This document shows, in pieces, positions 1 through 64,000 of a DNA stretch of 64,000 nucleotides. Below the pieces are notes generated by a model. That model saw nothing but the letters and a program-made list of their open reading frames with translations, was not told where the DNA came from and ran no database searches. The position numbers were made by a program, and so were the translations under genes. How positions within the stretch are numbered: the stretch's first letter is position 1; every line of letters starts with the position of its first letter. Location: NCBI GenBank assembly GCA_017450125.1, contig JAFSWZ010000029.1:1-64000 (forward strand), given 5' to 3'. Source of the stretch: Synergistaceae bacterium. GTDB lineage: Bacteria; Synergistota; Synergistia; Synergistales; Aminobacteriaceae.

Positions 1-327
1 CCGTATCTCAGTCCCAGTGTGGCCGTACACCCTCTCAGGCCGGCTACCCGTCGTTACCTTGGTGGTCCGTTACACCGCCAACTAGTTGATAGGATACGAG
101 CACCTCCACCAGTGCATTACTGCTTTAACCCGTAGGCCTATGGGGTATTAGCGTCCGTTTCCAGACGTTGTCCCCCGCTGATGGACAGCTTCTCATATAA
201 TACTCACCCGTCCGCCGCTCCGTAATTCCATTCCTGTCTCCAGTTAAGAACTCCGTCGCACAACTTGCATGTGTTACGCACGCCGCCAGCGTTTATCCTG
301 AGCCAGGATCAAACTCTCAGTTGAAAG
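1..327 (-). rRNA. rrs: 16S ribosomal RNA, 5' part only
   Basis: The sequence is the reverse complement of the first third of a bacterial 16S gene. The complement of the universal forward-primer site (AGAGTTTGATCCTGGCTCAG) lies near 297-317, and the complement of the conserved block around E. coli position 315-335 lies at the very start of the window. The gene runs leftwards out of the window, so only about 327 bases are present. The exact 5' end is estimated from the distance to the primer site and may be off by several bases. Confidence 0.97.
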
Positions 328-493
328 TTGTGATTCGTTCTGGCTTATTCTGTCGCTCAACTAAAACTTACATCTCATCTGTATTCTTACTCTGTCAATT
401 TACTCGAGAAAATTGATTAACTCTCGCTGTTGTCTTGCTTCTTGGCCTCGCTCTGTGTCTCAGCTCTTGGCTCTCTCAAGCGCAACAAGGGAA

Positions 494-521
494 ATTATAC
501 ACCGCTTTTTCTCTGTGTCAA
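494..521 (-). promoter_or_regulatory. rRNA operon promoter
   Basis: On the minus strand TTGACA (516-521) is followed after 16 bases by TATAAT (494-499), an almost perfect vegetative sigma-factor promoter pointing into the 16S gene. It would give a leader of about 160 bases before mature 16S. I see nothing else convincing in the 328-594 interval apart from the ribosome binding site of the glycosyltransferase at 581-588. Confidence 0.8.
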
Positions 522-594
522 CACTGCGCGAAAAAATTGCTGCTCCTGTAGTATTATTGCTGTGCGACACATTTTACGCAAAGGAGAGACATTT

Positions 595-1718
595 ATGTTG
601 AGAGTTCTGCATGTTAGCACTATGAGATGCGGCGGAGCTGAAACATTGCTGGTGAATTTGCACCGCAATATTGACCGGGACAAGCTGCAGTTCGACTACT
701 TCTGCTATGATAAGGAAGGGCGATATTATCAGTATTACGAGAATATTGTCAGGGAGCTTGGCGGCAAGGTATGGCACTTCAAGCATCCTCGCGAGCTTGG
801 TATCTACGGTACGTACAGGGTGTTCCGAGATTTTCTTATGGAACATCCTGAACACAGGATAGTGCACGGACACGTGTGGTATTCAGCTATTCAGCTGATG
901 GCGGCAAAGAAGAACGGCAGAATCTGCATAGCCCACAGCCACAGCAGTAGCGATATCAGCATGAGCTGGAGGAAATCCATTCTGAAGATACCGTTCATCT
1001 ACCCTGCAAGGCACTTGGCAGATTACTTGTTCGCATGCTCGCCTCAGGCAGGAGTGGACAAGTTCGGCAGGAAGGCTAAGGTGAGATTTCTGCGCAACGG
1101 CATCGACACTGGACGCTACACTTTCAATCCTGAAACTCGCAGGGCAGTCCGTGAGAGCAGAGGCGTAACCTCAGAAGGCACGCTTGTGCTTGGCCACGTC
1201 GGAAGCCTTTCTCCCGTCAAGAACCACAAGTTCCTCGTCGAGGTCTTCAGGGAAATACACAACCGAGTGCCCAACTCCAAGCTGTGGCTCTTGGGCGGCG
1301 GAGAGCTAGAGGACGAGATACGTGCTCAGGTTCACGCGCTGGGGCTGGAGGACGCGGTGGACTTCGTGGGAATCACTGATAGGGTCAGCGAGTACCTCAT
1401 GGGAATGGACGTGTTTGTGTTCCCGTCGTTCCACGAAGGGCTGAGTATCGCATTGCTTGAAGCGCAGGCTTCGGGAGTACCGTGCGTTGTGTCGAGCGGC
1501 AATCAGGATGAAGGGATTGTGTCCGACAGAGTCAGGCGGCTTAGGTTAGGCCCCCCCCCCAGTACGTAGAATTATGGAGTGATGCGGTTCTGGAGGCCGC
1601 GAAAGTCAGAGACAGCAGGGAACGTTATCCGCAGAAAGTCGCGGAGGCAGGGTTCGACATCAGGAAGGTCGCGCAGGAACTGCAGGCGTTCTATTTGTCG
1701 CTCGTCCCGAATGCGTGA
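595..1718 (+). CDS. GT4-family glycosyltransferase (EpsF-like), frame broken at a C10 tract
   Basis: Start ATG 595 is chosen because AAGGAGAG lies at 581-588 and the protein then begins like EpsF-type enzymes (VLHVSTMRCGGAETL). It is a GT-B fold glycosyltransferase: the N-terminal domain has GGAET near residue 13, and the C-terminal donor-binding domain has the E-x7-E signature EGLSIALLE near residue 285. As read, translation stops at 1569, nine bases after a run of ten C (1551-1560), giving 324 residues. The missing C-terminal part is present in another frame (QYVELWSDAVLEA to the TGA at 1716-1718). With 8 or 11 C the frame would be continuous and about 374 residues long. The enzyme probably adds a sugar to a surface polysaccharide; donor and acceptor cannot be told. 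It stands alone between the rRNA operon and infC. A homopolymer error in the assembly would look the same. Confidence 0.85.
1551..1560. repeat. C10 homopolymer in the glycosyltransferase gene
   Basis: Ten consecutive C lie inside the GT4 coding sequence, about 50 codons before its natural end. The number ten puts the two halves of the gene out of frame; eight or eleven would join them. Such tracts are classic slipped-strand mispairing sites. Confidence 0.9.
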
Positions 1719-1836
1719 ATTCTTTGCGTTTGCGCTGAGTGTGTGATATATTCTTCCTCACAGGCTCTCCTGTCCAGCTTCCGTGCTGGCGGGGAACTAA
1801 GAAGCCATCACTCTGATATTCATACGCATATAATCG

Positions 1837-1876
1837 TCAGGGAAGGCTTGCGCACAAAGAGCCTCCCTGATTTTTT
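1837..1876 (+). terminator. Putative attenuator in the infC leader
   Basis: TCAGGGAAGGCT (1837-1848) pairs with AGCCTCCCTGA (1860-1870), with one bulged A, and six T follow. This intrinsic terminator sits about 40 bases before infC, with a plausible -10 (TATATT, about 1747-1752) upstream. In Firmicutes the infC-rpmI-rplT operon is controlled by L20-dependent attenuation in the leader, and the layout fits that. The L20-binding structure itself was not demonstrated. A small stem CCAGC/GCTGG also lies in the leader at about 1774-1790. Confidence 0.65.
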
Positions 1877-1917
1877 GTGTGCACCGCTGCGGCAGATTAC
1901 GAGAGGAGGAGGAATTA

Positions 1918-2517
1918 TTGCCCGGCAACGAAGACAATGCCCCGCGCATTAATCACGAGATAACGTCATCACAGGTTCTGCTTGTCGATGAAAACGGGGT
2001 AAAAGTAGGCATCACCAATACCAGCGAAGCCATACGTATGGCTCATGAACAGTCCTTAGACCTTGTGGAGGTTGCACCGCTCGCTGCTCCGCCAGTCTGC
2101 AGGATCATGGACTACGGCAAATACAGGTACCAGCTCCAGAAAAAGGAGAAGGATGCCCGCAAGAAGCAGAAGGTTCAAGAGCTCAAGGAGATCAAGATGC
2201 GGCCGAAGATCGATGACCACGACTTCGACTTCAAGACACGCGCCGTCAGAGCTTTCCTTGAGAAGGGACACAGGGTTAAGGTCTCTGTATTCTTCAGAGG
2301 CAGGGAAATGTCTTTCCTTGAGAGGGGCGAAGAAGTCCTCAACCGAGTCATCGCAGAGTGCGCGGATGTCGGCAAGGCAGAAGGCCGCCCTGTCATGGAA
2401 GGACGCTACATGAGGCTTCTGCTCACCCCGCAGGTCTCGGCGCAGGGAGCTAAGCCCAAAGCACCAGCAGCATCATCAACATCATCAACATCATCAACAC
2501 AATCGAAGGGAGAATAA
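1918..2517 (+). CDS. infC: Translation initiation factor IF-3
   Basis: IF-3 binds the 30S subunit, keeps it apart from 50S and checks the start codon and initiator tRNA. The protein has the IF3 N-domain (APRINHEIT, then LVDENG and SLDLVEVAP) and C-domain (EIKMRPKIDDHDFDFKTRAV). TTG 1918 is chosen because GAGGAGGAGG lies just upstream and the protein then begins MPGNEDNAPRIN as in the family; a longer reading from 1879 would lack a ribosome site. Rare start codons are typical of infC and take part in its autoregulation. The C-terminus has an Ala/Ser/Thr tail encoded by a 9-base repeat (ATCATCAAC, three copies). It is first in the infC-rpmI-rplT-pheS-pheT series. Confidence 0.95.
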   Translation: MPGNEDNAPRINHEITSSQVLLVDENGVKVGITNTSEAIRMAHEQSLDLVEVAPLAAPPVCRIMDYGKYRYQLQKKEKDARKKQKVQELKEIKMRPKIDDHDFDFKTRAVRAFLEKGHRVKVSVFFRGREMSFLERGEEVLNRVIAECADVGKAEGRPVMEGRYMRLLLTPQVSAQGAKPKAPAASSTSSTSSTQSKGE

Positions 2518-2525
2518 TTGTTCTC

Positions 2526-2729
2526 ATGTCAAAGCAGAAACTGAAGTCGCACTCGGGAGCGAAGAAGAGATTCTTCAAGACAGCGGGCGGGAAGTTCGCG
2601 TACAGGAAGTGCAGCCGGTCGCACATTCTGGTGCACAAGAAGCAGAGCAGGATTCGCCGCCTCAAGGAGACAGGGTACGTTGACGAGGCACTCGCAGGAC
2701 AGATGAAGCACCTTCTGCCCTACGCCTAG
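2526..2729 (+). CDS. rpmI: Ribosomal protein bL35
   Basis: A 67-residue basic protein with the L35 signature (KLKSHSGAKKRFF near the start, then RSHILVHKK). It is a 50S subunit protein. It lies 8 bases after infC and 17 bases before rplT, the normal order in most bacteria. Confidence 0.97.
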   Translation: MSKQKLKSHSGAKKRFFKTAGGKFAYRKCSRSHILVHKKQSRIRRLKETGYVDEALAGQMKHLLPYA

Positions 2730-2746
2730 AAAGGAGATAATCACTC

Positions 2747-3097
2747 ATGAGAGTTAAGGGAGCATCGCAGAGCAACAGGAAGCGCAAGAAGTTATTTGCC
2801 ATCACCAAAGGCTACTGGGGACAGCGCAAGAACGTTTACCGCAGGGCACGCGAGGCATACTTGGCCGCGCTGTCGAGGGCGTACAATGACCGCAAGCGCA
2901 AGAAGAGGGACTTCCGCCGTCTGTGGATAACGCGCATCAGTGCTGCAGTCAGGGCAGAAGGCATGAGCTACAGCGTGTTCATGAACGGCCTCAAGAAGGC
3001 AGGGATAACCCTCAACCGCAAAGTCCTCTCCGAGATGGCAATACACGACGCAGCAGCTTTCAGCGAACTCGTCGCGAAGGTGAAGGCCGGGAAATAA
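2747..3097 (+). CDS. rplT: Ribosomal protein bL20
   Basis: A 116-residue very basic protein with the L20 pattern ([30 protein letters not shown]). L20 is needed early in 50S assembly and in many bacteria represses its own operon by binding the leader. A good ribosome site (AAGGAGAT) lies at 2730-2737. Its stop codon TAA shares one base with the pheS start. Confidence 0.97.
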
Positions 3098-4149
3098 TGC
3101 CGGAACAGAATTTATCCGTTGGTGCTGTCCGTGAAGCCTTCTCTCAGGCTTTGGGGGCAGCATTAACTTTATCGGAACTTGATGATATACGCGTAAGGTT
3201 CACCGGCAAAAAGGGAGAACTTACGCTGTTACTGCGCTCACTCGGGAAACTTCCGCCGGAACAGAGAAAAGACGCTGGCCGCGAGGTCAATGCTCTGCGT
3301 GATGAGATCGAGGCTCAGCTTGAGGCAGCAGGCAGGAAGATCCGCGACGCTGAGAACGAACGCACCGAAGCATCAGAGCGCATTGACGTAACCCTTCCGG
3401 CAAAAGGCAGGAGGGCGGGAGCTTTTCACCCCGTAATGCAGACCATGCACGAAATTGTGAACATCATGCAGGGGCTGGGGTATTCCGTCGCGTCAGGGCC
3501 TGAGGTCGAGGAAGACTTCTACAACTTCGAGTGCCTCAACATCCCGAAGTGGCATCCGGCCAGAGACATGCAGGACACCTTCTACTTCTCCGACGGAAAA
3601 TTACTCCGCACGCACACTTCACCTGTACAGATACGCGCAATGCACAAGTGGGGAGCTCCGCTGAGGATCGTCTGTCCGGGCAAAGTCTACCGCAGGGACA
3701 ATGACACGACTCACTCGCCGATGTTCAACCAGATGGAAGGATTATTGGTGGACAAGAATGTGTCGTTCTCCGTTCTTAAGGGCACGATTACCGAGATGAT
3801 TAATGCTTTCTTCGGGAGAAGCCTCAAGTCCAGATTCAGGGCAAGCTACTTCCCGTTCACTGAGCCGAGCATGGAGCTGGACATTGAGTGCGTAGAGTGC
3901 TCGGGGCATGATGAACACTGCAGGGTCTGTCATGGCACAGGCTGGCTTGAGGTCGCGGGCATGGGCATGGTTCACCCTAACGTCCTCAGAGCCGGGAAGA
4001 TTGACCCTGACGAGTACAACGGCTTTGCGTTTGGGATAGGGCTCGACAGAATGGCTATGCTCAAGTACGGCATTGCGGATCTGCGCCTGCTGTTTGACGG
4101 GAACGTTAGCTACTTCCTGTCCGGGTTTGGAGGTGCTGAAAGTTGCTGA
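3097..4149 (+). CDS. pheS: Phenylalanyl-tRNA synthetase alpha subunit
   Basis: Catalytic subunit of the alpha2-beta2 enzyme that charges tRNA-Phe. It is 350 residues, the usual length. The N-terminal coiled coil (about 1-85) that contacts tRNA is followed by the class II core: HPVMQTMHEI, the KWHPARDMQDTFY region, RTHTSPVQIRAM, and motif 3 near FAFGIGLDRMAM. ATG 3097 overlaps the rplT stop, so it is translationally coupled. It overlaps pheT by 7 bases. Confidence 0.97.
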   Translation: MPEQNLSVGAVREAFSQALGAALTLSELDDIRVRFTGKKGELTLLLRSLGKLPPEQRKDAGREVNALRDEIEAQLEAAGRKIRDAENERTEASERIDVTLPAKGRRAGAFHPVMQTMHEIVNIMQGLGYSVASGPEVEEDFYNFECLNIPKWHPARDMQDTFYFSDGKLLRTHTSPVQIRAMHKWGAPLRIVCPGKVYRRDNDTTHSPMFNQMEGLLVDKNVSFSVLKGTITEMINAFFGRSLKSRFRASYFPFTEPSMELDIECVECSGHDEHCRVCHGTGWLEVAGMGMVHPNVLRAGKIDPDEYNGFAFGIGLDRMAMLKYGIADLRLLFDGNVSYFLSGFGGAESC

Positions 4150-6494
4150 TTTCGTGGGAACTCCTTAAGGACTTCGTGGATATCAGGCACACTGTCGATG
4201 AAGTTGCGGAGAGGCTGACGTTCTCGGGCTCTGAGGTTGAGGGCATAACGTACTGCGCGGGGAAGATGAAGGGAGTTGTCGCCGCGAGGATTGACGTGCT
4301 CGAGCAGCACCCGGCTTCGGCCAAGTACTCGGTCGCGACGCTGGACACCGGCACGGGGCGGAAGGTCTGCGTAACCAGCGCGCACAACATGAAGCAGGGA
4401 GACTACGTGCTCTATGCTGGCGACGGCTCGGTTCTGCCTGACGGTACGGTCATGGGGACGAGAGACTTCGCGGGTGTGTTGAGCTACGGCATGATGCTCA
4501 GTGCGGAAGAGTTAGGCCTTCATGATGTTGATGACCCGTCAGGACTGCTCATTCTTCCTGACGAAGTTACGCCGGGAACTGACGCGGCGGCCATCTACCA
4601 CATCGGGGACGTAATCCTTGACGTGTCCATCACCCCCAACAGAGGCGATACCCTAAGCCATCTCGGAATGGCTCGTGAGATTGCAGGGCTCTTCCACGAC
4701 GCTGTCCTGAAAACGCTGGCATGGATGTTACCGCTTAAGCAGGACAAGGAGTGGAGCGAGAGTTTTGGGAAAATTTCACTGCCTGATGACGGGTGTTTGT
4801 GCTACAGGCTGGGATTGGCGACAGGCGCAACGATTGCACCTTCACCGCTCACCGCAAGAATTGACCTCGCTCACTTGGGCATGAGACCCATCACTAATGC
4901 CGTCGACGTTACGAATTACGTCATGCTGATGCTTGGCCAGCCTCTGCACGCTTTCGACCTCAACACCTTGCCGGCAAGAGAAATCACGGTGCGTTCTGCG
5001 AGGGACGGCGAAACAATGCTGACCCTTGACGGCAAAGACAGAGTGCTTACTTCGCGCGACATGCTGATAACGTCGGGCGGTGAGGCGATAGCTCTCGCGG
5101 GAGTAATGGGCGGAGAGCAGACCGGCATTAACCCAGACACGCGCACAATCGTTATCGAGAGTGCAAGTTTCTCTGCACAGAGAGTGAGCCACACCTCACG
5201 CAGGCTGGGCATAAACTCTGAGGCGGCGTTCAGGTTCTCGCGGACTGTTGACCCCGAGCTCAGCAAGACGGCTCTTACAGCGGCGTGTGCCTTGATGCGC
5301 AAGTGGTGCGGGGCAGAGGTGGATTACCGGCCTCTTTCCGCAGAGAACGGCACGTACACACCTTCAGCCATAACCCTTACCCGCAAGAAGCTGGGCACTT
5401 ATCTTTCATGGGACGACATGACGGAAGCAGCATCAATCCTTGAAGGATTCGGGATAAAGCAGGTGAGCGAAGGAGAGTTTCTGCCGCCGTCATGGAGGCC
5501 TGACATCACGATAGAGGAAGACCTCATCGAGGAGGTAGGGCGTTATCGCGGGTACAACGACGCTCCCGACGAACTGCCCGGAGCACTGCCGCGACGTGCG
5601 GACATCGGCGAGAACATGAACCTTGCCGCTCACCTCAGAACGCTAATGATGTCGCGCGGTTTCACGGAGGTAGTAACGTACAGCTTCCTTCCCGAAGACT
5701 TTCCGCAGAAGCTGAGGATTGAGGCCGAGCCGCTGACGATAGCTAACCCTATCAGCCGCGACCAGATGGCTATGAGGACGACGCTTCTTCCCGGACTACT
5801 GATGGGCTTGAAGGCAAGCATAACGTCAGGGTGGCGTGAACCAGCAAGAATGTTCGAGCAAGGCAGGGTGTTCATCGGCGGAACAGAGCCCGAACACTTG
5901 GCCGCACTGCTCTTCAACGGGACAGACACGCGCTCAGCGAATGCCGACCGTGCAGAAGGTTTCTTCGAGCTGAAGGCAGACGTTGAGGCTGTGATTCGTT
6001 CGCGGGGCTATGAACCTTCATTCGTTGCGGGAAAGGAAGCGTTCCTGCACTCGGGACAGACGGCGTGCATTATGGTTGAGGGTGAGAAAGTCGGCTGGCT
6101 CGGAAGGGTAAAGCCTGCCCTTGAGCAGGAGCTTGACGTGCAGGGAGTGTACGCGTTCGAGCTTGACGCGTCGGTTCTGGCCAAGACCAAGAAGCCTGCT
6201 TTTGCGCCGCTGAGCCAGTTCCCTGCGAGTTATCGTGATGTGTCAATGCTGGTCTCGGAAGACAGGAGCAGTGCTGAAGTCCTGCAGGACATTCGGAGCG
6301 TTGCGGGCGAACTTCTGGAGAGCGTGAGGTTGTTCGACGTTTACGCTGGAACGGGGATACCTGAGGGCTTCCGCAGCCTGGCGTACACGCTATCGTACCG
6401 TGCGGCGGACAGGACGCTGACGGTGGAGGAAGTCGAGGAGGTTCACGGCAAAGTCCGGGAACAGCTCGGCGGAAAAGGTTACGTCATCCGTTAA
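4143..6494 (+). CDS. pheT: Phenylalanyl-tRNA synthetase beta subunit
   Basis: Structural and editing subunit of PheRS, 783 residues. It begins MLISWELLKDFVD as in the family, from a TTG start inside the end of pheS. Visible parts are the EMAP/tRNA-binding domain (about 39-145), the B3/B4 editing region, the B5 domain, the catalytic-like domain, and the C-terminal anticodon-binding FDX-ACB domain (about 690-783, SQFPASYRDVSMLV). Nothing unusual is seen. Confidence 0.97.
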   Translation: MLISWELLKDFVDIRHTVDEVAERLTFSGSEVEGITYCAGKMKGVVAARIDVLEQHPASAKYSVATLDTGTGRKVCVTSAHNMKQGDYVLYAGDGSVLPDGTVMGTRDFAGVLSYGMMLSAEELGLHDVDDPSGLLILPDEVTPGTDAAAIYHIGDVILDVSITPNRGDTLSHLGMAREIAGLFHDAVLKTLAWMLPLKQDKEWSESFGKISLPDDGCLCYRLGLATGATIAPSPLTARIDLAHLGMRPITNAVDVTNYVMLMLGQPLHAFDLNTLPAREITVRSARDGETMLTLDGKDRVLTSRDMLITSGGEAIALAGVMGGEQTGINPDTRTIVIESASFSAQRVSHTSRRLGINSEAAFRFSRTVDPELSKTALTAACALMRKWCGAEVDYRPLSAENGTYTPSAITLTRKKLGTYLSWDDMTEAASILEGFGIKQVSEGEFLPPSWRPDITIEEDLIEEVGRYRGYNDAPDELPGALPRRADIGENMNLAAHLRTLMMSRGFTEVVTYSFLPEDFPQKLRIEAEPLTIANPISRDQMAMRTTLLPGLLMGLKASITSGWREPARMFEQGRVFIGGTEPEHLAALLFNGTDTRSANADRAEGFFELKADVEAVIRSRGYEPSFVAGKEAFLHSGQTACIMVEGEKVGWLGRVKPALEQELDVQGVYAFELDASVLAKTKKPAFAPLSQFPASYRDVSMLVSEDRSSAEVLQDIRSVAGELLESVRLFDVYAGTGIPEGFRSLAYTLSYRAADRTLTVEEVEEVHGKVREQLGGKGYVIR

Positions 6495-6509
6495 AGAATT
6501 ATCACTCTC

Positions 6510-6518
6510 TGCTACAAT
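6510..6518 (+). promoter_or_regulatory. Extended -10 promoter before the coiled-coil/zapA pair
   Basis: TGC-TACAAT, an extended -10 element, starts 28 bases before the 6538 start codon, and no convincing -35 is seen. The same type of element recurs in this window. Confidence 0.5.
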
Positions 6519-6537
6519 TGCGGGGGGTGATATTTTT

Positions 6538-6765
6538 ATGGCATCAAGACTGAAGGAAGCGGAATACCTTGCTGAGACTATCGCGCACAAGACCGCCCAG
6601 CTGATGGAGGAGCGCGGAAAGCTGAGGGATGAAGTGCGCAGGCTGTCAGAGCGTAGGCTGTCGCAGGACAAGAACTTCGTGGAGATGTTCCACAGGGGGA
6701 TAATTTGCGGCGAAAATGCGGTGAACGCGGAACATAGGCTGGCTCGGATGCTGAAGGTGAGGTGA
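6538..6765 (+). CDS. Small coiled-coil protein upstream of zapA
   Basis: A 75-residue protein, rich in Glu, Arg, Lys and Leu, predicted by eye to be mostly helical coiled coil (residues 1-50). No known family is recognised. Its stop overlaps the start of the zapA-like gene, so the two are co-translated. Together with position after pheT this suggests a role linked to ZapA or cell division, which is inference only. Confidence 0.7.
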   Translation: MASRLKEAEYLAETIAHKTAQLMEERGKLRDEVRRLSERRLSQDKNFVEMFHRGIICGENAVNAEHRLARMLKVR

Positions 6766-7004
6766 TGGCGGTGAAGGGAGCGCGTGAAGTTACGGTGAAC
6801 ATTGGCGGCGGCCTCTACTCGGTGAACACATCATTGAGCGAGGAGGAGCTGTCGCGTGTCAGGGGGTTGATTGATGAGGCGTACGGCGAAGTGAACAAGG
6901 GCGTGAGGCAGGAGGATGCGCTGGTGATAACAGTGCTTAGGCTGGCGTACAGTTTGGACGCAGTGAGCGAGAAGCTGAAGGTTTTGGCGGCCGGGCTTAA
7001 GTGA
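6765..7004 (+). CDS. zapA: ZapA-like cell division protein
   Basis: A 79-residue protein with the ZapA plan: a short N-terminal beta region (REVTVNIGGGLYSV), a helix containing the DEAYGEV segment, and a C-terminal amphipathic helix. ZapA bundles FtsZ filaments at midcell. The place after pheST is the same as in many Firmicutes, where zapA (yshA) follows pheT. ATG 6765 is used; GTG 6762 is also possible. Similarity is modest, so the symbol is provisional. Confidence 0.7.
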   Translation: MAVKGAREVTVNIGGGLYSVNTSLSEEELSRVRGLIDEAYGEVNKGVRQEDALVITVLRLAYSLDAVSEKLKVLAAGLK

Positions 7005-7020
7005 AGGAGGGGGGAATGGC

Positions 7021-7029
7021 TGATATAAT
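7021..7029 (+). promoter_or_regulatory. Extended -10 promoter before the mgtC-like gene
   Basis: TGA-TATAAT lies 37 bases before the ATG at 7067, with a Shine-Dalgarno (GGAGATG) near 7051. Confidence 0.55.
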
Positions 7030-7066
7030 CTCTGCTTAATATTTTTCCCGGAGATGATTCGTTATT

Positions 7067-7798
7067 ATGGGCAATTCCTTTATCGCCGATCCCCTCGCTC
7101 CCTACTTAGGCAGCTGGACTTCGGACATCAATGTCTATTCTATCCTCTTCCGCATCTTCCTCGCCGTAACTCTTGCCGCACTCATAGGCTGTGAACGTTC
7201 AAGCAAGAGGCATTCCGCAGGACTGAGGACGTTTATCCTCATCTCGATGGCTTCTGCTGTCGCCGCAATGGTCGACCTCTCCATCATGAACTACAACAAG
7301 GAGAACTTCGCGGCTATCTCTGCGGCTTCCGTAGTGTCCGTCGCAATGATTAGCGGCAACTCTATACTGTTCAGCTCCCGCAGCCAGATCAAGGGGCTCA
7401 CGACCTCCGCAGGCTTGTGGGCGAGCGGAATCATCGGCCTCGCGACAGGTGCAGGGCTCTACACGATAACGTTCGTGTCGTTCTTTGCTCTGCTGGTGTG
7501 CATATCACAGCTCCCGCGAATCGAGCGCATCCTCAAGGACAGGTCCAACCACTTCGAGGTTCACCTTGAGCTCAAGAACAGCTACAACCTTCAGGACTTC
7601 ATCACAACCATCCGCAAACTTGGCCTGAAGATTGATGACATAGAGTCCAACCCCGCCTACTCGAACTCGGGGCTGAGCGTGTATTCTGTGTCGATAACCA
7701 TACGCGAGCGGGACTTCGAGAAGTACAAGAAACACAGGGACATCATCGAGGCGTTAAGGTCTCTGGATTATATTCACCATATTGAGGAAATGAGTTAG
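7067..7798 (+). CDS. MgtC/SapB-family membrane protein
   Basis: A 243-residue protein with about four hydrophobic segments (residues 20-40, 55-75, 85-105, 115-145) carrying the MgtC/SapB signature LAALIGCERSSKRHSAGLRT, and a cytoplasmic C-terminal domain (about 155-243) that looks like a small ACT-type fold. Members of this family are tied to magnesium limitation and control of the membrane ATPase, but many homologues have no known job. It stands alone with its own promoter. Confidence 0.85.
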   Translation: MGNSFIADPLAPYLGSWTSDINVYSILFRIFLAVTLAALIGCERSSKRHSAGLRTFILISMASAVAAMVDLSIMNYNKENFAAISAASVVSVAMISGNSILFSSRSQIKGLTTSAGLWASGIIGLATGAGLYTITFVSFFALLVCISQLPRIERILKDRSNHFEVHLELKNSYNLQDFITTIRKLGLKIDDIESNPAYSNSGLSVYSVSITIRERDFEKYKKHRDIIEALRSLDYIHHIEEMS

Positions 7799-7835
7799 AA
7801 TACTACTATCCACAACAAACAAAGGAGATTTATTC

Positions 7836-8900
7836 ATGCAGATAAGCATCACCAAGACAACCCATCCCGGCACTATGCCCCCAGAGGATAAATTAGGCTT
7901 CGGCTCTGTTTTTGCAGACCACATGTTCATCATGGACTACACCGACGCGGACAAATGGCACAATCCCCGCATAGTACCTTACGGCCCGCTGTCCCTTATG
8001 CCTTCCGGCGACGGAATACAGTACGCCAACACAGTTTTTGAGGGCATGAAGGCCTACCGCTGGGCAGACGGGAGCGTCCATCTCTTCCGGCCGATCGAGA
8101 ACGCGAAGCGCATCAACGTTTCCGCCGAGAGAATCGGTCTCCCGCTCGTTCCTGAAGACATGTTCCTTCAGGCTGTGCGCGAGCTCGTGAAGCTGGATTC
8201 GTCGTGGGTTCCTTCCAGCGAGGGCACGTCGCTGTACATCAGGCCGTTCATCTTCGCGACGGACGAGGAGCTTGCCCTTCACGGCATCCACAAGGCTATC
8301 TTCGTGATCATCACTTCCCCGAGCGCGAGCTACTTCGCGGAAGGCATCAAGCCCGTGAAGATTATGCTCGAGACGGAGGACGTTAGGGCAGTACGCGGAG
8401 GAACAGGCTACACGAAGTGCGGAGGCAACTACGCAGCCAGCAACAGGGCAGGAGACCGTGCACTCGCAAAAGGTTACTCGCAGGTTCTGTGGCTTGACGG
8501 AGTTCACAGGAAGTACATCGAGGAAGTCGGCGCAATGAACGTAATGTTCAAGATTAAGGGTACTGTAGTAACTCCTTCCCTCGAGAACGGCTCAATTCTC
8601 GGAGGCATCACGCGCAAGTCCTGCCTTGAGGTTCTGAGGCACTGGGGCATTCCTGCAGAAGAGAGACTGCTCAGCGTTGACGAGCTCATGGGTGCGGCAG
8701 AGAACGGAGAACTCGAGGAAGCCTTCGGGACGGGCACGGCGGCGGTAATCTCACCCATCGGCGAACTGTTCTACAACGGCAAGGCTTACACCGTCAACGG
8801 CTTCAAGATAGGGCCGGTAGCACAGAGGCTGTACGACGAACTTACAGGCATTCAGTGGGGCAAGAGGCCTGACCCGTTCGGATGGACCGAATGCGTGTAA
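7836..8900 (+). CDS. ilvE: Branched-chain amino acid aminotransferase
   Basis: A class IV PLP aminotransferase of 354 residues that moves the amino group between glutamate and the keto acids of Leu, Ile and Val. Seen are the N-terminal GDGIQYANTVFEGMKAYR motif, the Lys of TKCGGNYAAS near residue 192 that would hold PLP, and the EVGAMNVMF and GTGTAAVISP segments. The length and motifs fit the beta (BCAT) subgroup. AAAGGAGAT precedes the start. The last 19 bases overlap ispE. Confidence 0.93.
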   Translation: MQISITKTTHPGTMPPEDKLGFGSVFADHMFIMDYTDADKWHNPRIVPYGPLSLMPSGDGIQYANTVFEGMKAYRWADGSVHLFRPIENAKRINVSAERIGLPLVPEDMFLQAVRELVKLDSSWVPSSEGTSLYIRPFIFATDEELALHGIHKAIFVIITSPSASYFAEGIKPVKIMLETEDVRAVRGGTGYTKCGGNYAASNRAGDRALAKGYSQVLWLDGVHRKYIEEVGAMNVMFKIKGTVVTPSLENGSILGGITRKSCLEVLRHWGIPAEERLLSVDELMGAAENGELEEAFGTGTAAVISPIGELFYNGKAYTVNGFKIGPVAQRLYDELTGIQWGKRPDPFGWTECV

Positions 8901-9679
8901 TCCTGCCTTCGTTCGCAAAACTTAATCTTACCCTCCGCGTCATCAACAAGAGGCCGGACGGGTATCATAATCTTGTGTCTACGTTCCTGCGTATTTCGTC
9001 GGGGGACGTTCTGTACATTTCCGAGTCAACTTCGGGGACGGACATAGTTACGGCGGATATGTACCTGCCGGGCGAAAACATAGTGGCTAAGGCACTGAGG
9101 ATTGCGCGCGAGGAAGGCTTCAGGATTCCGCCGCTGAACGTGAAGATTCACAAGAGCATTCCGCCGGGCTCAGGGCTCGGGGCAGGGAGCGGAGATGCTG
9201 CGGTCATCCTTAAGTGGCTCGGAGCTGAGAAGATTGCTGCGCGTGTAGGAGCTGATGTGCCGTTTCTGTGCTCGTTCCTGAACATCGCGCTTGTGTCCGG
9301 CATCGGCGACCACATCGAGAAGGTCAAGACCCCAGAACCTCACGGAGTAATTGCTGTTCCTGACTGGGAGACCAGCACGAAGGAAGCATACGCTGAGCTT
9401 GACACGATGGGTTACGAAGTTGACACGATGCTTGCACGCACGGAACAGAGGGACATTTACCACGCCAACGCGGGACGGAAGGTCGGGCTTCTGCCTAACG
9501 ACTTCCTGAAGGTTCTGCTGAAGAAGCACCCCAAGTATAACGAACTGTTCAAGATGTTCGACAAGGCCGGTGCTGTTGCGTGGGGGGTGTCGGGCTCAGG
9601 GAGTGCGGCTTTTGCGGTGCTCAACAAACCGACAGTGTTTACTTGGCCGGAGTACGTGAAGCACGTGCTGTACTTCTAG
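8882..9679 (+). CDS. ispE: 4-diphosphocytidyl-2-C-methyl-D-erythritol kinase
   Basis: A GHMP kinase of the non-mevalonate isoprenoid pathway, phosphorylating CDP-methylerythritol. Seen are the N-terminal FAKLNLTLRVINKRPDGYHNL, the GHMP ATP loop PPGSGLGAGSGDAA (about residues 97-110) and the C-terminal GVSGSGSAAFAV. At 265 residues it is slightly short. The start may be ATG 8882 or 8891; both overlap ilvE. Confidence 0.93.
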   Translation: MDRMRVILPSFAKLNLTLRVINKRPDGYHNLVSTFLRISSGDVLYISESTSGTDIVTADMYLPGENIVAKALRIAREEGFRIPPLNVKIHKSIPPGSGLGAGSGDAAVILKWLGAEKIAARVGADVPFLCSFLNIALVSGIGDHIEKVKTPEPHGVIAVPDWETSTKEAYAELDTMGYEVDTMLARTEQRDIYHANAGRKVGLLPNDFLKVLLKKHPKYNELFKMFDKAGAVAWGVSGSGSAAFAVLNKPTVFTWPEYVKHVLYF

Positions 9680-9692
9680 GAGAGAATGATTA

Positions 9693-9721
9693 ACCCCTCG
9701 AGGCTCTAGGGCTTCGGGGGT
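9693..9721. terminator. Bidirectional terminator between ispE and recN
   Basis: ACCCC-T-CGAGGC pairs with GCTTCG-G-GGGGT around a short loop, with AT-rich flanks on both sides. It lies exactly between the convergent ends of ispE and recN. Confidence 0.65.
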
Positions 9722-9726
9722 AAATT

Positions 9727-11307
9727 TTATGCGGTATCCTTCAGCAGAATCCGTGCGTGCTCCTGCGCCTCCGTCATGTCCGGCGAACCAGACAGCATCC
9801 GCGCTATCTCCCTCACCCTCTCTTCGCCGTCAATGCTCCTCATAGACGTTTCCCCGTCCGTACGCTGAATCAATATGTGTTCATCACCAAGTGCCGCAAT
9901 GCTCGCCTCGTGCGTAACCAGAATCACCTGGCACTTACGCGACAACTTCTTCAGCTGCAGCCCCGACAGCACCGCCGCACGTCCTCCAAGCCCCGCCTCA
10001 ACCTCGTCGAACACAATCGCAGGAGGTAGCCACTCATCAGGAAGGGACAGCTGGAGTGCCAGCAGCAGCCTGCTCAGTTCCCCGCCCGACGCAATCTTCT
10101 CGACACGCCCGGAACGCGTCCCGTCGCTCAGCGTAAATTCTGCTCCGTCCGCCCCGTCCCGCCGCAACTTCTGCAGTCCCTCGAGCGTTATCCCGAAGGT
10201 TATTCCCTCCATCGCCAGCTCGCCAAGTACAGCATTCACCCGCTTCGTCAGCGTCAACGCAACTTCCTGCCTCGCACGGCGAAGCTCCATCGCCAGAGCG
10301 TTGGCTTCCCGGCGTTCCTCGAGAGACCGCGCCGAAAGTTCCTCAAGCTCAGTGTAGCTACTCTCCAGCCACTCGAGATGCGCGCAGATTTCCCCGCAGA
10401 AGTCCAGAAGCTCCGTCTCGTCAGAAATTCCGCACAGCCTCTTCAGCCTACGCAGTGCCCCTAATCTGTCCGCCGTCTCCTCAAGCTGAGCGTTGAGATC
10501 CTCGCCGTCCGAAAGCGTTACTGACTTCACCGCCTCGCGCAGAGCTTCAAGTGCTGTCCTAACGTTGTCCGCAGTATCGTCGTCCATGAAGCTGTACAGG
10601 TTCTCGAAGCATGACGCTGCCTCACCCAGAAAACCCTTCTCCGACATTCCGCCGGTGAGTGCATCGAGGCTCCCTTCTGCGTGCTCACGTGAGGCTGCTT
10701 TGTGCGTGAGGTCTGCAAGCCTGTTCTCGAGGCGGAGCTCCAAACCTGCTTCAGGCTGGGCTGTCTTCACCAGAGAGAATATCTCCTTCGCCGCAGAGTA
10801 TTTCCGCTCTGTCTCAGCACGGCGTTTCTTCAGTGCCCGAAGGTCTCCCGCACTCTTCCTTGCCTGGTCGAACACCTCACGGAACTTCGGGAACGTCTCC
10901 GTCCTCACAGCCGCAGGAAGGCACGCGTCAAGCATCGCAAGCTGTCTCTCCGGCTCAAGCAGCTCCATCTGCGCGAACTGGCTCTGAATCCTCAGAAGTC
11001 CGTTCACCGTCTTTGCGCAGTCGTTCAGCCCGACACTCTCGCCGTCAATCTTTGCACGCGAACGCCCCGTACTCAGCACCTCGCGCGTTATTGCCGCCTC
11101 CGTGAACTTGGCCGAGACACTCCCGCGTTCCGTACCCGCACGAATGAACTTCACGCCCCCGCGACCGCCCGTCAGAAGCTCCAGCGCACGCACAACGCTG
11201 CTCTTTCCCGCTCCGCTCTCGCCGGTGATTACGTTCAGACCGCGCGCGAAGGACAATGAAGCCTCGCGGATGCCGCCGATGTTGGTGATGCTCAAGGTCT
11301 CAATCAC
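9727..11307 (-). CDS. recN: DNA repair protein RecN
   Basis: An SMC-like ATPase acting in double-strand break repair, 526 residues. The head has Walker A GESGAGKSS (about 30-38) and, after a long coiled-coil region, the signature ASGGELSRLL and Walker B IVFDEVEAGLGG. It is a little shorter than common RecN (about 550), mainly in the coiled coil. It overlaps the nadK stop by 3-4 bases, giving a nadK-recN pair as in many bacteria. Confidence 0.93.
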   Translation of the reverse strand: MIETLSITNIGGIREASLSFARGLNVITGESGAGKSSVVRALELLTGGRGGVKFIRAGTERGSVSAKFTEAAITREVLSTGRSRAKIDGESVGLNDCAKTVNGLLRIQSQFAQMELLEPERQLAMLDACLPAAVRTETFPKFREVFDQARKSAGDLRALKKRRAETERKYSAAKEIFSLVKTAQPEAGLELRLENRLADLTHKAASREHAEGSLDALTGGMSEKGFLGEAASCFENLYSFMDDDTADNVRTALEALREAVKSVTLSDGEDLNAQLEETADRLGALRRLKRLCGISDETELLDFCGEICAHLEWLESSYTELEELSARSLEERREANALAMELRRARQEVALTLTKRVNAVLGELAMEGITFGITLEGLQKLRRDGADGAEFTLSDGTRSGRVEKIASGGELSRLLLALQLSLPDEWLPPAIVFDEVEAGLGGRAAVLSGLQLKKLSRKCQVILVTHEASIAALGDEHILIQRTDGETSMRSIDGEERVREIARMLSGSPDMTEAQEHARILLKDTA

Positions 11308-12173
11308 TCATGAACTCCCCTTGACGATCCCCAGCCCAGCTTATCCCTCACAATATCAAGGAAGTTGCGACCCGTAAGGTTCACCGTCCGAATCTTCTTG
11401 TCTGCGGCAAGGTTGATGTCTATTCTGTCGTGAGGGAAAACTTCGTATGCCAGCTGTCCGTCCTGCGTCAGCATCAAGTCCCGTGATACTCCGCGCGGAA
11501 TCAGCGTTATGCAGTCGTGCTCGCTCGCCATTAACGGCCGTGAATACAGCGTGTGTGCGCACAGCGGGGCAAGAAGCATCGCGTCCATGTGAGGAGGGAT
11601 TATCGGGCCTCCGGCAGAGAGCGCGTAGGCTGTCGAACCCGTCGGCGTTGACACGATAACTCCGTCGGCAGGAAGTACGCAGAAGAACTCGTCGTTGAAG
11701 CGTATCTCTATCTGCAGAAGGCGGGCTATTGCGTTGGTCGTGAGCACCAAGTCATTGAGGGCATATATCCTGTGGAGAGGCGAGTCATCGTGATACAGAA
11801 CGCACCGCAGAACCCTCCGCTCCAGCACCGTGAAATTGTCCCGCAGAATGTTCATGATGTCCTGCTCTGCCTCCTCAGGCCTGCTCGATGCCAGAAAGCC
11901 CAAGTGCCCGAGATTCACGCCGTGAAGGATTATGTCCGTGCCCATGATGTACCGTGCCGCACGCAGAAACGTCCCGTCCCCGCCGATAACCAGAGCCAGC
12001 TTCACCGTCCTGAGCCACTGCTCGTCGTCGAGGCCGGTCGTCGTTAGTGCGCTGGCTTCCTGATGTGGCAAAAGGAACGTGCAGCCGTTCTCCTGTCCCC
12101 ACTGCAAGAGACGGCGCGCCATACTGACAGCTTCAGGCTTGCGGAGGTTCACTATCATTCCGAGTTCATTCAT
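11304..12173 (-). CDS. nadK: NAD kinase
   Basis: Makes NADP from NAD. The 289-residue protein has VIGGDGTFLRAAR (GGDGT ATP/polyphosphate motif), GVNLGHLGFLA, and STPTGSTAYALSAGGP with the conserved Asp region before it. It is coupled to recN by an ATGA overlap. Confidence 0.95.
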   Translation of the reverse strand: MNELGMIVNLRKPEAVSMARRLLQWGQENGCTFLLPHQEASALTTTGLDDEQWLRTVKLALVIGGDGTFLRAARYIMGTDIILHGVNLGHLGFLASSRPEEAEQDIMNILRDNFTVLERRVLRCVLYHDDSPLHRIYALNDLVLTTNAIARLLQIEIRFNDEFFCVLPADGVIVSTPTGSTAYALSAGGPIIPPHMDAMLLAPLCAHTLYSRPLMASEHDCITLIPRGVSRDLMLTQDGQLAYEVFPHDRIDINLAADKKIRTVNLTGRNFLDIVRDKLGWGSSRGVHE

Positions 12174-12209
12174 GTCTGAGTTTGTCCCTGCCTTGTTGTG
12201 TGAAAGGCT

Positions 12210-12218
12210 ATTATATCA
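12210..12218 (-). promoter_or_regulatory. Extended -10 promoter for nadK-recN
   Basis: On the minus strand TGA-TATAAT lies about 37 bases before the nadK start, overlapping the end of dcd. Confidence 0.5.
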
Positions 12219-12732
12219 AGAACTCTTCATATAATTTGCTCGCCTGTATCCCCTCGTTGTTCTGGTACTTGCCGCGCTCGTAGCGTTCGTAAGGCTCGGA
12301 GATTGTGTGATAGTATATCTGCGCTATCTGAACTCCCGCGTATATCCTCACCGGCTGAACACAGAACAGCTCGAGCGTCCAGTAGCCCGCAAAACCCACA
12401 TCACCGAAGCCCGCCGTTACGTGAATGCATATCCCCAGCCTGCCGATTGACGACCTGCCTTCGAGCATCGGAATGAAGCCTTCCGTTCGCGTGTATTCTG
12501 CAGTCCGGCCAAGATAGAGCTTTCCGGGCTCGAGGGTGAAGCCTTCTGGAGGTATCGTGAGCTTCTGCGTGGGGTTGTCGTGCCTCATGTCCAACGTGCT
12601 GTGAGTGTATATCAGCAGTTCATCGTGAAGGGAGAGATTGTAGCTGTTGGGGTTGAGGCGTGCCTCGTCGAAAGGCTCTATTATGATTTCACGGCCTATG
12701 TGATTCTTTATCTCCAGCCCTGAAAGTATCAT
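12211..12732 (-). CDS. dcd: dCTP deaminase
   Basis: A 173-residue trimeric deaminase turning dCTP to dUTP for dTMP synthesis. The family motif EGRSSIGRLGI and the following HVTAGFGDVGFAGYWTLEL (Glu as catalytic base) are present. ATTAAGGAGCG precedes the start. With dut at 52385 it gives a dCTP to dUMP route. Confidence 0.95.
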   Translation of the reverse strand: MILSGLEIKNHIGREIIIEPFDEARLNPNSYNLSLHDELLIYTHSTLDMRHDNPTQKLTIPPEGFTLEPGKLYLGRTAEYTRTEGFIPMLEGRSSIGRLGICIHVTAGFGDVGFAGYWTLELFCVQPVRIYAGVQIAQIYYHTISEPYERYERGKYQNNEGIQASKLYEEFLI

Positions 12733-12766
12733 CTGTGTGTTCGCTCCTTAATGCTGATTCTTGCGC

Positions 12767-12775
12767 TGATATAAT
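12767..12775 (+). promoter_or_regulatory. Extended -10 promoter for the HD-domain gene
   Basis: TGA-TATAAT in the 83-base divergent region between dcd and the HD gene. If used, it rules out the long reading of the HD gene from 12735 and supports ATG 12816. Confidence 0.5.
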
Positions 12776-12815
12776 ATACAAAATTTTCATCCATGAAAGG
12801 CTAAATTTTCCCGTC

Positions 12816-13832
12816 ATGAAAAATATTCTCAGCATCAAAGAGGTCAAGCACCTCAATAAGAACTCAGATTTTGTTACACGCGGAATAATCACGAAGCTCA
12901 CGAGGCGCAAAGACCGCAACGACAATCCCTTCTGGGAGATGACGGTCAGCGATTCATCAGGAGACCTTGACGGCAAAGTCTGGGCAGCGTCGATCTGGTG
13001 GAACACTCAGGGCGGCGACAAATTTCCCGTTGACCCGGACAATTGCGGGCTGCGCTTTGAGGGTGCGTCCGTCGAACTCGAGGGCAGGATAGCGGAGTAC
13101 AGAGAGCAGCTGCAGTACAACTTTAACGCCGTGTCGTACCTTGACCAGTCGGATTATCCTCCGCACATGTTCAGCAAGTCTTCACCTGTGAAGTCTGACT
13201 TCCTCGAGGAGACCTTCAGGAGCCTCATCGCAGAAATCAAGCGCGAAGACCTTAGGCTGTTCCTTGAGGACGTGTTCTTTGCCCGCAATCTCTGGGAGAA
13301 GTTCAAGGTGTGGCCTGCGGCTGTATCGCTTCACCACGCTTACGCCGGAGGACTGATAGAGCACTCGGTCTCCGTCGCGCTGGGAGCAAGGGACATCGCG
13401 AAGCATTACGCTGACTTCACGATTCCTGTTGACATGGACTTGGTGATTGCCGGAGCACTGCTCCACGATCTCGGCAAGCTGGAAGCCTACACGATAGCTC
13501 CCGTCCCGTCAATGACCCTCAAGGGCAACGTCATCGAACACATCACGCTAGGAGTTAGCATGTTCATGAAGTTCGCGGAGGAGGACGGACTTAGCGAGGA
13601 GCTGACGCTTGCACTTGGCCACATTCTCGCGAGCCATCACGGACGGCGTGAGTTCGGGTCGCCTGTCCTGCCCGAGACACCGGAAGCAATGATCGTCAAT
13701 GCCGCCGATGACCTCGACTTCAAGCTGAGCTACTGGAAGTTCCAGATTGACGCGCTCAACCCTCAGAGCGACGTAACGGACTACCTCGCGCTGATTGACC
13801 GCAGGCTGTGGAGAGGAATCGGGCAGTCATGA
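12816..13832 (+). CDS. OB-fold plus HD-domain protein, YhaM-like nuclease
   Basis: A 338-residue protein. The N-terminal OB-fold (about 1-105, with FVTRGIITKLTRRKDRNDNPFWEM) is a nucleic-acid binding module and the C-terminal half is a metal-dependent HD domain (HHAYAGGLIEHS, then LLHDLGKLEAY). This arrangement matches YhaM-type 3'-5' exoribonucleases. Start ATG 12816 is preferred from the promoter position, although the ribosome site is weak. It is coupled by ATGA to the next gene. Confidence 0.8.
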   Translation: MKNILSIKEVKHLNKNSDFVTRGIITKLTRRKDRNDNPFWEMTVSDSSGDLDGKVWAASIWWNTQGGDKFPVDPDNCGLRFEGASVELEGRIAEYREQLQYNFNAVSYLDQSDYPPHMFSKSSPVKSDFLEETFRSLIAEIKREDLRLFLEDVFFARNLWEKFKVWPAAVSLHHAYAGGLIEHSVSVALGARDIAKHYADFTIPVDMDLVIAGALLHDLGKLEAYTIAPVPSMTLKGNVIEHITLGVSMFMKFAEEDGLSEELTLALGHILASHHGRREFGSPVLPETPEAMIVNAADDLDFKLSYWKFQIDALNPQSDVTDYLALIDRRLWRGIGQS

Positions 13833-14749
13833 GCTGGACACTAAAGCTCACGCAGGATCACGACGGCCGCCGCCTCGACAGGACGATACGAAGCCTCTGG
13901 AAGCGCGTAACTCTCGGCGAAATCATGAAGGCCATACGCAAGGGAGAAGTCCGCGTGAACGGCACGAGAGTCCGCGAGGGCGGAGAGCACGTACACACCG
14001 GCGACGAACTCTGCGTGCCCTGGCCTCTGAATGATGACGGACACCGCGTACCTCACACTTCGTGGGGAAAAATCACGGTCATTCATCAGGGACATAACGT
14101 TCTTATCCTCAACAAGCCTGCTAACCTCCTAGTTCAGCCCGACGAGAGTGGAGGCGACAGCGTGATTTCGCGCGTCTGGGGAGTTCTGGGCACAAAGACT
14201 GCGGCGGCAGTTCACCGGCTCGACCGCAACACGACGGGAGTCTTGGCCGTCGCTCTTCACGGAGATGCTCTGCGCGCGCTCGAGGAACTCTTCAAGGCAC
14301 GGAAAGTCCGCAAGTTCTACACTGCGATAGTCTGCGGGACAGTTCCCCCAGAAATCACAATCGATGCCCCGCTCCTCAAAGACGCAGAGAACAACAAGGT
14401 GTCTGTCTCTGACGACGGACAGTCCGCAAAAACAATCTGCACGCGGCTGGCTTCGGACGGCAAATTCTCGCTCGTCAGGCTTGAGCTCCTCACGGGAAGG
14501 ACACATCAGGCACGGGTTCACATGGCGCACATAAAGCACCCTATCTTGGGAGACCGCAAATACGGCGACTTCCGCATCAACAGGGAAAACAAGAACGTTA
14601 CCCGCCCGTTCCTTCACGCATACGAGCTGATGTTCCCCGACGGGCTTCACAGCTCGCTTGCTGAGGTTGAGGGCAGGACGTTCAGGGCAGAGATTCCCGC
14701 AGACATGAGGGCATTCATTGAGGCAAGGAGGCTCGACGATGAGGACTAA
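13829..14749 (+). CDS. RluC/RluD-family pseudouridine synthase
   Basis: A 306-residue RNA pseudouridine synthase. The N-terminal S4 RNA-binding domain (about 15-75) is followed by the catalytic domain with AAVHRLDRNTTGVL, whose Asp near residue 132 is the nucleophile, and LLTGRTHQARVH. The RNA target (23S positions are usual) cannot be told from sequence. It overlaps the preceding stop by ATGA. Confidence 0.9.
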   Translation: MSWTLKLTQDHDGRRLDRTIRSLWKRVTLGEIMKAIRKGEVRVNGTRVREGGEHVHTGDELCVPWPLNDDGHRVPHTSWGKITVIHQGHNVLILNKPANLLVQPDESGGDSVISRVWGVLGTKTAAAVHRLDRNTTGVLAVALHGDALRALEELFKARKVRKFYTAIVCGTVPPEITIDAPLLKDAENNKVSVSDDGQSAKTICTRLASDGKFSLVRLELLTGRTHQARVHMAHIKHPILGDRKYGDFRINRENKNVTRPFLHAYELMFPDGLHSSLAEVEGRTFRAEIPADMRAFIEARRLDDED

Positions 14750-15866
14750 GGGTTTCGTGGTACGTTTGGTTGTAGCATCAATAATCGCGTGGACGTTCTA
14801 TAGTGCTGTAGATTATTTTGCTGTGCACAATTGGGGCGATTCAGATTCGTTAATCGTAAAGGTGATAGATGCCGGGCCCGAGAGCATAATTCCGCCCGAG
14901 AGCGAGGAAGAAGAGTCGTACGAGATGCTTGAACGCAACACGACTATTCAGGTTCTCTCCGGCGCAAAGACTGACGAGGTCATGACCGTAAAGACAGTCC
15001 GTCTCTCAGGGAGCGGCCTCGAGGTCAAGAACGGCAGAAGGTATCTGCTTGTGTGGGACATGTTCAGCGACGGACGGGTTCAGTACTCGCTTGCTGATGC
15101 TTTCCGCGCGCCGGGAGTTGCTGGTGTGATAATGCTCGTCTGCACAATTCTAATCAGCTTGACGGGAGTCAGGGGGTTTCTCGCGCTTCTTGGGCTTGCA
15201 GCGTCAATCGGCGTTCTTGTGTTCACGATGATTCCGCTGACCATAAAGGGCTGGGACTGCGTCTGGCTGGCGATCGCGAGCGTGTTCATCATCTCGACAG
15301 TAACAGTCCTGTGTGTCGTGCGCCATGCCCGTTACAGGCTCGTTGCCCTTATGGGAAGTCTCGGAGGCGTGCTGTGCGGCTTTATCTGCGGTGCGGCAAT
15401 GGTCTACATGTGGAGCTTGAACGGTCTTGCGGGCGAAGGTGCGGCACTTCTCGCGTCGACGCTGCCGGGACTGAACATGCGAGGGCTTCTGCTGTCGTCG
15501 GTGCTCATCGGCTCAATCGGTGCGGTGCTTGACGTTGCAGTCTCGATAACCGCGTCAATGTCTGAGTTCGTGGATTACGACGAGAACATTCACCTTGACC
15601 GCCTTCTTCTTGCCGGCCTCAACGTCGGAGGAGAAGTGCTCGGCAGCATGATTAACACTCTTATTCTCGCCTACATGGGGAGCGCGCTTCCTATGGCAGT
15701 CCTGATAAGCAGTGCGGGAATAGAGCTCTCCGGCCTGCTCAATGACCCGTACATTGCACAGGAGATCGTCCAGAGTCTCGCGGGCACACTTGGCCTGCTG
15801 TTCACGATACCTGCGACGGCGTTCAGCTTCGTGGTGGAAGAATCGCTGAGGAGGCGCAATGATTAA
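14739..15866 (+). CDS. YibE/F-family multipass membrane protein
   Basis: A 375-residue protein with an N-terminal membrane segment (about 8-27), an extracytoplasmic region to about residue 125, then seven or so hydrophobic helices including LLGLAASIGVLVFTMIP. This matches the YibE/F family of unknown function, found as single genes in many anaerobes. ATG 14739 is chosen for AAGGAGG at 14725-14731. It overlaps both neighbours. Confidence 0.82.
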   Translation: MRTKGFVVRLVVASIIAWTFYSAVDYFAVHNWGDSDSLIVKVIDAGPESIIPPESEEEESYEMLERNTTIQVLSGAKTDEVMTVKTVRLSGSGLEVKNGRRYLLVWDMFSDGRVQYSLADAFRAPGVAGVIMLVCTILISLTGVRGFLALLGLAASIGVLVFTMIPLTIKGWDCVWLAIASVFIISTVTVLCVVRHARYRLVALMGSLGGVLCGFICGAAMVYMWSLNGLAGEGAALLASTLPGLNMRGLLLSSVLIGSIGAVLDVAVSITASMSEFVDYDENIHLDRLLLAGLNVGGEVLGSMINTLILAYMGSALPMAVLISSAGIELSGLLNDPYIAQEIVQSLAGTLGLLFTIPATAFSFVVEESLRRRND

Positions 15867-16776
15867 GGCAGTGATAGACATCGGCAGCAACTCCATCAAG
15901 ATGCGCATTGCCAATGTCAACGGCGGGGTTGTCCGTGTGCTCCGCGATGAAACGGAAGTGGTCAGGCTCGGGCGCGGCATGTCCTCGACCGGCCTGCTCT
16001 CTCCAGAGAACATGAAGGTGTCGTGCGATGCTGTCTCGCGGATGGTTCGCAGGGCATCAGCAATGGGAGCAAATATCTTCGTCGCCGGAACTATGGCACT
16101 GAGGACAGCCGCTAACGCCGGAGATTTTGTGCGCATGGTCAGGGAAGAGACCGGGCAGGAAGTTCACGTGTTCTCCGGCCTCGACGAGGCAAGGTATTCT
16201 TGGCTTGGGGCGGCGGACGGCCTGAACGTTGAGGGCGAGGCAGTGATGTTCGACTCCGGCGGGGGAAGCACGGAGTTCGTTCTGGGCTCAGGCAGCGAGC
16301 TCAAGAAAGCAGCAAGCGTCCCCATAGGTGCGGTGAACCTCTCGGAGCGTTTCTTCACGGACAAGCTAAATCCCATCAAGAAGTCAGCCTGTGATGAAGC
16401 AATAGCCTGTGTCAGAGAGATGTTCGCGGATAACGGAATCGAGGAGTTCTGTGCGCCGTCAGTTATCGGTGTGGGCGGAGGAGCCGTAACGATGGCTAGC
16501 GTAAAGAATGCCTGCGAGAGCTTCAACCCGTCGCGGCTTCACGGAAGCATCCTCACGCAGAAGGACGCAGTGCGGCAGATAAAGATGTATGCCTCGCTCA
16601 CGCTTGCCGAACGCGAAAACGTTATCGGACTTCCGGCTTCGAGGGCTGATGTGATTCTTGGTAGTGCGTGCATAATCCTCACGGCATTGCGGTTTCTCAA
16701 GGCAGATTCGTGCGTGATAAGCATAAACGGTTTGCGTCATGGGCTGTTAATTCATGATAGTATAATGTGCAGTTGA
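15859..16776 (+). CDS. Ppx/GppA-family phosphatase
   Basis: A 305-residue protein of the exopolyphosphatase / guanosine pentaphosphatase family. ASKHA-fold motifs are visible: IDIGSNSIKM near the start, LDEARYSWLG, and MFDSGGGSTEF near residue 130. It lacks the C-terminal HD-like extension of the long Ppx proteins. The substrate may be polyphosphate or pppGpp. Confidence 0.88.
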   Translation: MIKAVIDIGSNSIKMRIANVNGGVVRVLRDETEVVRLGRGMSSTGLLSPENMKVSCDAVSRMVRRASAMGANIFVAGTMALRTAANAGDFVRMVREETGQEVHVFSGLDEARYSWLGAADGLNVEGEAVMFDSGGGSTEFVLGSGSELKKAASVPIGAVNLSERFFTDKLNPIKKSACDEAIACVREMFADNGIEEFCAPSVIGVGGGAVTMASVKNACESFNPSRLHGSILTQKDAVRQIKMYASLTLAERENVIGLPASRADVILGSACIILTALRFLKADSCVISINGLRHGLLIHDSIMCS

Positions 16777-16795
16777 ATCCCATACAATCAAAGAG

Positions 16796-17689
16796 GTGAG
16801 AGAAAAGTTGCTGCTTGAGTTAATGTCTAATGGTTCACTCGCTGAACTTCCGCCCGGCAGCATCCCCGACAACATATTACCGGCCCTACCCGACGAAACC
16901 TCAGTGATGCTGCTGCTTCCTCACAACAAGTACCTTCTGGGGACAGGCAGCGATAATTGGTTATACGGCCAGCCCGGTACGGCTCCGCAGAGCGTGTACC
17001 TCTACGACAACGAAAGCATCTCCCTGCTCAATGACGGAGACCGCCCGACAGTTCTTCCTCCGCGAACAGTGAACGCTTTGCGCAGAAAGTTATCCATGAA
17101 CACAGACCCTCCCGGCCGTCATTCCGCCGCAATCCTGATGTTGAGGACTATAATGCGCGACAATCCCGTCTTCAGCATGGCGAGCGCGGAATTTCTGGAC
17201 GAGAAGATTTTTGCCGGTTACATGGAGGAAGATGAAGTTCTCAGACGGACGTACTGGACGCTGAGGTTTGCCCTTGCGCGCGGAGAGATGGAGACAGTCA
17301 GGAGGCTCAAGGCGTGGCTGAAAGTCGGCCCTGATGTCTTCGCCCAACCTTCGCACACAGTGAAGATGTGGTTCTCGATACAGAATCTCCCTGACCCTGA
17401 CGCGGTGAAGGAGCTCGAGGAGCTGTCGTTTGCTGTCCCTGAACTTCAGAGGATGTCCGCGCAGATGATTTCGCCGCTGGTGCTGTACAATCCGTTGTCG
17501 GGCTGGCTTGTGCTGGGACGTTTCGGCAGGGGACGGGACATAATGTTCTCCTGCTGGATCTACGCGAACCACGAGATATGGCACGAGATGCGCGAGGTCA
17601 GGAAAATGACAGTGCAGGATATTATCAACGCCGTGTGGGGCGAGCTTGAGACCATTCAGGCACTTGACGAGAGGGCAAAATACAGATGA
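16796..17689 (+). CDS. Unknown protein upstream of ftsE
   Basis: A protein of up to 297 residues that I do not recognise. It has no signal peptide or membrane segment. It contains a middle helical part (about 100-190) and a C-terminal part with an aromatic cluster (FSCWIYANHEIWHEM near 252-266). The start is uncertain: GTG 16796 or TTG 16808, because AGAGGTGAG overlaps the first. TACAAT at 16783-16788 could be its -10. The stop overlaps ftsE (ATGA), so it is in the ftsEX transcription unit. Confidence 0.75.
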   Translation: MREKLLLELMSNGSLAELPPGSIPDNILPALPDETSVMLLLPHNKYLLGTGSDNWLYGQPGTAPQSVYLYDNESISLLNDGDRPTVLPPRTVNALRRKLSMNTDPPGRHSAAILMLRTIMRDNPVFSMASAEFLDEKIFAGYMEEDEVLRRTYWTLRFALARGEMETVRRLKAWLKVGPDVFAQPSHTVKMWFSIQNLPDPDAVKELEELSFAVPELQRMSAQMISPLVLYNPLSGWLVLGRFGRGRDIMFSCWIYANHEIWHEMREVRKMTVQDIINAVWGELETIQALDERAKYR

Positions 17690-18372
17690 ACATAAAATTT
17701 TCAGGAGTGAGCAAGATATTTGAACCCGACATAGCTGCCTTAGTGGACGTGAGCCTGAACATCGAGCAGGGTGAGTTTGTCTACATCATCGGGCAGACAG
17801 GGAGCGGGAAGTCCACGCTTTTGCGTCTGATAACGCGTGAGCTTCTGCCTTCGCGCGGGACTGTTGCGGTGGGTGATTTCGACCTCCGCAGAATGCGCAA
17901 AGCTGACGTGCCGTATTACCGCCGTGATGTCGGGCTTGTGGCTCAGGACTTCAGGCTGATTCCGACGCTGACGGTCTACGAGAACATAGCTTTTGTGATG
18001 GAAGCAATGTCCGTCCCGAAGAGAATCGTTGCCGAACGAACGAAGGACGTGATTAACCAGGTAGGCTTGTGGAGACGCAGGGGGATGCGCCCTGCCCAGC
18101 TTTCCGGCGGAGAACAGCAGAGAGTTGCGATCGCGCGTGCTCTGGCAAATTCACCGTCGCTGTTCATTGCCGACGAACCTACGGGAAACCTCGACTTCCA
18201 CACAGCTACTGAGGTCATGAAGATACTTTTTGCGATAAACGCCGCCGGAGTAACCGTCGTGATGTCGACGCACAATCAGGCAATCGTGAACTCATCGCGC
18301 CAGAGAGTTATAGAGCTCGAGAACGGCAGGCTTGTACGCGACGAGAAAGGAGGGACATACACAGCCCAATGA
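17686..18372 (+). CDS. ftsE: Cell division ATP-binding protein FtsE
   Basis: ABC-type ATPase of the FtsEX complex that controls cell-wall hydrolases at the septum. The 228-residue protein has Walker [10 protein letters not shown], signature [15 protein letters not shown] and Walker [13 protein letters not shown]. The text [23 protein letters not shown] is typical of FtsE. Overlaps ftsX by ATGA. Confidence 0.95.
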
Positions 18373-19265
18373 CAACATTACGTTACGTTTTGCGCGACAC
18401 GTGGAGGCTGATAGTTCACCACTGGGTACTTGGCCTCCTGACGCTGATAACTGCAGGAGTGATGCTCTGGATTCTCGGAGTAACTACGCTGTTTTCCCTG
18501 AACCTCGAGAACCTGCTATCACGCCTCGAGAGCGAATTAGTTGTTCAGGCATATCTTGTGAAGGACAACACGCTGGACGTTGAGGCGGTGGCGAACAGGA
18601 TTCAGAATCTAGAATACGTTGCGGCGATGAAGGCGTATTCCCCGTCCGACTCACTGGCCAAGCTGCAGGAGAAGATGGGTTCGCAGTCCCGTGCTCTCGA
18701 GATGCTCGGCGATAACCCCATCCCGTGGAACTTCGAGATTCACGTCAACAGTGCCGGAGACGTTGAACCTCTGGTAGGTGCGCTGAAGGCCATGCCGGAA
18801 GTTGAGGATGTTGTGTATGCGGGGCTTGTTGTGCGGAGGATCTCTGCGTTGTCGCGAATTTCCTCGAGGGTTGCGCTGATAATGTTCGTGCTTGCAGTGG
18901 TAATCACCGCTCTCGTGGTGTACAACACTATACACATCTCGCTGTATTCGCGGCGTGAGGAGATCGGCATAATGTACCTCGTCGGAGCAACTCGGGCATA
19001 CATTGCGGCACCGTTCGTGTTCGAGGGTACGCTTCTTGCGCTGTTCGGGGCAATAATCGCCGGAGCAGGAATCGTCGGCGCGTACTTCCCGGGCATTGAG
19101 CTCATCCGCGAGAATCTTCCTCTGCTCACAAACATTCTGATTACCGACCATCCGACAATCTGGAGATTCTGTGCACTGCTTGCGGGGTTCGGTGCGACGC
19201 TGGGCTGGGTGTGCAGTTACCTTGTTGTTGCGCGGTTCATCAACGAAATCACGAGGCCGGAATGA
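18369..19265 (+). CDS. ftsX: Cell division protein FtsX
   Basis: Membrane partner of FtsE, 298 residues: one membrane helix near residues 22-45, an extracellular domain (about 46-170) that contacts the hydrolase activator, and three more helices at about 175-200, 225-250 and 265-290. Overlap with the following EnvC-like gene supports a single FtsE-FtsX-activator unit. Confidence 0.93.
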   Translation: MTTLRYVLRDTWRLIVHHWVLGLLTLITAGVMLWILGVTTLFSLNLENLLSRLESELVVQAYLVKDNTLDVEAVANRIQNLEYVAAMKAYSPSDSLAKLQEKMGSQSRALEMLGDNPIPWNFEIHVNSAGDVEPLVGALKAMPEVEDVVYAGLVVRRISALSRISSRVALIMFVLAVVITALVVYNTIHISLYSRREEIGIMYLVGATRAYIAAPFVFEGTLLALFGAIIAGAGIVGAYFPGIELIRENLPLLTNILITDHPTIWRFCALLAGFGATLGWVCSYLVVARFINEITRPE

Positions 19266-20437
19266 GCAGGAAGATTTTTGCGCTGTCAGTGCTGGTGATA
19301 ATGCTTCTGCCCGGCCTGGTTAGTGCCGCCGCGAAGAAGTCAGCGTCCAAGCCGAGCATTGATGCGCAGATTGCCGCAGAGGAGAAGAAGCGCGCTGACT
19401 TGGCCAAGCAGGCGAAGACTTACCGCGAGCAGGTCAAGCAGATGGGCGCGAAGGTAGAGAGCCTGCTGACCCGAGTCAACACCCTCCAGCAGGACGAGAG
19501 CCTCACGCGTCAGGAACTTACGGTGCTTGAACTGCAGAACCAGAAGATTCAGGAGAACATCGACCTTCTTGACGCGAGCATGAAGGACGAGCAGGTGAAG
19601 ATAGACGAACTCTCGCGGCAGATGGAGGACAGGCTTCTCGACATCTACAAGTACGGGCAGTCCGGGCAGATGAGGACGCTTTTTGCGTCGCGTAGCGTGT
19701 TCGAGGCAGTGGAGACGGCGTACCTCCTGAAGATAGTGAACCAGCGCGACGAGGACATACTCTCACAGCTTCAGGCACGCGTGCAGAATCTGGACATGTC
19801 GCGCCGTACGATGGACGACCAGCAGACGCGTCTGCGCGAGAAGACACAGGCAGTACAGGACCAGCGGGACAAGTACAACCGCAACATCAAGGAGACCAAC
19901 TCGTTCATCAAGTCCCTGCAGAGACAGAAGGAATTGGCGGAGAAGGCAGCCATCGAGGCAGAACAAGCACAGAAGCAAGCCGGTGCAATGATAGCTGAGC
20001 TTCAGCGGAAGAAACGAGCCAGCAAGAATTATCTTCCGGCGGGCAAGGGCTCAATGTTCGACTGGCCGGTTCGCGGAACAATGGCGAGCTCCTTCGGCAA
20101 CAGAATACATCCCATTCTCAAGAGGAAGATTCTTCACGCCGGGATAGACATTGCCGCACCAATCGGGACTCCCGTGAAAGCTCCCGCAGGAGGAGAAGTA
20201 ATCTATGACGGGTGGCTTCGCGGTTACGGGAGAGTTGTTGTGCTGGATCACGGACGAGGTTACTCGACGCTATACGCGCATCTTTCGGCGAGCCTCGTGA
20301 AGGAAGGGCAGGAAGTCAAGGCCGGAGCAGTGATAGCCCGAGTGGGAAAGACCGGCAACGTAACCGGGCCTCACCTTCATTTCGAGGTGAGAGTGTACGG
20401 GACTCCCGCCAACCCGATAAAGTACCTGAAGAAGTAG
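19262..20437 (+). CDS. EnvC-like coiled-coil protein with an intact LytM (M23) domain
   Basis: A 391-residue exported protein: signal peptide (about 1-23, ending SAA), long coiled coil (about 35-260), and C-terminal LytM/M23 domain. The zinc and catalytic residues look intact: HAGID (H and D ligands), YAHL and HLHFEV (HxH). ATG 19262 overlaps the ftsX stop. EnvC-type proteins are recruited by FtsX and activate amidases; this copy may itself be a peptidoglycan endopeptidase. Confidence 0.88.
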   Translation: MSRKIFALSVLVIMLLPGLVSAAAKKSASKPSIDAQIAAEEKKRADLAKQAKTYREQVKQMGAKVESLLTRVNTLQQDESLTRQELTVLELQNQKIQENIDLLDASMKDEQVKIDELSRQMEDRLLDIYKYGQSGQMRTLFASRSVFEAVETAYLLKIVNQRDEDILSQLQARVQNLDMSRRTMDDQQTRLREKTQAVQDQRDKYNRNIKETNSFIKSLQRQKELAEKAAIEAEQAQKQAGAMIAELQRKKRASKNYLPAGKGSMFDWPVRGTMASSFGNRIHPILKRKILHAGIDIAAPIGTPVKAPAGGEVIYDGWLRGYGRVVVLDHGRGYSTLYAHLSASLVKEGQEVKAGAVIARVGKTGNVTGPHLHFEVRVYGTPANPIKYLKK

Positions 20438-20452
20438 CAAGGAGGAACATAA

Positions 20453-21673
20453 ATGCGAAGGATAACAGTTCTGGTGCTGTTGCTTATGACTGCAGGCGCG
20501 GCATTCGGAGCGAACATAGACAGGCAGATACAGACGCAGAAGAAGAGCCAGGCGGACATGGGCAAGAAGATTCAGCAGTACAACGCTATAGCCCGCGAGA
20601 AGTCCAAGCAGTCTAAGACTTTGCTCAGCCAGTTGTCGCGATTGAGGCAGAACGCTAGCAGTTCGCAGGCACAGATCACTGACCTCGAGAAGGAGAATAA
20701 CCGCCTCGCAACATCAGTAAGCGAACTCAACCGAAGCATCGACAGGGTCAACGCCTCGATGTCGATAATCCTCAGCACCCTGCGGAATCGTCTCGTCGAC
20801 ATGTACAAGTTCACGCCCGACGAAAACAGCCTGAGCATCATCCTCAGCGAGCAGAGTCCTCATGAGGCGGTGAACACGGCGTACATTCTGCACAGGTTTG
20901 CACGTCAGGACGCGGCGATGTTCGAGGAGCTCAACCGCAAGGAACACGAACTCATCGAGGCACGTGCCCAGCTCGAGAAGGACAAGTCGCAGATAGCCCG
21001 GCAGACCGACGAGCTCAAGAAGAAGCGTGCGGAGTTCGACAGCACAATACAGCGCACGGACAAGCTCCTGAAGAACGTACAGAGCGAGCAGAAGAAGGCA
21101 GAGGCTGCGGCGAAAGAGTTACAGGCGGCACAGCGTGCGGTCGGCAACAAGATTAATTCTCTGATGAAGCAGAAGCAGAAGAAGACCACGACCGTTACCC
21201 GCACAACCACAGCTAAGGTTACGACAGTGCAGGGCACGAAGGCGACAGTACCCGTCAAGACGACTGCGACAGTTCCTGCGGGAGGCGTGAAGTCCCTCGC
21301 GTGGCCTGTGAGCGGTCAGGTCGTGATGCAGTACGGCTCGCGTGTTCACCCGACGTTCAAGACAAAAATCTTCAACTCGGGCATAGACATCAAAGCTCCT
21401 TCCGGTGCACCCGTCAAGGCGGCAGGGCCCGGCGAAGTGCTGTATCAGGGATGGCTTCGGGGTTTCGGCCAAGTTGTCATAATAGATCACGGCGGGAACA
21501 TCTCGACGGTCTACGCACATTTGAGCGGCGCGTCAGTCCGTGAAGGTGCGAGCGTCAAGACAGGAACGGTGATAGGACGGGTCGGCAACTCGGGGACGGA
21601 TTCAGAGTACGGGCTTCACTTTGAGGTCAGGAAGAACGGCTCGGCGGTGAATCCCATGAACTATTTGCGTTGA
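20453..21673 (+). CDS. Second EnvC-like protein, LytM domain degenerate
   Basis: A 406-residue paralogue of the preceding gene: signal peptide (about 1-20), coiled coil (about 22-235), a Thr/Lys/Val-rich linker, and a LytM domain. The first metal-binding His is replaced (NSGID instead of HAGID) and the HxH motif has lost its first His (GLHFEV), so it should not cleave peptidoglycan. This resembles E. coli EnvC, an inactive LytM protein that switches on amidases. A good ribosome site (AAGGAGG) lies at 20439-20445. Confidence 0.86.
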   Translation: MRRITVLVLLLMTAGAAFGANIDRQIQTQKKSQADMGKKIQQYNAIAREKSKQSKTLLSQLSRLRQNASSSQAQITDLEKENNRLATSVSELNRSIDRVNASMSIILSTLRNRLVDMYKFTPDENSLSIILSEQSPHEAVNTAYILHRFARQDAAMFEELNRKEHELIEARAQLEKDKSQIARQTDELKKKRAEFDSTIQRTDKLLKNVQSEQKKAEAAAKELQAAQRAVGNKINSLMKQKQKKTTTVTRTTTAKVTTVQGTKATVPVKTTATVPAGGVKSLAWPVSGQVVMQYGSRVHPTFKTKIFNSGIDIKAPSGAPVKAAGPGEVLYQGWLRGFGQVVIIDHGGNISTVYAHLSGASVREGASVKTGTVIGRVGNSGTDSEYGLHFEVRKNGSAVNPMNYLR

Positions 21674-21681
21674 TTACGCTG

Positions 21682-21687
21682 TATAAT
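21682..21687 (+). promoter_or_regulatory. Promoter -10 before ctpA
   Basis: TATAAT in the 36-base gap between the second EnvC-like gene and ctpA; no clear -35. It would give ctpA-purA-rimI their own transcript. Confidence 0.4.
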
Positions 21688-21709
21688 TTTCGCTATTCTC
21701 ACAAGGCAG

Positions 21710-22942
21710 GTGCATAACTCATTGAACAGGAACAGGCTTTATGTTCTCACAATAATAATACTTTCTGCGCTGGGCTTCGTTTACGGCTTGCGGGGGATAA
21801 GTGCTCCGGCGGCAGACTTTTCTGAATCAGACATCAACAGAATTTCTCCCTTCAACGTACGGTCATTGTGGCTTCTGAGGCAGATACGCTACATCATAGA
21901 GAGCTACCAGGTTGACGCGGAGACAAAGCCCGTCGCTGAAGATGACCTGCTTCACGGTGCGGCAAAAGGCATGGTAGAGGCGTGGAAAGACCCCTACACG
22001 CGTTTTGTTGCCCCGAAACAGCTGAAGGACGAAGAGATAGAGCTCGAGGGCAAGTACGGCGGGCTCGGAATGTACGTAGGCGACAGGGACGGACAGATTC
22101 TCGTGATAAGCCCGATGGAGGACTCACCGGCAGAACGCGCAGGCCTCAAGCCCAAAGACCACATCGTCAAGGTTGATGATGAAGTTGTTATCGGGTGGAC
22201 ATCGGACAGAGTCGTGCAGAAGCTCAGGGGAGAACCCAACACGAAGGTTACGGTGTGGGTGCGCAGAGAAGGCGAAGAGGAGCTTCTCAGCTTCGAGATC
22301 ACGCGCGAGATAATACAGCTGAAGAGCGTACGCTACGAGATGCTTTCGGACGACATCGGCTACCTGAAGCTGACGCAGTTCAAGCACACGACCGGCGAAG
22401 AGACCAGAAGTGCATTGCGCGACATGATAAAGCAGGGGATGAAGGCACTCGTCCTTGACCTGCGCAACAACGGAGGCGGGCTGCTTGATGCGAGCGTAAA
22501 GGTCGTCAGCATGTTCGTGCGCAGCGGTATGGTTGTCGAGACGAAGGGACGTTCTGAGCGCGCAAACGAGAGGTACAACGTCGACAAGTCCCAGTACCTC
22601 ACGAATGCCCCGATGGTAGTGCTCATCAACGGCGGAAGTGCCAGCGCGAGCGAGATTGTTGCGGGTGCACTCAACGACAGAGGCCGGGCCAAGCTCATCG
22701 GCGAGAAGAGTTTCGGCAAAGGAAGCGTTCAGACTTTGTTCCCTCTGACTGACGGGAGCGGAGTATACGTTACAATAGCAAGATACTACACTCCTTCGGG
22801 CAAAGTAATAGACCACGTAGGACTTTCGCCGGACATCGAGGTAAAGGGCGAGCCGGATCGTGATATGTCGAAGGATGAGCAGTTACAGCGCGCGATAACT
22901 GAGGTCAAGAAATCGATGCGGTTATCAGCGGGCAGAAGATAG
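21710..22942 (+). CDS. ctpA: Carboxyl-terminal processing protease (S41)
   Basis: A periplasmic serine protease of up to 410 residues: N-terminal membrane anchor or signal (about 8-28), PDZ domain (about 100-190, GGLGMYVGDRDGQILV), and S41 catalytic core with Ser in GGSASASEIV (near 310) and Lys in SFGKGSVQ (about 25 later), the Ser/Lys dyad. GTG 21710 and TTG 21722 are both possible starts. Such proteases often trim or degrade M23 hydrolases and lipoproteins, which fits the position after two EnvC-like genes. Confidence 0.92.
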   Translation: MHNSLNRNRLYVLTIIILSALGFVYGLRGISAPAADFSESDINRISPFNVRSLWLLRQIRYIIESYQVDAETKPVAEDDLLHGAAKGMVEAWKDPYTRFVAPKQLKDEEIELEGKYGGLGMYVGDRDGQILVISPMEDSPAERAGLKPKDHIVKVDDEVVIGWTSDRVVQKLRGEPNTKVTVWVRREGEEELLSFEITREIIQLKSVRYEMLSDDIGYLKLTQFKHTTGEETRSALRDMIKQGMKALVLDLRNNGGGLLDASVKVVSMFVRSGMVVETKGRSERANERYNVDKSQYLTNAPMVVLINGGSASASEIVAGALNDRGRAKLIGEKSFGKGSVQTLFPLTDGSGVYVTIARYYTPSGKVIDHVGLSPDIEVKGEPDRDMSKDEQLQRAITEVKKSMRLSAGRR

Positions 22943-22945
22943 GAG

Positions 22946-24238
22946 ATGCAGACAGTGAAGAATGTTGATCTGCTTGTCGGCGCACAGTGGGGCGACGAGG
23001 GCAAGGGCAAAGTTGTCGACATGCTCGGTGCAGATGTCGATGTGTTTGTGAGGTTTCAGGGCGGAGCAAACGCCGGCCACACGGTAATAGTTGACGGGAA
23101 AAAAATAGTGTTCCACCTTCTGCCGTCAGGAATGCTCTACACGGGCAAGCTGTGCGTTCTCGGAAACGGGCTTGTGATTGACCCGGAGCAGTTCCTCATT
23201 GAGATTAACGGACTGCTTGAGCACGGACAGGACAGGGCACGCCTTGCGGTGAGTCCTCACGCGCACGTAGTTATGCCGTACCACAGGATGCTGGACAAAC
23301 TTCAGGAAGAAGCGCGCGGAAAGGGGCGCAAAATCGGCACGACGGGGCGCGGAATCGGCCCGTGCTACGTGGACAAGTATTCACGTTCAGGGTTGAGGGT
23401 CGAGGATCTCATTAATCCCGATGTACTGCGCGAGAGACTGACCTACATTCTCGAGGAGAAGAACCAGATATTCACGAAGCTCTACGGTCAGAAGCCTCTT
23501 CCGTTCGACGAAGTCTACGAGCCTGCGAGGAAGTGGGGGGAAGCATTAGCACCGTACGTTGACGACACGCGCGCGCTGCTTCACAAGGCAGTTGTTGAGG
23601 GAAGACACATTCTGCTCGAGGGAGCACAGGCGGCACTGCTCGACATAGATCACGGGACGTATCCCTACGTAACCAGCTCTTCAACGTCAGCTTCAGGAGC
23701 ATTCAGCGGCACAGGACTTGCCCCCAACGACCTGACGAGGGTTATTGCTGTCGTGAAGGCATACACGACGCGAGTCGGAGAAGGCCCGTTCCCGACGGAA
23801 GATTTTACGGAGATGGGCGAAAAGCTCCGTGCGAACGGCGGAGAGTTCGGCGCAACGACAGGCCGTCCGAGACGCTGCGGGTGGCTGGACATTCCGGGTC
23901 TGAAGTACTCGATGGAGATTAACGGTGCGAACGTCATCGCGTTGACGAAGCTGGATGTTCTTACGGGAATGGGCGGCATAAAGGTCTGCACAGCCTACGA
24001 GCTCAACGGACAGCGCATCACGACCTGGCCGAACGACACGCGGACGCTCGCGGAGATTCAGCCGGTGTACGAGACGCTTCCGGGCTGGGACGATGACATC
24101 ACGCACTGCAAGACGTTCGAGGAACTTCCTGCGAACGCACAGGCCTACGTGAAATACATCGAGGACACGCTGGGAGTGCCTGTAGGGTTAATCGGCGTGG
24201 GAGCAGACAGAAACCAGACCATCAACAGAGGAATGTAG
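22946..24238 (+). CDS. purA: Adenylosuccinate synthetase
   Basis: First step from IMP to AMP, joining aspartate to IMP with GTP. The 430-residue protein has GAQWGDEGKGKVVD, QGGANAGHTVIV, TTGRGIGPCYVDK and TTGRPRRCGWLD, all standard. It starts 3 bases after ctpA ends. Confidence 0.97.
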   Translation: MQTVKNVDLLVGAQWGDEGKGKVVDMLGADVDVFVRFQGGANAGHTVIVDGKKIVFHLLPSGMLYTGKLCVLGNGLVIDPEQFLIEINGLLEHGQDRARLAVSPHAHVVMPYHRMLDKLQEEARGKGRKIGTTGRGIGPCYVDKYSRSGLRVEDLINPDVLRERLTYILEEKNQIFTKLYGQKPLPFDEVYEPARKWGEALAPYVDDTRALLHKAVVEGRHILLEGAQAALLDIDHGTYPYVTSSSTSASGAFSGTGLAPNDLTRVIAVVKAYTTRVGEGPFPTEDFTEMGEKLRANGGEFGATTGRPRRCGWLDIPGLKYSMEINGANVIALTKLDVLTGMGGIKVCTAYELNGQRITTWPNDTRTLAEIQPVYETLPGWDDDITHCKTFEELPANAQAYVKYIEDTLGVPVGLIGVGADRNQTINRGM

Positions 24239-24242
24239 CGGC

Positions 24243-24716
24243 TTGTACCTGCCGGAGATAGACTTTCTCGACTATAACGACCTGCCCGCAATCCTGCGCC
24301 TCAACGCCGGAGCATCGTACTCATGGCCGGAAGAGGTTATACGTTCGGATCTGCGGGAGGACTCGCGCAACGAAGCAACATACATCGGGGCTTTCGCGAC
24401 AACTGCGGAAGCTCCCCTTCTGGGTTACGCTGTACTTGGCCGCGAGAAGAGAGCCGGAGTGCTGATGTGGCTGTACGTTGACGCGCATTATCAGAGGCAG
24501 GGCATAGGGACACAGCTTCTGCTGGCAGTGGGCGACTGTGCGCAGTACATGAACTTTCGGATTCTGCGTCTGCGTGTCAGGAAGTCGAACACGGGAGCTA
24601 TCGCGCTGTACTCTGGAATGTCGTTTATGCAGGAGAGAGTCCGGCAGGGGTATTACTCGAACGGTGAGGACGCAATAGTGATGATTGCGCGCCTGCCTCT
24701 GAGGCTGAAGCAATGA
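24243..24716 (+). CDS. RimI-like N-acetyltransferase
   Basis: A 157-residue GNAT protein with the acetyl-CoA loop RQGIGTQLL near residue 85 and LRVRKSNTGAIALYSGMSF as in RimI, which acetylates the N-terminus of ribosomal protein S18. TTG 24243 start. Because GNAT proteins diverge quickly the substrate is uncertain. Confidence 0.8.
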   Translation: MYLPEIDFLDYNDLPAILRLNAGASYSWPEEVIRSDLREDSRNEATYIGAFATTAEAPLLGYAVLGREKRAGVLMWLYVDAHYQRQGIGTQLLLAVGDCAQYMNFRILRLRVRKSNTGAIALYSGMSFMQERVRQGYYSNGEDAIVMIARLPLRLKQ

Positions 24717-24955
24717 GGGTATATATTCCGTTCGATGACGGGTCAAGCATATCGTTCGACGGGGAGACGTTCACGGTTCACAGGAAGCCGAAGAACATTG
24801 ACTCTGTGGACAGCCCGGACTACGGGAAGCCCTGCAAGGCAGAGAATGCGTGGAATTTCCGCTGGAAGGATGTCGTGAAGGCACTCGAGGGGGCGTACAG
24901 GCAGCAGGCGGAACAGAAGAAGGCGAACCGTTCGAAGCAGATATACCGGCCGTGA
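24713..24955 (+). CDS. Small unknown protein after rimI-like gene
   Basis: 80 residues, no signal or membrane segment, basic C-terminal third. The start overlaps the acetyltransferase stop (ATGA), which supports it being real. No family recognised. Confidence 0.6.
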   Translation: MRVYIPFDDGSSISFDGETFTVHRKPKNIDSVDSPDYGKPCKAENAWNFRWKDVVKALEGAYRQQAEQKKANRSKQIYRP

Positions 24956-24996
24956 GGCACACATAGGAAAGAACAATTTTTGAGGAGGCAATCATT

Positions 24997-25263
24997 ATGG
25001 CAGAAGCAGCAGAGTATGAAGAAGGCGGACTTGGAACACCCGAAGAATTGCGCAACGAGATTAAGTTAGTTGTCGACTACATACCAGAACGCAAGCTCGG
25101 TGATGCTCTTATCATGCTTGAGGACATGCTGGAGTTCAACAAGGAGACGGAAGAGGCACTCGAGGAAGCCATGAGAGAAGAGAATCTCATCGGCCCGTTT
25201 TATTCGGCTGAAGAGATGATGCAGGCTGTCATGGCTGGCGATGACGACGACGATGACGACTAG
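24997..25263 (+). CDS. Probable antitoxin partner of the YafQ-type toxin
   Basis: An 88-residue acidic protein with TTGAGGAGGC in front of the start. A mostly helical body ends in seven Asp. It is called an antitoxin from its size, acidity and overlap with the toxin gene; I cannot see a clear DNA-binding domain, so autoregulation is not shown. The run of Asp codons is also the start region of the toxin. Confidence 0.65.
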   Translation: MAEAAEYEEGGLGTPEELRNEIKLVVDYIPERKLGDALIMLEDMLEFNKETEEALEEAMREENLIGPFYSAEEMMQAVMAGDDDDDDD

Positions 25264-25546
25264 GCGCAAGTACACTATCGAGATGGCTCCTCGTTACAGG
25301 AAAGAGCTCCGAAAGGCAATCAAACGGGGCAAAAGTGAGGCAGACATTGAGGAAGTAATCAACACTCTTGCCGCTGATATTCCGTTAGCACCGCGCCACA
25401 GAGACCATCAGCTTCACGGCAAGTGGGAAGGTATGCGTGAATGTCATATCGACCCCGACTGGCTGCTGGTGTACAAGAAGTACAAGGATAAGCTGATACT
25501 TCTTCTGAACCGTACAGGTACTCACTCAGACATCTTCGGGATGTGA
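25241..25546 (+). CDS. YafQ-family mRNA interferase toxin
   Basis: A basic protein of 97-101 residues matching the YafQ/RelE fold: PRYRKELRKAIKRG near the N-terminus, LAPRHRDHQLHGKWEGMRECHI in the middle, and a DWLLVYKKYKDKLILLLNRTGTHSDIF ending that contains the usual catalytic His and Phe. Such toxins cut mRNA on the ribosome. ATG 25241 or 25253 may be used; both lie inside the antitoxin gene, so the pair is translationally coupled. Confidence 0.85.
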   Translation: MTTTMTTRRKYTIEMAPRYRKELRKAIKRGKSEADIEEVINTLAADIPLAPRHRDHQLHGKWEGMRECHIDPDWLLVYKKYKDKLILLLNRTGTHSDIFGM

Positions 25547-25554
25547 TTTCCTGC

Positions 25555-25586
25555 TCCCCCTTCATCAGCGAGGGGGATATTTTTTT
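25555..25586 (+). terminator. Terminator after the toxin gene
   Basis: TCCCCCT pairs with AGGGGGA around a nine-base loop, followed by eight T. Confidence 0.8.
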
Positions 25587-25598
25587 GCCGCTAATTTG

Positions 25599-25607
25599 TG
25601 CTACAAT
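25599..25607 (+). promoter_or_regulatory. Extended -10 promoter of the giant surface protein
   Basis: TGC-TACAAT lies 53 bases before the start codon at 25661; AGGAGG at 25648-25653 is the ribosome site. Confidence 0.55.
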
Positions 25608-25660
25608 TCACCGCAAATTCACTCGGTGCAGTCAGCTAGCACCACTAGGAGGCAATATCT

Positions 25661-28600
25661 ATGCACAAGCTGAAACTATCACTCTTGCTGCTGTGTCTGG
25701 GAATCATCGTAGTACTCCCTGCACACGGCGCACAAATCGGCGGAAAGGCTCTCGGCGATGTCGACGATGTCGTCAAGGAAGCCACTCACGGCTCACTCGA
25801 GATTCCCAAGCACTCGATCATGTTCCTCAAGGCCGGAGAGGTCAACGGGAACAACTCCTACCTTCAGACCAGCATCATGACCCTCAACCACGAGTCCGCT
25901 CTCGGCATGAAGACGCTTCAGGTTCTCGGCAGTCAGGGTAAGATTGTTGACCCGCTGAAGGAGACTACAGTAATGGAGCAGAACGCTTTTGGTATTCTTC
26001 ATCCTAAGACCAAGTACGAGGGCGGCATCCAGACCGTACCCGTAATGAATCTGACTCCGATCATCTCACGCAAGATCTACAACGGCAAGAAGGTTGTCAT
26101 GTGGAACACCACCAACGAGAACAGCTTCAAGGCCTACTTCGCGTCTCTGCAGAACAGCGGGGGGGGGGGGGGCACTAACTACGACAATCCTTCACAGCTA
26201 GCTAATGCACTCTCCACATCACTAATCGGCAATCCCTACGAGACCCAGTTCACCAAGATCACACCAGCAAACGGAAAATATCCCTACGTCAGCACTTACG
26301 GAAGCATAGTGCTCAACGTCAAAGGCTATGACGGCGAAGTGTTCGTCAACTCCTACGGCGAAGGAGAATACAAGGTTGAGGACACGAATGCAAACTCGAT
26401 ATGGGGACACAGCGCGTCTCTACTAGGCATCTCGACTCCCCCTGAGTATCATTATTACGGCCTCAGTTCCAGAACAAAGATGAACTTCTTCAGCGTCCAT
26501 GCTGACAGCTCCGGCAACCCTGCATTCTCGAAACTTGACCTGAAGCTCGACATGAACTTTTCCTCGAATGCCGTACAGCTCGTCTCGATGGTCGCAGTTG
26601 ACATTGACGACGACGGCTACACTGATGATTTCGCGGTGCTGGTCAACACAGATATAGATGTGAGGCTGTACTTCTACAAGCTCGTGTACGACGGCAGCAA
26701 GTTCACCCTCAAGAGGCACGGCAATAACGAGTACAAGCTCTACACCGCACCTGAGGCGTACAGGTTCAATCCATCGAGCGAAGCTTCATCGCAGGTTGTG
26801 GCGGGGGACTTTGACGGAGACGGGAAATTTGAGGTTGCGGCGGTCTACAAGAGGATCAGACGCGAAAAGAGCAGCGACAGCGGACGAAATTCCAGCGGCA
26901 GGGTTGTGGGCGATGTAGGCATTCACGTCTTCAAGTGGGACTTCAACAGGGGAACGTTTGAGTCTCAGAGCAGCACTAAGGCGTACGGCCACCACAGAAT
27001 AGCACTAATTGGATTCGGCAGCGATCTCACTGGCAGCACCAGCTGGCATAAAGAGTACTGGAGCGGCGTTGCAGGACTGAAGGCAGCGGCGGCTGACCTC
27101 GACGGAGACGGCAAGGACGAGATTGTTACTCTGCTTATCGGCAGTTACCGCATGTCAGGATGGGATCCGAGCTGGAAAGTGTGGACCGGCACTCGGGAAG
27201 AATTTGAGATGTACCCGTATCTTGCTGTGTGGTCATGCCCGCGCGGATTGATTACTCCCCAGCACGACGAAAACCACGTAAAGGGGAATGGCATCGGAGA
27301 AGGGCCGCTGGAAATTTACGGCAGAAACCAGAGCAAATTGTTCGGCGAATCCCTGTGGTACTACACGTACAAGTATATGAAGAATGCTATCTCAGGCAAC
27401 GGCTCAAGCTCTAGCGGCAGAAGCGAGCCTTATGTGTACGGAGGCTACACAGCAAATTACTTCTCGATGTCCGCTGGCCCGTTCACCGGCACGCTGGGAG
27501 TAGGTAAGACTGTTGATGATGTCGTCGTCGCGTGGAACAAAGGCTGGGAGCAGGACGGCACAACCAATGTCTACCTCTTCAAGACCAACGTAAGCGGCGG
27601 CTCGTTCTCCGGCTTTGCGGACTGCAAGAAAGTTGCGGAGCTTCCGCAGTCAGTTCCTCAGGGAGTAAGTGCCTCATCAACCGGCAAGGTATGGACGGGA
27701 ATGCTAGCGGCGGACTTCGCGGGCGAGGGCGTGGAGCTTGATGCCCCTGTTCACGTCAAGGACGAGGGCGACAGAAGCTACATCGCTATCCTGAATGCTC
27801 CTCCCTATCACGTGGACACGGTCAGCGCGGACGGAAATTCCATCGTTACAGCCCCGCACAACTTCACTTACAGCGGAGGCGGAGACGGGCAGATGAGAGT
27901 CTTCTACGACAACACTACTGCTGACAATACCACCAAAGCAGTAACGTTCGACATGAGCAACTCGGTAGAGACAATTCTCATGGTTGACAGCGAGACGACC
28001 CGCTCAATCTTCGGCCCGGCCAAGAAGGGCATCAGCTTTGTGTCGAGCTTCATCTTTGAGCGTCATGCATGGGACGGCACAACGTGGGTTGATGCCGCGC
28101 TCGGGGCAATCACCGACAAGGTAGACACCACCGATGAGACGGTGAAGACCACGTCGAAGACCATCACCCTCAACGATGACCTTCAGGCCAGCACCAGAGA
28201 CAGCATAATCTTCTACAACGCAGACCGGCACATCTGGCGTTACCCTGTGCTGACTGAGCCCGTGCCCGAATGGTTAGTGAGCGGAAAAAGAATCGACTCG
28301 ACTTCCGGCGACATCACGGACTTCACGGGCAACCCGTACCATTTCGTTACGTTCGCGATGTACGACGACGGCACAAAGTACGTGAGGGACTCGCTGACTG
28401 ACACGGAATACCAGCCTATTCACGAGGAAGGTAACTTGTTCTCGTACCCGCCTGCACTCGCCGCAAACGAGGGCTATATTGCCGGAGCGACGCTGACGAC
28501 TCCCACGAGGTGGTCATTCGGAACATCGGCCTTCACCAGTTCAGCGGAATTTAAGGACGTATCAGCGGACGAACGCCAGACTGACCAGAAGGTCGAGCGC

Positions 28601-30550
28601 AGTGCGGTTACCCAGATTGTGGAGGGTGTCAACAAGTTCATGACTGGAGATAACGCGGCGGCATACACTCCCGAGACGGACAACCCGCAGAAGTTCTCGA
28701 AGTCGTACAGCAAGGAGGAGAAGATAGGCTTTGCGCTCAAGGGCAGGAACGACCTCGTGAACAGGGGCGCGGGCAATGAGTTAGCGTTCCAGGCGTACAC
28801 CGGCAAGGAAGGAGCGATGACCCTTGCTACGGCGGTAACGCTTGCGGCAACAGCTCCGCAGAACTTCCTGTGGAGGGACAGCCTCTACACGAGCAAGGCA
28901 GACCCGGCGTTATTGCTTCCGTTCAAGTTCATCGAGCAGGGCAATGATTTTGTCGCCAACACAGACAACAAAGCGGCCATGCAGCTGCGCGGAATGAGGT
29001 ACTACCTGCCTGAACTGTTGAGCTTCACGGACAACAGACTCATTTGCGGGCTGGACTACAAGATTCATGTTCCTGTGTACAACGCGAGCTTCAAGGCAAC
29101 GGGGAACTTCACGGCGCGTCTGTCCTACTCGACGGGCAACGACCCTGCTTCGGCCAAGACTGCGCTGGCCACAACGACAATATCCCTCAACGGCTGGAAC
29201 AATGACCGCAACGACAACAAGGGCTGGCTTGTGTTCAACATGCCCGGCTCGGCGACACGGAGCATTGCGAGCGGGAATTATTACCTGTGGGTTGAGCTTG
29301 ACACGACGAGCGCGGTCGATGAAGTTCACGAGGCACGCATGGCCTCCGACAACAAGACAGTTAGCGATTACGGCGGGAACAACACGGGGTATTCATCGGT
29401 TGTGTTCGTGAACATGAACAGCAGCAATCTCCTGACGAAGAAAAACAACAGCGTGAAAGCTAGCTTCAGTTCAGCGGGCTTCAGGGCTTCTGCTGAGGGT
29501 AATGTCAGCGGGAACAAGACCACAATCACCACGAGCCTCACGATGAACGGAATGCACAACATGGCTGACCTTGATACGTTCCTGAACTCTCAGGAGGATC
29601 ATTCGGCGCGCGTTCCTGTGCTGTGTGAGATAACCTACAACGGAGAATACGTCATACCTTACGCGTCGATAGCGGGCTACCACGTCAGCAACGCGACCGA
29701 GAAGCTGGCGGAGTATGCCTACGCTCTTGAGGACATCCCGAAGAGCGAGAAGGAGGAGTTTGCGTACACTACGTTCGCGATGGTTCCCGGACAGACCAGC
29801 AGATGCACGCTGATGCTCTGCGCTGACGACATGAAACATCCCGCCGACGACGCAAGCGACACGATGACGTACTTCGAGATAGCCATTCCCGGCTTCGACG
29901 TGAACTTCAACTGGGCGAGTGAAGGTGCTGTGGATATTCTGCTCGGTGATGATTCGGTCGAGGACGTGTATGCGTACCTTGCGGATGTTGCGGCAGAAAT
30001 CAGTGCGGATGCTCCGTTTGTGAGCGACGATGTGGTTACCGTCATGCTGAGCAAGGACTACACGCTCACGAAATCTTCTGCGGTGTACTGGAAGATTAAG
30101 GAAGTGAAACTACGCGGCTCTGACAGCACGGACGTTGTGCTCGAGACGAGCATTCTCAGGACTAGTTCGGTGGACTTGGCCGGAATGGACGTATCCTTCG
30201 ACGAGAACGCGAACTCTGCGGACATTCTGCTGATGCTCACGCCGGAAGTTATGCCTGATAATGAAGTTGTCGTATCTGTGAGAACAGTTCCGTACGTTAC
30301 GAAGAAGGGCGTGTACGAGCTTCACGTCCAGACATCGGCGGGCAAAGTGGTAAGCGGTGATGTCGCCTCTGACGACGAGAACAACGCTGACGAGGTCTGG
30401 GAGGACGAAGCAGTTCTGGTGTTCGAGGTTGCGGCGAGCGCGGGCAACGAGGAAAGTACGGGAAGCGTTCAGTCATCAGGCGGCGGCTGTGATGCAGGCT
30501 TTGGCGCGGCGGGACTGCTGCTCTTGCTGATGATTAAGCGCAAACTTTAG
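25661..30550 (+). CDS. Giant secreted surface protein with Synerg-CTERM tail and G14 tract
   Basis: A 1629-residue exported protein. Residues 1-23 form a signal peptide (HKLKLSLLLLCLGIIVV, cut near AHG-A). Residues about 310-490 hold three Asp-rich calcium-binding loops of the FG-GAP/VCBS kind (DIDDDGYTDD, DFDGDGKFE, DLDGDGKDE), suggesting a beta-propeller. The middle is long, Ser/Thr/Asn-rich and beta-like without a recognised enzyme domain. The last 24 residues (SGGGCDAGF, hydrophobic LLLLLM, then KRK) form a Synerg-CTERM sorting signal, so it is probably processed and attached to the cell surface. A run of 14 G at 26159-26172 encodes Gly 167-171; one G more or less gives a stop within about ten codons. 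It is monocistronic, with its own promoter and terminator. The role is likely adhesion or another surface function, which is inference. Confidence 0.9.
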   Translation: MHKLKLSLLLLCLGIIVVLPAHGAQIGGKALGDVDDVVKEATHGSLEIPKHSIMFLKAGEVNGNNSYLQTSIMTLNHESALGMKTLQVLGSQGKIVDPLKETTVMEQNAFGILHPKTKYEGGIQTVPVMNLTPIISRKIYNGKKVVMWNTTNENSFKAYFASLQNSGGGGGTNYDNPSQLANALSTSLIGNPYETQFTKITPANGKYPYVSTYGSIVLNVKGYDGEVFVNSYGEGEYKVEDTNANSIWGHSASLLGISTPPEYHYYGLSSRTKMNFFSVHADSSGNPAFSKLDLKLDMNFSSNAVQLVSMVAVDIDDDGYTDDFAVLVNTDIDVRLYFYKLVYDGSKFTLKRHGNNEYKLYTAPEAYRFNPSSEASSQVVAGDFDGDGKFEVAAVYKRIRREKSSDSGRNSSGRVVGDVGIHVFKWDFNRGTFESQSSTKAYGHHRIALIGFGSDLTGSTSWHKEYWSGVAGLKAAAADLDGDGKDEIVTLLIGSYRMSGWDPSWKVWTGTREEFEMYPYLAVWSCPRGLITPQHDENHVKGNGIGEGPLEIYGRNQSKLFGESLWYYTYKYMKNAISGNGSSSSGRSEPYVYGGYTANYFSMSAGPFTGTLGVGKTVDDVVVAWNKGWEQDGTTNVYLFKTNVSGGSFSGFADCKKVAELPQSVPQGVSASSTGKVWTGMLAADFAGEGVELDAPVHVKDEGDRSYIAILNAPPYHVDTVSADGNSIVTAPHNFTYSGGGDGQMRVFYDNTTADNTTKAVTFDMSNSVETILMVDSETTRSIFGPAKKGISFVSSFIFERHAWDGTTWVDAALGAITDKVDTTDETVKTTSKTITLNDDLQASTRDSIIFYNADRHIWRYPVLTEPVPEWLVSGKRIDSTSGDITDFTGNPYHFVTFAMYDDGTKYVRDSLTDTEYQPIHEEGNLFSYPPALAANEGYIAGATLTTPTRWSFGTSAFTSSAEFKDVSADERQTDQKVERSAVTQIVEGVNKFMTGDNAAAYTPETDNPQKFSKSYSKEEKIGFALKGRNDLVNRGAGNELAFQAYTGKEGAMTLATAVTLAATAPQNFLWRDSLYTSKADPALLLPFKFIEQGNDFVANTDNKAAMQLRGMRYYLPELLSFTDNRLICGLDYKIHVPVYNASFKATGNFTARLSYSTGNDPASAKTALATTTISLNGWNNDRNDNKGWLVFNMPGSATRSIASGNYYLWVELDTTSAVDEVHEARMASDNKTVSDYGGNNTGYSSVVFVNMNSSNLLTKKNNSVKASFSSAGFRASAEGNVSGNKTTITTSLTMNGMHNMADLDTFLNSQEDHSARVPVLCEITYNGEYVIPYASIAGYHVSNATEKLAEYAYALEDIPKSEKEEFAYTTFAMVPGQTSRCTLMLCADDMKHPADDASDTMTYFEIAIPGFDVNFNWASEGAVDILLGDDSVEDVYAYLADVAAEISADAPFVSDDVVTVMLSKDYTLTKSSAVYWKIKEVKLRGSDSTDVVLETSILRTSSVDLAGMDVSFDENANSADILLMLTPEVMPDNEVVVSVRTVPYVTKKGVYELHVQTSAGKVVSGDVASDDENNADEVWEDEAVLVFEVAASAGNEESTGSVQSSGGGCDAGFGAAGLLLLLMIKRKL
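26159..26172. repeat. G14 homopolymer in the surface protein gene
   Basis: Fourteen consecutive G, in frame as read. With 13 G the frame reaches TAG nine codons after the tract; with 15 G it reaches TAA one codon after it. The tract is therefore placed to act as an on/off switch. A homopolymer of this length is also error-prone in sequencing. Confidence 0.9.
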
Positions 30551-30560
30551 CGGAAAAGAA

Positions 30561-30590
30561 AAGAGCCGGTGAACACTGCCCGGCTCTCTT
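30561..30590. terminator. Bidirectional terminator
   Basis: AAGAGCCGG pairs with CCGGCTCTCTT, with A-rich and T-rich flanks, between the convergent ends of the surface protein gene and pssA. Confidence 0.8.
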
Positions 30591-30594
30591 TATG

Positions 30595-31332
30595 TCAATG
30601 TTCTTCTCTGGCTTCGGGCTTCAGAAGCCACATCCCCCAGTCGAACCGTATCAGCCCGCTCACGATGTACAGCGCAAACAGGAACAGCGGAGCACTCCCC
30701 CTGAGTACCACGAACGACACAACGAGCATCGTCAGCAGCGCAAAAAACTTTACGGGGTCAGCAGTCTTCTTCGTGAGCTTCTTCATGTTCGCGTAAGGTA
30801 TGCTCGAAATCATCAGCAGTCCCACTCCGACGAGAACTCCCGCCATGAACCACGCAGGCAGCCTCAGCCGAGCAAGTACAAACGACGACACGAACAGCCC
30901 TCCCGCCGGGCACGGCAGACCCTGAAACGGTCCGGGAACGTGCACGATGTTGAACCGCGCAAGCCTCAGCGCAACGCACAGCGCAAAGAAACACGCCGCG
31001 ACCGCCCCGAAGATATACAGTCCTCTTACGCTCACCTGATACATCAGGATAGACGGCGCAACACCGAAGCTAACCAAGTCCGCCAAGCTGTCGAACTCAA
31101 GCCCGAACTGTGAGCCTCCTCCGAGCATACGTGCTACTTTGCCGTCAAAACCGTCGAAGATCACCGCGAAGAACACAAGCCACGCCGCAGGTACATACCT
31201 TCCGTGAAGAACCATCATTAACGAGAACACTCCGCACAGAAGGTTTCCGCTCGTTACCATGTTGGGAGCTATGTACTTGAACTCTAGCGGCTTCCTGCCG
31301 ACACTTCTTCTTCTCCTGAGAAAGAACCTCAA
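30595..31332 (-). CDS. pssA: CDP-diacylglycerol-serine O-phosphatidyltransferase
   Basis: Makes phosphatidylserine from CDP-diacylglycerol and serine. The 245-residue membrane protein carries the CDP-alcohol phosphatidyltransferase motif (DGFDGKVAR, then GLEFDSLADLVSFG) and about six to eight membrane helices. It is followed in the pathway by Psd, encoded by the adjacent overlapping gene. Confidence 0.93.
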   Translation of the reverse strand: MRFFLRRRRSVGRKPLEFKYIAPNMVTSGNLLCGVFSLMMVLHGRYVPAAWLVFFAVIFDGFDGKVARMLGGGSQFGLEFDSLADLVSFGVAPSILMYQVSVRGLYIFGAVAACFFALCVALRLARFNIVHVPGPFQGLPCPAGGLFVSSFVLARLRLPAWFMAGVLVGVGLLMISSIPYANMKKLTKKTADPVKFFALLTMLVVSFVVLRGSAPLFLFALYIVSGLIRFDWGMWLLKPEAREEH

Positions 31333-31949
31333 TCCCTCATCACTCCTATCAATGACTCTCCTGCCCTTACATTATCCCCCAATTTCACGCTTATTGCTGT
31401 ATCTTTGGGAAGATAAAGGTCAACACGCGAGCCCAGCTTTATCATTCCGTAACGCTGTCCGGCCTCCAGCACATCGCCGCGATTTACCCTGCACACGATG
31501 CGCCTTGCAAGAAGCCCTGCAATCTGCACCATCATCACCCGTCCCCACTGCGTCGACAGCCCCACGTAGTTGCGCTCGTTGATCTCACTGGCTTTCGGCG
31601 CAAAGGCGGCTATCTTCTTGCCCGGAACGTACTCCATGAAATCAATCTTGCCGGTGCAGGGGGCTCTGTTCACGTGTACGCTGAAGACGTTCATGAAGAT
31701 TCCTACCTTCAGGGCTTGGCCGGTGAACGGATGGTTAGCCTCCGCAATCTCTACTATCTTTCCGTCAGCAGGCGAGTAGAACTCTCCGTCCCTGTAGGGT
31801 GCTGAACGTTCCGGGTCGCGGTAGAACCAGATAACTAGACACGCGAGAGCACCCATTACCGCCGCCGGAATCCACGAAATCACCGCGAATGCCAGCGTGC
31901 ACAAGACCAGAAAGGCTATCGTCTGCAGGCCGTCTTTGGCGAACCTCAT
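31329..31949 (-). CDS. psd: Phosphatidylserine decarboxylase
   Basis: Turns phosphatidylserine into phosphatidylethanolamine. The 206-residue protein is of the short type: one or two N-terminal membrane helices (about 8-42), [19 protein letters not shown], and the self-cleavage site LGSRVD near residue 174, whose Ser becomes the pyruvoyl cofactor. It overlaps gyrA and pssA by ATGA junctions, so PE synthesis is made from the gyrA transcript. Confidence 0.93.
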
Positions 31950-34468
31950 CGCTCAGCCTCCAGCGCGGACGCAAAGGACAACTCGCTGCTGTCTTCTTCT
32001 CCTGTCCTGTTGAGGCTGCAGTCCGCCACAGAGTCGCCTTCGTCGAGACGTACGATAATGTTCCCGACAGAATGACGCTTCATCACCGCTGTGTCGCTCA
32101 CGGGCATACGTATTATCCTGCCCTTCGACGAGATCACGAGAATTTCATCATCATCCCTCACAGCGATTGACGCGGAGAGCCTTCCTGTCCTCTCGGTGAG
32201 ATCCATTATCCTTATGCCGCCGGTAGCCCTGTGGTGAGGCATGAACTCGCTGAACGGCACGCGCTTGCCTATCCCGAACTTGCTCACGACGAGCATCTTG
32301 TGTGTATCGTCAACCACATCACAGCTCAGGACTTTGTCGTCATCCTTAAGGATAATCGCGATTACTCCCCTCGCGGCGCGTCCCATTGAGCGGAACTCGT
32401 TTTCGTTGACGCGGAGTGCCTGTGCGTGCCTCGTAACCAGAATCAGATCATCATTGCCCCGTGTCAGCCTGACCTGCGCAATCTCGTCGCCTTCGTCGAG
32501 GCTGATTATTCTCTTTGCGCGGTTGGTGTACTTGAGATCCTCGAAAGCCACGCGCTTTGCGATGCCCATTCTCGTAACGAAGAAGGCATACTTCCAGTCG
32601 TTTGCCCTGTCTCCGGCAATGTTCACGATGCGTTCGCCGTCTTCCGTGTTCAGAGGCAGGTAACGTGATACAGGCTTGCCCTTCCCCAGTTTCGCTTCTG
32701 GAATCTCGTGTCCCTTCAGCGACATTATCCGGCCGAAGTTCGTGAAGAAGTACAAATCCCTATGTGTGTTGGTTACGCACAGGTCTGCAATGCTGTCGTC
32801 CTCCTGAATGCTCGCACCTCTCCTGCCCTTGCCTCCGCTGGCCTGTACCCTGTAGAAGTCCACAGGCTGACGCTTAATCAGCCCGTCCTTCGAGAGCGTA
32901 ATCACGATGTCTTCTTCGGGGATAAGGTCTTCAACTGTAGTTTCGCGGTACTCGTCGACGATTGCAGTGCGCCTCTTGTCGCCGAAACGTGCGGCTAACT
33001 CCTTGAGTTCGTCGCGAATAACCATGTCGAGCGTGTGCTTGTCGCCGAGAATGCCCTGATACGTCGAGATGTCAGCGAGAATCTTGGCCTGCTCCTCGTC
33101 GAGCTTAGAGCGTTCAAGGCCGGTGAGCCTCTGAAGCCTCATATCAAGGATTGCCTGTGCCTGAACCTCCGAAAACTCAAGCACGCTCTGAAGGTTGGCT
33201 TTGGCTTCTGCGGCGTTGTTTGTCGCGCGAATCGTCCTGATGACCTGCTCAATGTGCGTCAGTGCCTTCTTCAGACCCTCGATGATGTGTTCTCTGGCCT
33301 GTGCCTGCGAGAGCCGGTGCTCTGTCCTTCTCCTCACGACCTCGCGCCTGTAGTTCAGGTAAATGCTGAGAAGCCGCTTCAGGGGGAGGATTTCGGGATT
33401 CTTGTTGACGAGCGCAAGGTTGATGATGCCGAACGTCGTCTGAAGCTGTGTGTGGCGGTAGATTTGCCTCATCACGAGCTTTTCGTCTGCGTCGCGCGAA
33501 CACTCGATGACGATTCTCAGGCCGTCGCGGTCTGACTCGTCGCGCATCTCGGACACTCCCTCGATCTCCTTGTTCTGCACCGACTGAACCATGTTCTCGA
33601 GCATCAAGGTTTTGTTGACGGTGTAGGGTATCTCGGTGATTACGATTCTCGTGCGGCCTCTGCTGTTCTCCTCGACGTGCATTTTTCCGCGAACAGTGAT
33701 TTTCCCGCGCCCCGTAGTGTAGGCCTCGAGTATCGCGCTCCGTCCGAGTATCTCTCCTCCTGTCGGGAAGTCCGGGCCGGGAAGGTAACGCATAATATCG
33801 CGCAGGTCAGCGTCTTCGGGCTCTGTCTTGGAGTCTATGAGCCAGCACAGAACGTCAACAACCTCGTTAAGGTTATGGGGCGGCATGTTGGTAGCCATTC
33901 CGACGGCAATACCTGTAGAGCCGTTCACGATGAGGTTCGGCAGGACTGACGGAAGAGTCAGAGGTTCCTTCAGGGACTCGTCGAAGTTCTGCCCCCAGTC
34001 TACGGTGTCCTCGTCGAGGTTCGAGAGCATCAATTCTCCGAGCCAGCTCAAACGTGCTTCCGTGTAACGCATTGCGGCGGGGCTGTCTCCGTCGATTGAG
34101 CCGAAGTTGCCCTGACCGTCAACGAGTGCATAGCGTAAGTTCCAGTTCTGCGCGAGACGAACCATCGTGTCATAGATTGCGGAGTCTCCGTGAGGGTGGT
34201 ACTTACCCATAGTTTCACCGACGATACGTGCGGACTTCTTGTAGGCTGTGTTGTGCTTAAGGCCGAGCTCGGACATCGCGTAGAGCACCCTGCGCTGAAC
34301 GGGTTTGAGGCCGTCGCGCGAATCAGGAAGTGCCCTTCCGACGATGACGCTCATTGCGTAGTTCAGGTAACTGTTCTTGATCTCTCCGACAAGCGGCAAA
34401 GGTATGATCTTCCCCGCCTCGTCGGGAAATATATCATTGTCAGGCTGGGTTATATTTTCGTCAGGCAT
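31946..34468 (-). CDS. gyrA: DNA gyrase subunit A
   Basis: Breakage-reunion subunit of gyrase, 840 residues. The catalytic Tyr lies in MRYTEARLS (near residue 134). The quinolone-determining region reads [11 protein letters not shown], the susceptible-type residues at the Ser83/Asp87 positions of E. coli. The C-terminal beta-pinwheel repeats (about 510-810) follow, and a GRAARGV sequence (GyrA-box type) is present. gyrB is not in the window. It heads a gyrA-psd-pssA unit. Confidence 0.96.
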
Positions 34469-34532
34469 AAATGAAAAGCTGTCTCCTCTCTGAATTATAA
34501 TGTGGACGGGGTAATTGTAGCATGTTTCCTGA

Positions 34533-35114
34533 TTATTCCGGCGTAATCACCGCATGAAGTACATCCCTGACCTGAGATGAATCGCTCACGCCGGTTCTGC
34601 ACCACACGGCGAAGTGCTCGCAGTTGTTCACCGGGAGGCTGTAGCCCTCCGTACCGATGCGGCTTCGTGCACGTTCGACGGCGCGTCTGCCTTCGGGGTC
34701 TGCGGTGTAGCCAGTGAGCGTGCAGGATGATGTGCTGTCTCGTGAACTGCATACGTTCGGCACGAGGAGTCTTGCGGTGCACGTGCTGCCGGAATACCTG
34801 CACACCATGAACTCACTTGCTCCGTCGAGGAAGTCATCAAGCGGCGTTTCTTTGACGATGCCGTTGAAGTCGTTGTGCCCATTCCGGCCGGTGTACTGTA
34901 TCGCGTGAAGCTCGCTGTGTCCGTTGCGGCCAAGTGTACGCACAAAGATTCCGTAGTGGTCGTAAAGTCCTCTGTCTACCTTGATGACCTCTCCGCTCAT
35001 TACGTCGTCGATGCTGATAATGCCGTCGTATTGGCGTGAACGTTCGCGCCTGTCCCGATAGTCGAGGACTGTGCGGAGGATTCTTTTTCCTGCCTCGCGG
35101 AATAACTCATTCAT
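34533..35114 (-). CDS. LRAT-domain (NlpC/P60-like) protein
   Basis: A 193-residue protein with the LRAT plan: His 53 in YDHYGIFV and Cys 165 in [10 protein letters not shown], the expected acyltransferase/thiol-hydrolase pair of the circularly permuted NlpC/P60 fold. There is no signal peptide. Animal LRAT moves acyl groups from phospholipids; bacterial members are little studied. A divergent promoter region of about 50 bases separates it from the GNAT gene. The substrate is unknown. Confidence 0.8.
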
Positions 35115-35167
35115 GAAATCATCTCCTGTTCATGGGGTATACTAGTGCAATCAAGGAGGAATGTACA

Positions 35168-35437
35168 ATGCAGATTGTCTTTGAGGAAGAGAGAAACAGG
35201 AGTGCGGCATATGACGGAGACAGGCAGATAGGAGAGTGCGAGTTCAGCTTGTCGGGTGGTGAGTGGGTGATTACGCACACAGGCGTGCGGCCCGAGTACG
35301 GCGGACGGGGAATAGCGAGGGAGCTTGTCGGGAAAGTCATTGAGGAGGCCCGAGCCCGGAAGATGAAGGTTGTGCCTGTCTGTTCGTACGCGAAGAAGAT
35401 GATGGAGGGCAGGGAGGAGTACGCTGACGTGCTGTGA
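35168..35437 (+). CDS. Small GNAT-like acetyltransferase
   Basis: An 89-residue protein of the short GNAT type (YidJ/NATD1-like): GGEWVITHTGVRPEYGGRGIARELV contains the acetyl-CoA loop, and VVPVCSYAKKMM is typical of the end. ATG 35168 has AAGGAGGAAT just upstream, and TATACT at about 35141 may be its -10. Confidence 0.8.
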   Translation: MQIVFEEERNRSAAYDGDRQIGECEFSLSGGEWVITHTGVRPEYGGRGIARELVGKVIEEARARKMKVVPVCSYAKKMMEGREEYADVL

Positions 35438-35447
35438 GGTGTGAGCG

Positions 35448-35456
35448 TGCTATAAT
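35448..35456 (+). promoter_or_regulatory. Extended -10 promoter upstream of the GT8 gene
   Basis: TGC-TATAAT about 36 bases before ATG 35493, with AAGGAGAGG at 35475-35483 between. This gives a conventional short leader that transcribes through the repeat. Confidence 0.6.
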
Positions 35457-35483
35457 GGGGGCATTCTTACAGACAAGGAGAGG

Positions 35484-35512
35484 TTGACAGTGATGGATAA
35501 TCTGGGTACAAT
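35484..35512 (+). promoter_or_regulatory. Promoter-like TTGACA-N17-TACAAT overlapping the GT8 start
   Basis: TTGACA (35484-35489) and TACAAT (35507-35512) are 17 bases apart and the heptamer repeat begins 2 bases later. The same arrangement precedes both GT2 genes. It contains the ATG at 35493, so if it fires the transcript would start inside the repeat and lack that start codon. Activity is not proven. Confidence 0.45.
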
Positions 35513-36539
35513 GCGCCCAACGCCCAACGCCCAACGCCCAACGCCTGATTCTGCCCAAAATCAGGACGAGGTAATTCACGTAGTATTAGCGGTGTATGAC
35601 CCGTCGGGAACTTACTCACAGCACGCCGGAGTCGTAATGACCTCCATCTTCGAGAACACACAGAGCAAGGTTACAGTTCACCTTCTTCATGATAACACAC
35701 TCACGGAAGAAAACAGGCAGAAGTTCATACGCACTGCAGAGAAGTACTCGCAGGGGCTAGAGTTTCACGACGTTACGGAATACTTCTCGCAGGTTTCTGA
35801 TGACGTGAAACGCTCAACAAAACAATTCACAGTAGGTACTCTGTTCAGGCTTCTTATCCCACACACCATAAAACTCGACAAAGTCATATACCTGGATACA
35901 GACCTTGTTGTGAACATGGACATAAGGGAGCTGTGGAATGTAGACATCGGCCAGAATTGCATAGCCGGATATCATGACAAGCTGTTATACGAACGCCTGC
36001 AAGACCGCGTAATAGGATGGCTCAACGGCGGGGACAGCAGAAACGAGATTAATGCAGGAGTCCTGCCCATGAATCTCGCCATGATTCGCAAGAAAGGGGA
36101 TATGTTCCGTGATGCCATGAAATGGTTTTCTCGCAGGTATCACCTTGCAACTCGTGCAGACCAGAGCTTCATCTACGTCTACTTCGGCAACTCAATAACT
36201 ATGCTTGATGAAAGAATGAATCTCAGAAATCCTCCTGCATCAAGAAGCGTCGACGACTGCATAATACATACAGCCGGAGGTGTGAAGACGTGGGAAATGT
36301 CAGGATTTCCTGTTAATAAACTATACTGGCATCACTACCTGAGAAGCGCATGGGGAGAAAACAGCAGCTGCGAAGAACTGCTTGAAGCAATATCGTCCCG
36401 CATCAAACAGCCGCAGCCCAAGCCCTGCCTGATAAAACGCATCGCAAGAAGGCTGTTCAACACAACACCTGCTGTCATAGTGCGTATCCTCCTTAAGGAC
36501 ATATACTACCGCCTCAAGCACGCTCTCTCGCGCCACTGA
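35493..36539 (+). CDS. GT8-family glycosyltransferase with 5' heptamer repeat
   Basis: A 348-residue cytoplasmic GT-A enzyme. After about 24 repeat-encoded and linker residues the domain starts at IHVVLAVYD; the metal-binding DxD is in YLDTDLVVNMD near residue 134. This is the family of LPS galactosyl/glucosyltransferases, moving a hexose from a UDP-sugar. ATG 35493 is chosen over GTG 35490 and TTG 35484 for spacing from AAGGAGAGG. Codons 8-17 are made of (CGCCCAA)4; the frame is open. With three or five units the frame meets a stop soon after the array. The 3' end overlaps folP on the other strand by 26 bases. Confidence 0.9.
   Translation: MDNLGTMRPTPNAQRPTPDSAQNQDEVIHVVLAVYDPSGTYSQHAGVVMTSIFENTQSKVTVHLLHDNTLTEENRQKFIRTAEKYSQGLEFHDVTEYFSQVSDDVKRSTKQFTVGTLFRLLIPHTIKLDKVIYLDTDLVVNMDIRELWNVDIGQNCIAGYHDKLLYERLQDRVIGWLNGGDSRNEINAGVLPMNLAMIRKKGDMFRDAMKWFSRRYHLATRADQSFIYVYFGNSITMLDERMNLRNPPASRSVDDCIIHTAGGVKTWEMSGFPVNKLYWHHYLRSAWGENSSCEELLEAISSRIKQPQPKPCLIKRIARRLFNTTPAVIVRILLKDIYYRLKHALSRH
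35514..35541. repeat. (CGCCCAA)4 heptanucleotide repeat in GT8
   Basis: Four perfect 7-base units followed by a partial CGCC. Seven is not a multiple of three, so copy-number change shifts the frame of the glycosyltransferase. With a fifth unit the TGA directly after the array comes into frame. Confidence 0.95.
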
Positions 36540-37665
36540 CACCCTCAGCAATCCTCAGAGCCGCCGCATTCTCCTTCACGTCATGCACACGCAGAAGGCT
36601 CACCCTCCCCGCCATCAACGCCGACACTGCCAGAGTTCCCGCCAGCCTCTCAGTGCCGGTGAACCTCTTGCGCGAATGCCCGACCAGCACGGGACAGCCC
36701 CACACTCTCAGGCTCTCGATGTCCTTCAAGACCGCAAAATTATCCGTAGCACTCTTCCCGAAACCCAAGCCCGGATCTACTATGACCTGTTCGCGTTTAA
36801 CCCCTGCGCCTTCAAGCACAGCAAGTTTTCCGCCCAAATCTCTGACCATTCCGCCGGGCATGTCGTCATCACGGCCGTAGTACGACAGCACATAAGGCAC
36901 ATTCACTTCACTCACAGCCTCCGCCATCTCCGCGCTGAACATAACATCGTTGATGATGTCCGCTCCCTCACTCACTGCTGCCCGCGCAACTTCAGGCTTG
37001 TACGTGTCGACAGAGATTATTGCGTCAGGAAAGTTCTTACGCAGTGCCCTCAAAGCTGGAAGCAGTCGGCCAAGCTCCTCGTCCGCGCTCACCGGCTCTG
37101 CTCCCGGCCTCGTGGACTCCGCCCCGACATCGAGAATGTACGCTCCCTCCTCCAGCATCGCCTCAGCCCGCGTGAGTATCCCCGCCTCGTCAACTCTGCT
37201 CTCGGGGAAAAACGAGTCCGGCGTAACGTTCAGGATGCCCATCAGCTTCGTGTGAAGACTCAGGGTGATTGTGTGTCCGGCAGGTGAACTCATCGACCAC
37301 TCGTGAACGTTTAGGTTCTTCACAGCGTCGGCCAGCTTCTCGCGGAACTCCTTAATCCCCCAGATGTCCATAGCCTTCAGCTTCTCCTGCAGGCTCCGTA
37401 ATTGTGTGGGCGTTGCCATGATGAGCACGTCGCTTCGTTCTGCCTTGCCGTCGATTACGTGCTTCGTTACCGCCGCATCTCCTCCGCGAGCAAGAATCTC
37501 CTGTTTGATGAACCCGGCGGCCCGAAAATCTACATCATCCGCGTAAACGTGAAGCATCCGCGATTTCGGCATCAAATAGGCCAAAGCTCTCTGGTCTGTG
37601 CCTATTTGTTCGCAAACGGCCTTCATGTCTCTCTGAGATGAAATATTCAGCGGATAAATGTTCAT
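36514..37665 (-). CDS. folP: Dihydropteroate synthase with N-terminal extension
   Basis: Condenses the pterin pyrophosphate with p-aminobenzoate in folate synthesis. At 383 residues it is about 100 longer than usual: the canonical domain begins only at LMGILNVTPDSFF (near residue 138), followed by AESTRPGAEP, SVDTYKPEVA, IVDPGLGFGKS and GHSRKRF. The first 130 residues form an extra domain of unknown role. It is convergent with, and slightly overlapping, the GT8 gene. Confidence 0.92.
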   Translation of the reverse strand: MNIYPLNISSQRDMKAVCEQIGTDQRALAYLMPKSRMLHVYADDVDFRAAGFIKQEILARGGDAAVTKHVIDGKAERSDVLIMATPTQLRSLQEKLKAMDIWGIKEFREKLADAVKNLNVHEWSMSSPAGHTITLSLHTKLMGILNVTPDSFFPESRVDEAGILTRAEAMLEEGAYILDVGAESTRPGAEPVSADEELGRLLPALRALRKNFPDAIISVDTYKPEVARAAVSEGADIINDVMFSAEMAEAVSEVNVPYVLSYYGRDDDMPGGMVRDLGGKLAVLEGAGVKREQVIVDPGLGFGKSATDNFAVLKDIESLRVWGCPVLVGHSRKRFTGTERLAGTLAVSALMAGRVSLLRVHDVKENAAALRIAEGVSGARERA

Positions 37666-37742
37666 AAATTCATAATTCCTCCTTTAGTACAGAGCATGAT
37701 AAAATCAATTTATATTTTTTCACAGAGGGGAGACTTTCCACA

Positions 37743-39626
37743 ATGAGACTATTATTCATTTTCACGGTGCTGCTGCTCGTCATGCCCGCAGGTTCTGCTG
37801 TTGCTGCTATGCCTCCGCTCTTGCCTATGGAGGACTTCTTCCGCAACCCCGACACCGCCGCTTTCTCCATCTCTCCTGACGGCACGCGTCTCGCCTTTGC
37901 GCGCCCCTGGGAACACAGAATGAACGTCTACGTACGCGAGATAGCTACCGGCATCGAGAAGCGCATAACCTCAGCAACCGAACGCGACATAGCCGGCTTC
38001 TTCTGGAAGGGCAACGACAGAATAGTTTACGTTCAGGACTCCGGCGGAGACGAGAACTTTCACGTATACATCACTGACATCAAGGGAGGAGAAGCCAGAG
38101 ACTTGACCCCTTTCGAGAAGGTGAAGGCAGGGATACTCGATGACCTTGAAGATGATCCTGTTCACATGCTTATAGACATGAACCAGAGGAATCCCGAAGT
38201 GTTCGACGTGTACAGGTGCGACATCAACACGGGAGAGCTCGAGCTCTTGGCCGAGAACCCCGGCAACATTACGGGCTGGATGACTGACCATGACGGCAAG
38301 CTCCGCGCCGCGTACGCAACTGACGGCGTGAACTCCAGCCTTCTTTACCGCACGACTGAGGCCGACGAGTTCAGGACACTAATCACTACAGATTTCCGTG
38401 ATACATTCGTGCCTGTGATGTTCGCTTACGACAATAAATTAATGTACGTTGAGAGCAACCTCAGCCGCGACAAAACAGCCATCTATACATTCGACCCCGA
38501 GAAGAACGAGACGCTTGACCTTGTGTTCGAACACGATGAAGTTGACGTTGGAGGGTTACTGCATTCAAAGAAGAGAAAGGTCATCACCGGCGTTGTGTAC
38601 CTGACGGACAAACGGCACTACAAGTTCTTCGACGCAGACCGCGAGGAGCTCCAGTCATCACTCGAGGCATTCTTCCCGAACTACGAAGTCAGTGTCGCGG
38701 ACATGGACGACGACGAACGCAGGGTTATCGTGCGCACATACAGCGACAGGACGCGCGGGACATACTACCTCTACGACCGTAAGGACAACTCGATGTCGAA
38801 GCTGGCGGAGCTGTCCTCGTGGCTCAAGGAAGACCAGATGGCATCCATGAAGCCCGTAACCTACACGGCACGCGACGGACTGACGATTCACGGCTACCTT
38901 ACCCTTCCTGTCGGAGTGAATCAGGAGAACCTTCCGTTAGTGGTTATCCCTCACGGCGGGCCAAGTGCACGCGACACGTGGGGCTTCGACTCTGAAGCGC
39001 AGTTCCTCGCGAACAGAGGGATTGCTGTCTTGCAGGTAAACTATCGCGGTTCGACCGGCTACGGAAAAACTTTCTGGCAGGCCGGCTTCAAGCAGTGGGG
39101 CAGGAAGATGCAGGACGACGTAACTGACGGAGTGCTCTGGGCAGTTGAGCAGGGAATTGCGGACAAGTCGAGGCTGGCGATCTACGGCGGGAGCTACGGG
39201 GGATATGCCGCGCTTGCCGGAGCAACCTTCACGCCTGACCTGTACGCCTGCGCAGTGAGCTACGTAGGGCCGTCGAATCTGTTTACGTTGCTCGAGAGTA
39301 TTCCGCCGTACTGGGAGCCTTTCCGCGACATGGAGTACGAAGAGATAGGAGACCCGTCGAAGGATAAGGAGCTGTTAGAGGCAGTGTCGCCGGTGTTCCA
39401 CGCGGACAAGATACGTATTCCGCTGTTTGTTGCGCAGGGAGCAAATGACCCGCGCGTGAACAAAGCAGAGTCCGACCAGATAGTCGAGGCAGTGCGCAAG
39501 ACCGGCAAGGATGTCGTCTACATGGTGAAGGACAACGAGGGGCACGGCTTCCACAACGAGGAGAACAGGTTTGACTTCTACCGAACGCTAGAGGAGTTCT
39601 TCAGGAAACATATCGGCTCAAGGTAA
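37743..39626 (+). CDS. S9-family (prolyl oligopeptidase-like) peptidase, exported
   Basis: A 627-residue protein: signal peptide (about 1-21), beta-propeller (about 30-360), then alpha/beta-hydrolase domain. The catalytic Ser is in YGGSYGGYAA (near 483), Asp in GANDPRVN, His in EGHGF. This resembles acylaminoacyl/dipeptidyl peptidases that digest short peptides in the periplasm, in keeping with the amino-acid-fermenting habit of Synergistota (general knowledge). AGAGGGGAG precedes the start. Confidence 0.9.
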   Translation: MRLLFIFTVLLLVMPAGSAVAAMPPLLPMEDFFRNPDTAAFSISPDGTRLAFARPWEHRMNVYVREIATGIEKRITSATERDIAGFFWKGNDRIVYVQDSGGDENFHVYITDIKGGEARDLTPFEKVKAGILDDLEDDPVHMLIDMNQRNPEVFDVYRCDINTGELELLAENPGNITGWMTDHDGKLRAAYATDGVNSSLLYRTTEADEFRTLITTDFRDTFVPVMFAYDNKLMYVESNLSRDKTAIYTFDPEKNETLDLVFEHDEVDVGGLLHSKKRKVITGVVYLTDKRHYKFFDADREELQSSLEAFFPNYEVSVADMDDDERRVIVRTYSDRTRGTYYLYDRKDNSMSKLAELSSWLKEDQMASMKPVTYTARDGLTIHGYLTLPVGVNQENLPLVVIPHGGPSARDTWGFDSEAQFLANRGIAVLQVNYRGSTGYGKTFWQAGFKQWGRKMQDDVTDGVLWAVEQGIADKSRLAIYGGSYGGYAALAGATFTPDLYACAVSYVGPSNLFTLLESIPPYWEPFRDMEYEEIGDPSKDKELLEAVSPVFHADKIRIPLFVAQGANDPRVNKAESDQIVEAVRKTGKDVVYMVKDNEGHGFHNEENRFDFYRTLEEFFRKHIGSR

Positions 39627-39632
39627 AACACA

Positions 39633-40262
39633 ATGTTCAACGACGAACCTTTCGCGACCGCAAAAGGCGTTATCCTCAACCGCGCGCCTACGGGCGAGAC
39701 TAATCTTTGGGTTACGTTTTTTCTCGAGGGCGAAGGGATCGTGAGCTTGTCGTCAAAGAACATGATGGGAGACTCAGAACCGTTCGTGTGGGGTTACTTC
39801 GAGCTGAAGAAGAAACAGAAAAGCGCGAGCTACCACGTCTTTGAGGCGGACATACGCGACGACATGCTTCACCTCCGGCGGAGCAGGGCGGCACTCTCTG
39901 CGGTGTTCGGGTGGGTGAAGTACCTGCTGAGGTATCTCCCTCACGGACAGCCTGACGACGAGCTCCTGAACAACCTCTATTGGAGCATGAAGCTGCTGAC
40001 GGTGAGTGCTGTTCCTGAGGAAGCGGCGGACTGGCGGTTCGTGTGGCTGTGGCTGAGGGAGTGGGGGATTGCGCCGGAACTCACGGAGTTTTACGCGTCG
40101 AGAGGCTTCAACGCTCACGAGACAGAGTTACTCTCACGGCTCGAAGTTCTTGCCCCCAAAGAAGTAGTCTCCCTCTTCTCCTCACCACTGAATCCAAGCA
40201 TAAGGGAAAACGTCTTCAAGGTAGCGTCATCTCTTGCAGTCGGCTTCCTCAACGAAACGTAG
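39633..40262 (+). CDS. recO: RecO-like DNA repair protein
   Basis: A 209-residue protein beginning with an OB-like domain (KGVILNRAPTGETNLWVTFFLEGEGIVSL) typical of RecO, which loads RecA at gaps together with RecR. The zinc-binding Cys cluster found in many RecO proteins is absent and the protein is short, so the symbol is probable rather than certain. Confidence 0.7.
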   Translation: MFNDEPFATAKGVILNRAPTGETNLWVTFFLEGEGIVSLSSKNMMGDSEPFVWGYFELKKKQKSASYHVFEADIRDDMLHLRRSRAALSAVFGWVKYLLRYLPHGQPDDELLNNLYWSMKLLTVSAVPEEAADWRFVWLWLREWGIAPELTEFYASRGFNAHETELLSRLEVLAPKEVVSLFSSPLNPSIRENVFKVASSLAVGFLNET

Positions 40263-40270
40263 AAACTAAA

Positions 40271-40299
40271 AGGCCTCCCGCTTCATCATTGGGAGACCT
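40271..40299. terminator. Probable terminator between recO and the tRNA
   Basis: AGGCCTCCC pairs with GGGAGACCT around an 11-base loop. It lies after recO on the plus strand and just beyond the 3' end of the tRNA on the minus strand. Confidence 0.5.
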
Positions 40300-40321
40300 C
40301 ATAATTTCGTTAGTCATTCTT

Positions 40322-40398
40322 TGGTGGGCCCACCTGGACTCGAACCAGGAACCTTCCGGTTATGAGCCGGTGGCTCTGACCACTTGAGCTATGGGCCC
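40322..40398 (-). tRNA. tRNA with CAT anticodon, probably elongator tRNA-Met
   Basis: A 77-base cloverleaf with encoded CCA. Acceptor GGGCCCA pairs with TGGGCCC, the T arm has GGTTCGAGTCC, and the seven-base anticodon loop CTCATAA gives CAT. The first pair is G-C, so it is not the initiator (which has a mismatch). tRNA-Ile2, where CAT is modified, cannot be ruled out. Confidence 0.93.
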
Positions 40399-40415
40399 GG
40401 CTGAAAACTTGAAGA

Positions 40416-40444
40416 ATTTTACACGACTGCTGATTTTGCGTCAA
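40416..40444 (-). promoter_or_regulatory. tRNA promoter
   Basis: On the minus strand TTGACG (40439-40444), 17 bases, TAAAAT (40416-40421), about 18 bases before the tRNA. Confidence 0.65.
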
Positions 40445-40494
40445 GCCGAAAATTTTTTGCCCCCCGCGAATCGTAATTATGTATTATAATCTGA

Positions 40495-40500
40495 GTAACT
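40495..40500 (+). promoter_or_regulatory. Promoter -10 of ptsH-ptsI
   Basis: TATAAT 49 bases before the ptsH ATG; GAAAGGAAG lies just before the start codon. Confidence 0.5.
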
Positions 40501-40549
40501 CCAAGCTATATTTACACACACTCTATCTTCACGAAAGGAAGCTGGCACT

Positions 40550-40807
40550 ATGAAGGAATTCAAGTATGTCATCACCGACCCCGTAGGCATCCACGCACGT
40601 CCCGCAGGAGAACTCGCAAAGGAAGCCAAGACGTTCAAGAGCACCGTTTTTGTCGTCAAGGGCGACAAGGAATCCAAAGCGACCGCCCTCATGAAGCTGA
40701 TGGGAATGGGCATCAAGCAGGGCGATGAAGTAACGATCCGCGTTGAGGGAGAGGACGAGGAAGCCTGCGCCGCCGCAATGGAGAAGTTCTTCAAGGAGAA
40801 ATTCTAG
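40550..40807 (+). CDS. ptsH: Phosphocarrier protein HPr
   Basis: An 85-residue PTS phosphocarrier. The active His is in DPVGIHARPAGEL (residue 15 or so). In the region of the regulatory Ser46 the text reads KATALMKLMGMG, with no Ser at the expected place, so HPr-kinase control as in Firmicutes looks unlikely. ptsI follows after one base. Confidence 0.95.
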   Translation: MKEFKYVITDPVGIHARPAGELAKEAKTFKSTVFVVKGDKESKATALMKLMGMGIKQGDEVTIRVEGEDEEACAAAMEKFFKEKF

Positions 40808-40808
40808 T

Positions 40809-42545
40809 ATGCAGACCTTCAAGGGTATCAAGATCGTAAACGGCATCGCGATAGGGAAGATAAAGCTCTACAAGCCCGCCGTCTACGAGATCAGCGAAGA
40901 CCTTGTGAGCGACATCGCTGCTGAGCTTGAACGATTCGAGGCCGCACGCCTGAAGGTTCAGGAAGACCAGAACGCCCTCTGCGAGAAAGAGATGAAGGAA
41001 GGGCACAAGGAGACCGCCGGAATCTTTGAGGCGCACGCGCTGATGCTCGACGACGAGGACACTATCATTGAGCCCTGCAAGGAAGTCATGGCGGAAGGCC
41101 ACACGGCAGAATTTGCTGTGCGTCAGGTGTTCGATGAAGTAGCAAAGGCCTTCAGCGAGATGGAGGACGAGTACTTCAGGGCAAGAAGCGCGGACGTTAT
41201 TGACCTCAAGAGCTCGATGCTTGATGTCCTCTTCGGGGCAGACACCTCCAGCCTTCAGGGCACTGAACCCGCAATCCTCGTCGCAGAAGACCTCGCACCC
41301 TCAGAGACCGTCAAGCTCGACAAATCCCTTCTGCTCGGCCTCGTTACCCGTCTGGGAAGCTCCAACAGCCACACCGCAATTCTCGCCCGCTCCATGAACT
41401 GGCCGACGCTCATCCAGTGCCACGACATCGCCGACGACTGGGACGGGAAGTTCGCCATTCTCGACGGCTACAACTCCTGCATCTACATTGAGCCCGACCA
41501 GGAGACAATCGACAGGCTCAGCGCAAAGCAGAAGGAAGACCGCGAGAAGGAAGCCCGCCTTCAGGAGCTCAAGGGCAAGCCCAGCCAGACGAAGGACGGC
41601 CGCAAAGTCAGGCTTTATGCGAACATCGGAGGCCCGAAAGACATTAAGGCAGTCCTCGAGAACGACGCTGAGGGTGTCGGACTGTTCAGGTCAGAGTTCG
41701 TGTACCTCAACAGCAAGGAAGACCCCAGCGAGGATGCACAGTTCGCCGCGTACAAGCAGGTGCTCGAGGGACTTTCTCCGCGCCTCGTAATCATCAGGAC
41801 CTGCGACATCGGTGCAGACAAGACCATCGACTATATGCACCTCGACAAGGAAGACAACCCCGCGTTAGGCTTCAGGGCAGTACGTATCTGCTTGTCGCGC
41901 CCCGACTTCTTCAAGAGGCAGCTCAGGGCACTGCTCAGGGCTTCAGCTTTCGGCAATCTCGGAATCATGTTCCCGATGATTATCAGCAAGTGGGAAGTCG
42001 TAGAGTGCAAGAAGATTCTTGAAGAGTGCAGGAAGGAGCTCGAAGCAGAGGGACAGAAAGTCGGCAAGTACGAGATCGGCATCATGATTGAGACACCCGC
42101 CGCCGCACTGTGCGCTGACGAGCTCGCCGAAGAGGTAGACTTCTTCTCGCTGGGCACAAACGACCTCACCCAGTACACCTGCGCAATCGACCGCCAGAGC
42201 GCGAACCTCGAACGTTTCGCCAACACCCATCACCCCGCACTGCTGAGGCTCATTCGCGAGACCATCGAGGCCGGGCACAGGCACGGAACATGGGTAGGAA
42301 TCTGCGGCGAACTCGGAGCTGACCCCGAACTCTCGGAAGAGTTCCTGAAGTGGGGAGTCGATGAACTCTCCGTGAACCCGAAGAGCATTCTTCCTCTGCG
42401 CGAAAGAGTCAGGAACATGGATCTGTCGCAATTCAAGACTGAATCCCCCGCATCGGAAGCCAAGCCTGAACCGGCAGCACCAAAGCCGGAAGCTAAGGCA
42501 GAAGCACCGAAGCCGAAGGGATTTTTTGGGAGGTTATTCGGATAA
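40809..42545 (+). CDS. ptsI: PTS enzyme I
   Basis: Phosphoenolpyruvate-protein phosphotransferase of 578 residues that passes phosphate from PEP to HPr. The active His is in GSSNSHTAILAR (near residue 192); PEP-binding GLFRSEFVYLN and FFSLGTNDLTQYT are present. The last 35 or so residues are an unusual Pro/Ala/Lys/Glu-rich tail ending GFFGRLFG. ATG 40809 is chosen because the longer reading runs through ptsH. No enzyme II genes are in the window. Confidence 0.95.
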   Translation: MQTFKGIKIVNGIAIGKIKLYKPAVYEISEDLVSDIAAELERFEAARLKVQEDQNALCEKEMKEGHKETAGIFEAHALMLDDEDTIIEPCKEVMAEGHTAEFAVRQVFDEVAKAFSEMEDEYFRARSADVIDLKSSMLDVLFGADTSSLQGTEPAILVAEDLAPSETVKLDKSLLLGLVTRLGSSNSHTAILARSMNWPTLIQCHDIADDWDGKFAILDGYNSCIYIEPDQETIDRLSAKQKEDREKEARLQELKGKPSQTKDGRKVRLYANIGGPKDIKAVLENDAEGVGLFRSEFVYLNSKEDPSEDAQFAAYKQVLEGLSPRLVIIRTCDIGADKTIDYMHLDKEDNPALGFRAVRICLSRPDFFKRQLRALLRASAFGNLGIMFPMIISKWEVVECKKILEECRKELEAEGQKVGKYEIGIMIETPAAALCADELAEEVDFFSLGTNDLTQYTCAIDRQSANLERFANTHHPALLRLIRETIEAGHRHGTWVGICGELGADPELSEEFLKWGVDELSVNPKSILPLRERVRNMDLSQFKTESPASEAKPEPAAPKPEAKAEAPKPKGFFGRLFG

Positions 42546-42546
42546 C

Positions 42547-43449
42547 ATGATATACGGAGCATTAGAAGCCGGCGGCACAAAGATGATCTGCGCAACCGGC
42601 AACGAAGAAGGCCAGATACTCGATCAGGTCTCCATCCCCACAACTACCCCTGATGAGACCATGCCGAAGATTATCGAGTACTTCAGGGCAAAGCTCGACG
42701 CTGAGAACCCCGACGACAAACTCAAGGCTATCGGCGTTGCGTGTTTCGGCCCTGTAGATGTCCGCCCGAACTCCAAGACTTACGGGAACATCCTCTACAC
42801 GCCCAAAATCCCTTGGCGCAATTTCCCGATGGTCAAGACTCTGCGCGAAGCACTCGACAACATTCCCGTAGGTTTCGACACCGACGTGAACGGTTCTCTT
42901 CTCGGAGAAGCCACGTGGGGAACTGCGAAGGGGCTCACTGATGCAGTGTATTTCACCATCGGCACGGGCATCGGCATGGGCGCAATGGCAGGCGGAAACC
43001 TCATTCACGGAATGCTTCACCCCGAAGCAGGACACATCATGATGGCACCTGTACCCGGCGACGAGTACAAGGGACACTGCCCGAATCACGGCACTTGCTT
43101 TGAGGGAATGGCCTGCGGTCCGGCAATCGAGGACAGGTGGGGCAAGCCCGGCAAAGAACTGCGCGAGAACCCCGACGTGTGGGATCTCGAGGCAAAGTAC
43201 ATCGCTCAGGCCTTAACGTCCGTCATTTTCACGCTGAGCCCGCAGAAGATAATTCTCGGCGGCGGAGTTATGGGACAGTCTCAGCTTTTCCCGCTCATCC
43301 GCAAGTACGTGCTCGAGAACGTCAACGGCTACATCGACACGAAGGAACTCCGCAACATCAACGCTTACATCACTCCGGCAGCACTGAACGGGAATCAGGG
43401 CATCATGGGTGCTCTGAAACTTGCCGAAATGGCTGCAGAGGAAGAGTAA
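42547..43449 (+). CDS. ROK-family sugar kinase (fructokinase-like)
   Basis: A 300-residue ATP-dependent kinase. ALEAGGTKMICA is the phosphate loop, FTIGTGIGMGAMAGG the second loop, and HPEAGH plus the zinc-binding C-x-N-H-x-x-C (CPNHGTCFEGMACG) are as in ROK fructokinases. It starts 1 base after ptsI ends, so sugar entry and phosphorylation are coordinated. The sugar is probably fructose or mannose by family. Confidence 0.87.
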   Translation: MIYGALEAGGTKMICATGNEEGQILDQVSIPTTTPDETMPKIIEYFRAKLDAENPDDKLKAIGVACFGPVDVRPNSKTYGNILYTPKIPWRNFPMVKTLREALDNIPVGFDTDVNGSLLGEATWGTAKGLTDAVYFTIGTGIGMGAMAGGNLIHGMLHPEAGHIMMAPVPGDEYKGHCPNHGTCFEGMACGPAIEDRWGKPGKELRENPDVWDLEAKYIAQALTSVIFTLSPQKIILGGGVMGQSQLFPLIRKYVLENVNGYIDTKELRNINAYITPAALNGNQGIMGALKLAEMAAEEE

Positions 43450-43471
43450 GACTGTACAGCAAGTTTTCATG

Positions 43472-43508
43472 CCTCCCTGTTGATTTTTTCAGCAGGGGGG
43501 ATATTATT
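43472..43508 (+). terminator. Terminator after the ROK kinase gene
   Basis: CCTCCCTGTTGA pairs imperfectly with CAGCAGGGGGG around a T-rich loop, then ATATTATTT. Confidence 0.55.
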
Positions 43509-43543
43509 TACTCATAATTCCATGACAAACGAGGTAGAACATT

Positions 43544-44077
43544 TTGGCTGAAGTACAGAAATTAGACCCTTCCAAGCCCGTGCCGAACAACGACTTCAAG
43601 GACATCGACGTTGAGTCATTGGGCGAGGAACACATCAACCTTGTCTTCACGCTCGGCCGTGAGAACTTCGGCGTTGACGTGAATATAGTGAACGAAATCG
43701 TACGTGTTCCGTCATTCATCACGCGTGTCCCGAACGCTCCGATGTACATTCGTGGAGTGATTAACCTCAGGGGAACAATCGTGCCTGTGTTCGACATGCA
43801 CATGAAAACCGGGATGCCTGCAACTCCTCTAACCGACGAAGCCCGCATAGTCGTAATCACAATCAGCGACGTAATCTTCGGAATGATTGTGAACTCTGTG
43901 CGCGAGGTCAAGACAATCTATGACACGCAGCTTGAGCCCGCGACGAAGCTGTCTTCTGCTGTGGACAGGAGATATGTTCTGTGGGTGGCGAAACCTGCGG
44001 ACGAGAGGCTGATACTGCTTCTGGACATTCCCAGACTCTTCGAGCTCGACCAGATACTGCAGGAAGACAACGAATAA
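43544..44077 (+). CDS. cheW: Chemotaxis coupling protein CheW
   Basis: A 177-residue CheW domain protein linking chemoreceptors to CheA. The body begins at HINLVFTLGRENFGVDVNIVNEIVR and has VINLRGTIVPVFDM. A short N-terminal tail (1-28) precedes it. TTG 43544 with GAGGT upstream. No other chemotaxis genes are near, so it may serve a distant cluster. Confidence 0.92.
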   Translation: MAEVQKLDPSKPVPNNDFKDIDVESLGEEHINLVFTLGRENFGVDVNIVNEIVRVPSFITRVPNAPMYIRGVINLRGTIVPVFDMHMKTGMPATPLTDEARIVVITISDVIFGMIVNSVREVKTIYDTQLEPATKLSSAVDRRYVLWVAKPADERLILLLDIPRLFELDQILQEDNE

Positions 44078-44081
44078 GTTT

Positions 44082-46064
44082 ATGCGCAGGATAATTTTTC
44101 TGGCACTGCTGGCAGTCTTGGCATGTGCCTTTTCTGCGTGTGCAGATGTTCAGGTCTACAGGGGAGCAGGGAGCATAGGCTCTGTGCCGTCGCTCGAGAA
44201 CGCTTCGGGGCTGTGCGTGCCGGTTGAGGATGTTGCGCGCATTATGGGTTTCTCGGTCCGGCGGTCGGGTGAGGAAGTGTTCATGCTGAGAGGTTCATCA
44301 CAGCTGAAGCTGATACTGAAGTCTGCTGCTGCCTGGCGCGGATTGGCGATTGTCCCGCTGTACTCCGCTCCCTTTGAGCAGGGCGGGAAAGTGTGGCTGG
44401 ACTCGCAGAGCGCCGTCTCACTCTTTCAGGCTTTCGCTGGCAGAGGACAGAACAGCAGGCTTCGTTTCGTGAAGGGAGCAGCACAGCCCGCACCCGCAAT
44501 TGTGGCGGCAGAAGCTCCTGAACCTCCAAAGCCAGCGGCAACAGCAACAGTCGCTCAAGCTCCCGCAAAACCAGCGAAAACAGCGACAGTCGCGCAGACT
44601 ACCGCAAAACCAGCACAGACAGTGGCGGCATCGCAAGCTCCGGCTAAACCTGCAGAGACGGCGACGATGGAGGACATTGACCTCAGGCTCAAGGAGCTCG
44701 ACGAAGCATTACGTCTGGACAACGCGCCAAAGAACGACGCGCCGGTTATCGACGTACGGCCGAAAGCCCCCGCACAACCGCAGACAACCAAGCCTTCAGC
44801 GACAGCCAGCAAGCCTTCGGGCAAAGCACAGCCGAAGCTCGAGACCTTCAAGCCCGGCGACGCTAAGGCAGAGAAGCGCGAGACTTACAGCGGAACGATT
44901 CAGCGCATACGCTGGACGTACTCGGAAGGCAACAGCACCAAGAAGGTTAAAGCCGTCATCGAGGCGAACGAGGGGGCAGACCCTCAGGTCTTCATGGTCG
45001 GCGGGAACGTTCACGCACTCTTCGAGGGAGCGGCTGACAGCGTGGAAGGCCTAACGTCTCCCTACACGAACATGACCGTAACCCTCAACCGCAATGACAG
45101 CGGAGTGGAGCTCATCTTCTCTCCGACGGGAATCACTAAGGCGGAAAAGTTAGTGCTCAGCAACCCCAGACGCATAGCGTTCGACTTCTTCTACCCGGAG
45201 AGCGTGATAGTATCTCCGGCCTCAGCACAGCAGACTCCCGCCGTCCGTACGCCGACACAAACCAGAGTGCAGATTCCAGAAATAGTCCCCCAGCCTCTGC
45301 CGACAACGCCGCGTTCTCCTGCAGTAACTACGCCGCCAAGCACAATCACTATCCCGACGAGTGCTGCAGGTGCCGCGAGACTCCGTGCAGGACGTAAAAC
45401 CGTAGTTATCGATCCGGGACACGGCGGAAAAGACCCGGGAGCTTCAGCTAACGGCGTTATGGAGAAGAACGTAAATCTTGCTGTCGGCCTTGAGTTAAAC
45501 AGGGTGCTCGGTGCGAGAGGCTATAACGTTGTGATGACGCGCAACACCGACGTATACCTGACGCTTCAGGAACGCACCGACATAGCCAACCGCGTGAATG
45601 CAGACCTGTTCGTGAGCGTTCACGTCAACGCACTGCCCAACAAGAAGTCAATGACCGGCTTCGAGATATACATCATGGCACTTCCGACGGACAAGGACGC
45701 TATGAACTTGGCCAAGATCGAGAACAGAGAATACATCGAGGGCAAGGGCATGGACACAGCAAACGTTGACCGCCGGACGGAAATGCTCCTGAAGATTCTC
45801 GGGGACATGCAGCAGAACAACAAGATAAGCGAGAGCACGGACTTTGCCGCCGCACTCTACAACGCGGGGGTACTCGGCGGACTTCCGATGCGGAGGATAG
45901 CGCAGGCACCGTTCTTCGTGCTGAGGGGAGCGGGGATGCCGGCCGTTCTGCTGGAGATAGGGTTTGTTACCAACCAGACGGAGTCCCAGCTTCTGACGAC
46001 ACCTGCATACCAGCAGAAGATAGCCGAAGCTATGGCCGCAGGAATAGTGAACTACCTGAAGTGA
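44082..46064 (+). CDS. N-acetylmuramoyl-L-alanine amidase (AmiC-type)
   Basis: A 660-residue exported amidase. Signal peptide (about 1-22), an N-terminal copper-amine-oxidase-like/AMIN-type region (about 25-130), a Pro/Ala/Lys-rich linker (about 140-210), a second AMIN-like domain (about 265-370), another Pro/Thr-rich linker, then Amidase_3 from about 437 with VIDPGHGGKDPGA, the Glu in MEKNVNLA, VSVHVNA and LLEIGFVTN (zinc ligands and catalytic Glu). It cuts the bond between MurNAc and L-Ala at septa. It is a plausible target of the EnvC-like proteins at 19262-21673. Confidence 0.93.
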   Translation: MRRIIFLALLAVLACAFSACADVQVYRGAGSIGSVPSLENASGLCVPVEDVARIMGFSVRRSGEEVFMLRGSSQLKLILKSAAAWRGLAIVPLYSAPFEQGGKVWLDSQSAVSLFQAFAGRGQNSRLRFVKGAAQPAPAIVAAEAPEPPKPAATATVAQAPAKPAKTATVAQTTAKPAQTVAASQAPAKPAETATMEDIDLRLKELDEALRLDNAPKNDAPVIDVRPKAPAQPQTTKPSATASKPSGKAQPKLETFKPGDAKAEKRETYSGTIQRIRWTYSEGNSTKKVKAVIEANEGADPQVFMVGGNVHALFEGAADSVEGLTSPYTNMTVTLNRNDSGVELIFSPTGITKAEKLVLSNPRRIAFDFFYPESVIVSPASAQQTPAVRTPTQTRVQIPEIVPQPLPTTPRSPAVTTPPSTITIPTSAAGAARLRAGRKTVVIDPGHGGKDPGASANGVMEKNVNLAVGLELNRVLGARGYNVVMTRNTDVYLTLQERTDIANRVNADLFVSVHVNALPNKKSMTGFEIYIMALPTDKDAMNLAKIENREYIEGKGMDTANVDRRTEMLLKILGDMQQNNKISESTDFAAALYNAGVLGGLPMRRIAQAPFFVLRGAGMPAVLLEIGFVTNQTESQLLTTPAYQQKIAEAMAAGIVNYLK

Positions 46065-46079
46065 GGAGGAAGAAGAGAA

Positions 46080-46862
46080 TTGCCGCCAGTTCGCAGAGTT
46101 CGCAGCACAACAACAACATCATCAGAGGACAAAGAGCCGGTTCGTCCGCCCGCACCGAGACGCAGGCAGGCCGCGCAGGCTCAGCAGGCAGCACAGGCCA
46201 GGCAGGCCAAGAGACCAGCACCGAGAGCAAGGACGCGTGAAGTTCCGCAGGAGAGGGAGTCCGCGCCGCTCTTACTGAAGCTGTTGTCGTGGCTGGGAAT
46301 AATCCTGCTGTGCTTCGTGATAGGGTATCTGGGTACGTCGTGGTTCATGGACTTCATGAGCCGGAAACTTCTCCTGAAGCCAGAGAACAGAATCGAGACG
46401 CAGGAGGATCTGACGGAGTTTCAGGAGTCCGAGAGCCGACAAGAAGCCGAGCGTGCGAAAGATTCCGGGAATGTACAGCAGATTTCCCTGAACCTCTACC
46501 ACGTCCGCAACGACACGATAGCCGAGACACGCAGGAATTTCGTTTCGCGCACAAGAGAGGACAACATCCGCGATGCAGTCGAGGAGATTCTGTCTCTCAG
46601 CGAAGTTCCGGGAAAAATCAAGCTGCTCCACGTGTTCAGGAACGGAGAGACCGCATTTCTGGACATGCCGGGGCAGTTTGCCTCAGCTATCGACAAAATG
46701 GGCAAGCGCAAGAGCCTTCTTCTGCTCACCGGCCTTGTTAGGACGCTGCAGGAGAACTTCTCGCCCCTTTCGCAGATACGTTTCCTGATAGACTCCAAAG
46801 CTCCGAAGTCCGGCGGAGAAGTCAACTTGGCCGCCCCGTGGAAGATGCCGAAGAAGTCATGA
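46080..46862 (+). CDS. GerMN-domain membrane-anchored protein
   Basis: A 260-residue protein with a basic, Ala/Gln/Arg-rich cytoplasmic N-terminus (1-60), one membrane helix (about 66-90) and an extracytoplasmic GerMN domain (about 135-245). GerMN proteins bind peptidoglycan or membranes; here the neighbour is an amidase, as is common. TTG 46080. Confidence 0.82.
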   Translation: MPPVRRVRSTTTTSSEDKEPVRPPAPRRRQAAQAQQAAQARQAKRPAPRARTREVPQERESAPLLLKLLSWLGIILLCFVIGYLGTSWFMDFMSRKLLLKPENRIETQEDLTEFQESESRQEAERAKDSGNVQQISLNLYHVRNDTIAETRRNFVSRTREDNIRDAVEEILSLSEVPGKIKLLHVFRNGETAFLDMPGQFASAIDKMGKRKSLLLLTGLVRTLQENFSPLSQIRFLIDSKAPKSGGEVNLAAPWKMPKKS

Positions 46863-47434
46863 CGCTGGACAAGTTAATCATAGCCACAAGCAACGAGGGG
46901 AAATTCAGGGAGTTCCGGGAAATCGTGGGGGATTTCGCGCGCGAGGTTGTGTTTGCGCCGGAAGTCGGGAAGCTGGTTGTTGAGGAGACCGGCAAGACCT
47001 ACAGGGAAAACGCGATGCTGAAGGCCTGTGCTTGGGCGGAGAAATCAGGGGTAGCGTGCCTTGCGGACGACAGCGGGCTCGAGGTTGAAGCTCTCGACGG
47101 TGCACCCGGGCTGTTCTCTGCGCGGATAATTCACGGCTCTGACACCGACAAAGTCTCGTGGCTTCTCTCACAGCTCGCGGACAAAGACAACCGGCGGGCA
47201 AGGTTCGCGGCTTCCCTCGCGCTCTGCGTTCCGAACAAGTACACGCTGATCACAGAGGGATACTGTTACGGGACAATAGCAGACTTTCCGCGCGGCTCTA
47301 ACGGTTTCGGGTATGACCCTGTGTTTGTCCCTGACGGTTACGCTCTCACCTTTGCGGAGCTCGATGCACGCACAAAGAACACAATCTCTCACCGCACAAA
47401 CGCTTTCAGGAAGATATATGCTCACTTCATGTGA
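46859..47434 (+). CDS. rdgB: XTP/dITP pyrophosphatase
   Basis: A 191-residue house-cleaning enzyme removing dITP and XTP. IIATSNEGKFREF, GKTYRENAMLKA, LADDSGLEVEALDGAPGLFSARI and GFGYDPVFVP are the family motifs. ATG 46859 overlaps the previous stop. Confidence 0.96.
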   Translation: MTLDKLIIATSNEGKFREFREIVGDFAREVVFAPEVGKLVVEETGKTYRENAMLKACAWAEKSGVACLADDSGLEVEALDGAPGLFSARIIHGSDTDKVSWLLSQLADKDNRRARFAASLALCVPNKYTLITEGYCYGTIADFPRGSNGFGYDPVFVPDGYALTFAELDARTKNTISHRTNAFRKIYAHFM

Positions 47435-48134
47435 TGATGTCCTCTTCGGCAGGCTCAGGATTCTTCAGCCGCAGGCCGGGCCGAGAGTCAGCCTAGACAC
47501 TATTCTGCTGTATTCGTGGGTAAAATTCAGGTCAGGACGCTTCCGTTATCTCGAGGCGGGATGTGCGACGGGAGCAATCTCGCTTCTTCTCGCGGAAAAG
47601 TTTCGGAACATCAGCGTTGTAGGCGTGGAGATTCAGGGAGAGCTTGCGGAGCTGGCCAAGACCAACGCGGAGAATAACGGCCTCGCCGACAGGGTGAACT
47701 TCATTGCCGGAGACATTCGGGACAAAGAGCTGTTGCCGCGCGAACACTTTGACGTTATGGTCATCAATCCCCCCTACGAATCGCAGAGCAGAGGACGAAC
47801 GAGCCCTGAGCCTTCACGTTCAGCGGCGCGTCATGAGCTGACCTGCACGCCTGAGGATGTTTCGGAGGCGGCTTCGCGTCTTCTCAGGAGCAGGGGAAGA
47901 GTATTCAGCATTTTCACGTGCGCACGGCTGGCTGTGTTCGTTAATGCCCTGACTGCGCGCAGAATTACTCCCAAGCGGATACGGTTCGTTCACCCTAAGG
48001 CCGGAAGCGACGCGGGAGTTTTTCTGCTCGAGAGCGTGAAGGACGGAGGAGAGGGGCTGTCCGTTCTGCCTCCGCTGTACGTCAGGGGCATTGACGGAGA
48101 ATACACGCCGGAAGTTCTCAGGGCGTACGATTAA
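47418..48134 (+). CDS. TrmN6-like SAM-dependent methyltransferase
   Basis: A 238-residue Rossmann methyltransferase: LEAGCATGAISLLLA (SAM motif I), VGVEIQ, and VINPPYE (NPPY, for N6-adenine methylation). The family (YfiC/TrmN6) modifies A37 of tRNA-Val. It starts inside the end of rdgB. Confidence 0.87.
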   Translation: MLTSCDDVLFGRLRILQPQAGPRVSLDTILLYSWVKFRSGRFRYLEAGCATGAISLLLAEKFRNISVVGVEIQGELAELAKTNAENNGLADRVNFIAGDIRDKELLPREHFDVMVINPPYESQSRGRTSPEPSRSAARHELTCTPEDVSEAASRLLRSRGRVFSIFTCARLAVFVNALTARRITPKRIRFVHPKAGSDAGVFLLESVKDGGEGLSVLPPLYVRGIDGEYTPEVLRAYD

Positions 48135-48143
48135 GGAGGAACA

Positions 48144-49202
48144 ATGTACGAGATTTTAGCGTTCGGAACACAATACTTCATCTGGAAGAAACTCACTGAA
48201 GCAGGCATCAGCAAAACCGCAAAACGGCTCTTCGTTGCGTGGGGGACGTTCTGGATCTTGGCCGGAATCGTCGCGGGCTTTGATTACGGTTATGCGGAGT
48301 ATGACATTCTGCCCGGAAGGCTCACCGAGATTCTCCGTGCACTGTCCCTCACGTGGACAATCATAACCGTGCTTGCGTTCGGTTCGTTCATGCTGGTGTA
48401 CGTGCTATCGCGCTTCAAGCCCTTCACGCGCAGGAAGGTGCTCGTCGCGTCTGTGCTGTCTGTGTTGCTGACGCTGTACTGCATGTTCGAGGCGTATTAC
48501 GTTACCCCGCGATATGTCGAGGTACGCTCGCCGAAGCTCCCGGTTGAGCGTCTGCGTCTGGTGTACGTGTCTGATGCTCACATAGGCGGCTTGTCCACAC
48601 ACTGGCACTTTGCGCGGGTAATGCGTCTCGTCGAGGAGGCCAAGCCTGACATCCTTGCACTGACCGGCGACATCATCGACGGAGTTATGACGTACCGAGA
48701 GCGCGAGCTGGAGATGCTCTCACACGCGGCCAAGACTGCACGTTACGGAGCTTTTGCGGTCAACGGTAACCACGAATACTACTGGCTGTTAGACGAGGAC
48801 TGCGAGCAGATAATCAGAGACTGCGGATATACTCTCCTCATCAACGAACGCGCAGAGTGTCAGGGCATCACAATCATAAGCCTCGACGACGACAAAAACG
48901 GCTGGCTGAAGCCCTACCTCTTGCCGGAAGACAGTGAACGTTTCGTGCTGGTCATGAAGCACAGGCCTGGCTTGCCGTTCGACGCAGAAGGAAGGTTTGA
49001 CCTGCAGATTTCCGGGCACACTCACGGCGGGCAGTTCTGGCCTCTGGGGTACTTCAAGAGCATGGCACAGGACAGCACGCAAGGTCTCTCGCAGAAGGCC
49101 GGAGGTTATGTCTACGTCAGCAACGGAGCGGGCTTCAACGGCGCGATGATGAGGCTGTTCACTCCCCCCGAAATCACAGTGATAGACCTCGTGAAGGAAT
49201 AA
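48144..49202 (+). CDS. Membrane-bound metallophosphoesterase (YkuE/YaeI-like)
   Basis: A 352-residue protein: three or four N-terminal membrane helices (about 28-48, 70-90, 95-118), then a calcineurin-type phosphoesterase with VSDAHIGG, LTGDIIDG, GNHEYYW and SGHTHGGQF. Relatives cleave lipids such as UDP-diacylglucosamine or phosphoglycerol lipids; the substrate here is unknown. Its last base overlaps rsmI. Confidence 0.88.
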   Translation: MYEILAFGTQYFIWKKLTEAGISKTAKRLFVAWGTFWILAGIVAGFDYGYAEYDILPGRLTEILRALSLTWTIITVLAFGSFMLVYVLSRFKPFTRRKVLVASVLSVLLTLYCMFEAYYVTPRYVEVRSPKLPVERLRLVYVSDAHIGGLSTHWHFARVMRLVEEAKPDILALTGDIIDGVMTYRERELEMLSHAAKTARYGAFAVNGNHEYYWLLDEDCEQIIRDCGYTLLINERAECQGITIISLDDDKNGWLKPYLLPEDSERFVLVMKHRPGLPFDAEGRFDLQISGHTHGGQFWPLGYFKSMAQDSTQGLSQKAGGYVYVSNGAGFNGAMMRLFTPPEITVIDLVKE

Positions 49203-49993
49203 TGCTCACCCTCGTACCAACACCCATCGGCAACCTCGAGGACATTACGATTCGTGCATTGAGAGTTCTTCGCGAGGCCGACATCATTGCCTGCGAGGAC
49301 ACACGGACTTCAAGCGTACTCCTGAAACATTACGGCATCAGCAAGCCCCTGACCTCCTTCCACCTACACAACGAGAACGACAAAGCCCCCCAGCTCCTAG
49401 AACGCTTGCGAGCGGGCGAGAACATCGCGGTAATCTCCGACGCAGGAACACCGGGCATCTCTGACCCGGGCTGGATACTCCTGAAACTTGCTCAGGACGA
49501 GGGACTTGATGTTGACGTTCTGCCCGGCCCGACCGCACTTGTCCCAGCAGTAATAATGTCGGGGCTCAGCCCTCAGCCGTTCATGTTCGTCGGCTTCCCG
49601 CCCGAGAAACAGGGAGAACGCGAGAGGTTCTTCTCCGGCATCAGAGAGGCAAAGTGCACGCTGTGTTTCTACCTTTCGCCGCACAAGGCAGAGAGGCACA
49701 TCTCCTCGATGCTTGAGGTTTTCGGGAACAGGAAGGCAGCACTTGTCCGCGAGGTCAGCAAAGTGTTTCAGGAGGTCATACGTTCGGATTTAGCTGGGTT
49801 GATGGAAAAGGTCATGAATGGCGTGAAGGGCGAGCTTGTGCTTGTGGTTAAGGGAATGACGGAGGAGGACGGCGACGCGTGGAAGGCGGAGGCAGAGAGA
49901 ATGTCCCGTGAGGGAATGAGCGTGAAGGATATAGTTACTGCGCTTGCAGGCGTGCCCAAAAATGAGGTCAAGAGATACTTACTTAGTCTCTGA
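49202..49993 (+). CDS. rsmI: 16S rRNA (cytidine1402-2'-O)-methyltransferase
   Basis: A 263-residue SAM methyltransferase of the tetrapyrrole-methylase fold: LVPTPIGNLEDIT, ACEDTRTSSVLL, SDAGTPGISDPG and the GPTALV loop. It methylates C1402 in the decoding centre. Confidence 0.95.
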   Translation: MLTLVPTPIGNLEDITIRALRVLREADIIACEDTRTSSVLLKHYGISKPLTSFHLHNENDKAPQLLERLRAGENIAVISDAGTPGISDPGWILLKLAQDEGLDVDVLPGPTALVPAVIMSGLSPQPFMFVGFPPEKQGERERFFSGIREAKCTLCFYLSPHKAERHISSMLEVFGNRKAALVREVSKVFQEVIRSDLAGLMEKVMNGVKGELVLVVKGMTEEDGDAWKAEAERMSREGMSVKDIVTALAGVPKNEVKRYLLSL

Positions 49994-50039
49994 GAGTGTA
50001 AAATATACCACATTCATAATTGAGGAGGATAATCAGATT

Positions 50040-52382
50040 TTGGAACAAGAGAAGATTTACTCTGTCGACGTGGGCGACTCACAGCTCGTCTTCAGGACAG
50101 GGAAGCTCGCCAAGCAGGCAAACGGTGCAGTTCTTGCATCGCACGGCTCTACAGTGATGTTAAGTACGGCGTGTATGACGGATGAGGTCAGGACGGGAAT
50201 AGATTTCTTTCCGCTGGTTGTGGATTATGAGGAGAAATATTATTCGGCAGGGAAAATTCCGGGAGGGTTCATCAAGAGGGAAGGCAAGCCCGCAGAATCA
50301 GCAATCTTAGGCTCGCGCGTTACGGACAGGGCAATACGTTCGCTGTTTGCTGACGACATGCGCAATGATGTCCACGTCGTCAACACAGTTCTTGCGGTAG
50401 ACCAGATATACCCGCCCAACATTCTCGGCATCAACGGAGCAAGTGCCGCACTCGCAATCTCCGGCATCCCTTGGGGCGGGCCGGTCGGTGCAGTGAGGAT
50501 AGGGCTCATCGGCGGCAACCTTGTCGTCAACCCCACAGAGAAGCAGATACTCAGCTCAATGCTTAATCTTGTTGTTGCTGGTCATGAGGACGGCATAACG
50601 ATGGTAGAGTCCGGCTCGTACGAAGTCTCTGAAGAACTGCTCGTTGACGCTCTCGAACTTGCGCACTCGGAGATACGGAAGATTATCGCTGTCCTGAAGA
50701 GGATGAAGGAGGAAGTCGGCAAGCCGGAGATAGCTGTCCCTATGCCGGAGAGAATCCCTGAGATTGAGGACTGGATACGCGGAAACCTTGACGGCAAAGT
50801 AGACGAGGCAGTACGCATTCACGAGAAGAAGCCGCGCGAGAAGAAGATTAACGAGGTCAAGGCAGATGCGGCGGAACATTTCGCGGAGCTTCTTAGGGAC
50901 GAGCCGGAAAAGGCAGAGTACATCAACGCCTACATAGACAGCCGTGTGAAAGACATAATGCGCGGAATAATCATCAACGAACACATACGCGTTGACGGCC
51001 GCAAGATGGATCAGATACGCCCGATAAGTTGCGAGACAGACATACTCCCGAGAGTTCACGGGTCAGCACTGTTCACGAGGGGCGAGACTCAGTCATTAGC
51101 GGTTACGACGCTCGGAATGATAGGCGAGGACGATCAGATACTTGACGGCATAAAGCTCAACGAACCCGCAAAACGTTTCCTCCTGCACTACAATTTTCCC
51201 CCTTACTCAGTCGGTGAAGTCAGGCCTATGCGCGGACCAGGAAGGCGCGAAATCGGGCACGGAGCATTAGCAGAGAGAGCATTATTGCCGGTCATTCCCA
51301 GTGAAGAGGAGTTCCCATACGTGATAAGGGTTGTGTCTGACATTCTGGAGTCGAACGGCTCAAGCTCTCAGGCCTCAATCTGCGGAGGTTCGCTCTCGAT
51401 GATGAATGCCGGCGTGCCCATAAGATGCCACGTTGCGGGAATAGCGATGGGTCTCATTAAGGAAGGCGACAAGGTACAGATTCTGACGGACATTCAGGGG
51501 CTCGAAGACCATTATGGCGATATGGACTTCAAGGTAGCAGGGACGCGTGCGGGAGTTACGGCACTGCAGATGGACAACAAGGCCGGAGGAATCACGCGCG
51601 AAATTCTGGAACAGGCACTGGCTCAGGCCAAGAAGGCGCGCTTCCAGATTCTGGAGAAGATGGAGGCCGCAATCCCAGTACCTAACCCCGTCTCGCCGAA
51701 CGCACCGCGAATAATCTCGTTCGAGATTGACCCCGACAAGATACGCGAAGTCATAGGGAGCGGCGGAAAGGTTGTCCGCAGCATAACCCAGCGCACCGGC
51801 GTGAAGATGAACATTGAGGACAACGGCCTGATCTCGATCTCCGGGCCTACGATGGCTCAGGTTGAGGACGCTCGCGCAATCGTAATGTCCTTGACGCACG
51901 AGCTTGCGGCGGGTGAAGTGTACTTAGGGACAGTAACGCGGATGATTAACTTCGGCGCGTTCGTTGAGTGTCTGCCCGGCAAGGAAGGCCTGTTGCACAT
52001 CAGCGAAGTTTCGACGCACAGGCTGCCGCACATTGAGGATGCCTTCAAGCCCGGCGACAAAGTGTTAGTGATGGTGAAGGAGATTGACGATCAGGGACGT
52101 GTAAACCTCACGCGCAGAAGAGTTCTCGCCAACGAGGAGAAAGTCCGCGCGGCTGGCTTGGCCTACGCTCTTCCTGACGAACGCGAACGCGACAACCTCA
52201 TTGCGACGCTGGCTTCACGTGAACGCGGCTACGGCACCTTCTCGATGCGCGACAGGGTAGACAGCTTCAGCGGAAGGGGCGGCTACTCCTCAGGACGCGG
52301 CGGAAGAGGAAGCGACTTCGGCTTTGGGCGCGAAACCTACGACAGGAGCGGACGGCGCAATGACCGCAGGAGGGACTATTAA
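50040..52382 (+). CDS. pnp: Polynucleotide phosphorylase
   Basis: 3'-5' RNA phosphorolysis enzyme of the degradosome type, 780 residues: two RNase PH domains (about 10-215 and 310-540), KH (about 555-615) and S1 (about 620-690, GKEGLLHISEVS). TTG 50040 is chosen for GAGGAGGAT at 50022-50030. The C-terminal 35-40 residues are an Arg/Gly-rich tail (GRGGYSSGRGGRGS). Confidence 0.96.
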   Translation: MEQEKIYSVDVGDSQLVFRTGKLAKQANGAVLASHGSTVMLSTACMTDEVRTGIDFFPLVVDYEEKYYSAGKIPGGFIKREGKPAESAILGSRVTDRAIRSLFADDMRNDVHVVNTVLAVDQIYPPNILGINGASAALAISGIPWGGPVGAVRIGLIGGNLVVNPTEKQILSSMLNLVVAGHEDGITMVESGSYEVSEELLVDALELAHSEIRKIIAVLKRMKEEVGKPEIAVPMPERIPEIEDWIRGNLDGKVDEAVRIHEKKPREKKINEVKADAAEHFAELLRDEPEKAEYINAYIDSRVKDIMRGIIINEHIRVDGRKMDQIRPISCETDILPRVHGSALFTRGETQSLAVTTLGMIGEDDQILDGIKLNEPAKRFLLHYNFPPYSVGEVRPMRGPGRREIGHGALAERALLPVIPSEEEFPYVIRVVSDILESNGSSSQASICGGSLSMMNAGVPIRCHVAGIAMGLIKEGDKVQILTDIQGLEDHYGDMDFKVAGTRAGVTALQMDNKAGGITREILEQALAQAKKARFQILEKMEAAIPVPNPVSPNAPRIISFEIDPDKIREVIGSGGKVVRSITQRTGVKMNIEDNGLISISGPTMAQVEDARAIVMSLTHELAAGEVYLGTVTRMINFGAFVECLPGKEGLLHISEVSTHRLPHIEDAFKPGDKVLVMVKEIDDQGRVNLTRRRVLANEEKVRAAGLAYALPDERERDNLIATLASRERGYGTFSMRDRVDSFSGRGGYSSGRGGRGSDFGFGRETYDRSGRRNDRRRDY

Positions 52383-52384
52383 CG

Positions 52385-52831
52385 ATGCCTCAGGAAGAAA
52401 TCACCGTAAAGATTCAGCGTGAGGCGAACACGATAGAGATTCCCAAGTACGCAACGCCGGGAAGCGCAGGGGTAGACCTGTGCTCAATGAAGTACTGCAT
52501 AATCAAGCCCGGCGAACTCGCGATGATTCCGACGGGAATACGCCTCGAGATTCCCGAAGGCTACGAGGGGCAGATTCGGCCGAGAAGCGGACTTGCCCTC
52601 AACAGCAGAATCATCATCCCAAACGCTCCGGGCACGATTGACTCGGACTATCGGGGCGAAATCATGATCATGCTCCTGAACATGGGCACAGAACCCTTCA
52701 GCTTGTCGTTCGGAGACAGGATCGCGCAGTTAGTGTTTGTGCCTGTGGCTCGCGCGAAGTTCGAGCCGGTCAAGGAACTCAGCCCTTCGAAGAGGGGAAC
52801 TGGCGGCTTTGGCAGTACAGGCATAAGATAG
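52385..52831 (+). CDS. dut: dUTP diphosphatase
   Basis: A 148-residue trimeric dUTPase with all five motifs: TPGSAGVDL, RPRSGLAL, NAPGTIDSDYRGEI, GDRIAQLVF and RGTGGFGSTG. It starts 2 bases after pnp. Confidence 0.97.
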   Translation: MPQEEITVKIQREANTIEIPKYATPGSAGVDLCSMKYCIIKPGELAMIPTGIRLEIPEGYEGQIRPRSGLALNSRIIIPNAPGTIDSDYRGEIMIMLLNMGTEPFSLSFGDRIAQLVFVPVARAKFEPVKELSPSKRGTGGFGSTGIR

Positions 52832-52847
52832 ACAAGGAGGAATTGTC

Positions 52848-54458
52848 ATGAAGAAACTTTTAGCGTTAGTGCTGCTTCTGGCAGCTGTGTGTGCTCCGGC
52901 GTTCGGAGCAGTCCCGGACAAGAACATCGTTATTCTCTACACCAACGATGTACATTGCGGGGTTGATGACGCGATCGGCTATGCTGGGCTCGAGTACTAC
53001 AAGCACGAGATGGAGAAGCTCACTCCGTACGTTACGCTTGTAGATGCTGGAGACTGGGCGCAGGGCGCGACAATGGGCATGATTTCGCAGGGAAGGTACA
53101 TCTTCGAGATAATGAACGCGATGAACTATGAAGTTGCTGTTCCCGGAAATCACGAGTTCGATTACGGCTGGAGCCAGTTCGAGAATTTCGCCAAGAACCT
53201 GAAGTGCGGCTTCATCTCAGCGAACCTCAGAGACCTCCGCACCGGCGAGCTCGTCTTCAAGCCCTACAAGATGTTCACGTACGGAGATGTGAAGGTTGCG
53301 TTTGTCGGAGCGAGCACACCCGAGAGCATCACGAAATCAACACCGTCATACTTTATGGATGATTCAGGGAAATACATCTACGACTTTGACGGCGAAGCTA
53401 CCGGCGAGAAGCTCATTGCCTCGATTCAGAAGGCAGTTGACGACGCAAGGGCTGATGGCGCGGATTACGTTATCGTTGTCGGTCATCTCGGAGAGTACGA
53501 GGACGTTACGGAAGTCTGGGCAGTTCCCTATATTGCTCCCAGAACGCGCGGAATTGATGTGTTCATCGACGGACATTCGCACGAAGTTACGCCCGCGCTG
53601 GTCTTCAAGAACGCTGACGGCAAAGATGTTGTAGTTACGCAGACGGGCACGAAGCTCCACAACATCGGCAAGGTAACCATCACGACGGACGGAGCTGTGA
53701 AGACCGAGCTTGTCTCTGAAGTCGAAGGCAGGGACGAGAAGATTACGGCGTTAATCGCGGACATCAAGGCACGTTTTGAGGACACGCTGCGCCAGCACCT
53801 GAGCTTCACGAGCTTTGACCTCCGCGCAATGGACGACGCGGGAGAATGGGTAATCAGGAACGCGGAGAACGGACTGTGCGACCTCGCGACTGATGCGATG
53901 CTGTATTCTGCCCGCGAAACAGAGACAGGACGCGCTGATGTAGCACTCTTCAACGGCGGCGGCCTCCGTGCAAACATCAAGGCCGGAGAAATCACCTTCA
54001 GCGACGCTCTGTCGGTAATGCCCTTCAACAACACGGTGTGCATCGTCGAGGTCAGCGGACAGACCCTTCTTGACGAGCTTGAACACGGCGTGCGCCTCAT
54101 GCCCAACAGGAACGGCGGATTCCTTCACGTTGCGGGAATGACCTACAAGGTTGACACGAGCATTCCGTCTCCCGTGAAGGTTGACGACAGAAATATACTC
54201 ATCGGCATTGAGGGAGAACGCAGGGTGAAGGACGCGAAGATTAACGGCGAACCTGTTGACCCGGAGAAGCTGTATAAGGTTGTATCGATAAGCTACGTGC
54301 TTACGGCTTTGGGAGACGGGCACGTCTTCAAGGGAGCGCGTCTGGTTGAGCCGGACTACGCAACAGCCAGCGATGTCTTCGCGCGGTACATCAAGAGCTT
54401 CGAGAGAATCCCGGAGAGATATGCTGAGGGACAGGGCAGAATGACGGTAATAAAGTAG
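52848..54458 (+). CDS. Periplasmic 5'-nucleotidase / UDP-sugar hydrolase family
   Basis: A 536-residue exported enzyme. Signal peptide (about 1-20), metallophosphatase domain with YTNDVHCG, DAGDWAQG and GNHEFDYG, and a C-terminal nucleotide-binding domain (about 330-536, with FNGGGLRANIKAGEI). It salvages nucleosides and phosphate from external nucleotides. Confidence 0.92.
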   Translation: MKKLLALVLLLAAVCAPAFGAVPDKNIVILYTNDVHCGVDDAIGYAGLEYYKHEMEKLTPYVTLVDAGDWAQGATMGMISQGRYIFEIMNAMNYEVAVPGNHEFDYGWSQFENFAKNLKCGFISANLRDLRTGELVFKPYKMFTYGDVKVAFVGASTPESITKSTPSYFMDDSGKYIYDFDGEATGEKLIASIQKAVDDARADGADYVIVVGHLGEYEDVTEVWAVPYIAPRTRGIDVFIDGHSHEVTPALVFKNADGKDVVVTQTGTKLHNIGKVTITTDGAVKTELVSEVEGRDEKITALIADIKARFEDTLRQHLSFTSFDLRAMDDAGEWVIRNAENGLCDLATDAMLYSARETETGRADVALFNGGGLRANIKAGEITFSDALSVMPFNNTVCIVEVSGQTLLDELEHGVRLMPNRNGGFLHVAGMTYKVDTSIPSPVKVDDRNILIGIEGERRVKDAKINGEPVDPEKLYKVVSISYVLTALGDGHVFKGARLVEPDYATASDVFARYIKSFERIPERYAEGQGRMTVIK

Positions 54459-54469
54459 AACTTTACGAG

Positions 54470-54502
54470 CCCCCTTGCCTTTGGGTGAGGGGGAATTTTT
54501 TT
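54470..54502 (+). terminator. Terminator after the 5'-nucleotidase gene
   Basis: CCCCCTTGCC pairs with GGTGAGGGGG around a TTTG loop, then seven T. Confidence 0.82.
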
Positions 54503-54509
54503 GCTGTTG

Positions 54510-54515
54510 TATAAT
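54510..54515 (+). promoter_or_regulatory. Promoter -10 of the arg genes
   Basis: TATAAT 37 bases before the argC start at 54552. No arginine operator could be recognised. Confidence 0.5.
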
Positions 54516-54551
54516 ACGCAACATTTCAACAATTTACGGAGAAAGCTAATC

Positions 54552-55469
54552 ATGAAGAAAGTATTTATTGACGGTTACGCGGGAACTACAGGCCTCAAGA
54601 TCTATGAGAGGTTATCTTCTCGCAGGGACATCCAGCTTCTCACGCTCACTGAGGAGACGCGCAAGGACATCAGCGCGCGCCGCGATGCACTGAACACTGC
54701 GGACATAGCGTTCTTGTGCCTGCCGGACGATGCCGCGAAAGAGTCGGTGTCCCTCGTCGAGAACCCCAGCACTGCCATCATCGACACATCGACGGCTCAC
54801 AGGGTGAATCCTTCGTGGGTGTACGGCCTCCCTGAGCTCAAGGGACAGCGTGAGAAGATTGCGGCCTCGAAGAGAATCGCGAATCCGGGCTGTCATGCTA
54901 CGGGGTTCATCGTGCTCGTCGCTCCTCTGGTTCAGGCGGGGATAATCGGTGAAGATGCTCTGCTGTCGTGCTTCTCATTGACGGGTTACAGCGGCGGCGG
55001 CAAGAAGATGATTGCGCAGTACGAGGGCGAAGGCAGAGACGCGCTGCTTGACGCGCCGAGACAGTACGGCATTACGCAGAAGCACAAGCACCTTCCCGAG
55101 ATGGCGGGAGTCTGCGGACTGAAGAACGCGCCGGTGTTCTGCCCGATAGTTGCGGATTACTTTGCGGGAATGGAAGTTACCGTGCCTCTGCACAATGTGA
55201 GCCTCAAGAGCCTTAAGGACTGCTACAGGGAATATTACGGCGCAGGGGTTGTGCGTTTCACGGAAGAGGATGCGTTCAGCGAAGGAGGGTTCATGTCGGC
55301 GGGGGCTTTTGCCGGGCGCGATGATCTCGAGATTACGGTGCAGGGCAACGACGAGCGCGCGCTTCTGGTTTCGCGTTTCGACAATCTCGGCAAAGGAGCA
55401 TCAGGAGCGGCGATACAGAACATGAACATTCTGCTCGGCATTGACGAGACGGCCGGGCTGAACGTGTAA
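54552..55469 (+). CDS. argC: N-acetyl-gamma-glutamyl-phosphate reductase (short type)
   Basis: Third step of arginine synthesis. At 305 residues it belongs to the shorter type-2 AGPR group: GYAGTTGLKIYERL (NADP fold) and catalytic Cys in NPGCHATGF (near 118). It is first of argC-argB-argD, spaced 12 and 16 bases apart. Confidence 0.94.
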   Translation: MKKVFIDGYAGTTGLKIYERLSSRRDIQLLTLTEETRKDISARRDALNTADIAFLCLPDDAAKESVSLVENPSTAIIDTSTAHRVNPSWVYGLPELKGQREKIAASKRIANPGCHATGFIVLVAPLVQAGIIGEDALLSCFSLTGYSGGGKKMIAQYEGEGRDALLDAPRQYGITQKHKHLPEMAGVCGLKNAPVFCPIVADYFAGMEVTVPLHNVSLKSLKDCYREYYGAGVVRFTEEDAFSEGGFMSAGAFAGRDDLEITVQGNDERALLVSRFDNLGKGASGAAIQNMNILLGIDETAGLNV

Positions 55470-55481
55470 GGAGGAAAGTTT

Positions 55482-56330
55482 ATGAAGGCAACAGAGAGAG
55501 CGGAGATTCTTGTACAGGCACTGCCATATATCAGGAAGTACACAGGCAAAATCGTAGTCATCAAGTACGGCGGAAACGCTATGACCTCAGAAACCCTCAA
55601 GCAGCAGGTCATGGAAGACATCGTGCTGTTAAGGCTGGTAGGTGTTAATGTCGTCCTCGTTCACGGCGGCGGCCCGGAAATCAACGACCTCATGAAGAGG
55701 CTCGGGAAAGTCCCTGAGTTCGTCGACGGCCTCAGAGTTACGGACAAAGAAACCGTAGACATCGTGCAGATGGTTCTAGCGGGGAAGGTCAACAAATCGC
55801 TGGTGAGCCTCCTCGAGACCAAAGGCGGGCGCGCTGTCGGCCTCTCGGGAATTGATGACAAACTCATTGAGGCAAAGTTCAAGGATTCGCGGCTCGGCTT
55901 CGTTGGCGAGATAACGAAGGTCAACCCCGAGTGCGTCTATGACCTCCTCGCGAAAAACTACATTCCTGTCATCTCCACCATAGCCTGCGGGGAGAACGGC
56001 GAAATCTTCAACATCAACGGCGACACTGCAGCGGCGTACATTGCGGGAGCACTCAGAGCCGAACGCCTGATAATGATGACCGACATTGCAGGGATTCTCA
56101 GAGACCCTAGCGACCTCGCGACACTCATCCCTGAAATCACGGTCGCAGAGGCAAAGAAGCTCCGTGAAGACGGCGTAATCTCCGGCGGAATGATTCCTAA
56201 GGCCGAATGCTGCATCAAGGCAATCACTGAGGGCGTGAACAAAGTTATAATTATGGACGGCAGAGTTCCTCACTCGATCCTGATAGAGTTGCTGACGGAC
56301 GAGGGAGCTGGCACGATGTTTCTTGCGTAA
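55482..56330 (+). CDS. argB: Acetylglutamate kinase
   Basis: Phosphorylates N-acetylglutamate, 282 residues: VIKYGGNAM, LVHGGGPEIN, GLSGIDDKLIEAK and the C-terminal SGGMIPKAECC. It has the N-terminal helix of arginine-inhibited hexameric forms (about residues 1-20), so feedback control by arginine is likely. Confidence 0.96.
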   Translation: MKATERAEILVQALPYIRKYTGKIVVIKYGGNAMTSETLKQQVMEDIVLLRLVGVNVVLVHGGGPEINDLMKRLGKVPEFVDGLRVTDKETVDIVQMVLAGKVNKSLVSLLETKGGRAVGLSGIDDKLIEAKFKDSRLGFVGEITKVNPECVYDLLAKNYIPVISTIACGENGEIFNINGDTAAAYIAGALRAERLIMMTDIAGILRDPSDLATLIPEITVAEAKKLREDGVISGGMIPKAECCIKAITEGVNKVIIMDGRVPHSILIELLTDEGAGTMFLA

Positions 56331-56346
56331 AGGAGAGAGAGTTAGC

Positions 56347-57507
56347 ATGAACATTCAGGAGCTTGACAGAGAATACGTAGCAGGAACGTACGCGCGTTTC
56401 CCTGTAACGATTGTAGGGGGCAAAGGCTCAGTAGTTACGGACATTGACGGGAAAGACTACATAGACATGACATCGGGAATAGCGGTAAATTCCTTTGGTG
56501 CATGTGATGATGTCTGGTACAAGGCAATCTGTGAACAGGCGGCCAAGATTCAGCACATGTCCAACCTGTTCTACACAGAACCCTGCGCGAAACTGGCACA
56601 CATGCTCTGCGAACGTACGGGCATGAAGAAAGTCTTTTTCTCGAACAGCGGGGCAGAGGCCAATGAATGCGCGGTCAAGGTTGCGAGGAAGTATGCCGCC
56701 GACACTAAGGGTGCAGACTACTACACCGTGATAACCCTGAAGAACAGTTTTCACGGACGCACAATCACGATGCTTTCAGCGACCGGCCAAGACCATTATC
56801 ATGAACTGTTCCGGCCGCTCACGCCGGGCTTCGTTCACGCAGAGGCTGACAACTTCGAGTACTTGAGGGTTCTTGCTGATGCGCACAAGACTGCGGCGAT
56901 AATGATCGAGTGCGTTCAGGGGGAAGGCGGAGTCGTCGCGCTGAGCCAAGACTACGTGAAGAAGGTTGCGGAGTTCGCGCGCGAGAACGACATCGTGTTA
57001 ATCGTCGACGAAGTTCAGACGGGCAACGGCAGAAGCGGACAGCTATACAGCTACATGAACTACGGGATAACTCCCGACATAGTCTCGACGGCGAAAGGAC
57101 TCGCGGGCGGCCTTCCTCTGGGAGCTACACTCTTGAGCGAGAAGGTCAAGGACACGCTGAAGCCCGGAGATCACGGCTCGACGTTCGGCGGGAATCCTGT
57201 TGCGTGTGCCGGAGGAGTGAGCATTCTCGGGCGTATTGATGACGCACTGCTTGCGGGAGTGCGGGAGAAGAGCGCGTACCTGTTCAGCACGTTCACTGGA
57301 GCACCGGGCATTGAGGCTGTTACGGGAATGGGGCTGATGATGGGGCTGAAGACCACGAAGCCCGCGAAGGATGTCGTGAATGCGTGTATCGCTGAGGGTG
57401 TGTTGTGCCTGACTGCGAAGGACAGGGTGAGGCTGCTTCCTGCGCTGAACATTCCTGATGAGCTGTTGAAGAGAGCGGCGGAAGTCATCAAGAAGTGCTG
57501 TGCGTAA
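56347..57507 (+). CDS. argD: Acetylornithine aminotransferase
   Basis: Class III PLP aminotransferase of 386 residues. FSNSGAEANECAVK, FHGRTITMLSATG, IVDEVQTGNGRSG and the PLP Lys in STAKGLAGGLPLG (about residue 245). ATG 56347 follows AGGAGAGAG. argJ or argE must be elsewhere. Confidence 0.95.
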   Translation: MNIQELDREYVAGTYARFPVTIVGGKGSVVTDIDGKDYIDMTSGIAVNSFGACDDVWYKAICEQAAKIQHMSNLFYTEPCAKLAHMLCERTGMKKVFFSNSGAEANECAVKVARKYAADTKGADYYTVITLKNSFHGRTITMLSATGQDHYHELFRPLTPGFVHAEADNFEYLRVLADAHKTAAIMIECVQGEGGVVALSQDYVKKVAEFARENDIVLIVDEVQTGNGRSGQLYSYMNYGITPDIVSTAKGLAGGLPLGATLLSEKVKDTLKPGDHGSTFGGNPVACAGGVSILGRIDDALLAGVREKSAYLFSTFTGAPGIEAVTGMGLMMGLKTTKPAKDVVNACIAEGVLCLTAKDRVRLLPALNIPDELLKRAAEVIKKCCA

Positions 57508-57525
57508 AGAGTGAAGAGAGAAGAA

Positions 57526-57554
57526 ATCCCCCTGCCCTTGATGAGCGGGGGGAT
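57526..57554. terminator. Terminator between argD and the surface protein gene
   Basis: ATCCCCCTGC pairs with GCGGGGGGAT around a nine-base loop between convergent genes; flanks are A-rich on the left and ATT-rich on the right. Confidence 0.7.
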
Positions 57555-57568
57555 TATTGTCTGCGCGG

Positions 57569-58699
57569 TTACTGTGAACGCTTGAGGACTGCAAGAGCTG
57601 CGAGCAGAAGAACGCAGAAGCCTGCGTTGCACCCGCCGCCTCCGCCGCCGCCGGAAGCTCCTTCACCGTTCGTATCGTCTGTCGGCGTGTCGTCTGTTGG
57701 CGTGTCGTCCGTCGGCGTGTCGTCTGTTGGCGTGTCGTCCGTCGGCGTGTCATCCGTCGGGGTGTCGTCTGTCGGGGTGTCATCCGTCGGGGTGTCATCT
57801 GTCGGAGCATCGGGAGCAGGGTCGGAAGGGCTGGCTTCAGTGTTGTCTGCTACTTCGCCCATCGCGCCGGTTCTTCTGCCGTATATTGCCCCTGAATAGT
57901 CGGTATTGCCTCCGAGAGTTACGCGAGAATAGTTGCCCGTTACCTTATCCAGCAAATTGTTGTCATATAAGTTGCCGATAATTCCTCCCTCAGCCGCAAC
58001 ATTGCTGGAATTGCTGCCCGCTCTGCTGTTTATTGAAGCCCCAACTCTCGTGGATGCCTTTGACCCGGCCTTGCAGTCGATTACGCTTGCCGGACCTCTT
58101 GTCAGGTCTCCAACAATCCCGCCTGCATATGCTGACGCTATCGTGCCGCTTGTACTGGCTATAACAGTACCGTCAAAGCAGCAGTTCTCGATACTTCCTT
58201 CCCAGAGTATTGCCGCTATTCCTCCCGAACGTACTACGGTGTGGATAGTCGACAGACCGAGCGATACGCTGCCGGACACAGACAGATTCTTTACGGTTCC
58301 GTCGTTTATATACCCGAACAGCCCGGCATACGTCTGGCTTCCTGAGGGCGACGAAATGTTCATCGTTATAGTGTGTCCGTTCCCGTCAAAGTTCCCGGTG
58401 AAAAGATGACTTCTCGCGCCTGACGTGCCGATCTTGCCTATGGGATCCCAATCTTCATAATCCGACAGGTCAATGTCTGACATCAGCTTGTAATACGCTT
58501 CAGACTGAAGAGCATCAGCACGCCCGGAATTGACTTCATCCCTCATTCTTACCAGAGACGACACAGAACTTATTTCCCACGCGTGATCCTCATCGTAGCC
58601 TTCCGTTTCGTACCCTGTCGCACCGTACTCGAGAGCAAACGCACTTGAGCACACCACAGCCAGCGCAAGAGCCAGCACAACAACAAAAACTTTCTTCAT
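57569..58699 (-). CDS. Secreted GLUG-repeat protein with DDTPT stalk and Synerg-CTERM tail
   Basis: A 376-residue exported protein. ATG at 58697-58699 is chosen for AGGAGG just upstream and because a signal peptide (KKVFVVVLALALAVV, cut near AFA-L) then starts the protein. Residues about 75-290 form a beta-solenoid with GLUG-like repeats (FDGNGHTI, YAGLFGYINDGTVKNLS, YAGGIVGDL). A stalk of eight DDTPT repeats follows, then Gly-rich GGGGCNAGF, a hydrophobic stretch and a basic end, the Synerg-CTERM signal. It is probably displayed on the surface on a flexible acidic stalk. The gene is alone, with a leader of about 160 bases. Confidence 0.88.
   Translation of the reverse strand: MKKVFVVVLALALAVVCSSAFALEYGATGYETEGYDEDHAWEISSVSSLVRMRDEVNSGRADALQSEAYYKLMSDIDLSDYEDWDPIGKIGTSGARSHLFTGNFDGNGHTITMNISSPSGSQTYAGLFGYINDGTVKNLSVSGSVSLGLSTIHTVVRSGGIAAILWEGSIENCCFDGTVIASTSGTIASAYAGGIVGDLTRGPASVIDCKAGSKASTRVGASINSRAGSNSSNVAAEGGIIGNLYDNNLLDKVTGNYSRVTLGGNTDYSGAIYGRRTGAMGEVADNTEASPSDPAPDAPTDDTPTDDTPTDDTPTDDTPTDDTPTDDTPTDDTPTDDTPTDDTNGEGASGGGGGGGCNAGFCVLLLAALAVLKRSQ
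57681..57800. repeat. Eight 15-base tandem repeats coding DDTPT
   Basis: Eight units of the type GTCGGCGTGTCGTCT (plus strand), with small third-position changes. Fifteen is a multiple of three, so copy changes would lengthen or shorten the stalk without breaking the frame. Confidence 0.95.
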
Positions 58700-58862
58700 G
58701 AAAATACCTCCTGAGAATATGAAGTTAGAGGTTACGAGGACAAAATCATAAATACACATGACAGCCCCCGCCTGCCTTATGGTATAATGAACAGCACAAG
58801 ACAAGGAAGACAAGAGGACACCGCCTCTCGCCATGTGTTAGAAAAGATCTTTGAGCGGATTA

Positions 58863-58871
58863 ATTATAGCA
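58863..58871 (-). promoter_or_regulatory. Extended -10 promoter for the GLUG-repeat protein gene
   Basis: On the minus strand TGC-TATAAT, giving a leader of about 160 bases to the ATG at 58699. The leader can form one small hairpin (GAGAGG/CCTCTT, near 58815-58833). No known riboswitch was recognised. Confidence 0.5.
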
Positions 58872-58922
58872 CACCTTGCCTATTTTCTTGTTTGCTTTCA
58901 CGCCTGTATCTGCACATAAATA

Positions 58923-58953
58923 AAGCCTCCTCCTGTTCACCCGGAAGAGGCTT
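58923..58953 (-). terminator. Terminator of serC-serA
   Basis: On the minus strand AAGCCTC...GGAGGCTTT form a stem followed by T-rich sequence, directly after serA. Confidence 0.75.
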
Positions 58954-58960
58954 CTTTCTT

Positions 58961-60157
58961 CTACCAGCCCTGACTTCGTTCCTTCACCCTTCTCACTCTC
59001 AGCACTCCGTCAATCTCGCGCAGTCTCTCCGTCGTGTCGTCCGGCATCTTGTGCGAAATGTCCAGCAGTGTGTATGCATAAGCCCCCCGCGCCTTGTTGA
59101 GCAGGTTCTCGATGTTGAGGCTGTTGCTACCGAAGAATGACGTTATCTGCGAAAGCATGTTCGGGATGTTGCGGTGAAGTATCACCACCCTAGCTTCTGC
59201 CCCGCACGTCCCCGCGTTGATCTCCGGGAAGTTCACGCTGTTGGTGATGTTGCCGTTGTCGAGGTAGTCCTGCAGCTGCTGGGCCGCCATAACCGCGCAG
59301 TTGTCCTCCGCCTCCTCAGTTGACGCACCAAGATGCGGGAGAACTATCGCGTTCGGCAGGGACGCACTTACCGCGTTCGGGAAGTCCGAGACGTAGCGGG
59401 AAACTTGGCCACTCGTCAAGGCATCACGTAGTGATTCCTCGTCAACAAGGACATCACGCGCAAAGTTCAGAATCTTGATGCCGCGCTTCATCTTCGTGAT
59501 TGCTTCGGCGTTAATCATGTGCTTTGTCGAGTCCATCGCAGGCACGTGAATCGTAATGTAGTCGCTGGCCGCGTAAACCTCGTCGGGAGAGTCGGCATGT
59601 TTCACCATCGGGCTGAGCATCCACGCGGACTTCACGGACAGATACGGGTCATAGCCGAGAACGTTCATTCCCAGAGACACGGCGGCATTAGCGACACGTA
59701 CGCCGATTGCGCCGAGCCCGATAACTCCGAGCGTCTTTCCCTGAATCTCGTGCCCCGCAAAATTCTTCTTCGCCTTCTCCGCACTCTTGGCCAAGCCCGA
59801 ATCTCCCGCGTTGTCCTTCACCCACGAGATCCCCTCGCAGATTCCACGCGACGCAAGCAGCAATCCCGCGATAACGAGTTCTTTCACCGAGTTAGCGTTA
59901 GCTCCTGGAGTGTTGAAGACCACTATACCGGCCTCCGAGCACCTGTCTATTGGAATGTTGTTCACCCCTGCACCTGCGCGCGCAATCGCCCTCAATCCGC
60001 CGGGAAAATCCATAGCATGCATGTCCGCACTCCTCACGAGGATTCCCGCCGCCTCGTTCACATCCTGCGTAACTTCGTAGCCCTCGCGGAACTGTTCAAG
60101 CCCTACGGATGCTATGTTGTTCAGGCAATAAATCTTTCTGTGTTTGGGTTCAAGCAT
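58961..60157 (-). CDS. serA: D-3-phosphoglycerate dehydrogenase
   Basis: First step of serine synthesis. The 398-residue protein has the NAD-binding GVIGLGAIGVRVANAA (about 150-165), catalytic Arg/Glu/His region ending LPHLGASTEEAE, and a C-terminal ACT domain (about 325-398, ILHRNIPNMLSQITSFF) for serine feedback. ATG at 60155-60157 is chosen for GAGAGGAG upstream; a longer reading starts inside serC. It overlaps the serC stop by 8 bases. Confidence 0.95.
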   Translation of the reverse strand: MLEPKHRKIYCLNNIASVGLEQFREGYEVTQDVNEAAGILVRSADMHAMDFPGGLRAIARAGAGVNNIPIDRCSEAGIVVFNTPGANANSVKELVIAGLLLASRGICEGISWVKDNAGDSGLAKSAEKAKKNFAGHEIQGKTLGVIGLGAIGVRVANAAVSLGMNVLGYDPYLSVKSAWMLSPMVKHADSPDEVYAASDYITIHVPAMDSTKHMINAEAITKMKRGIKILNFARDVLVDEESLRDALTSGQVSRYVSDFPNAVSASLPNAIVLPHLGASTEEAEDNCAVMAAQQLQDYLDNGNITNSVNFPEINAGTCGAEARVVILHRNIPNMLSQITSFFGSNSLNIENLLNKARGAYAYTLLDISHKMPDDTTERLREIDGVLRVRRVKERSQGW

Positions 60158-61235
60158 GATGTCTCCTCTCGAAATCAGCCATGAACTCAACAAGTGCCCT
60201 CACGCCCTCGATAGGCATTGCGTTATACAGCGAGGCTCTCATTCCTCCGACCGAACGATGCCCCTTGACGTTGCGGAGGCCAGCCTTCTCGGCTTCGGCG
60301 CAAAACTCAGCATCAAGCTCCTTGTTCCCCGTGATGAAGGGTACGTTCATCAACGAGCGATCCTTCTTCTCAACCGTACCCCTGAAGAGGTGCGAGCCGT
60401 CAAGGTAATCGTAGAGGAGCTTAGCCTTCTGCTCGTTGAGCTTCTTCATGGCCTCAGTGCCTCCGAGTCTCAGCAGCCACTTGAACACCAAACCGCACAC
60501 GTAAATGTTGAAGCACGGAGGAGTGTTGAACAGCGACTTGTTGTCGGCGTGAGTCTTGTACTTCATCATTGTCGGGGTGAACGGCAGAACGTCATCACGG
60601 ATCAAGTCCTCGCGGATAATCACGATTGCGACACCGGCCGGGCCTACGTTCTTCTGAACTCCTCCCATGATTACGCCGTACCTGCTGACATCGAGGGGCT
60701 CGCTCAGGAACATTGAGGATATGTCGGCGACAAGAGTCCTGCCCTTAGTGTTAGGGAGCGTGCGTATTGTCGTGCCGTGAACCGTCTCGTTCTGGCAGAT
60801 ATACACGTAATCAGCATCGGGCGAAATGTTCAGGTCTGAGAGGTCAGGAACGTATGAGTAATTCTTGTCCCCCGAGTCAGCAACGACGTTGACAGTCCCG
60901 AAAATTCTTGCCTCTGCCGCTGCCTTCTTGCTCCACTGCCCCGTAACAACGTAATCTGCTACGCGGTTAATCATGAGGTTCATGGGTATCATCGCAAACT
61001 GCGTATAGCCCCCGCCCTGCAGGAACAGTACCTTGTAGTTCTCGGGAATGTTCATCAGCGTGCGGAGGTCTGCTTCTGCGGTGAACAGAATCTCCTCGAA
61101 GTCCTTTGACCTGTGGCTCATCTCCATAACGGACATTCCTGATGTGCCGTACTCTAACAGTTCGGCTTGTGCTGTGCGCAAAACTTCTTCAGGCAAGACA
61201 GCAGGCCCTGCGCTGAAGTTGAATACTCTGCTCAA
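60150..61235 (-). CDS. serC: Phosphoserine aminotransferase
   Basis: Second step of serine synthesis, 361 residues: FNFSAGPAVLPEEVL at the start, EMSHRSKDFEEI, and PLP Lys in GVQKNVGPAG (near 193). TTG start with AGGAGG upstream. serC-serA form one unit on the minus strand. Confidence 0.96.
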   Translation of the reverse strand: MSRVFNFSAGPAVLPEEVLRTAQAELLEYGTSGMSVMEMSHRSKDFEEILFTAEADLRTLMNIPENYKVLFLQGGGYTQFAMIPMNLMINRVADYVVTGQWSKKAAAEARIFGTVNVVADSGDKNYSYVPDLSDLNISPDADYVYICQNETVHGTTIRTLPNTKGRTLVADISSMFLSEPLDVSRYGVIMGGVQKNVGPAGVAIVIIREDLIRDDVLPFTPTMMKYKTHADNKSLFNTPPCFNIYVCGLVFKWLLRLGGTEAMKKLNEQKAKLLYDYLDGSHLFRGTVEKKDRSLMNVPFITGNKELDAEFCAEAEKAGLRNVKGHRSVGGMRASLYNAMPIEGVRALVEFMADFERRHHA

Positions 61236-61264
61236 ATTTATATGCCTCCTTTGACATGTTCTGT

Positions 61265-61293
61265 ATTATAATTCAACCCTATCGTTACCCCAA
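61265..61293 (-). promoter_or_regulatory. serC promoter
   Basis: On the minus strand TTGGGG (61288-61293), 17 bases, TATAAT (61265-61270), about 30 bases before the serC start. Confidence 0.6.
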
Positions 61294-61310
61294 ATTTATG
61301 TGAATTGAGG

Positions 61311-61339
61311 TTGACACAACAATAATGAACGCGTATACT
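61311..61339 (+). promoter_or_regulatory. Promoter-like TTGACA-N17-TATACT overlapping the GT2 start
   Basis: TTGACA (61311-61316) and TATACT (61334-61339) are exactly 17 bases apart. The pentamer repeat begins 3 bases later. The ATG at 61325 lies between the two boxes, so a transcript from here would start in the repeat and miss the ATG. GAGG at 61307-61310 is the only ribosome-site candidate for that ATG and is 14 bases away. Confidence 0.5.
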
Positions 61340-62344
61340 GCTCCAGACCAGACCAGACCAGACCATTCTTGCGCTCTAATATCGGTTATCGTTCCTGTCT
61401 ATAACGTAGAAGCATACCTTTCACGCTGCCTTGACAGCATACTAGCCCAGACCTACACGAACCTCGAGATAATCCTCATTGACGACGGCTCTACGGACAA
61501 CAGCGGCAGAATCTGCGACGAATACGCAGGCAAGGACTCCCGCATACGTGTTATCCATCAGGAGAATCAGGGACTGGCAGAAGTCCGCAACATCGGAGTA
61601 CGCGAGGCTAAAGGCGAGTACATTCAGTTTGTGGATTCCGATGACTGGATTGACGCAGAGACAATAGAGACATGCCACAGGATGTCGAAGGAATACGGCG
61701 CGGATATAGTGAGGTTCGGGGGAGTAAGGGAGTTCGAGGACGGCCACCAGAAGCACAATCTCGGCAGAGAACATGAGCCGTTAGTCATGCCCGTCAGAGA
61801 AGCCCTGAGCCTGTACTTTTTCGACGACTATGTTGGCACAAGCTCGTGCACAAAACTCTTCAAGGCCGGGCTTTTCGAGGGTGTAACTTTTCCCAAAGGC
61901 AGAGTCTCAGAGGACACCTACGCACTCTGCAAGGTCATCGCGCGGGCGGAGAAGTTTCTGGTCATAAGCAATGAGTTCTACCACTACTTCACGCGCAACG
62001 GTTCGCTGAGCCGTTCTCCTTTTTCGGCTCACAGTTATGATGTACAGTATGTTTCTCTCCATGCCTATGAGTTCATCACGTCCGCCTGCAAGCTCACTCC
62101 GTACGAACACATGAACCTGCTCGTAGGGCTGTGTGTCCATCTGCTGCACGTGGCAAACAAAATGGCTCGGGCGGGCAAGGTCGACAAAGAATACACCTCC
62201 GAGCTCAGGGGGATGATAAAGCCGCTTGGTGTTCTCAGGTGCAGGCACATCAACACAACAAAGAAGGCACAGCTCGTAATCTTCAAGCTGAGTCCCAAGC
62301 TGTACGCTTTCATCTACAAGCACCTGAAGCCTGTCAGTGAGTAA
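61325..62344 (+). CDS. GT2-family glycosyltransferase with 5' pentamer repeat
   Basis: A 339-residue GT-A enzyme. The domain begins at ISVIVPVYNVEAYLSRCLDSIL; DDGSTDNSG, NQGLAEVRNIG and the DxD in FVDSDDW (near 105) are standard. C-terminal helices (about 230-339) are of the type in capsule and LPS sugar transferases. The first 18 residues are encoded mostly by (CCAGA)4. The frame is open as read; three or five units bring a stop within about 15 codons. It lies between serC (divergent) and the AlaX gene. Confidence 0.9.
   Translation: MNAYTAPDQTRPDHSCALISVIVPVYNVEAYLSRCLDSILAQTYTNLEIILIDDGSTDNSGRICDEYAGKDSRIRVIHQENQGLAEVRNIGVREAKGEYIQFVDSDDWIDAETIETCHRMSKEYGADIVRFGGVREFEDGHQKHNLGREHEPLVMPVREALSLYFFDDYVGTSSCTKLFKAGLFEGVTFPKGRVSEDTYALCKVIARAEKFLVISNEFYHYFTRNGSLSRSPFSAHSYDVQYVSLHAYEFITSACKLTPYEHMNLLVGLCVHLLHVANKMARAGKVDKEYTSELRGMIKPLGVLRCRHINTTKKAQLVIFKLSPKLYAFIYKHLKPVSE
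61343..61362. repeat. (CCAGA)4 pentanucleotide repeat in the first GT2 gene
   Basis: Four perfect units plus a partial CCA, within codons 7-13. With five units the frame reads into TAA after about seven more codons; with three it also meets an early stop. Confidence 0.95.
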
Positions 62345-62391
62345 CAGTGTATAATTGCGGGGAAAAATTTTTCACGCACGAGGTTTCACTA

Positions 62392-63594
62392 ATGACCGCC
62401 AAACTGTATTACGAAGACTTATACGCCCGCGAGTTCGACGCTGAGGTAGTCTCCCAGTCCGAGCACGAGGGCAGGTATCACGTCATCCTGAATCAGACGC
62501 TGTTCTACCCTTCAGGCGGAGGACAGCCCTGCGACTTGGGGACGATTGACGGAATAGATGTGCTAGATGTTCACGAAGAAGGACAGGAGATAGTTCACGT
62601 TCTGGCTTCACGGCTTGAAGGCTCACACGTTCACGGAGTGCTGAACTGGGAGCGGAGGTTTGAGCTCATGCAGCAGCACTTAGGCGAGCATCTCTTGGCC
62701 GGTTACTTGTGGACGCTTCACCAAATTCACACGGACAGGATGAGGATTGAGGGCGACAACGTCTCAATAGACACGGACAAACCCATAGCCCTTGAAGCAA
62801 TCCTTGAAGCCGAAGCCGAAGCCAACCGCGCAGTGTGGAGGGATATTCCCGTCGAAGTGATTTACCCGTCGATGGACGAGATACAGGAACGCGCGCGCAA
62901 ACTTCCTCCCGAGAATGCGGAACTCCCCATCAGAATCGTCAAGGTTGAGGGTGCGGACTACGTGCCTTGCTGCGGTCTGCACGTGAGCTCAACGGGCCAA
63001 GTGGGGCTCGTGAAGGTTACGACTGTCGAGAACCACAAGGGCGGCTCGAGAATATACCTTCGGTGCGGAAGTGCGGCGTACAGGTGGCTTGATGATGTTT
63101 ACCGCGAACTTCGGAAGGCAGAGGCAGAGCTGGTCTGCGGGTACGACGGAATAAACGAGAAGATAGCCGTTCTCAAAGGACAGATACGCGACCTCAAAGC
63201 ACAGAATGAATCTACAGTAGAACGTTTCCTGAGGCCTGTTGCTGAAAGTTTGGCGGCTGAAGGTGAGGCGTTCGGCGGGTACAAGCTCGTGAGGCACGTG
63301 ATGAAGAACTCGGGGCAGGACGACGTGAAGCATCTGTTCAGGCTTCTGACGGCCAAGAAGGACGTTGTTGCACTGCTGGCGGGCGTGAACGCTGAAGGAG
63401 TATTCCTGACGTTCGGGACGCACAAGGAGAACAAGGGCGTTGATGTTCGGGGAGCATTCAGGAAGGCGATGGAGCTTCTGGACGGTCGCGGCGGAGGAAG
63501 CCCCGTGTGTGCTCAGGGCTGGGGGAAGAAGAGTGAGGCTCTGGAGGAAGCACTTGATGCCGCAGTCTCAGAGCTGAAAAATAGCGTGAAATGA
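62392..63594 (+). CDS. AlaX-type alanyl-tRNA editing protein with DHHA1 domain
   Basis: A 400-residue free-standing editing protein that would remove Ser or Gly from tRNA-Ala. YPSGGGQPCDLG and the zinc-binding pairs HLGEH (near 99) and C-x3-H in CCGLHVSS are present, followed by a coiled coil (about 250-300) and a C-terminal DHHA1-like domain ending GGGSPVCAQGWGK. ATG 62392 with GAGG at 62380. TATAAT at about 62349 may be its promoter. Its stop is 10 bases before the next glycosyltransferase start. Confidence 0.9.
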   Translation: MTAKLYYEDLYAREFDAEVVSQSEHEGRYHVILNQTLFYPSGGGQPCDLGTIDGIDVLDVHEEGQEIVHVLASRLEGSHVHGVLNWERRFELMQQHLGEHLLAGYLWTLHQIHTDRMRIEGDNVSIDTDKPIALEAILEAEAEANRAVWRDIPVEVIYPSMDEIQERARKLPPENAELPIRIVKVEGADYVPCCGLHVSSTGQVGLVKVTTVENHKGGSRIYLRCGSAAYRWLDDVYRELRKAEAELVCGYDGINEKIAVLKGQIRDLKAQNESTVERFLRPVAESLAAEGEAFGGYKLVRHVMKNSGQDDVKHLFRLLTAKKDVVALLAGVNAEGVFLTFGTHKENKGVDVRGAFRKAMELLDGRGGGSPVCAQGWGKKSEALEEALDAAVSELKNSVK

Positions 63595-63596
63595 GG

Positions 63597-63627
63597 TTGA
63601 CAAAATGAATAATAACACAATTATAAT
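63597..63627 (+). promoter_or_regulatory. Promoter-like TTGACA-N19-TATAAT overlapping the second GT2 start
   Basis: TTGACA (63597-63602) and TATAAT (63622-63627) are 19 bases apart, a little long, and the heptamer repeat follows at once. The 10-mer GAGGTTGACA is shared with the two other repeat-bearing glycosyltransferase genes. Here GAGG (63593-63596) is also well placed as ribosome site for ATG 63605. Confidence 0.45.
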
Positions 63628-64000
63628 AGAGCACAGAGCACAGAGCACAGAGCACAGAGCCAGCCTATTGTCTCGTTTTGTATCCCTGTCTACAACAACG
63701 CAGAGGCCGCGCGTAAACTAGTTGAGGGGCTTCTTGTTTCGGAGGATTCACGGTTCGAGGTAGTGGCCGTCGATGACGCTTCAACCGACAACACACAGGA
63801 ACTCCTCTCACAGATTCACGACCCGCGCTTCAGGTACGTACGCAATGATAAAAATCTGGGGGCTCAGAAGAACTGGCTGAACTCACTGGAACTTGGCCGC
63901 GGCGAATGGCTTTACCTCGTGATGGGGCGCGATAAATTGCTGGGTGGTAATATTACAAGGCTTATAGCTCTTCTCGACTGTTCCCGCGAGCACAACATTG
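63605..64000 (+). CDS. GT2-family glycosyltransferase, out of frame as read and cut by window end
   Basis: From ATG 63605 translation runs through the (AGAGCAC)4 array and stops at TAG 63719-63721 (38 residues). A second frame starting at CAG 63661 encodes a clear GT2 N-terminus: PIVSFCIPVYNNAEAA, VDDASTDNTQELL, NLGAQKNWLNSL. No start codon exists in that frame between the TAA at 63613 and the domain. With five or two repeat units the ATG would be joined in frame. So the gene looks switched off in this sequence. The rest lies beyond the window. Confidence 0.85.
63628..63655. repeat. (AGAGCAC)4 heptanucleotide repeat in the second GT2 gene
   Basis: Four perfect units plus a partial AGAGC. The distance from the ATG to the glycosyltransferase frame is 56 bases (remainder 2); adding one unit or removing two makes it divisible by three. 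Confidence 0.95.

Follow-up and report, generated by a model that had tools for sequence, protein, structure and literature searches.

Phase variation by short repeats has mostly been studied in pathogens with small genomes. In the SSR contingency loci for glycans, such as lic of H. influenzae and the phasomes of Neisseria and Campylobacter, a frame-shifting repeat lies just after the start codon (PMC2651432, PMC5953494, PMC6321876). In S. gallolyticus pil1, the number of repeats sets the length of a leader peptide and thereby termination (PMC3894217). At hmwA of H. influenzae, the first repeat contributes bases to the −10 box of promoter P2, and less transcript is made as the repeats increase in number (PMC8262952). 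Our literature searches found no report of phase variation in Synergistaceae, which is not proof of its absence.

The locus described here comes from a rumen bacterium of this family. The window, that is, the whole stretch of DNA analyzed, comprises 64,000 nucleotides (C29:1-64000) of a contig that runs on to 78799, in a 97%-complete genome assembly of 2.16 Mb; features given below are on the forward strand unless marked otherwise. The locus is a known type of switch, and the novelty lies in the leader common to the set of loci to which it belongs. As in the SSR contingency loci, a frame-shifting repeat lies just after the start codon, and LicD and acyltransferase genes are among the targets of the sister loci. 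The repeat units, however, are mostly of 7 and 5 bp and of many sequences, rather than one favored tetranucleotide or a poly-G tract, a nested promoter is part of the leader, and the host is a gut Synergistaceae genus. A likeness to S. gallolyticus pil1/pil3 is seen at four sister loci (L065, L148:17061, L172, and L201) but not at the focal locus: each array lies in a short leader ORF that, in one of its frames, crosses an intrinsic terminator. They differ from pil1/pil3 in their varied 7- or 5-bp units, in serving glycan genes rather than pili, in the nested promoter, and in a leader ORF that also ends on or near the start codon of the gene. With H. influenzae hmw1A/hmw2A, the genus shares a 7-bp array that abuts a −10 box, so that a transcript from it would carry the array, but the H. 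influenzae arrays lie in the 5′ UTR, have tens of units, and have no effect on the frame, whereas here an ORF contains the array and the promoter spans the start codon. What is met here is a large and uniform set of such loci in gut commensals, in which several modes of control (in-gene, coupled leader ORF, and attenuator) use one leader.

The focal array and its reading frame

The focal GT2 gene directly follows an alanyl-tRNA-editing-like gene (tRNA_SAD and DHHA1 domains; 62347..63594), with which it is probably transcribed. Its predicted Shine-Dalgarno (SD) sequence, GAGG (63593..63596), overlaps the stop codon of the DHHA1 gene and precedes the predicted ATG start codon (63605..63607) by 8 bases. 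A −35-like TTGACA (63597..63602) is fused to the SD, and 19 bp further on a −10-like TATAAT (63622..63627) abuts the array, a perfect (AGAGCAC)4.7 of 33 bases (four full units plus AGAGC; 63628..63660), for which the chance expectation in 64 kb is about 1e-11 (64000 × 4^-26). A perfect array with a unit length that is not a multiple of three is therefore placed between a start codon and a conserved domain. The frame of ATG 63605 stops at 63719 after 38 codons, and the GT2 frame, which is open from 63616 to 64000 in the window and on to a stop at contig position 64776 (L003:3617-4777), is out of frame with it. After the array, the three frames remain open for 371, 19, and 17 codons, and one frame alone yields an intact gene; by arithmetic, the gain of one unit or the loss of two brings ATG 63605 and the domain into frame. 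The earlier note had described this array, the ATG with GAGG 8 bases upstream of it, its mismatch with the domain, and the same restoring changes in unit number, and all of this stands.

The same note took ATG 63605 for the only well-placed start, and we found no alternative ATG, GTG, or TTG in the GT2 frame upstream of the domain. This frame is closed up to TAATAA (63610-63615), and its first such codon is GTG 63763. It could be proposed that the GT2 protein is made regardless, from an internal or non-standard start, with the array as a mere spacer, and both GTG 63763 and, where the domain begins, an in-frame ATT exist. However, GTG 63763 falls past the first strand of the GT2 fold and would remove it, the ATT has no SD before it, and ATT start codons are very rare. 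This proposal, which would also leave unexplained why the units in 40 loci avoid stops and multiples of three, is hardly credible, and none of the internal starts tried for the GT2 frame was usable.

We suggest instead that translation would begin at ATG 63605 and then cross the heptanucleotide array, in which gain or loss of 7-bp units by slipped-strand replication would shift the frame, so that one unit number in three would give the GT2 protein and the sequenced number the 38-codon peptide. We infer that the unit number changes within the population; the switching rate may be low because the focal array is short (4.7 units).

The gene beyond the window and its orthologues

The alternative to a live switch is a pseudogene, in which the array has become fixed at a unit number that breaks the frame and the gene has fallen out of use. 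The earlier note, which had argued from the intact domain against an old pseudogene, had left the remainder of the gene outside the window as the place where decay might be seen. Followed past the window, the frame has 386 open codons up to its stop at C29:64774-64776. The predicted protein matches PF00535 (GT2) with 64.3 bits against a curated cut-off of 23.3, and its PDB profile matches are GT2 enzymes, chondroitin and heparosan synthases among them; a plasmid collection searched with it gave no match over 80% of the query, the hits being distant GT2 domains only. The enzyme presumably decorates a surface glycan.

Searches at the protein and genome level recovered orthologues from eight congeners in the relatives sample, at 44-54% identity, and from one more named record, L050; the named relatives that the protein search brought up are Synergistaceae assembled from the gut of goats and deer, plus one "uncultured Fretibacterium sp." The focal protein aligns with the orthologues end to end. 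On contigs of sufficient length, SerC, the DHHA1 gene, the focal GT2, and the DtxR gene follow one another in this order, and most of the orthologues downstream of the DHHA1 gene also have the DtxR gene next. In three congeners, an array of another 7-mer (AGGAGTC) is found at the same place, and its state is ON in L142, where the gene is in frame (383 aa from the ATG), and OFF in L149 and L050, a comparison that is between species, with one genome per species. No array was detected at the orthologues L048, L051, L052, and L053, and in the array-less orthologues inspected (L019, L022, and L024) both TTGACA and TATAAT are absent. With the gene and its place conserved and both array states present in sister species, the locus looks like a live switch.

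That the gene is dead is nevertheless favored by several facts: its assembled state is out of frame, the orthologue of G030 (L053/L024) is disrupted by a frameshift away from any array and by a TAG near its end, and the GT2 gene evolves faster than its neighbors. The G030 orthologue, as its sequence suggests, is probably a real pseudogene in that species. Decay of the focal gene, however, would leave stops, and the 371 codons after its array are open and align along their whole length with the orthologues; moreover, arrayed orthologues occur in both states, and sister loci of the same genome are in frame. We therefore regard loss of the gene as highly improbable. The anatomy of the locus, its frame, the intact ORF, the syntenic conservation, the ON and OFF orthologues, and the many sister loci point to a contingency (phase-variable) gene, and very probably to one sequenced in the OFF state; as the earlier note had held, an OFF gene and not an old pseudogene is the most likely reading of the sequence. 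Genes that look "truncated" in such assemblies may in many cases likewise be off rather than dead.

The divergence of the focal gene deserves mention in its own right. Between species, the identity of orthologues to the focal GT2 is 42-53%, compared with 64-96% for the neighboring genes, which reflects either fast evolution or relaxed constraint.

Sister arrays in the genome and the genus

Two further arrays lie at gene starts in the window, both in frame (ON). In the first GT2 gene (61325..62344), TTGACA and TATACT, 17 bp apart, are followed by (CCAGA)4.6 (61311..61365, array at 61343). In the GT8 gene (35493..36539), TTGACA and TACAAT, also 17 bp apart, are followed by (CGCCCAA)4.6 (35484..35545, array at 35514), and an extended −10 element, TGCTATAAT (P1; 35448..35456), stands upstream.

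The survey of arrays was made on sampled stretches: 535 kb of the same genome (including 79 kb of this contig), 400 kb of G030, about 400 kb of other congeners, and 396 kb from other families of the order. Within the 535 kb of its own genome, nearly all perfect arrays of at least 20 bp with units of 4, 5, or 7 bp are at gene starts, and a whole-genome pattern search yielded additional ones; an array at 2471, the sole one with a 9-bp unit, is not at such a gene start. The sampled congeners have the same pattern. In the 396 kb from other families, a small sample, no array of at least 20 bp was found. The possibility that the focal array is a single fluke was ruled out by the samples from its own genome and genus; that the locus has many sisters of common design had escaped the earlier note. 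The targets identified with Pfam are GT2 (many times), GT8, GT61, Acyl_transf_3, MBOAT, FkbM methyltransferase, LicD, Bac_transf, radical SAM, nitroreductase, phosphoribosyltransferase, and beta-helix or GLUG surface proteins, in proportions biased towards GT2 because several stretches were picked around GT2 hits. These are surface-glycan and surface-protein genes, which are typical of contingency loci.

Among the 27 distinct units across the genus, all are 4, 5, or 7 bp long, never a multiple of three, and none contains a stop in any coding phase, while eight contain a stop on the other strand. As 6.6% of shuffled sets also lack stops, the stop-codon test alone is modest, with a strand contrast of 8:0. 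Being free of stops and of lengths that are not multiples of three, the arrays look selected for read-through and frame shift.

Repeats of other kinds were also seen. A predicted surface protein in the window (57569-58834, reverse strand) has a (PTDDT)n tail from a 15-bp tandem array of nine copies, which, being in frame, is a length-variable and not an on/off repeat. Contigs C1, C10, C13, and C19 end within (TTGC)n arrays (L057:5998-6024, L066:1-29, L075:1-26, and L180), two of which have the nested leader in front; the assembly fragments at these switches.

A common leader with a nested promoter

The leaders of most arrays have a common order: SD, TTGACA, a start codon usually 0-8 bp on, a TATAAT-like box 16-18 bp (about 17) from TTGACA, and the array within a few base pairs. 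A combined −35/−10 score of at least 10/12 is reached by about 24 of 29 array leaders versus 0.2% of random positions; at other gene starts it is reached by 7 of 532, a few of which may themselves be array genes. The exact sequence TTGACA-15..19-TATAAT occurs 18 times in the whole genome, and 11 of these copies stand before an array or a remnant with at least two units; among the other seven, several precede tRNA genes. The −10-like box is read in varied codon phases, as Tyr-Asn in some loci and as Ile-Ile or Thr-Met in others, which implies a constraint on the DNA and not on the peptide. By its sequence, the leader holds a near-consensus sigma-70 promoter that overlaps the start codon and points into the array.

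An extended −10 (TGnTATAAT, at least 7/8) is present about 25-40 bp upstream of 21 of 37 leaders, compared with 76 of 532 other genes, and the mRNA that carries the SD and the start codon therefore seems to have its own promoter. This upstream element is absent from the focal gene. The spacing of the focal nested promoter, 19 bp, is also outside the 16-18 bp of a functional sigma-70 promoter, and those of its orthologues are 12, 13, and 21 bp, although TTGACA and TATAAT are both kept. A working nested promoter is thus not needed for the persistence of the array in this family.

The leader seems, from sequence comparison, to move or to be copied between genes. That of a radical SAM gene (L070) and that of a GT2 gene (L084) are 98% identical, and those of a nitroreductase gene (L099) and a GT61 gene (L200) are 95% identical and carry different repeat units. 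Near-identical leaders of 41 bp before non-homologous genes were seen at L070:8267-8302, L084:10005-10032, L099, L200, L143, L154, and L195, sometimes with different units.

Two layouts of the switch

Based on the position of the array, the loci can be divided into two classes, in which switches with the common leader would act in the gene directly or by way of a leader ORF that is coupled either to the gene or to a terminator. In class I, the array is inside the gene, as in the focal gene, those at 61343 and 35514, L063, L089, L094, and others. In class II, all frames close shortly past the array, and the gene has a start of its own. For 14 of 16 class II loci, one frame reaches a stop that overlaps the start of the gene (eight as exact ATGA or GTGA), against an expectation from other genes of 35%, itself inflated by operons; some of the 16 are mutual orthologues, and the starts and the list were hand-picked from SD and frame, so that there is some selection in this count. 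At four class II loci with long gaps, before methyltransferase and sugar-transferase genes, a strong intrinsic terminator (hairpins of −12 to −24 kcal/mol with a T-run) lies inside the overlapping frame (L065:224-420, L148:17061-17210, L172:1500-1680, and L201:1500-1655). These four loci are candidate phase-variable attenuators. No leader ORF and terminator arrangement of the pil1 type is present at the focal locus.

Possible roles of the nested promoter

It is somewhat unlikely, but possible, that the nested TTGACA-TATAAT is a productive promoter with the array in the 5′ UTR, where the number of units would tune the transcript level as at hmwA. Its geometry equals that of H. influenzae hmwA P2, and at leader-ORF loci that lack a terminator, the gene further downstream is equipped with a separate SD and start. 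However, at in-gene or terminator loci, the transcript would begin at the array without a start codon or would be terminated, which means that it is useful otherwise or that the element acts at the DNA level. The separate extended −10 upstream of many leaders and the aberrant spacings in the focal family also argue against a productive promoter.

Sigma-dependent pausing needs just a −10-like element, and a promoter-like pause site might hold RNA polymerase so that the first ribosome loads before the array or terminator is reached. The spacings place the −10-like element some 50-60 nt past the predicted upstream start site, which is consistent with such a role, but most leaders retain a −35 at 16-18 bp, for which pausing would have no need, and we consider this role decidedly doubtful.

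An unlikely but tentatively proposed reading is that the leader is a genus-wide switch cassette, found on non-homologous genes and with different units, in which the translation start is overlaid by a near-consensus promoter that would make little or no useful mRNA; the promoter's bubble, opening the first repeats, would keep the array hypermutable and thus act as a local mutator. We would guess that the instability is raised by melting of the DNA at the first repeats. At the focal locus, where the spacing is poor, such an effect is probably not strong. Whether a strong promoter aimed at a repeat array alters its mutation rate is a question that this leader poses. By eye, nested-promoter quality shows no trend with array length, which weakens the mutator idea; some perfect promoters stand before arrays of just 2 units, and the 7.3 units of L050 go with a spacing of 13 bp.
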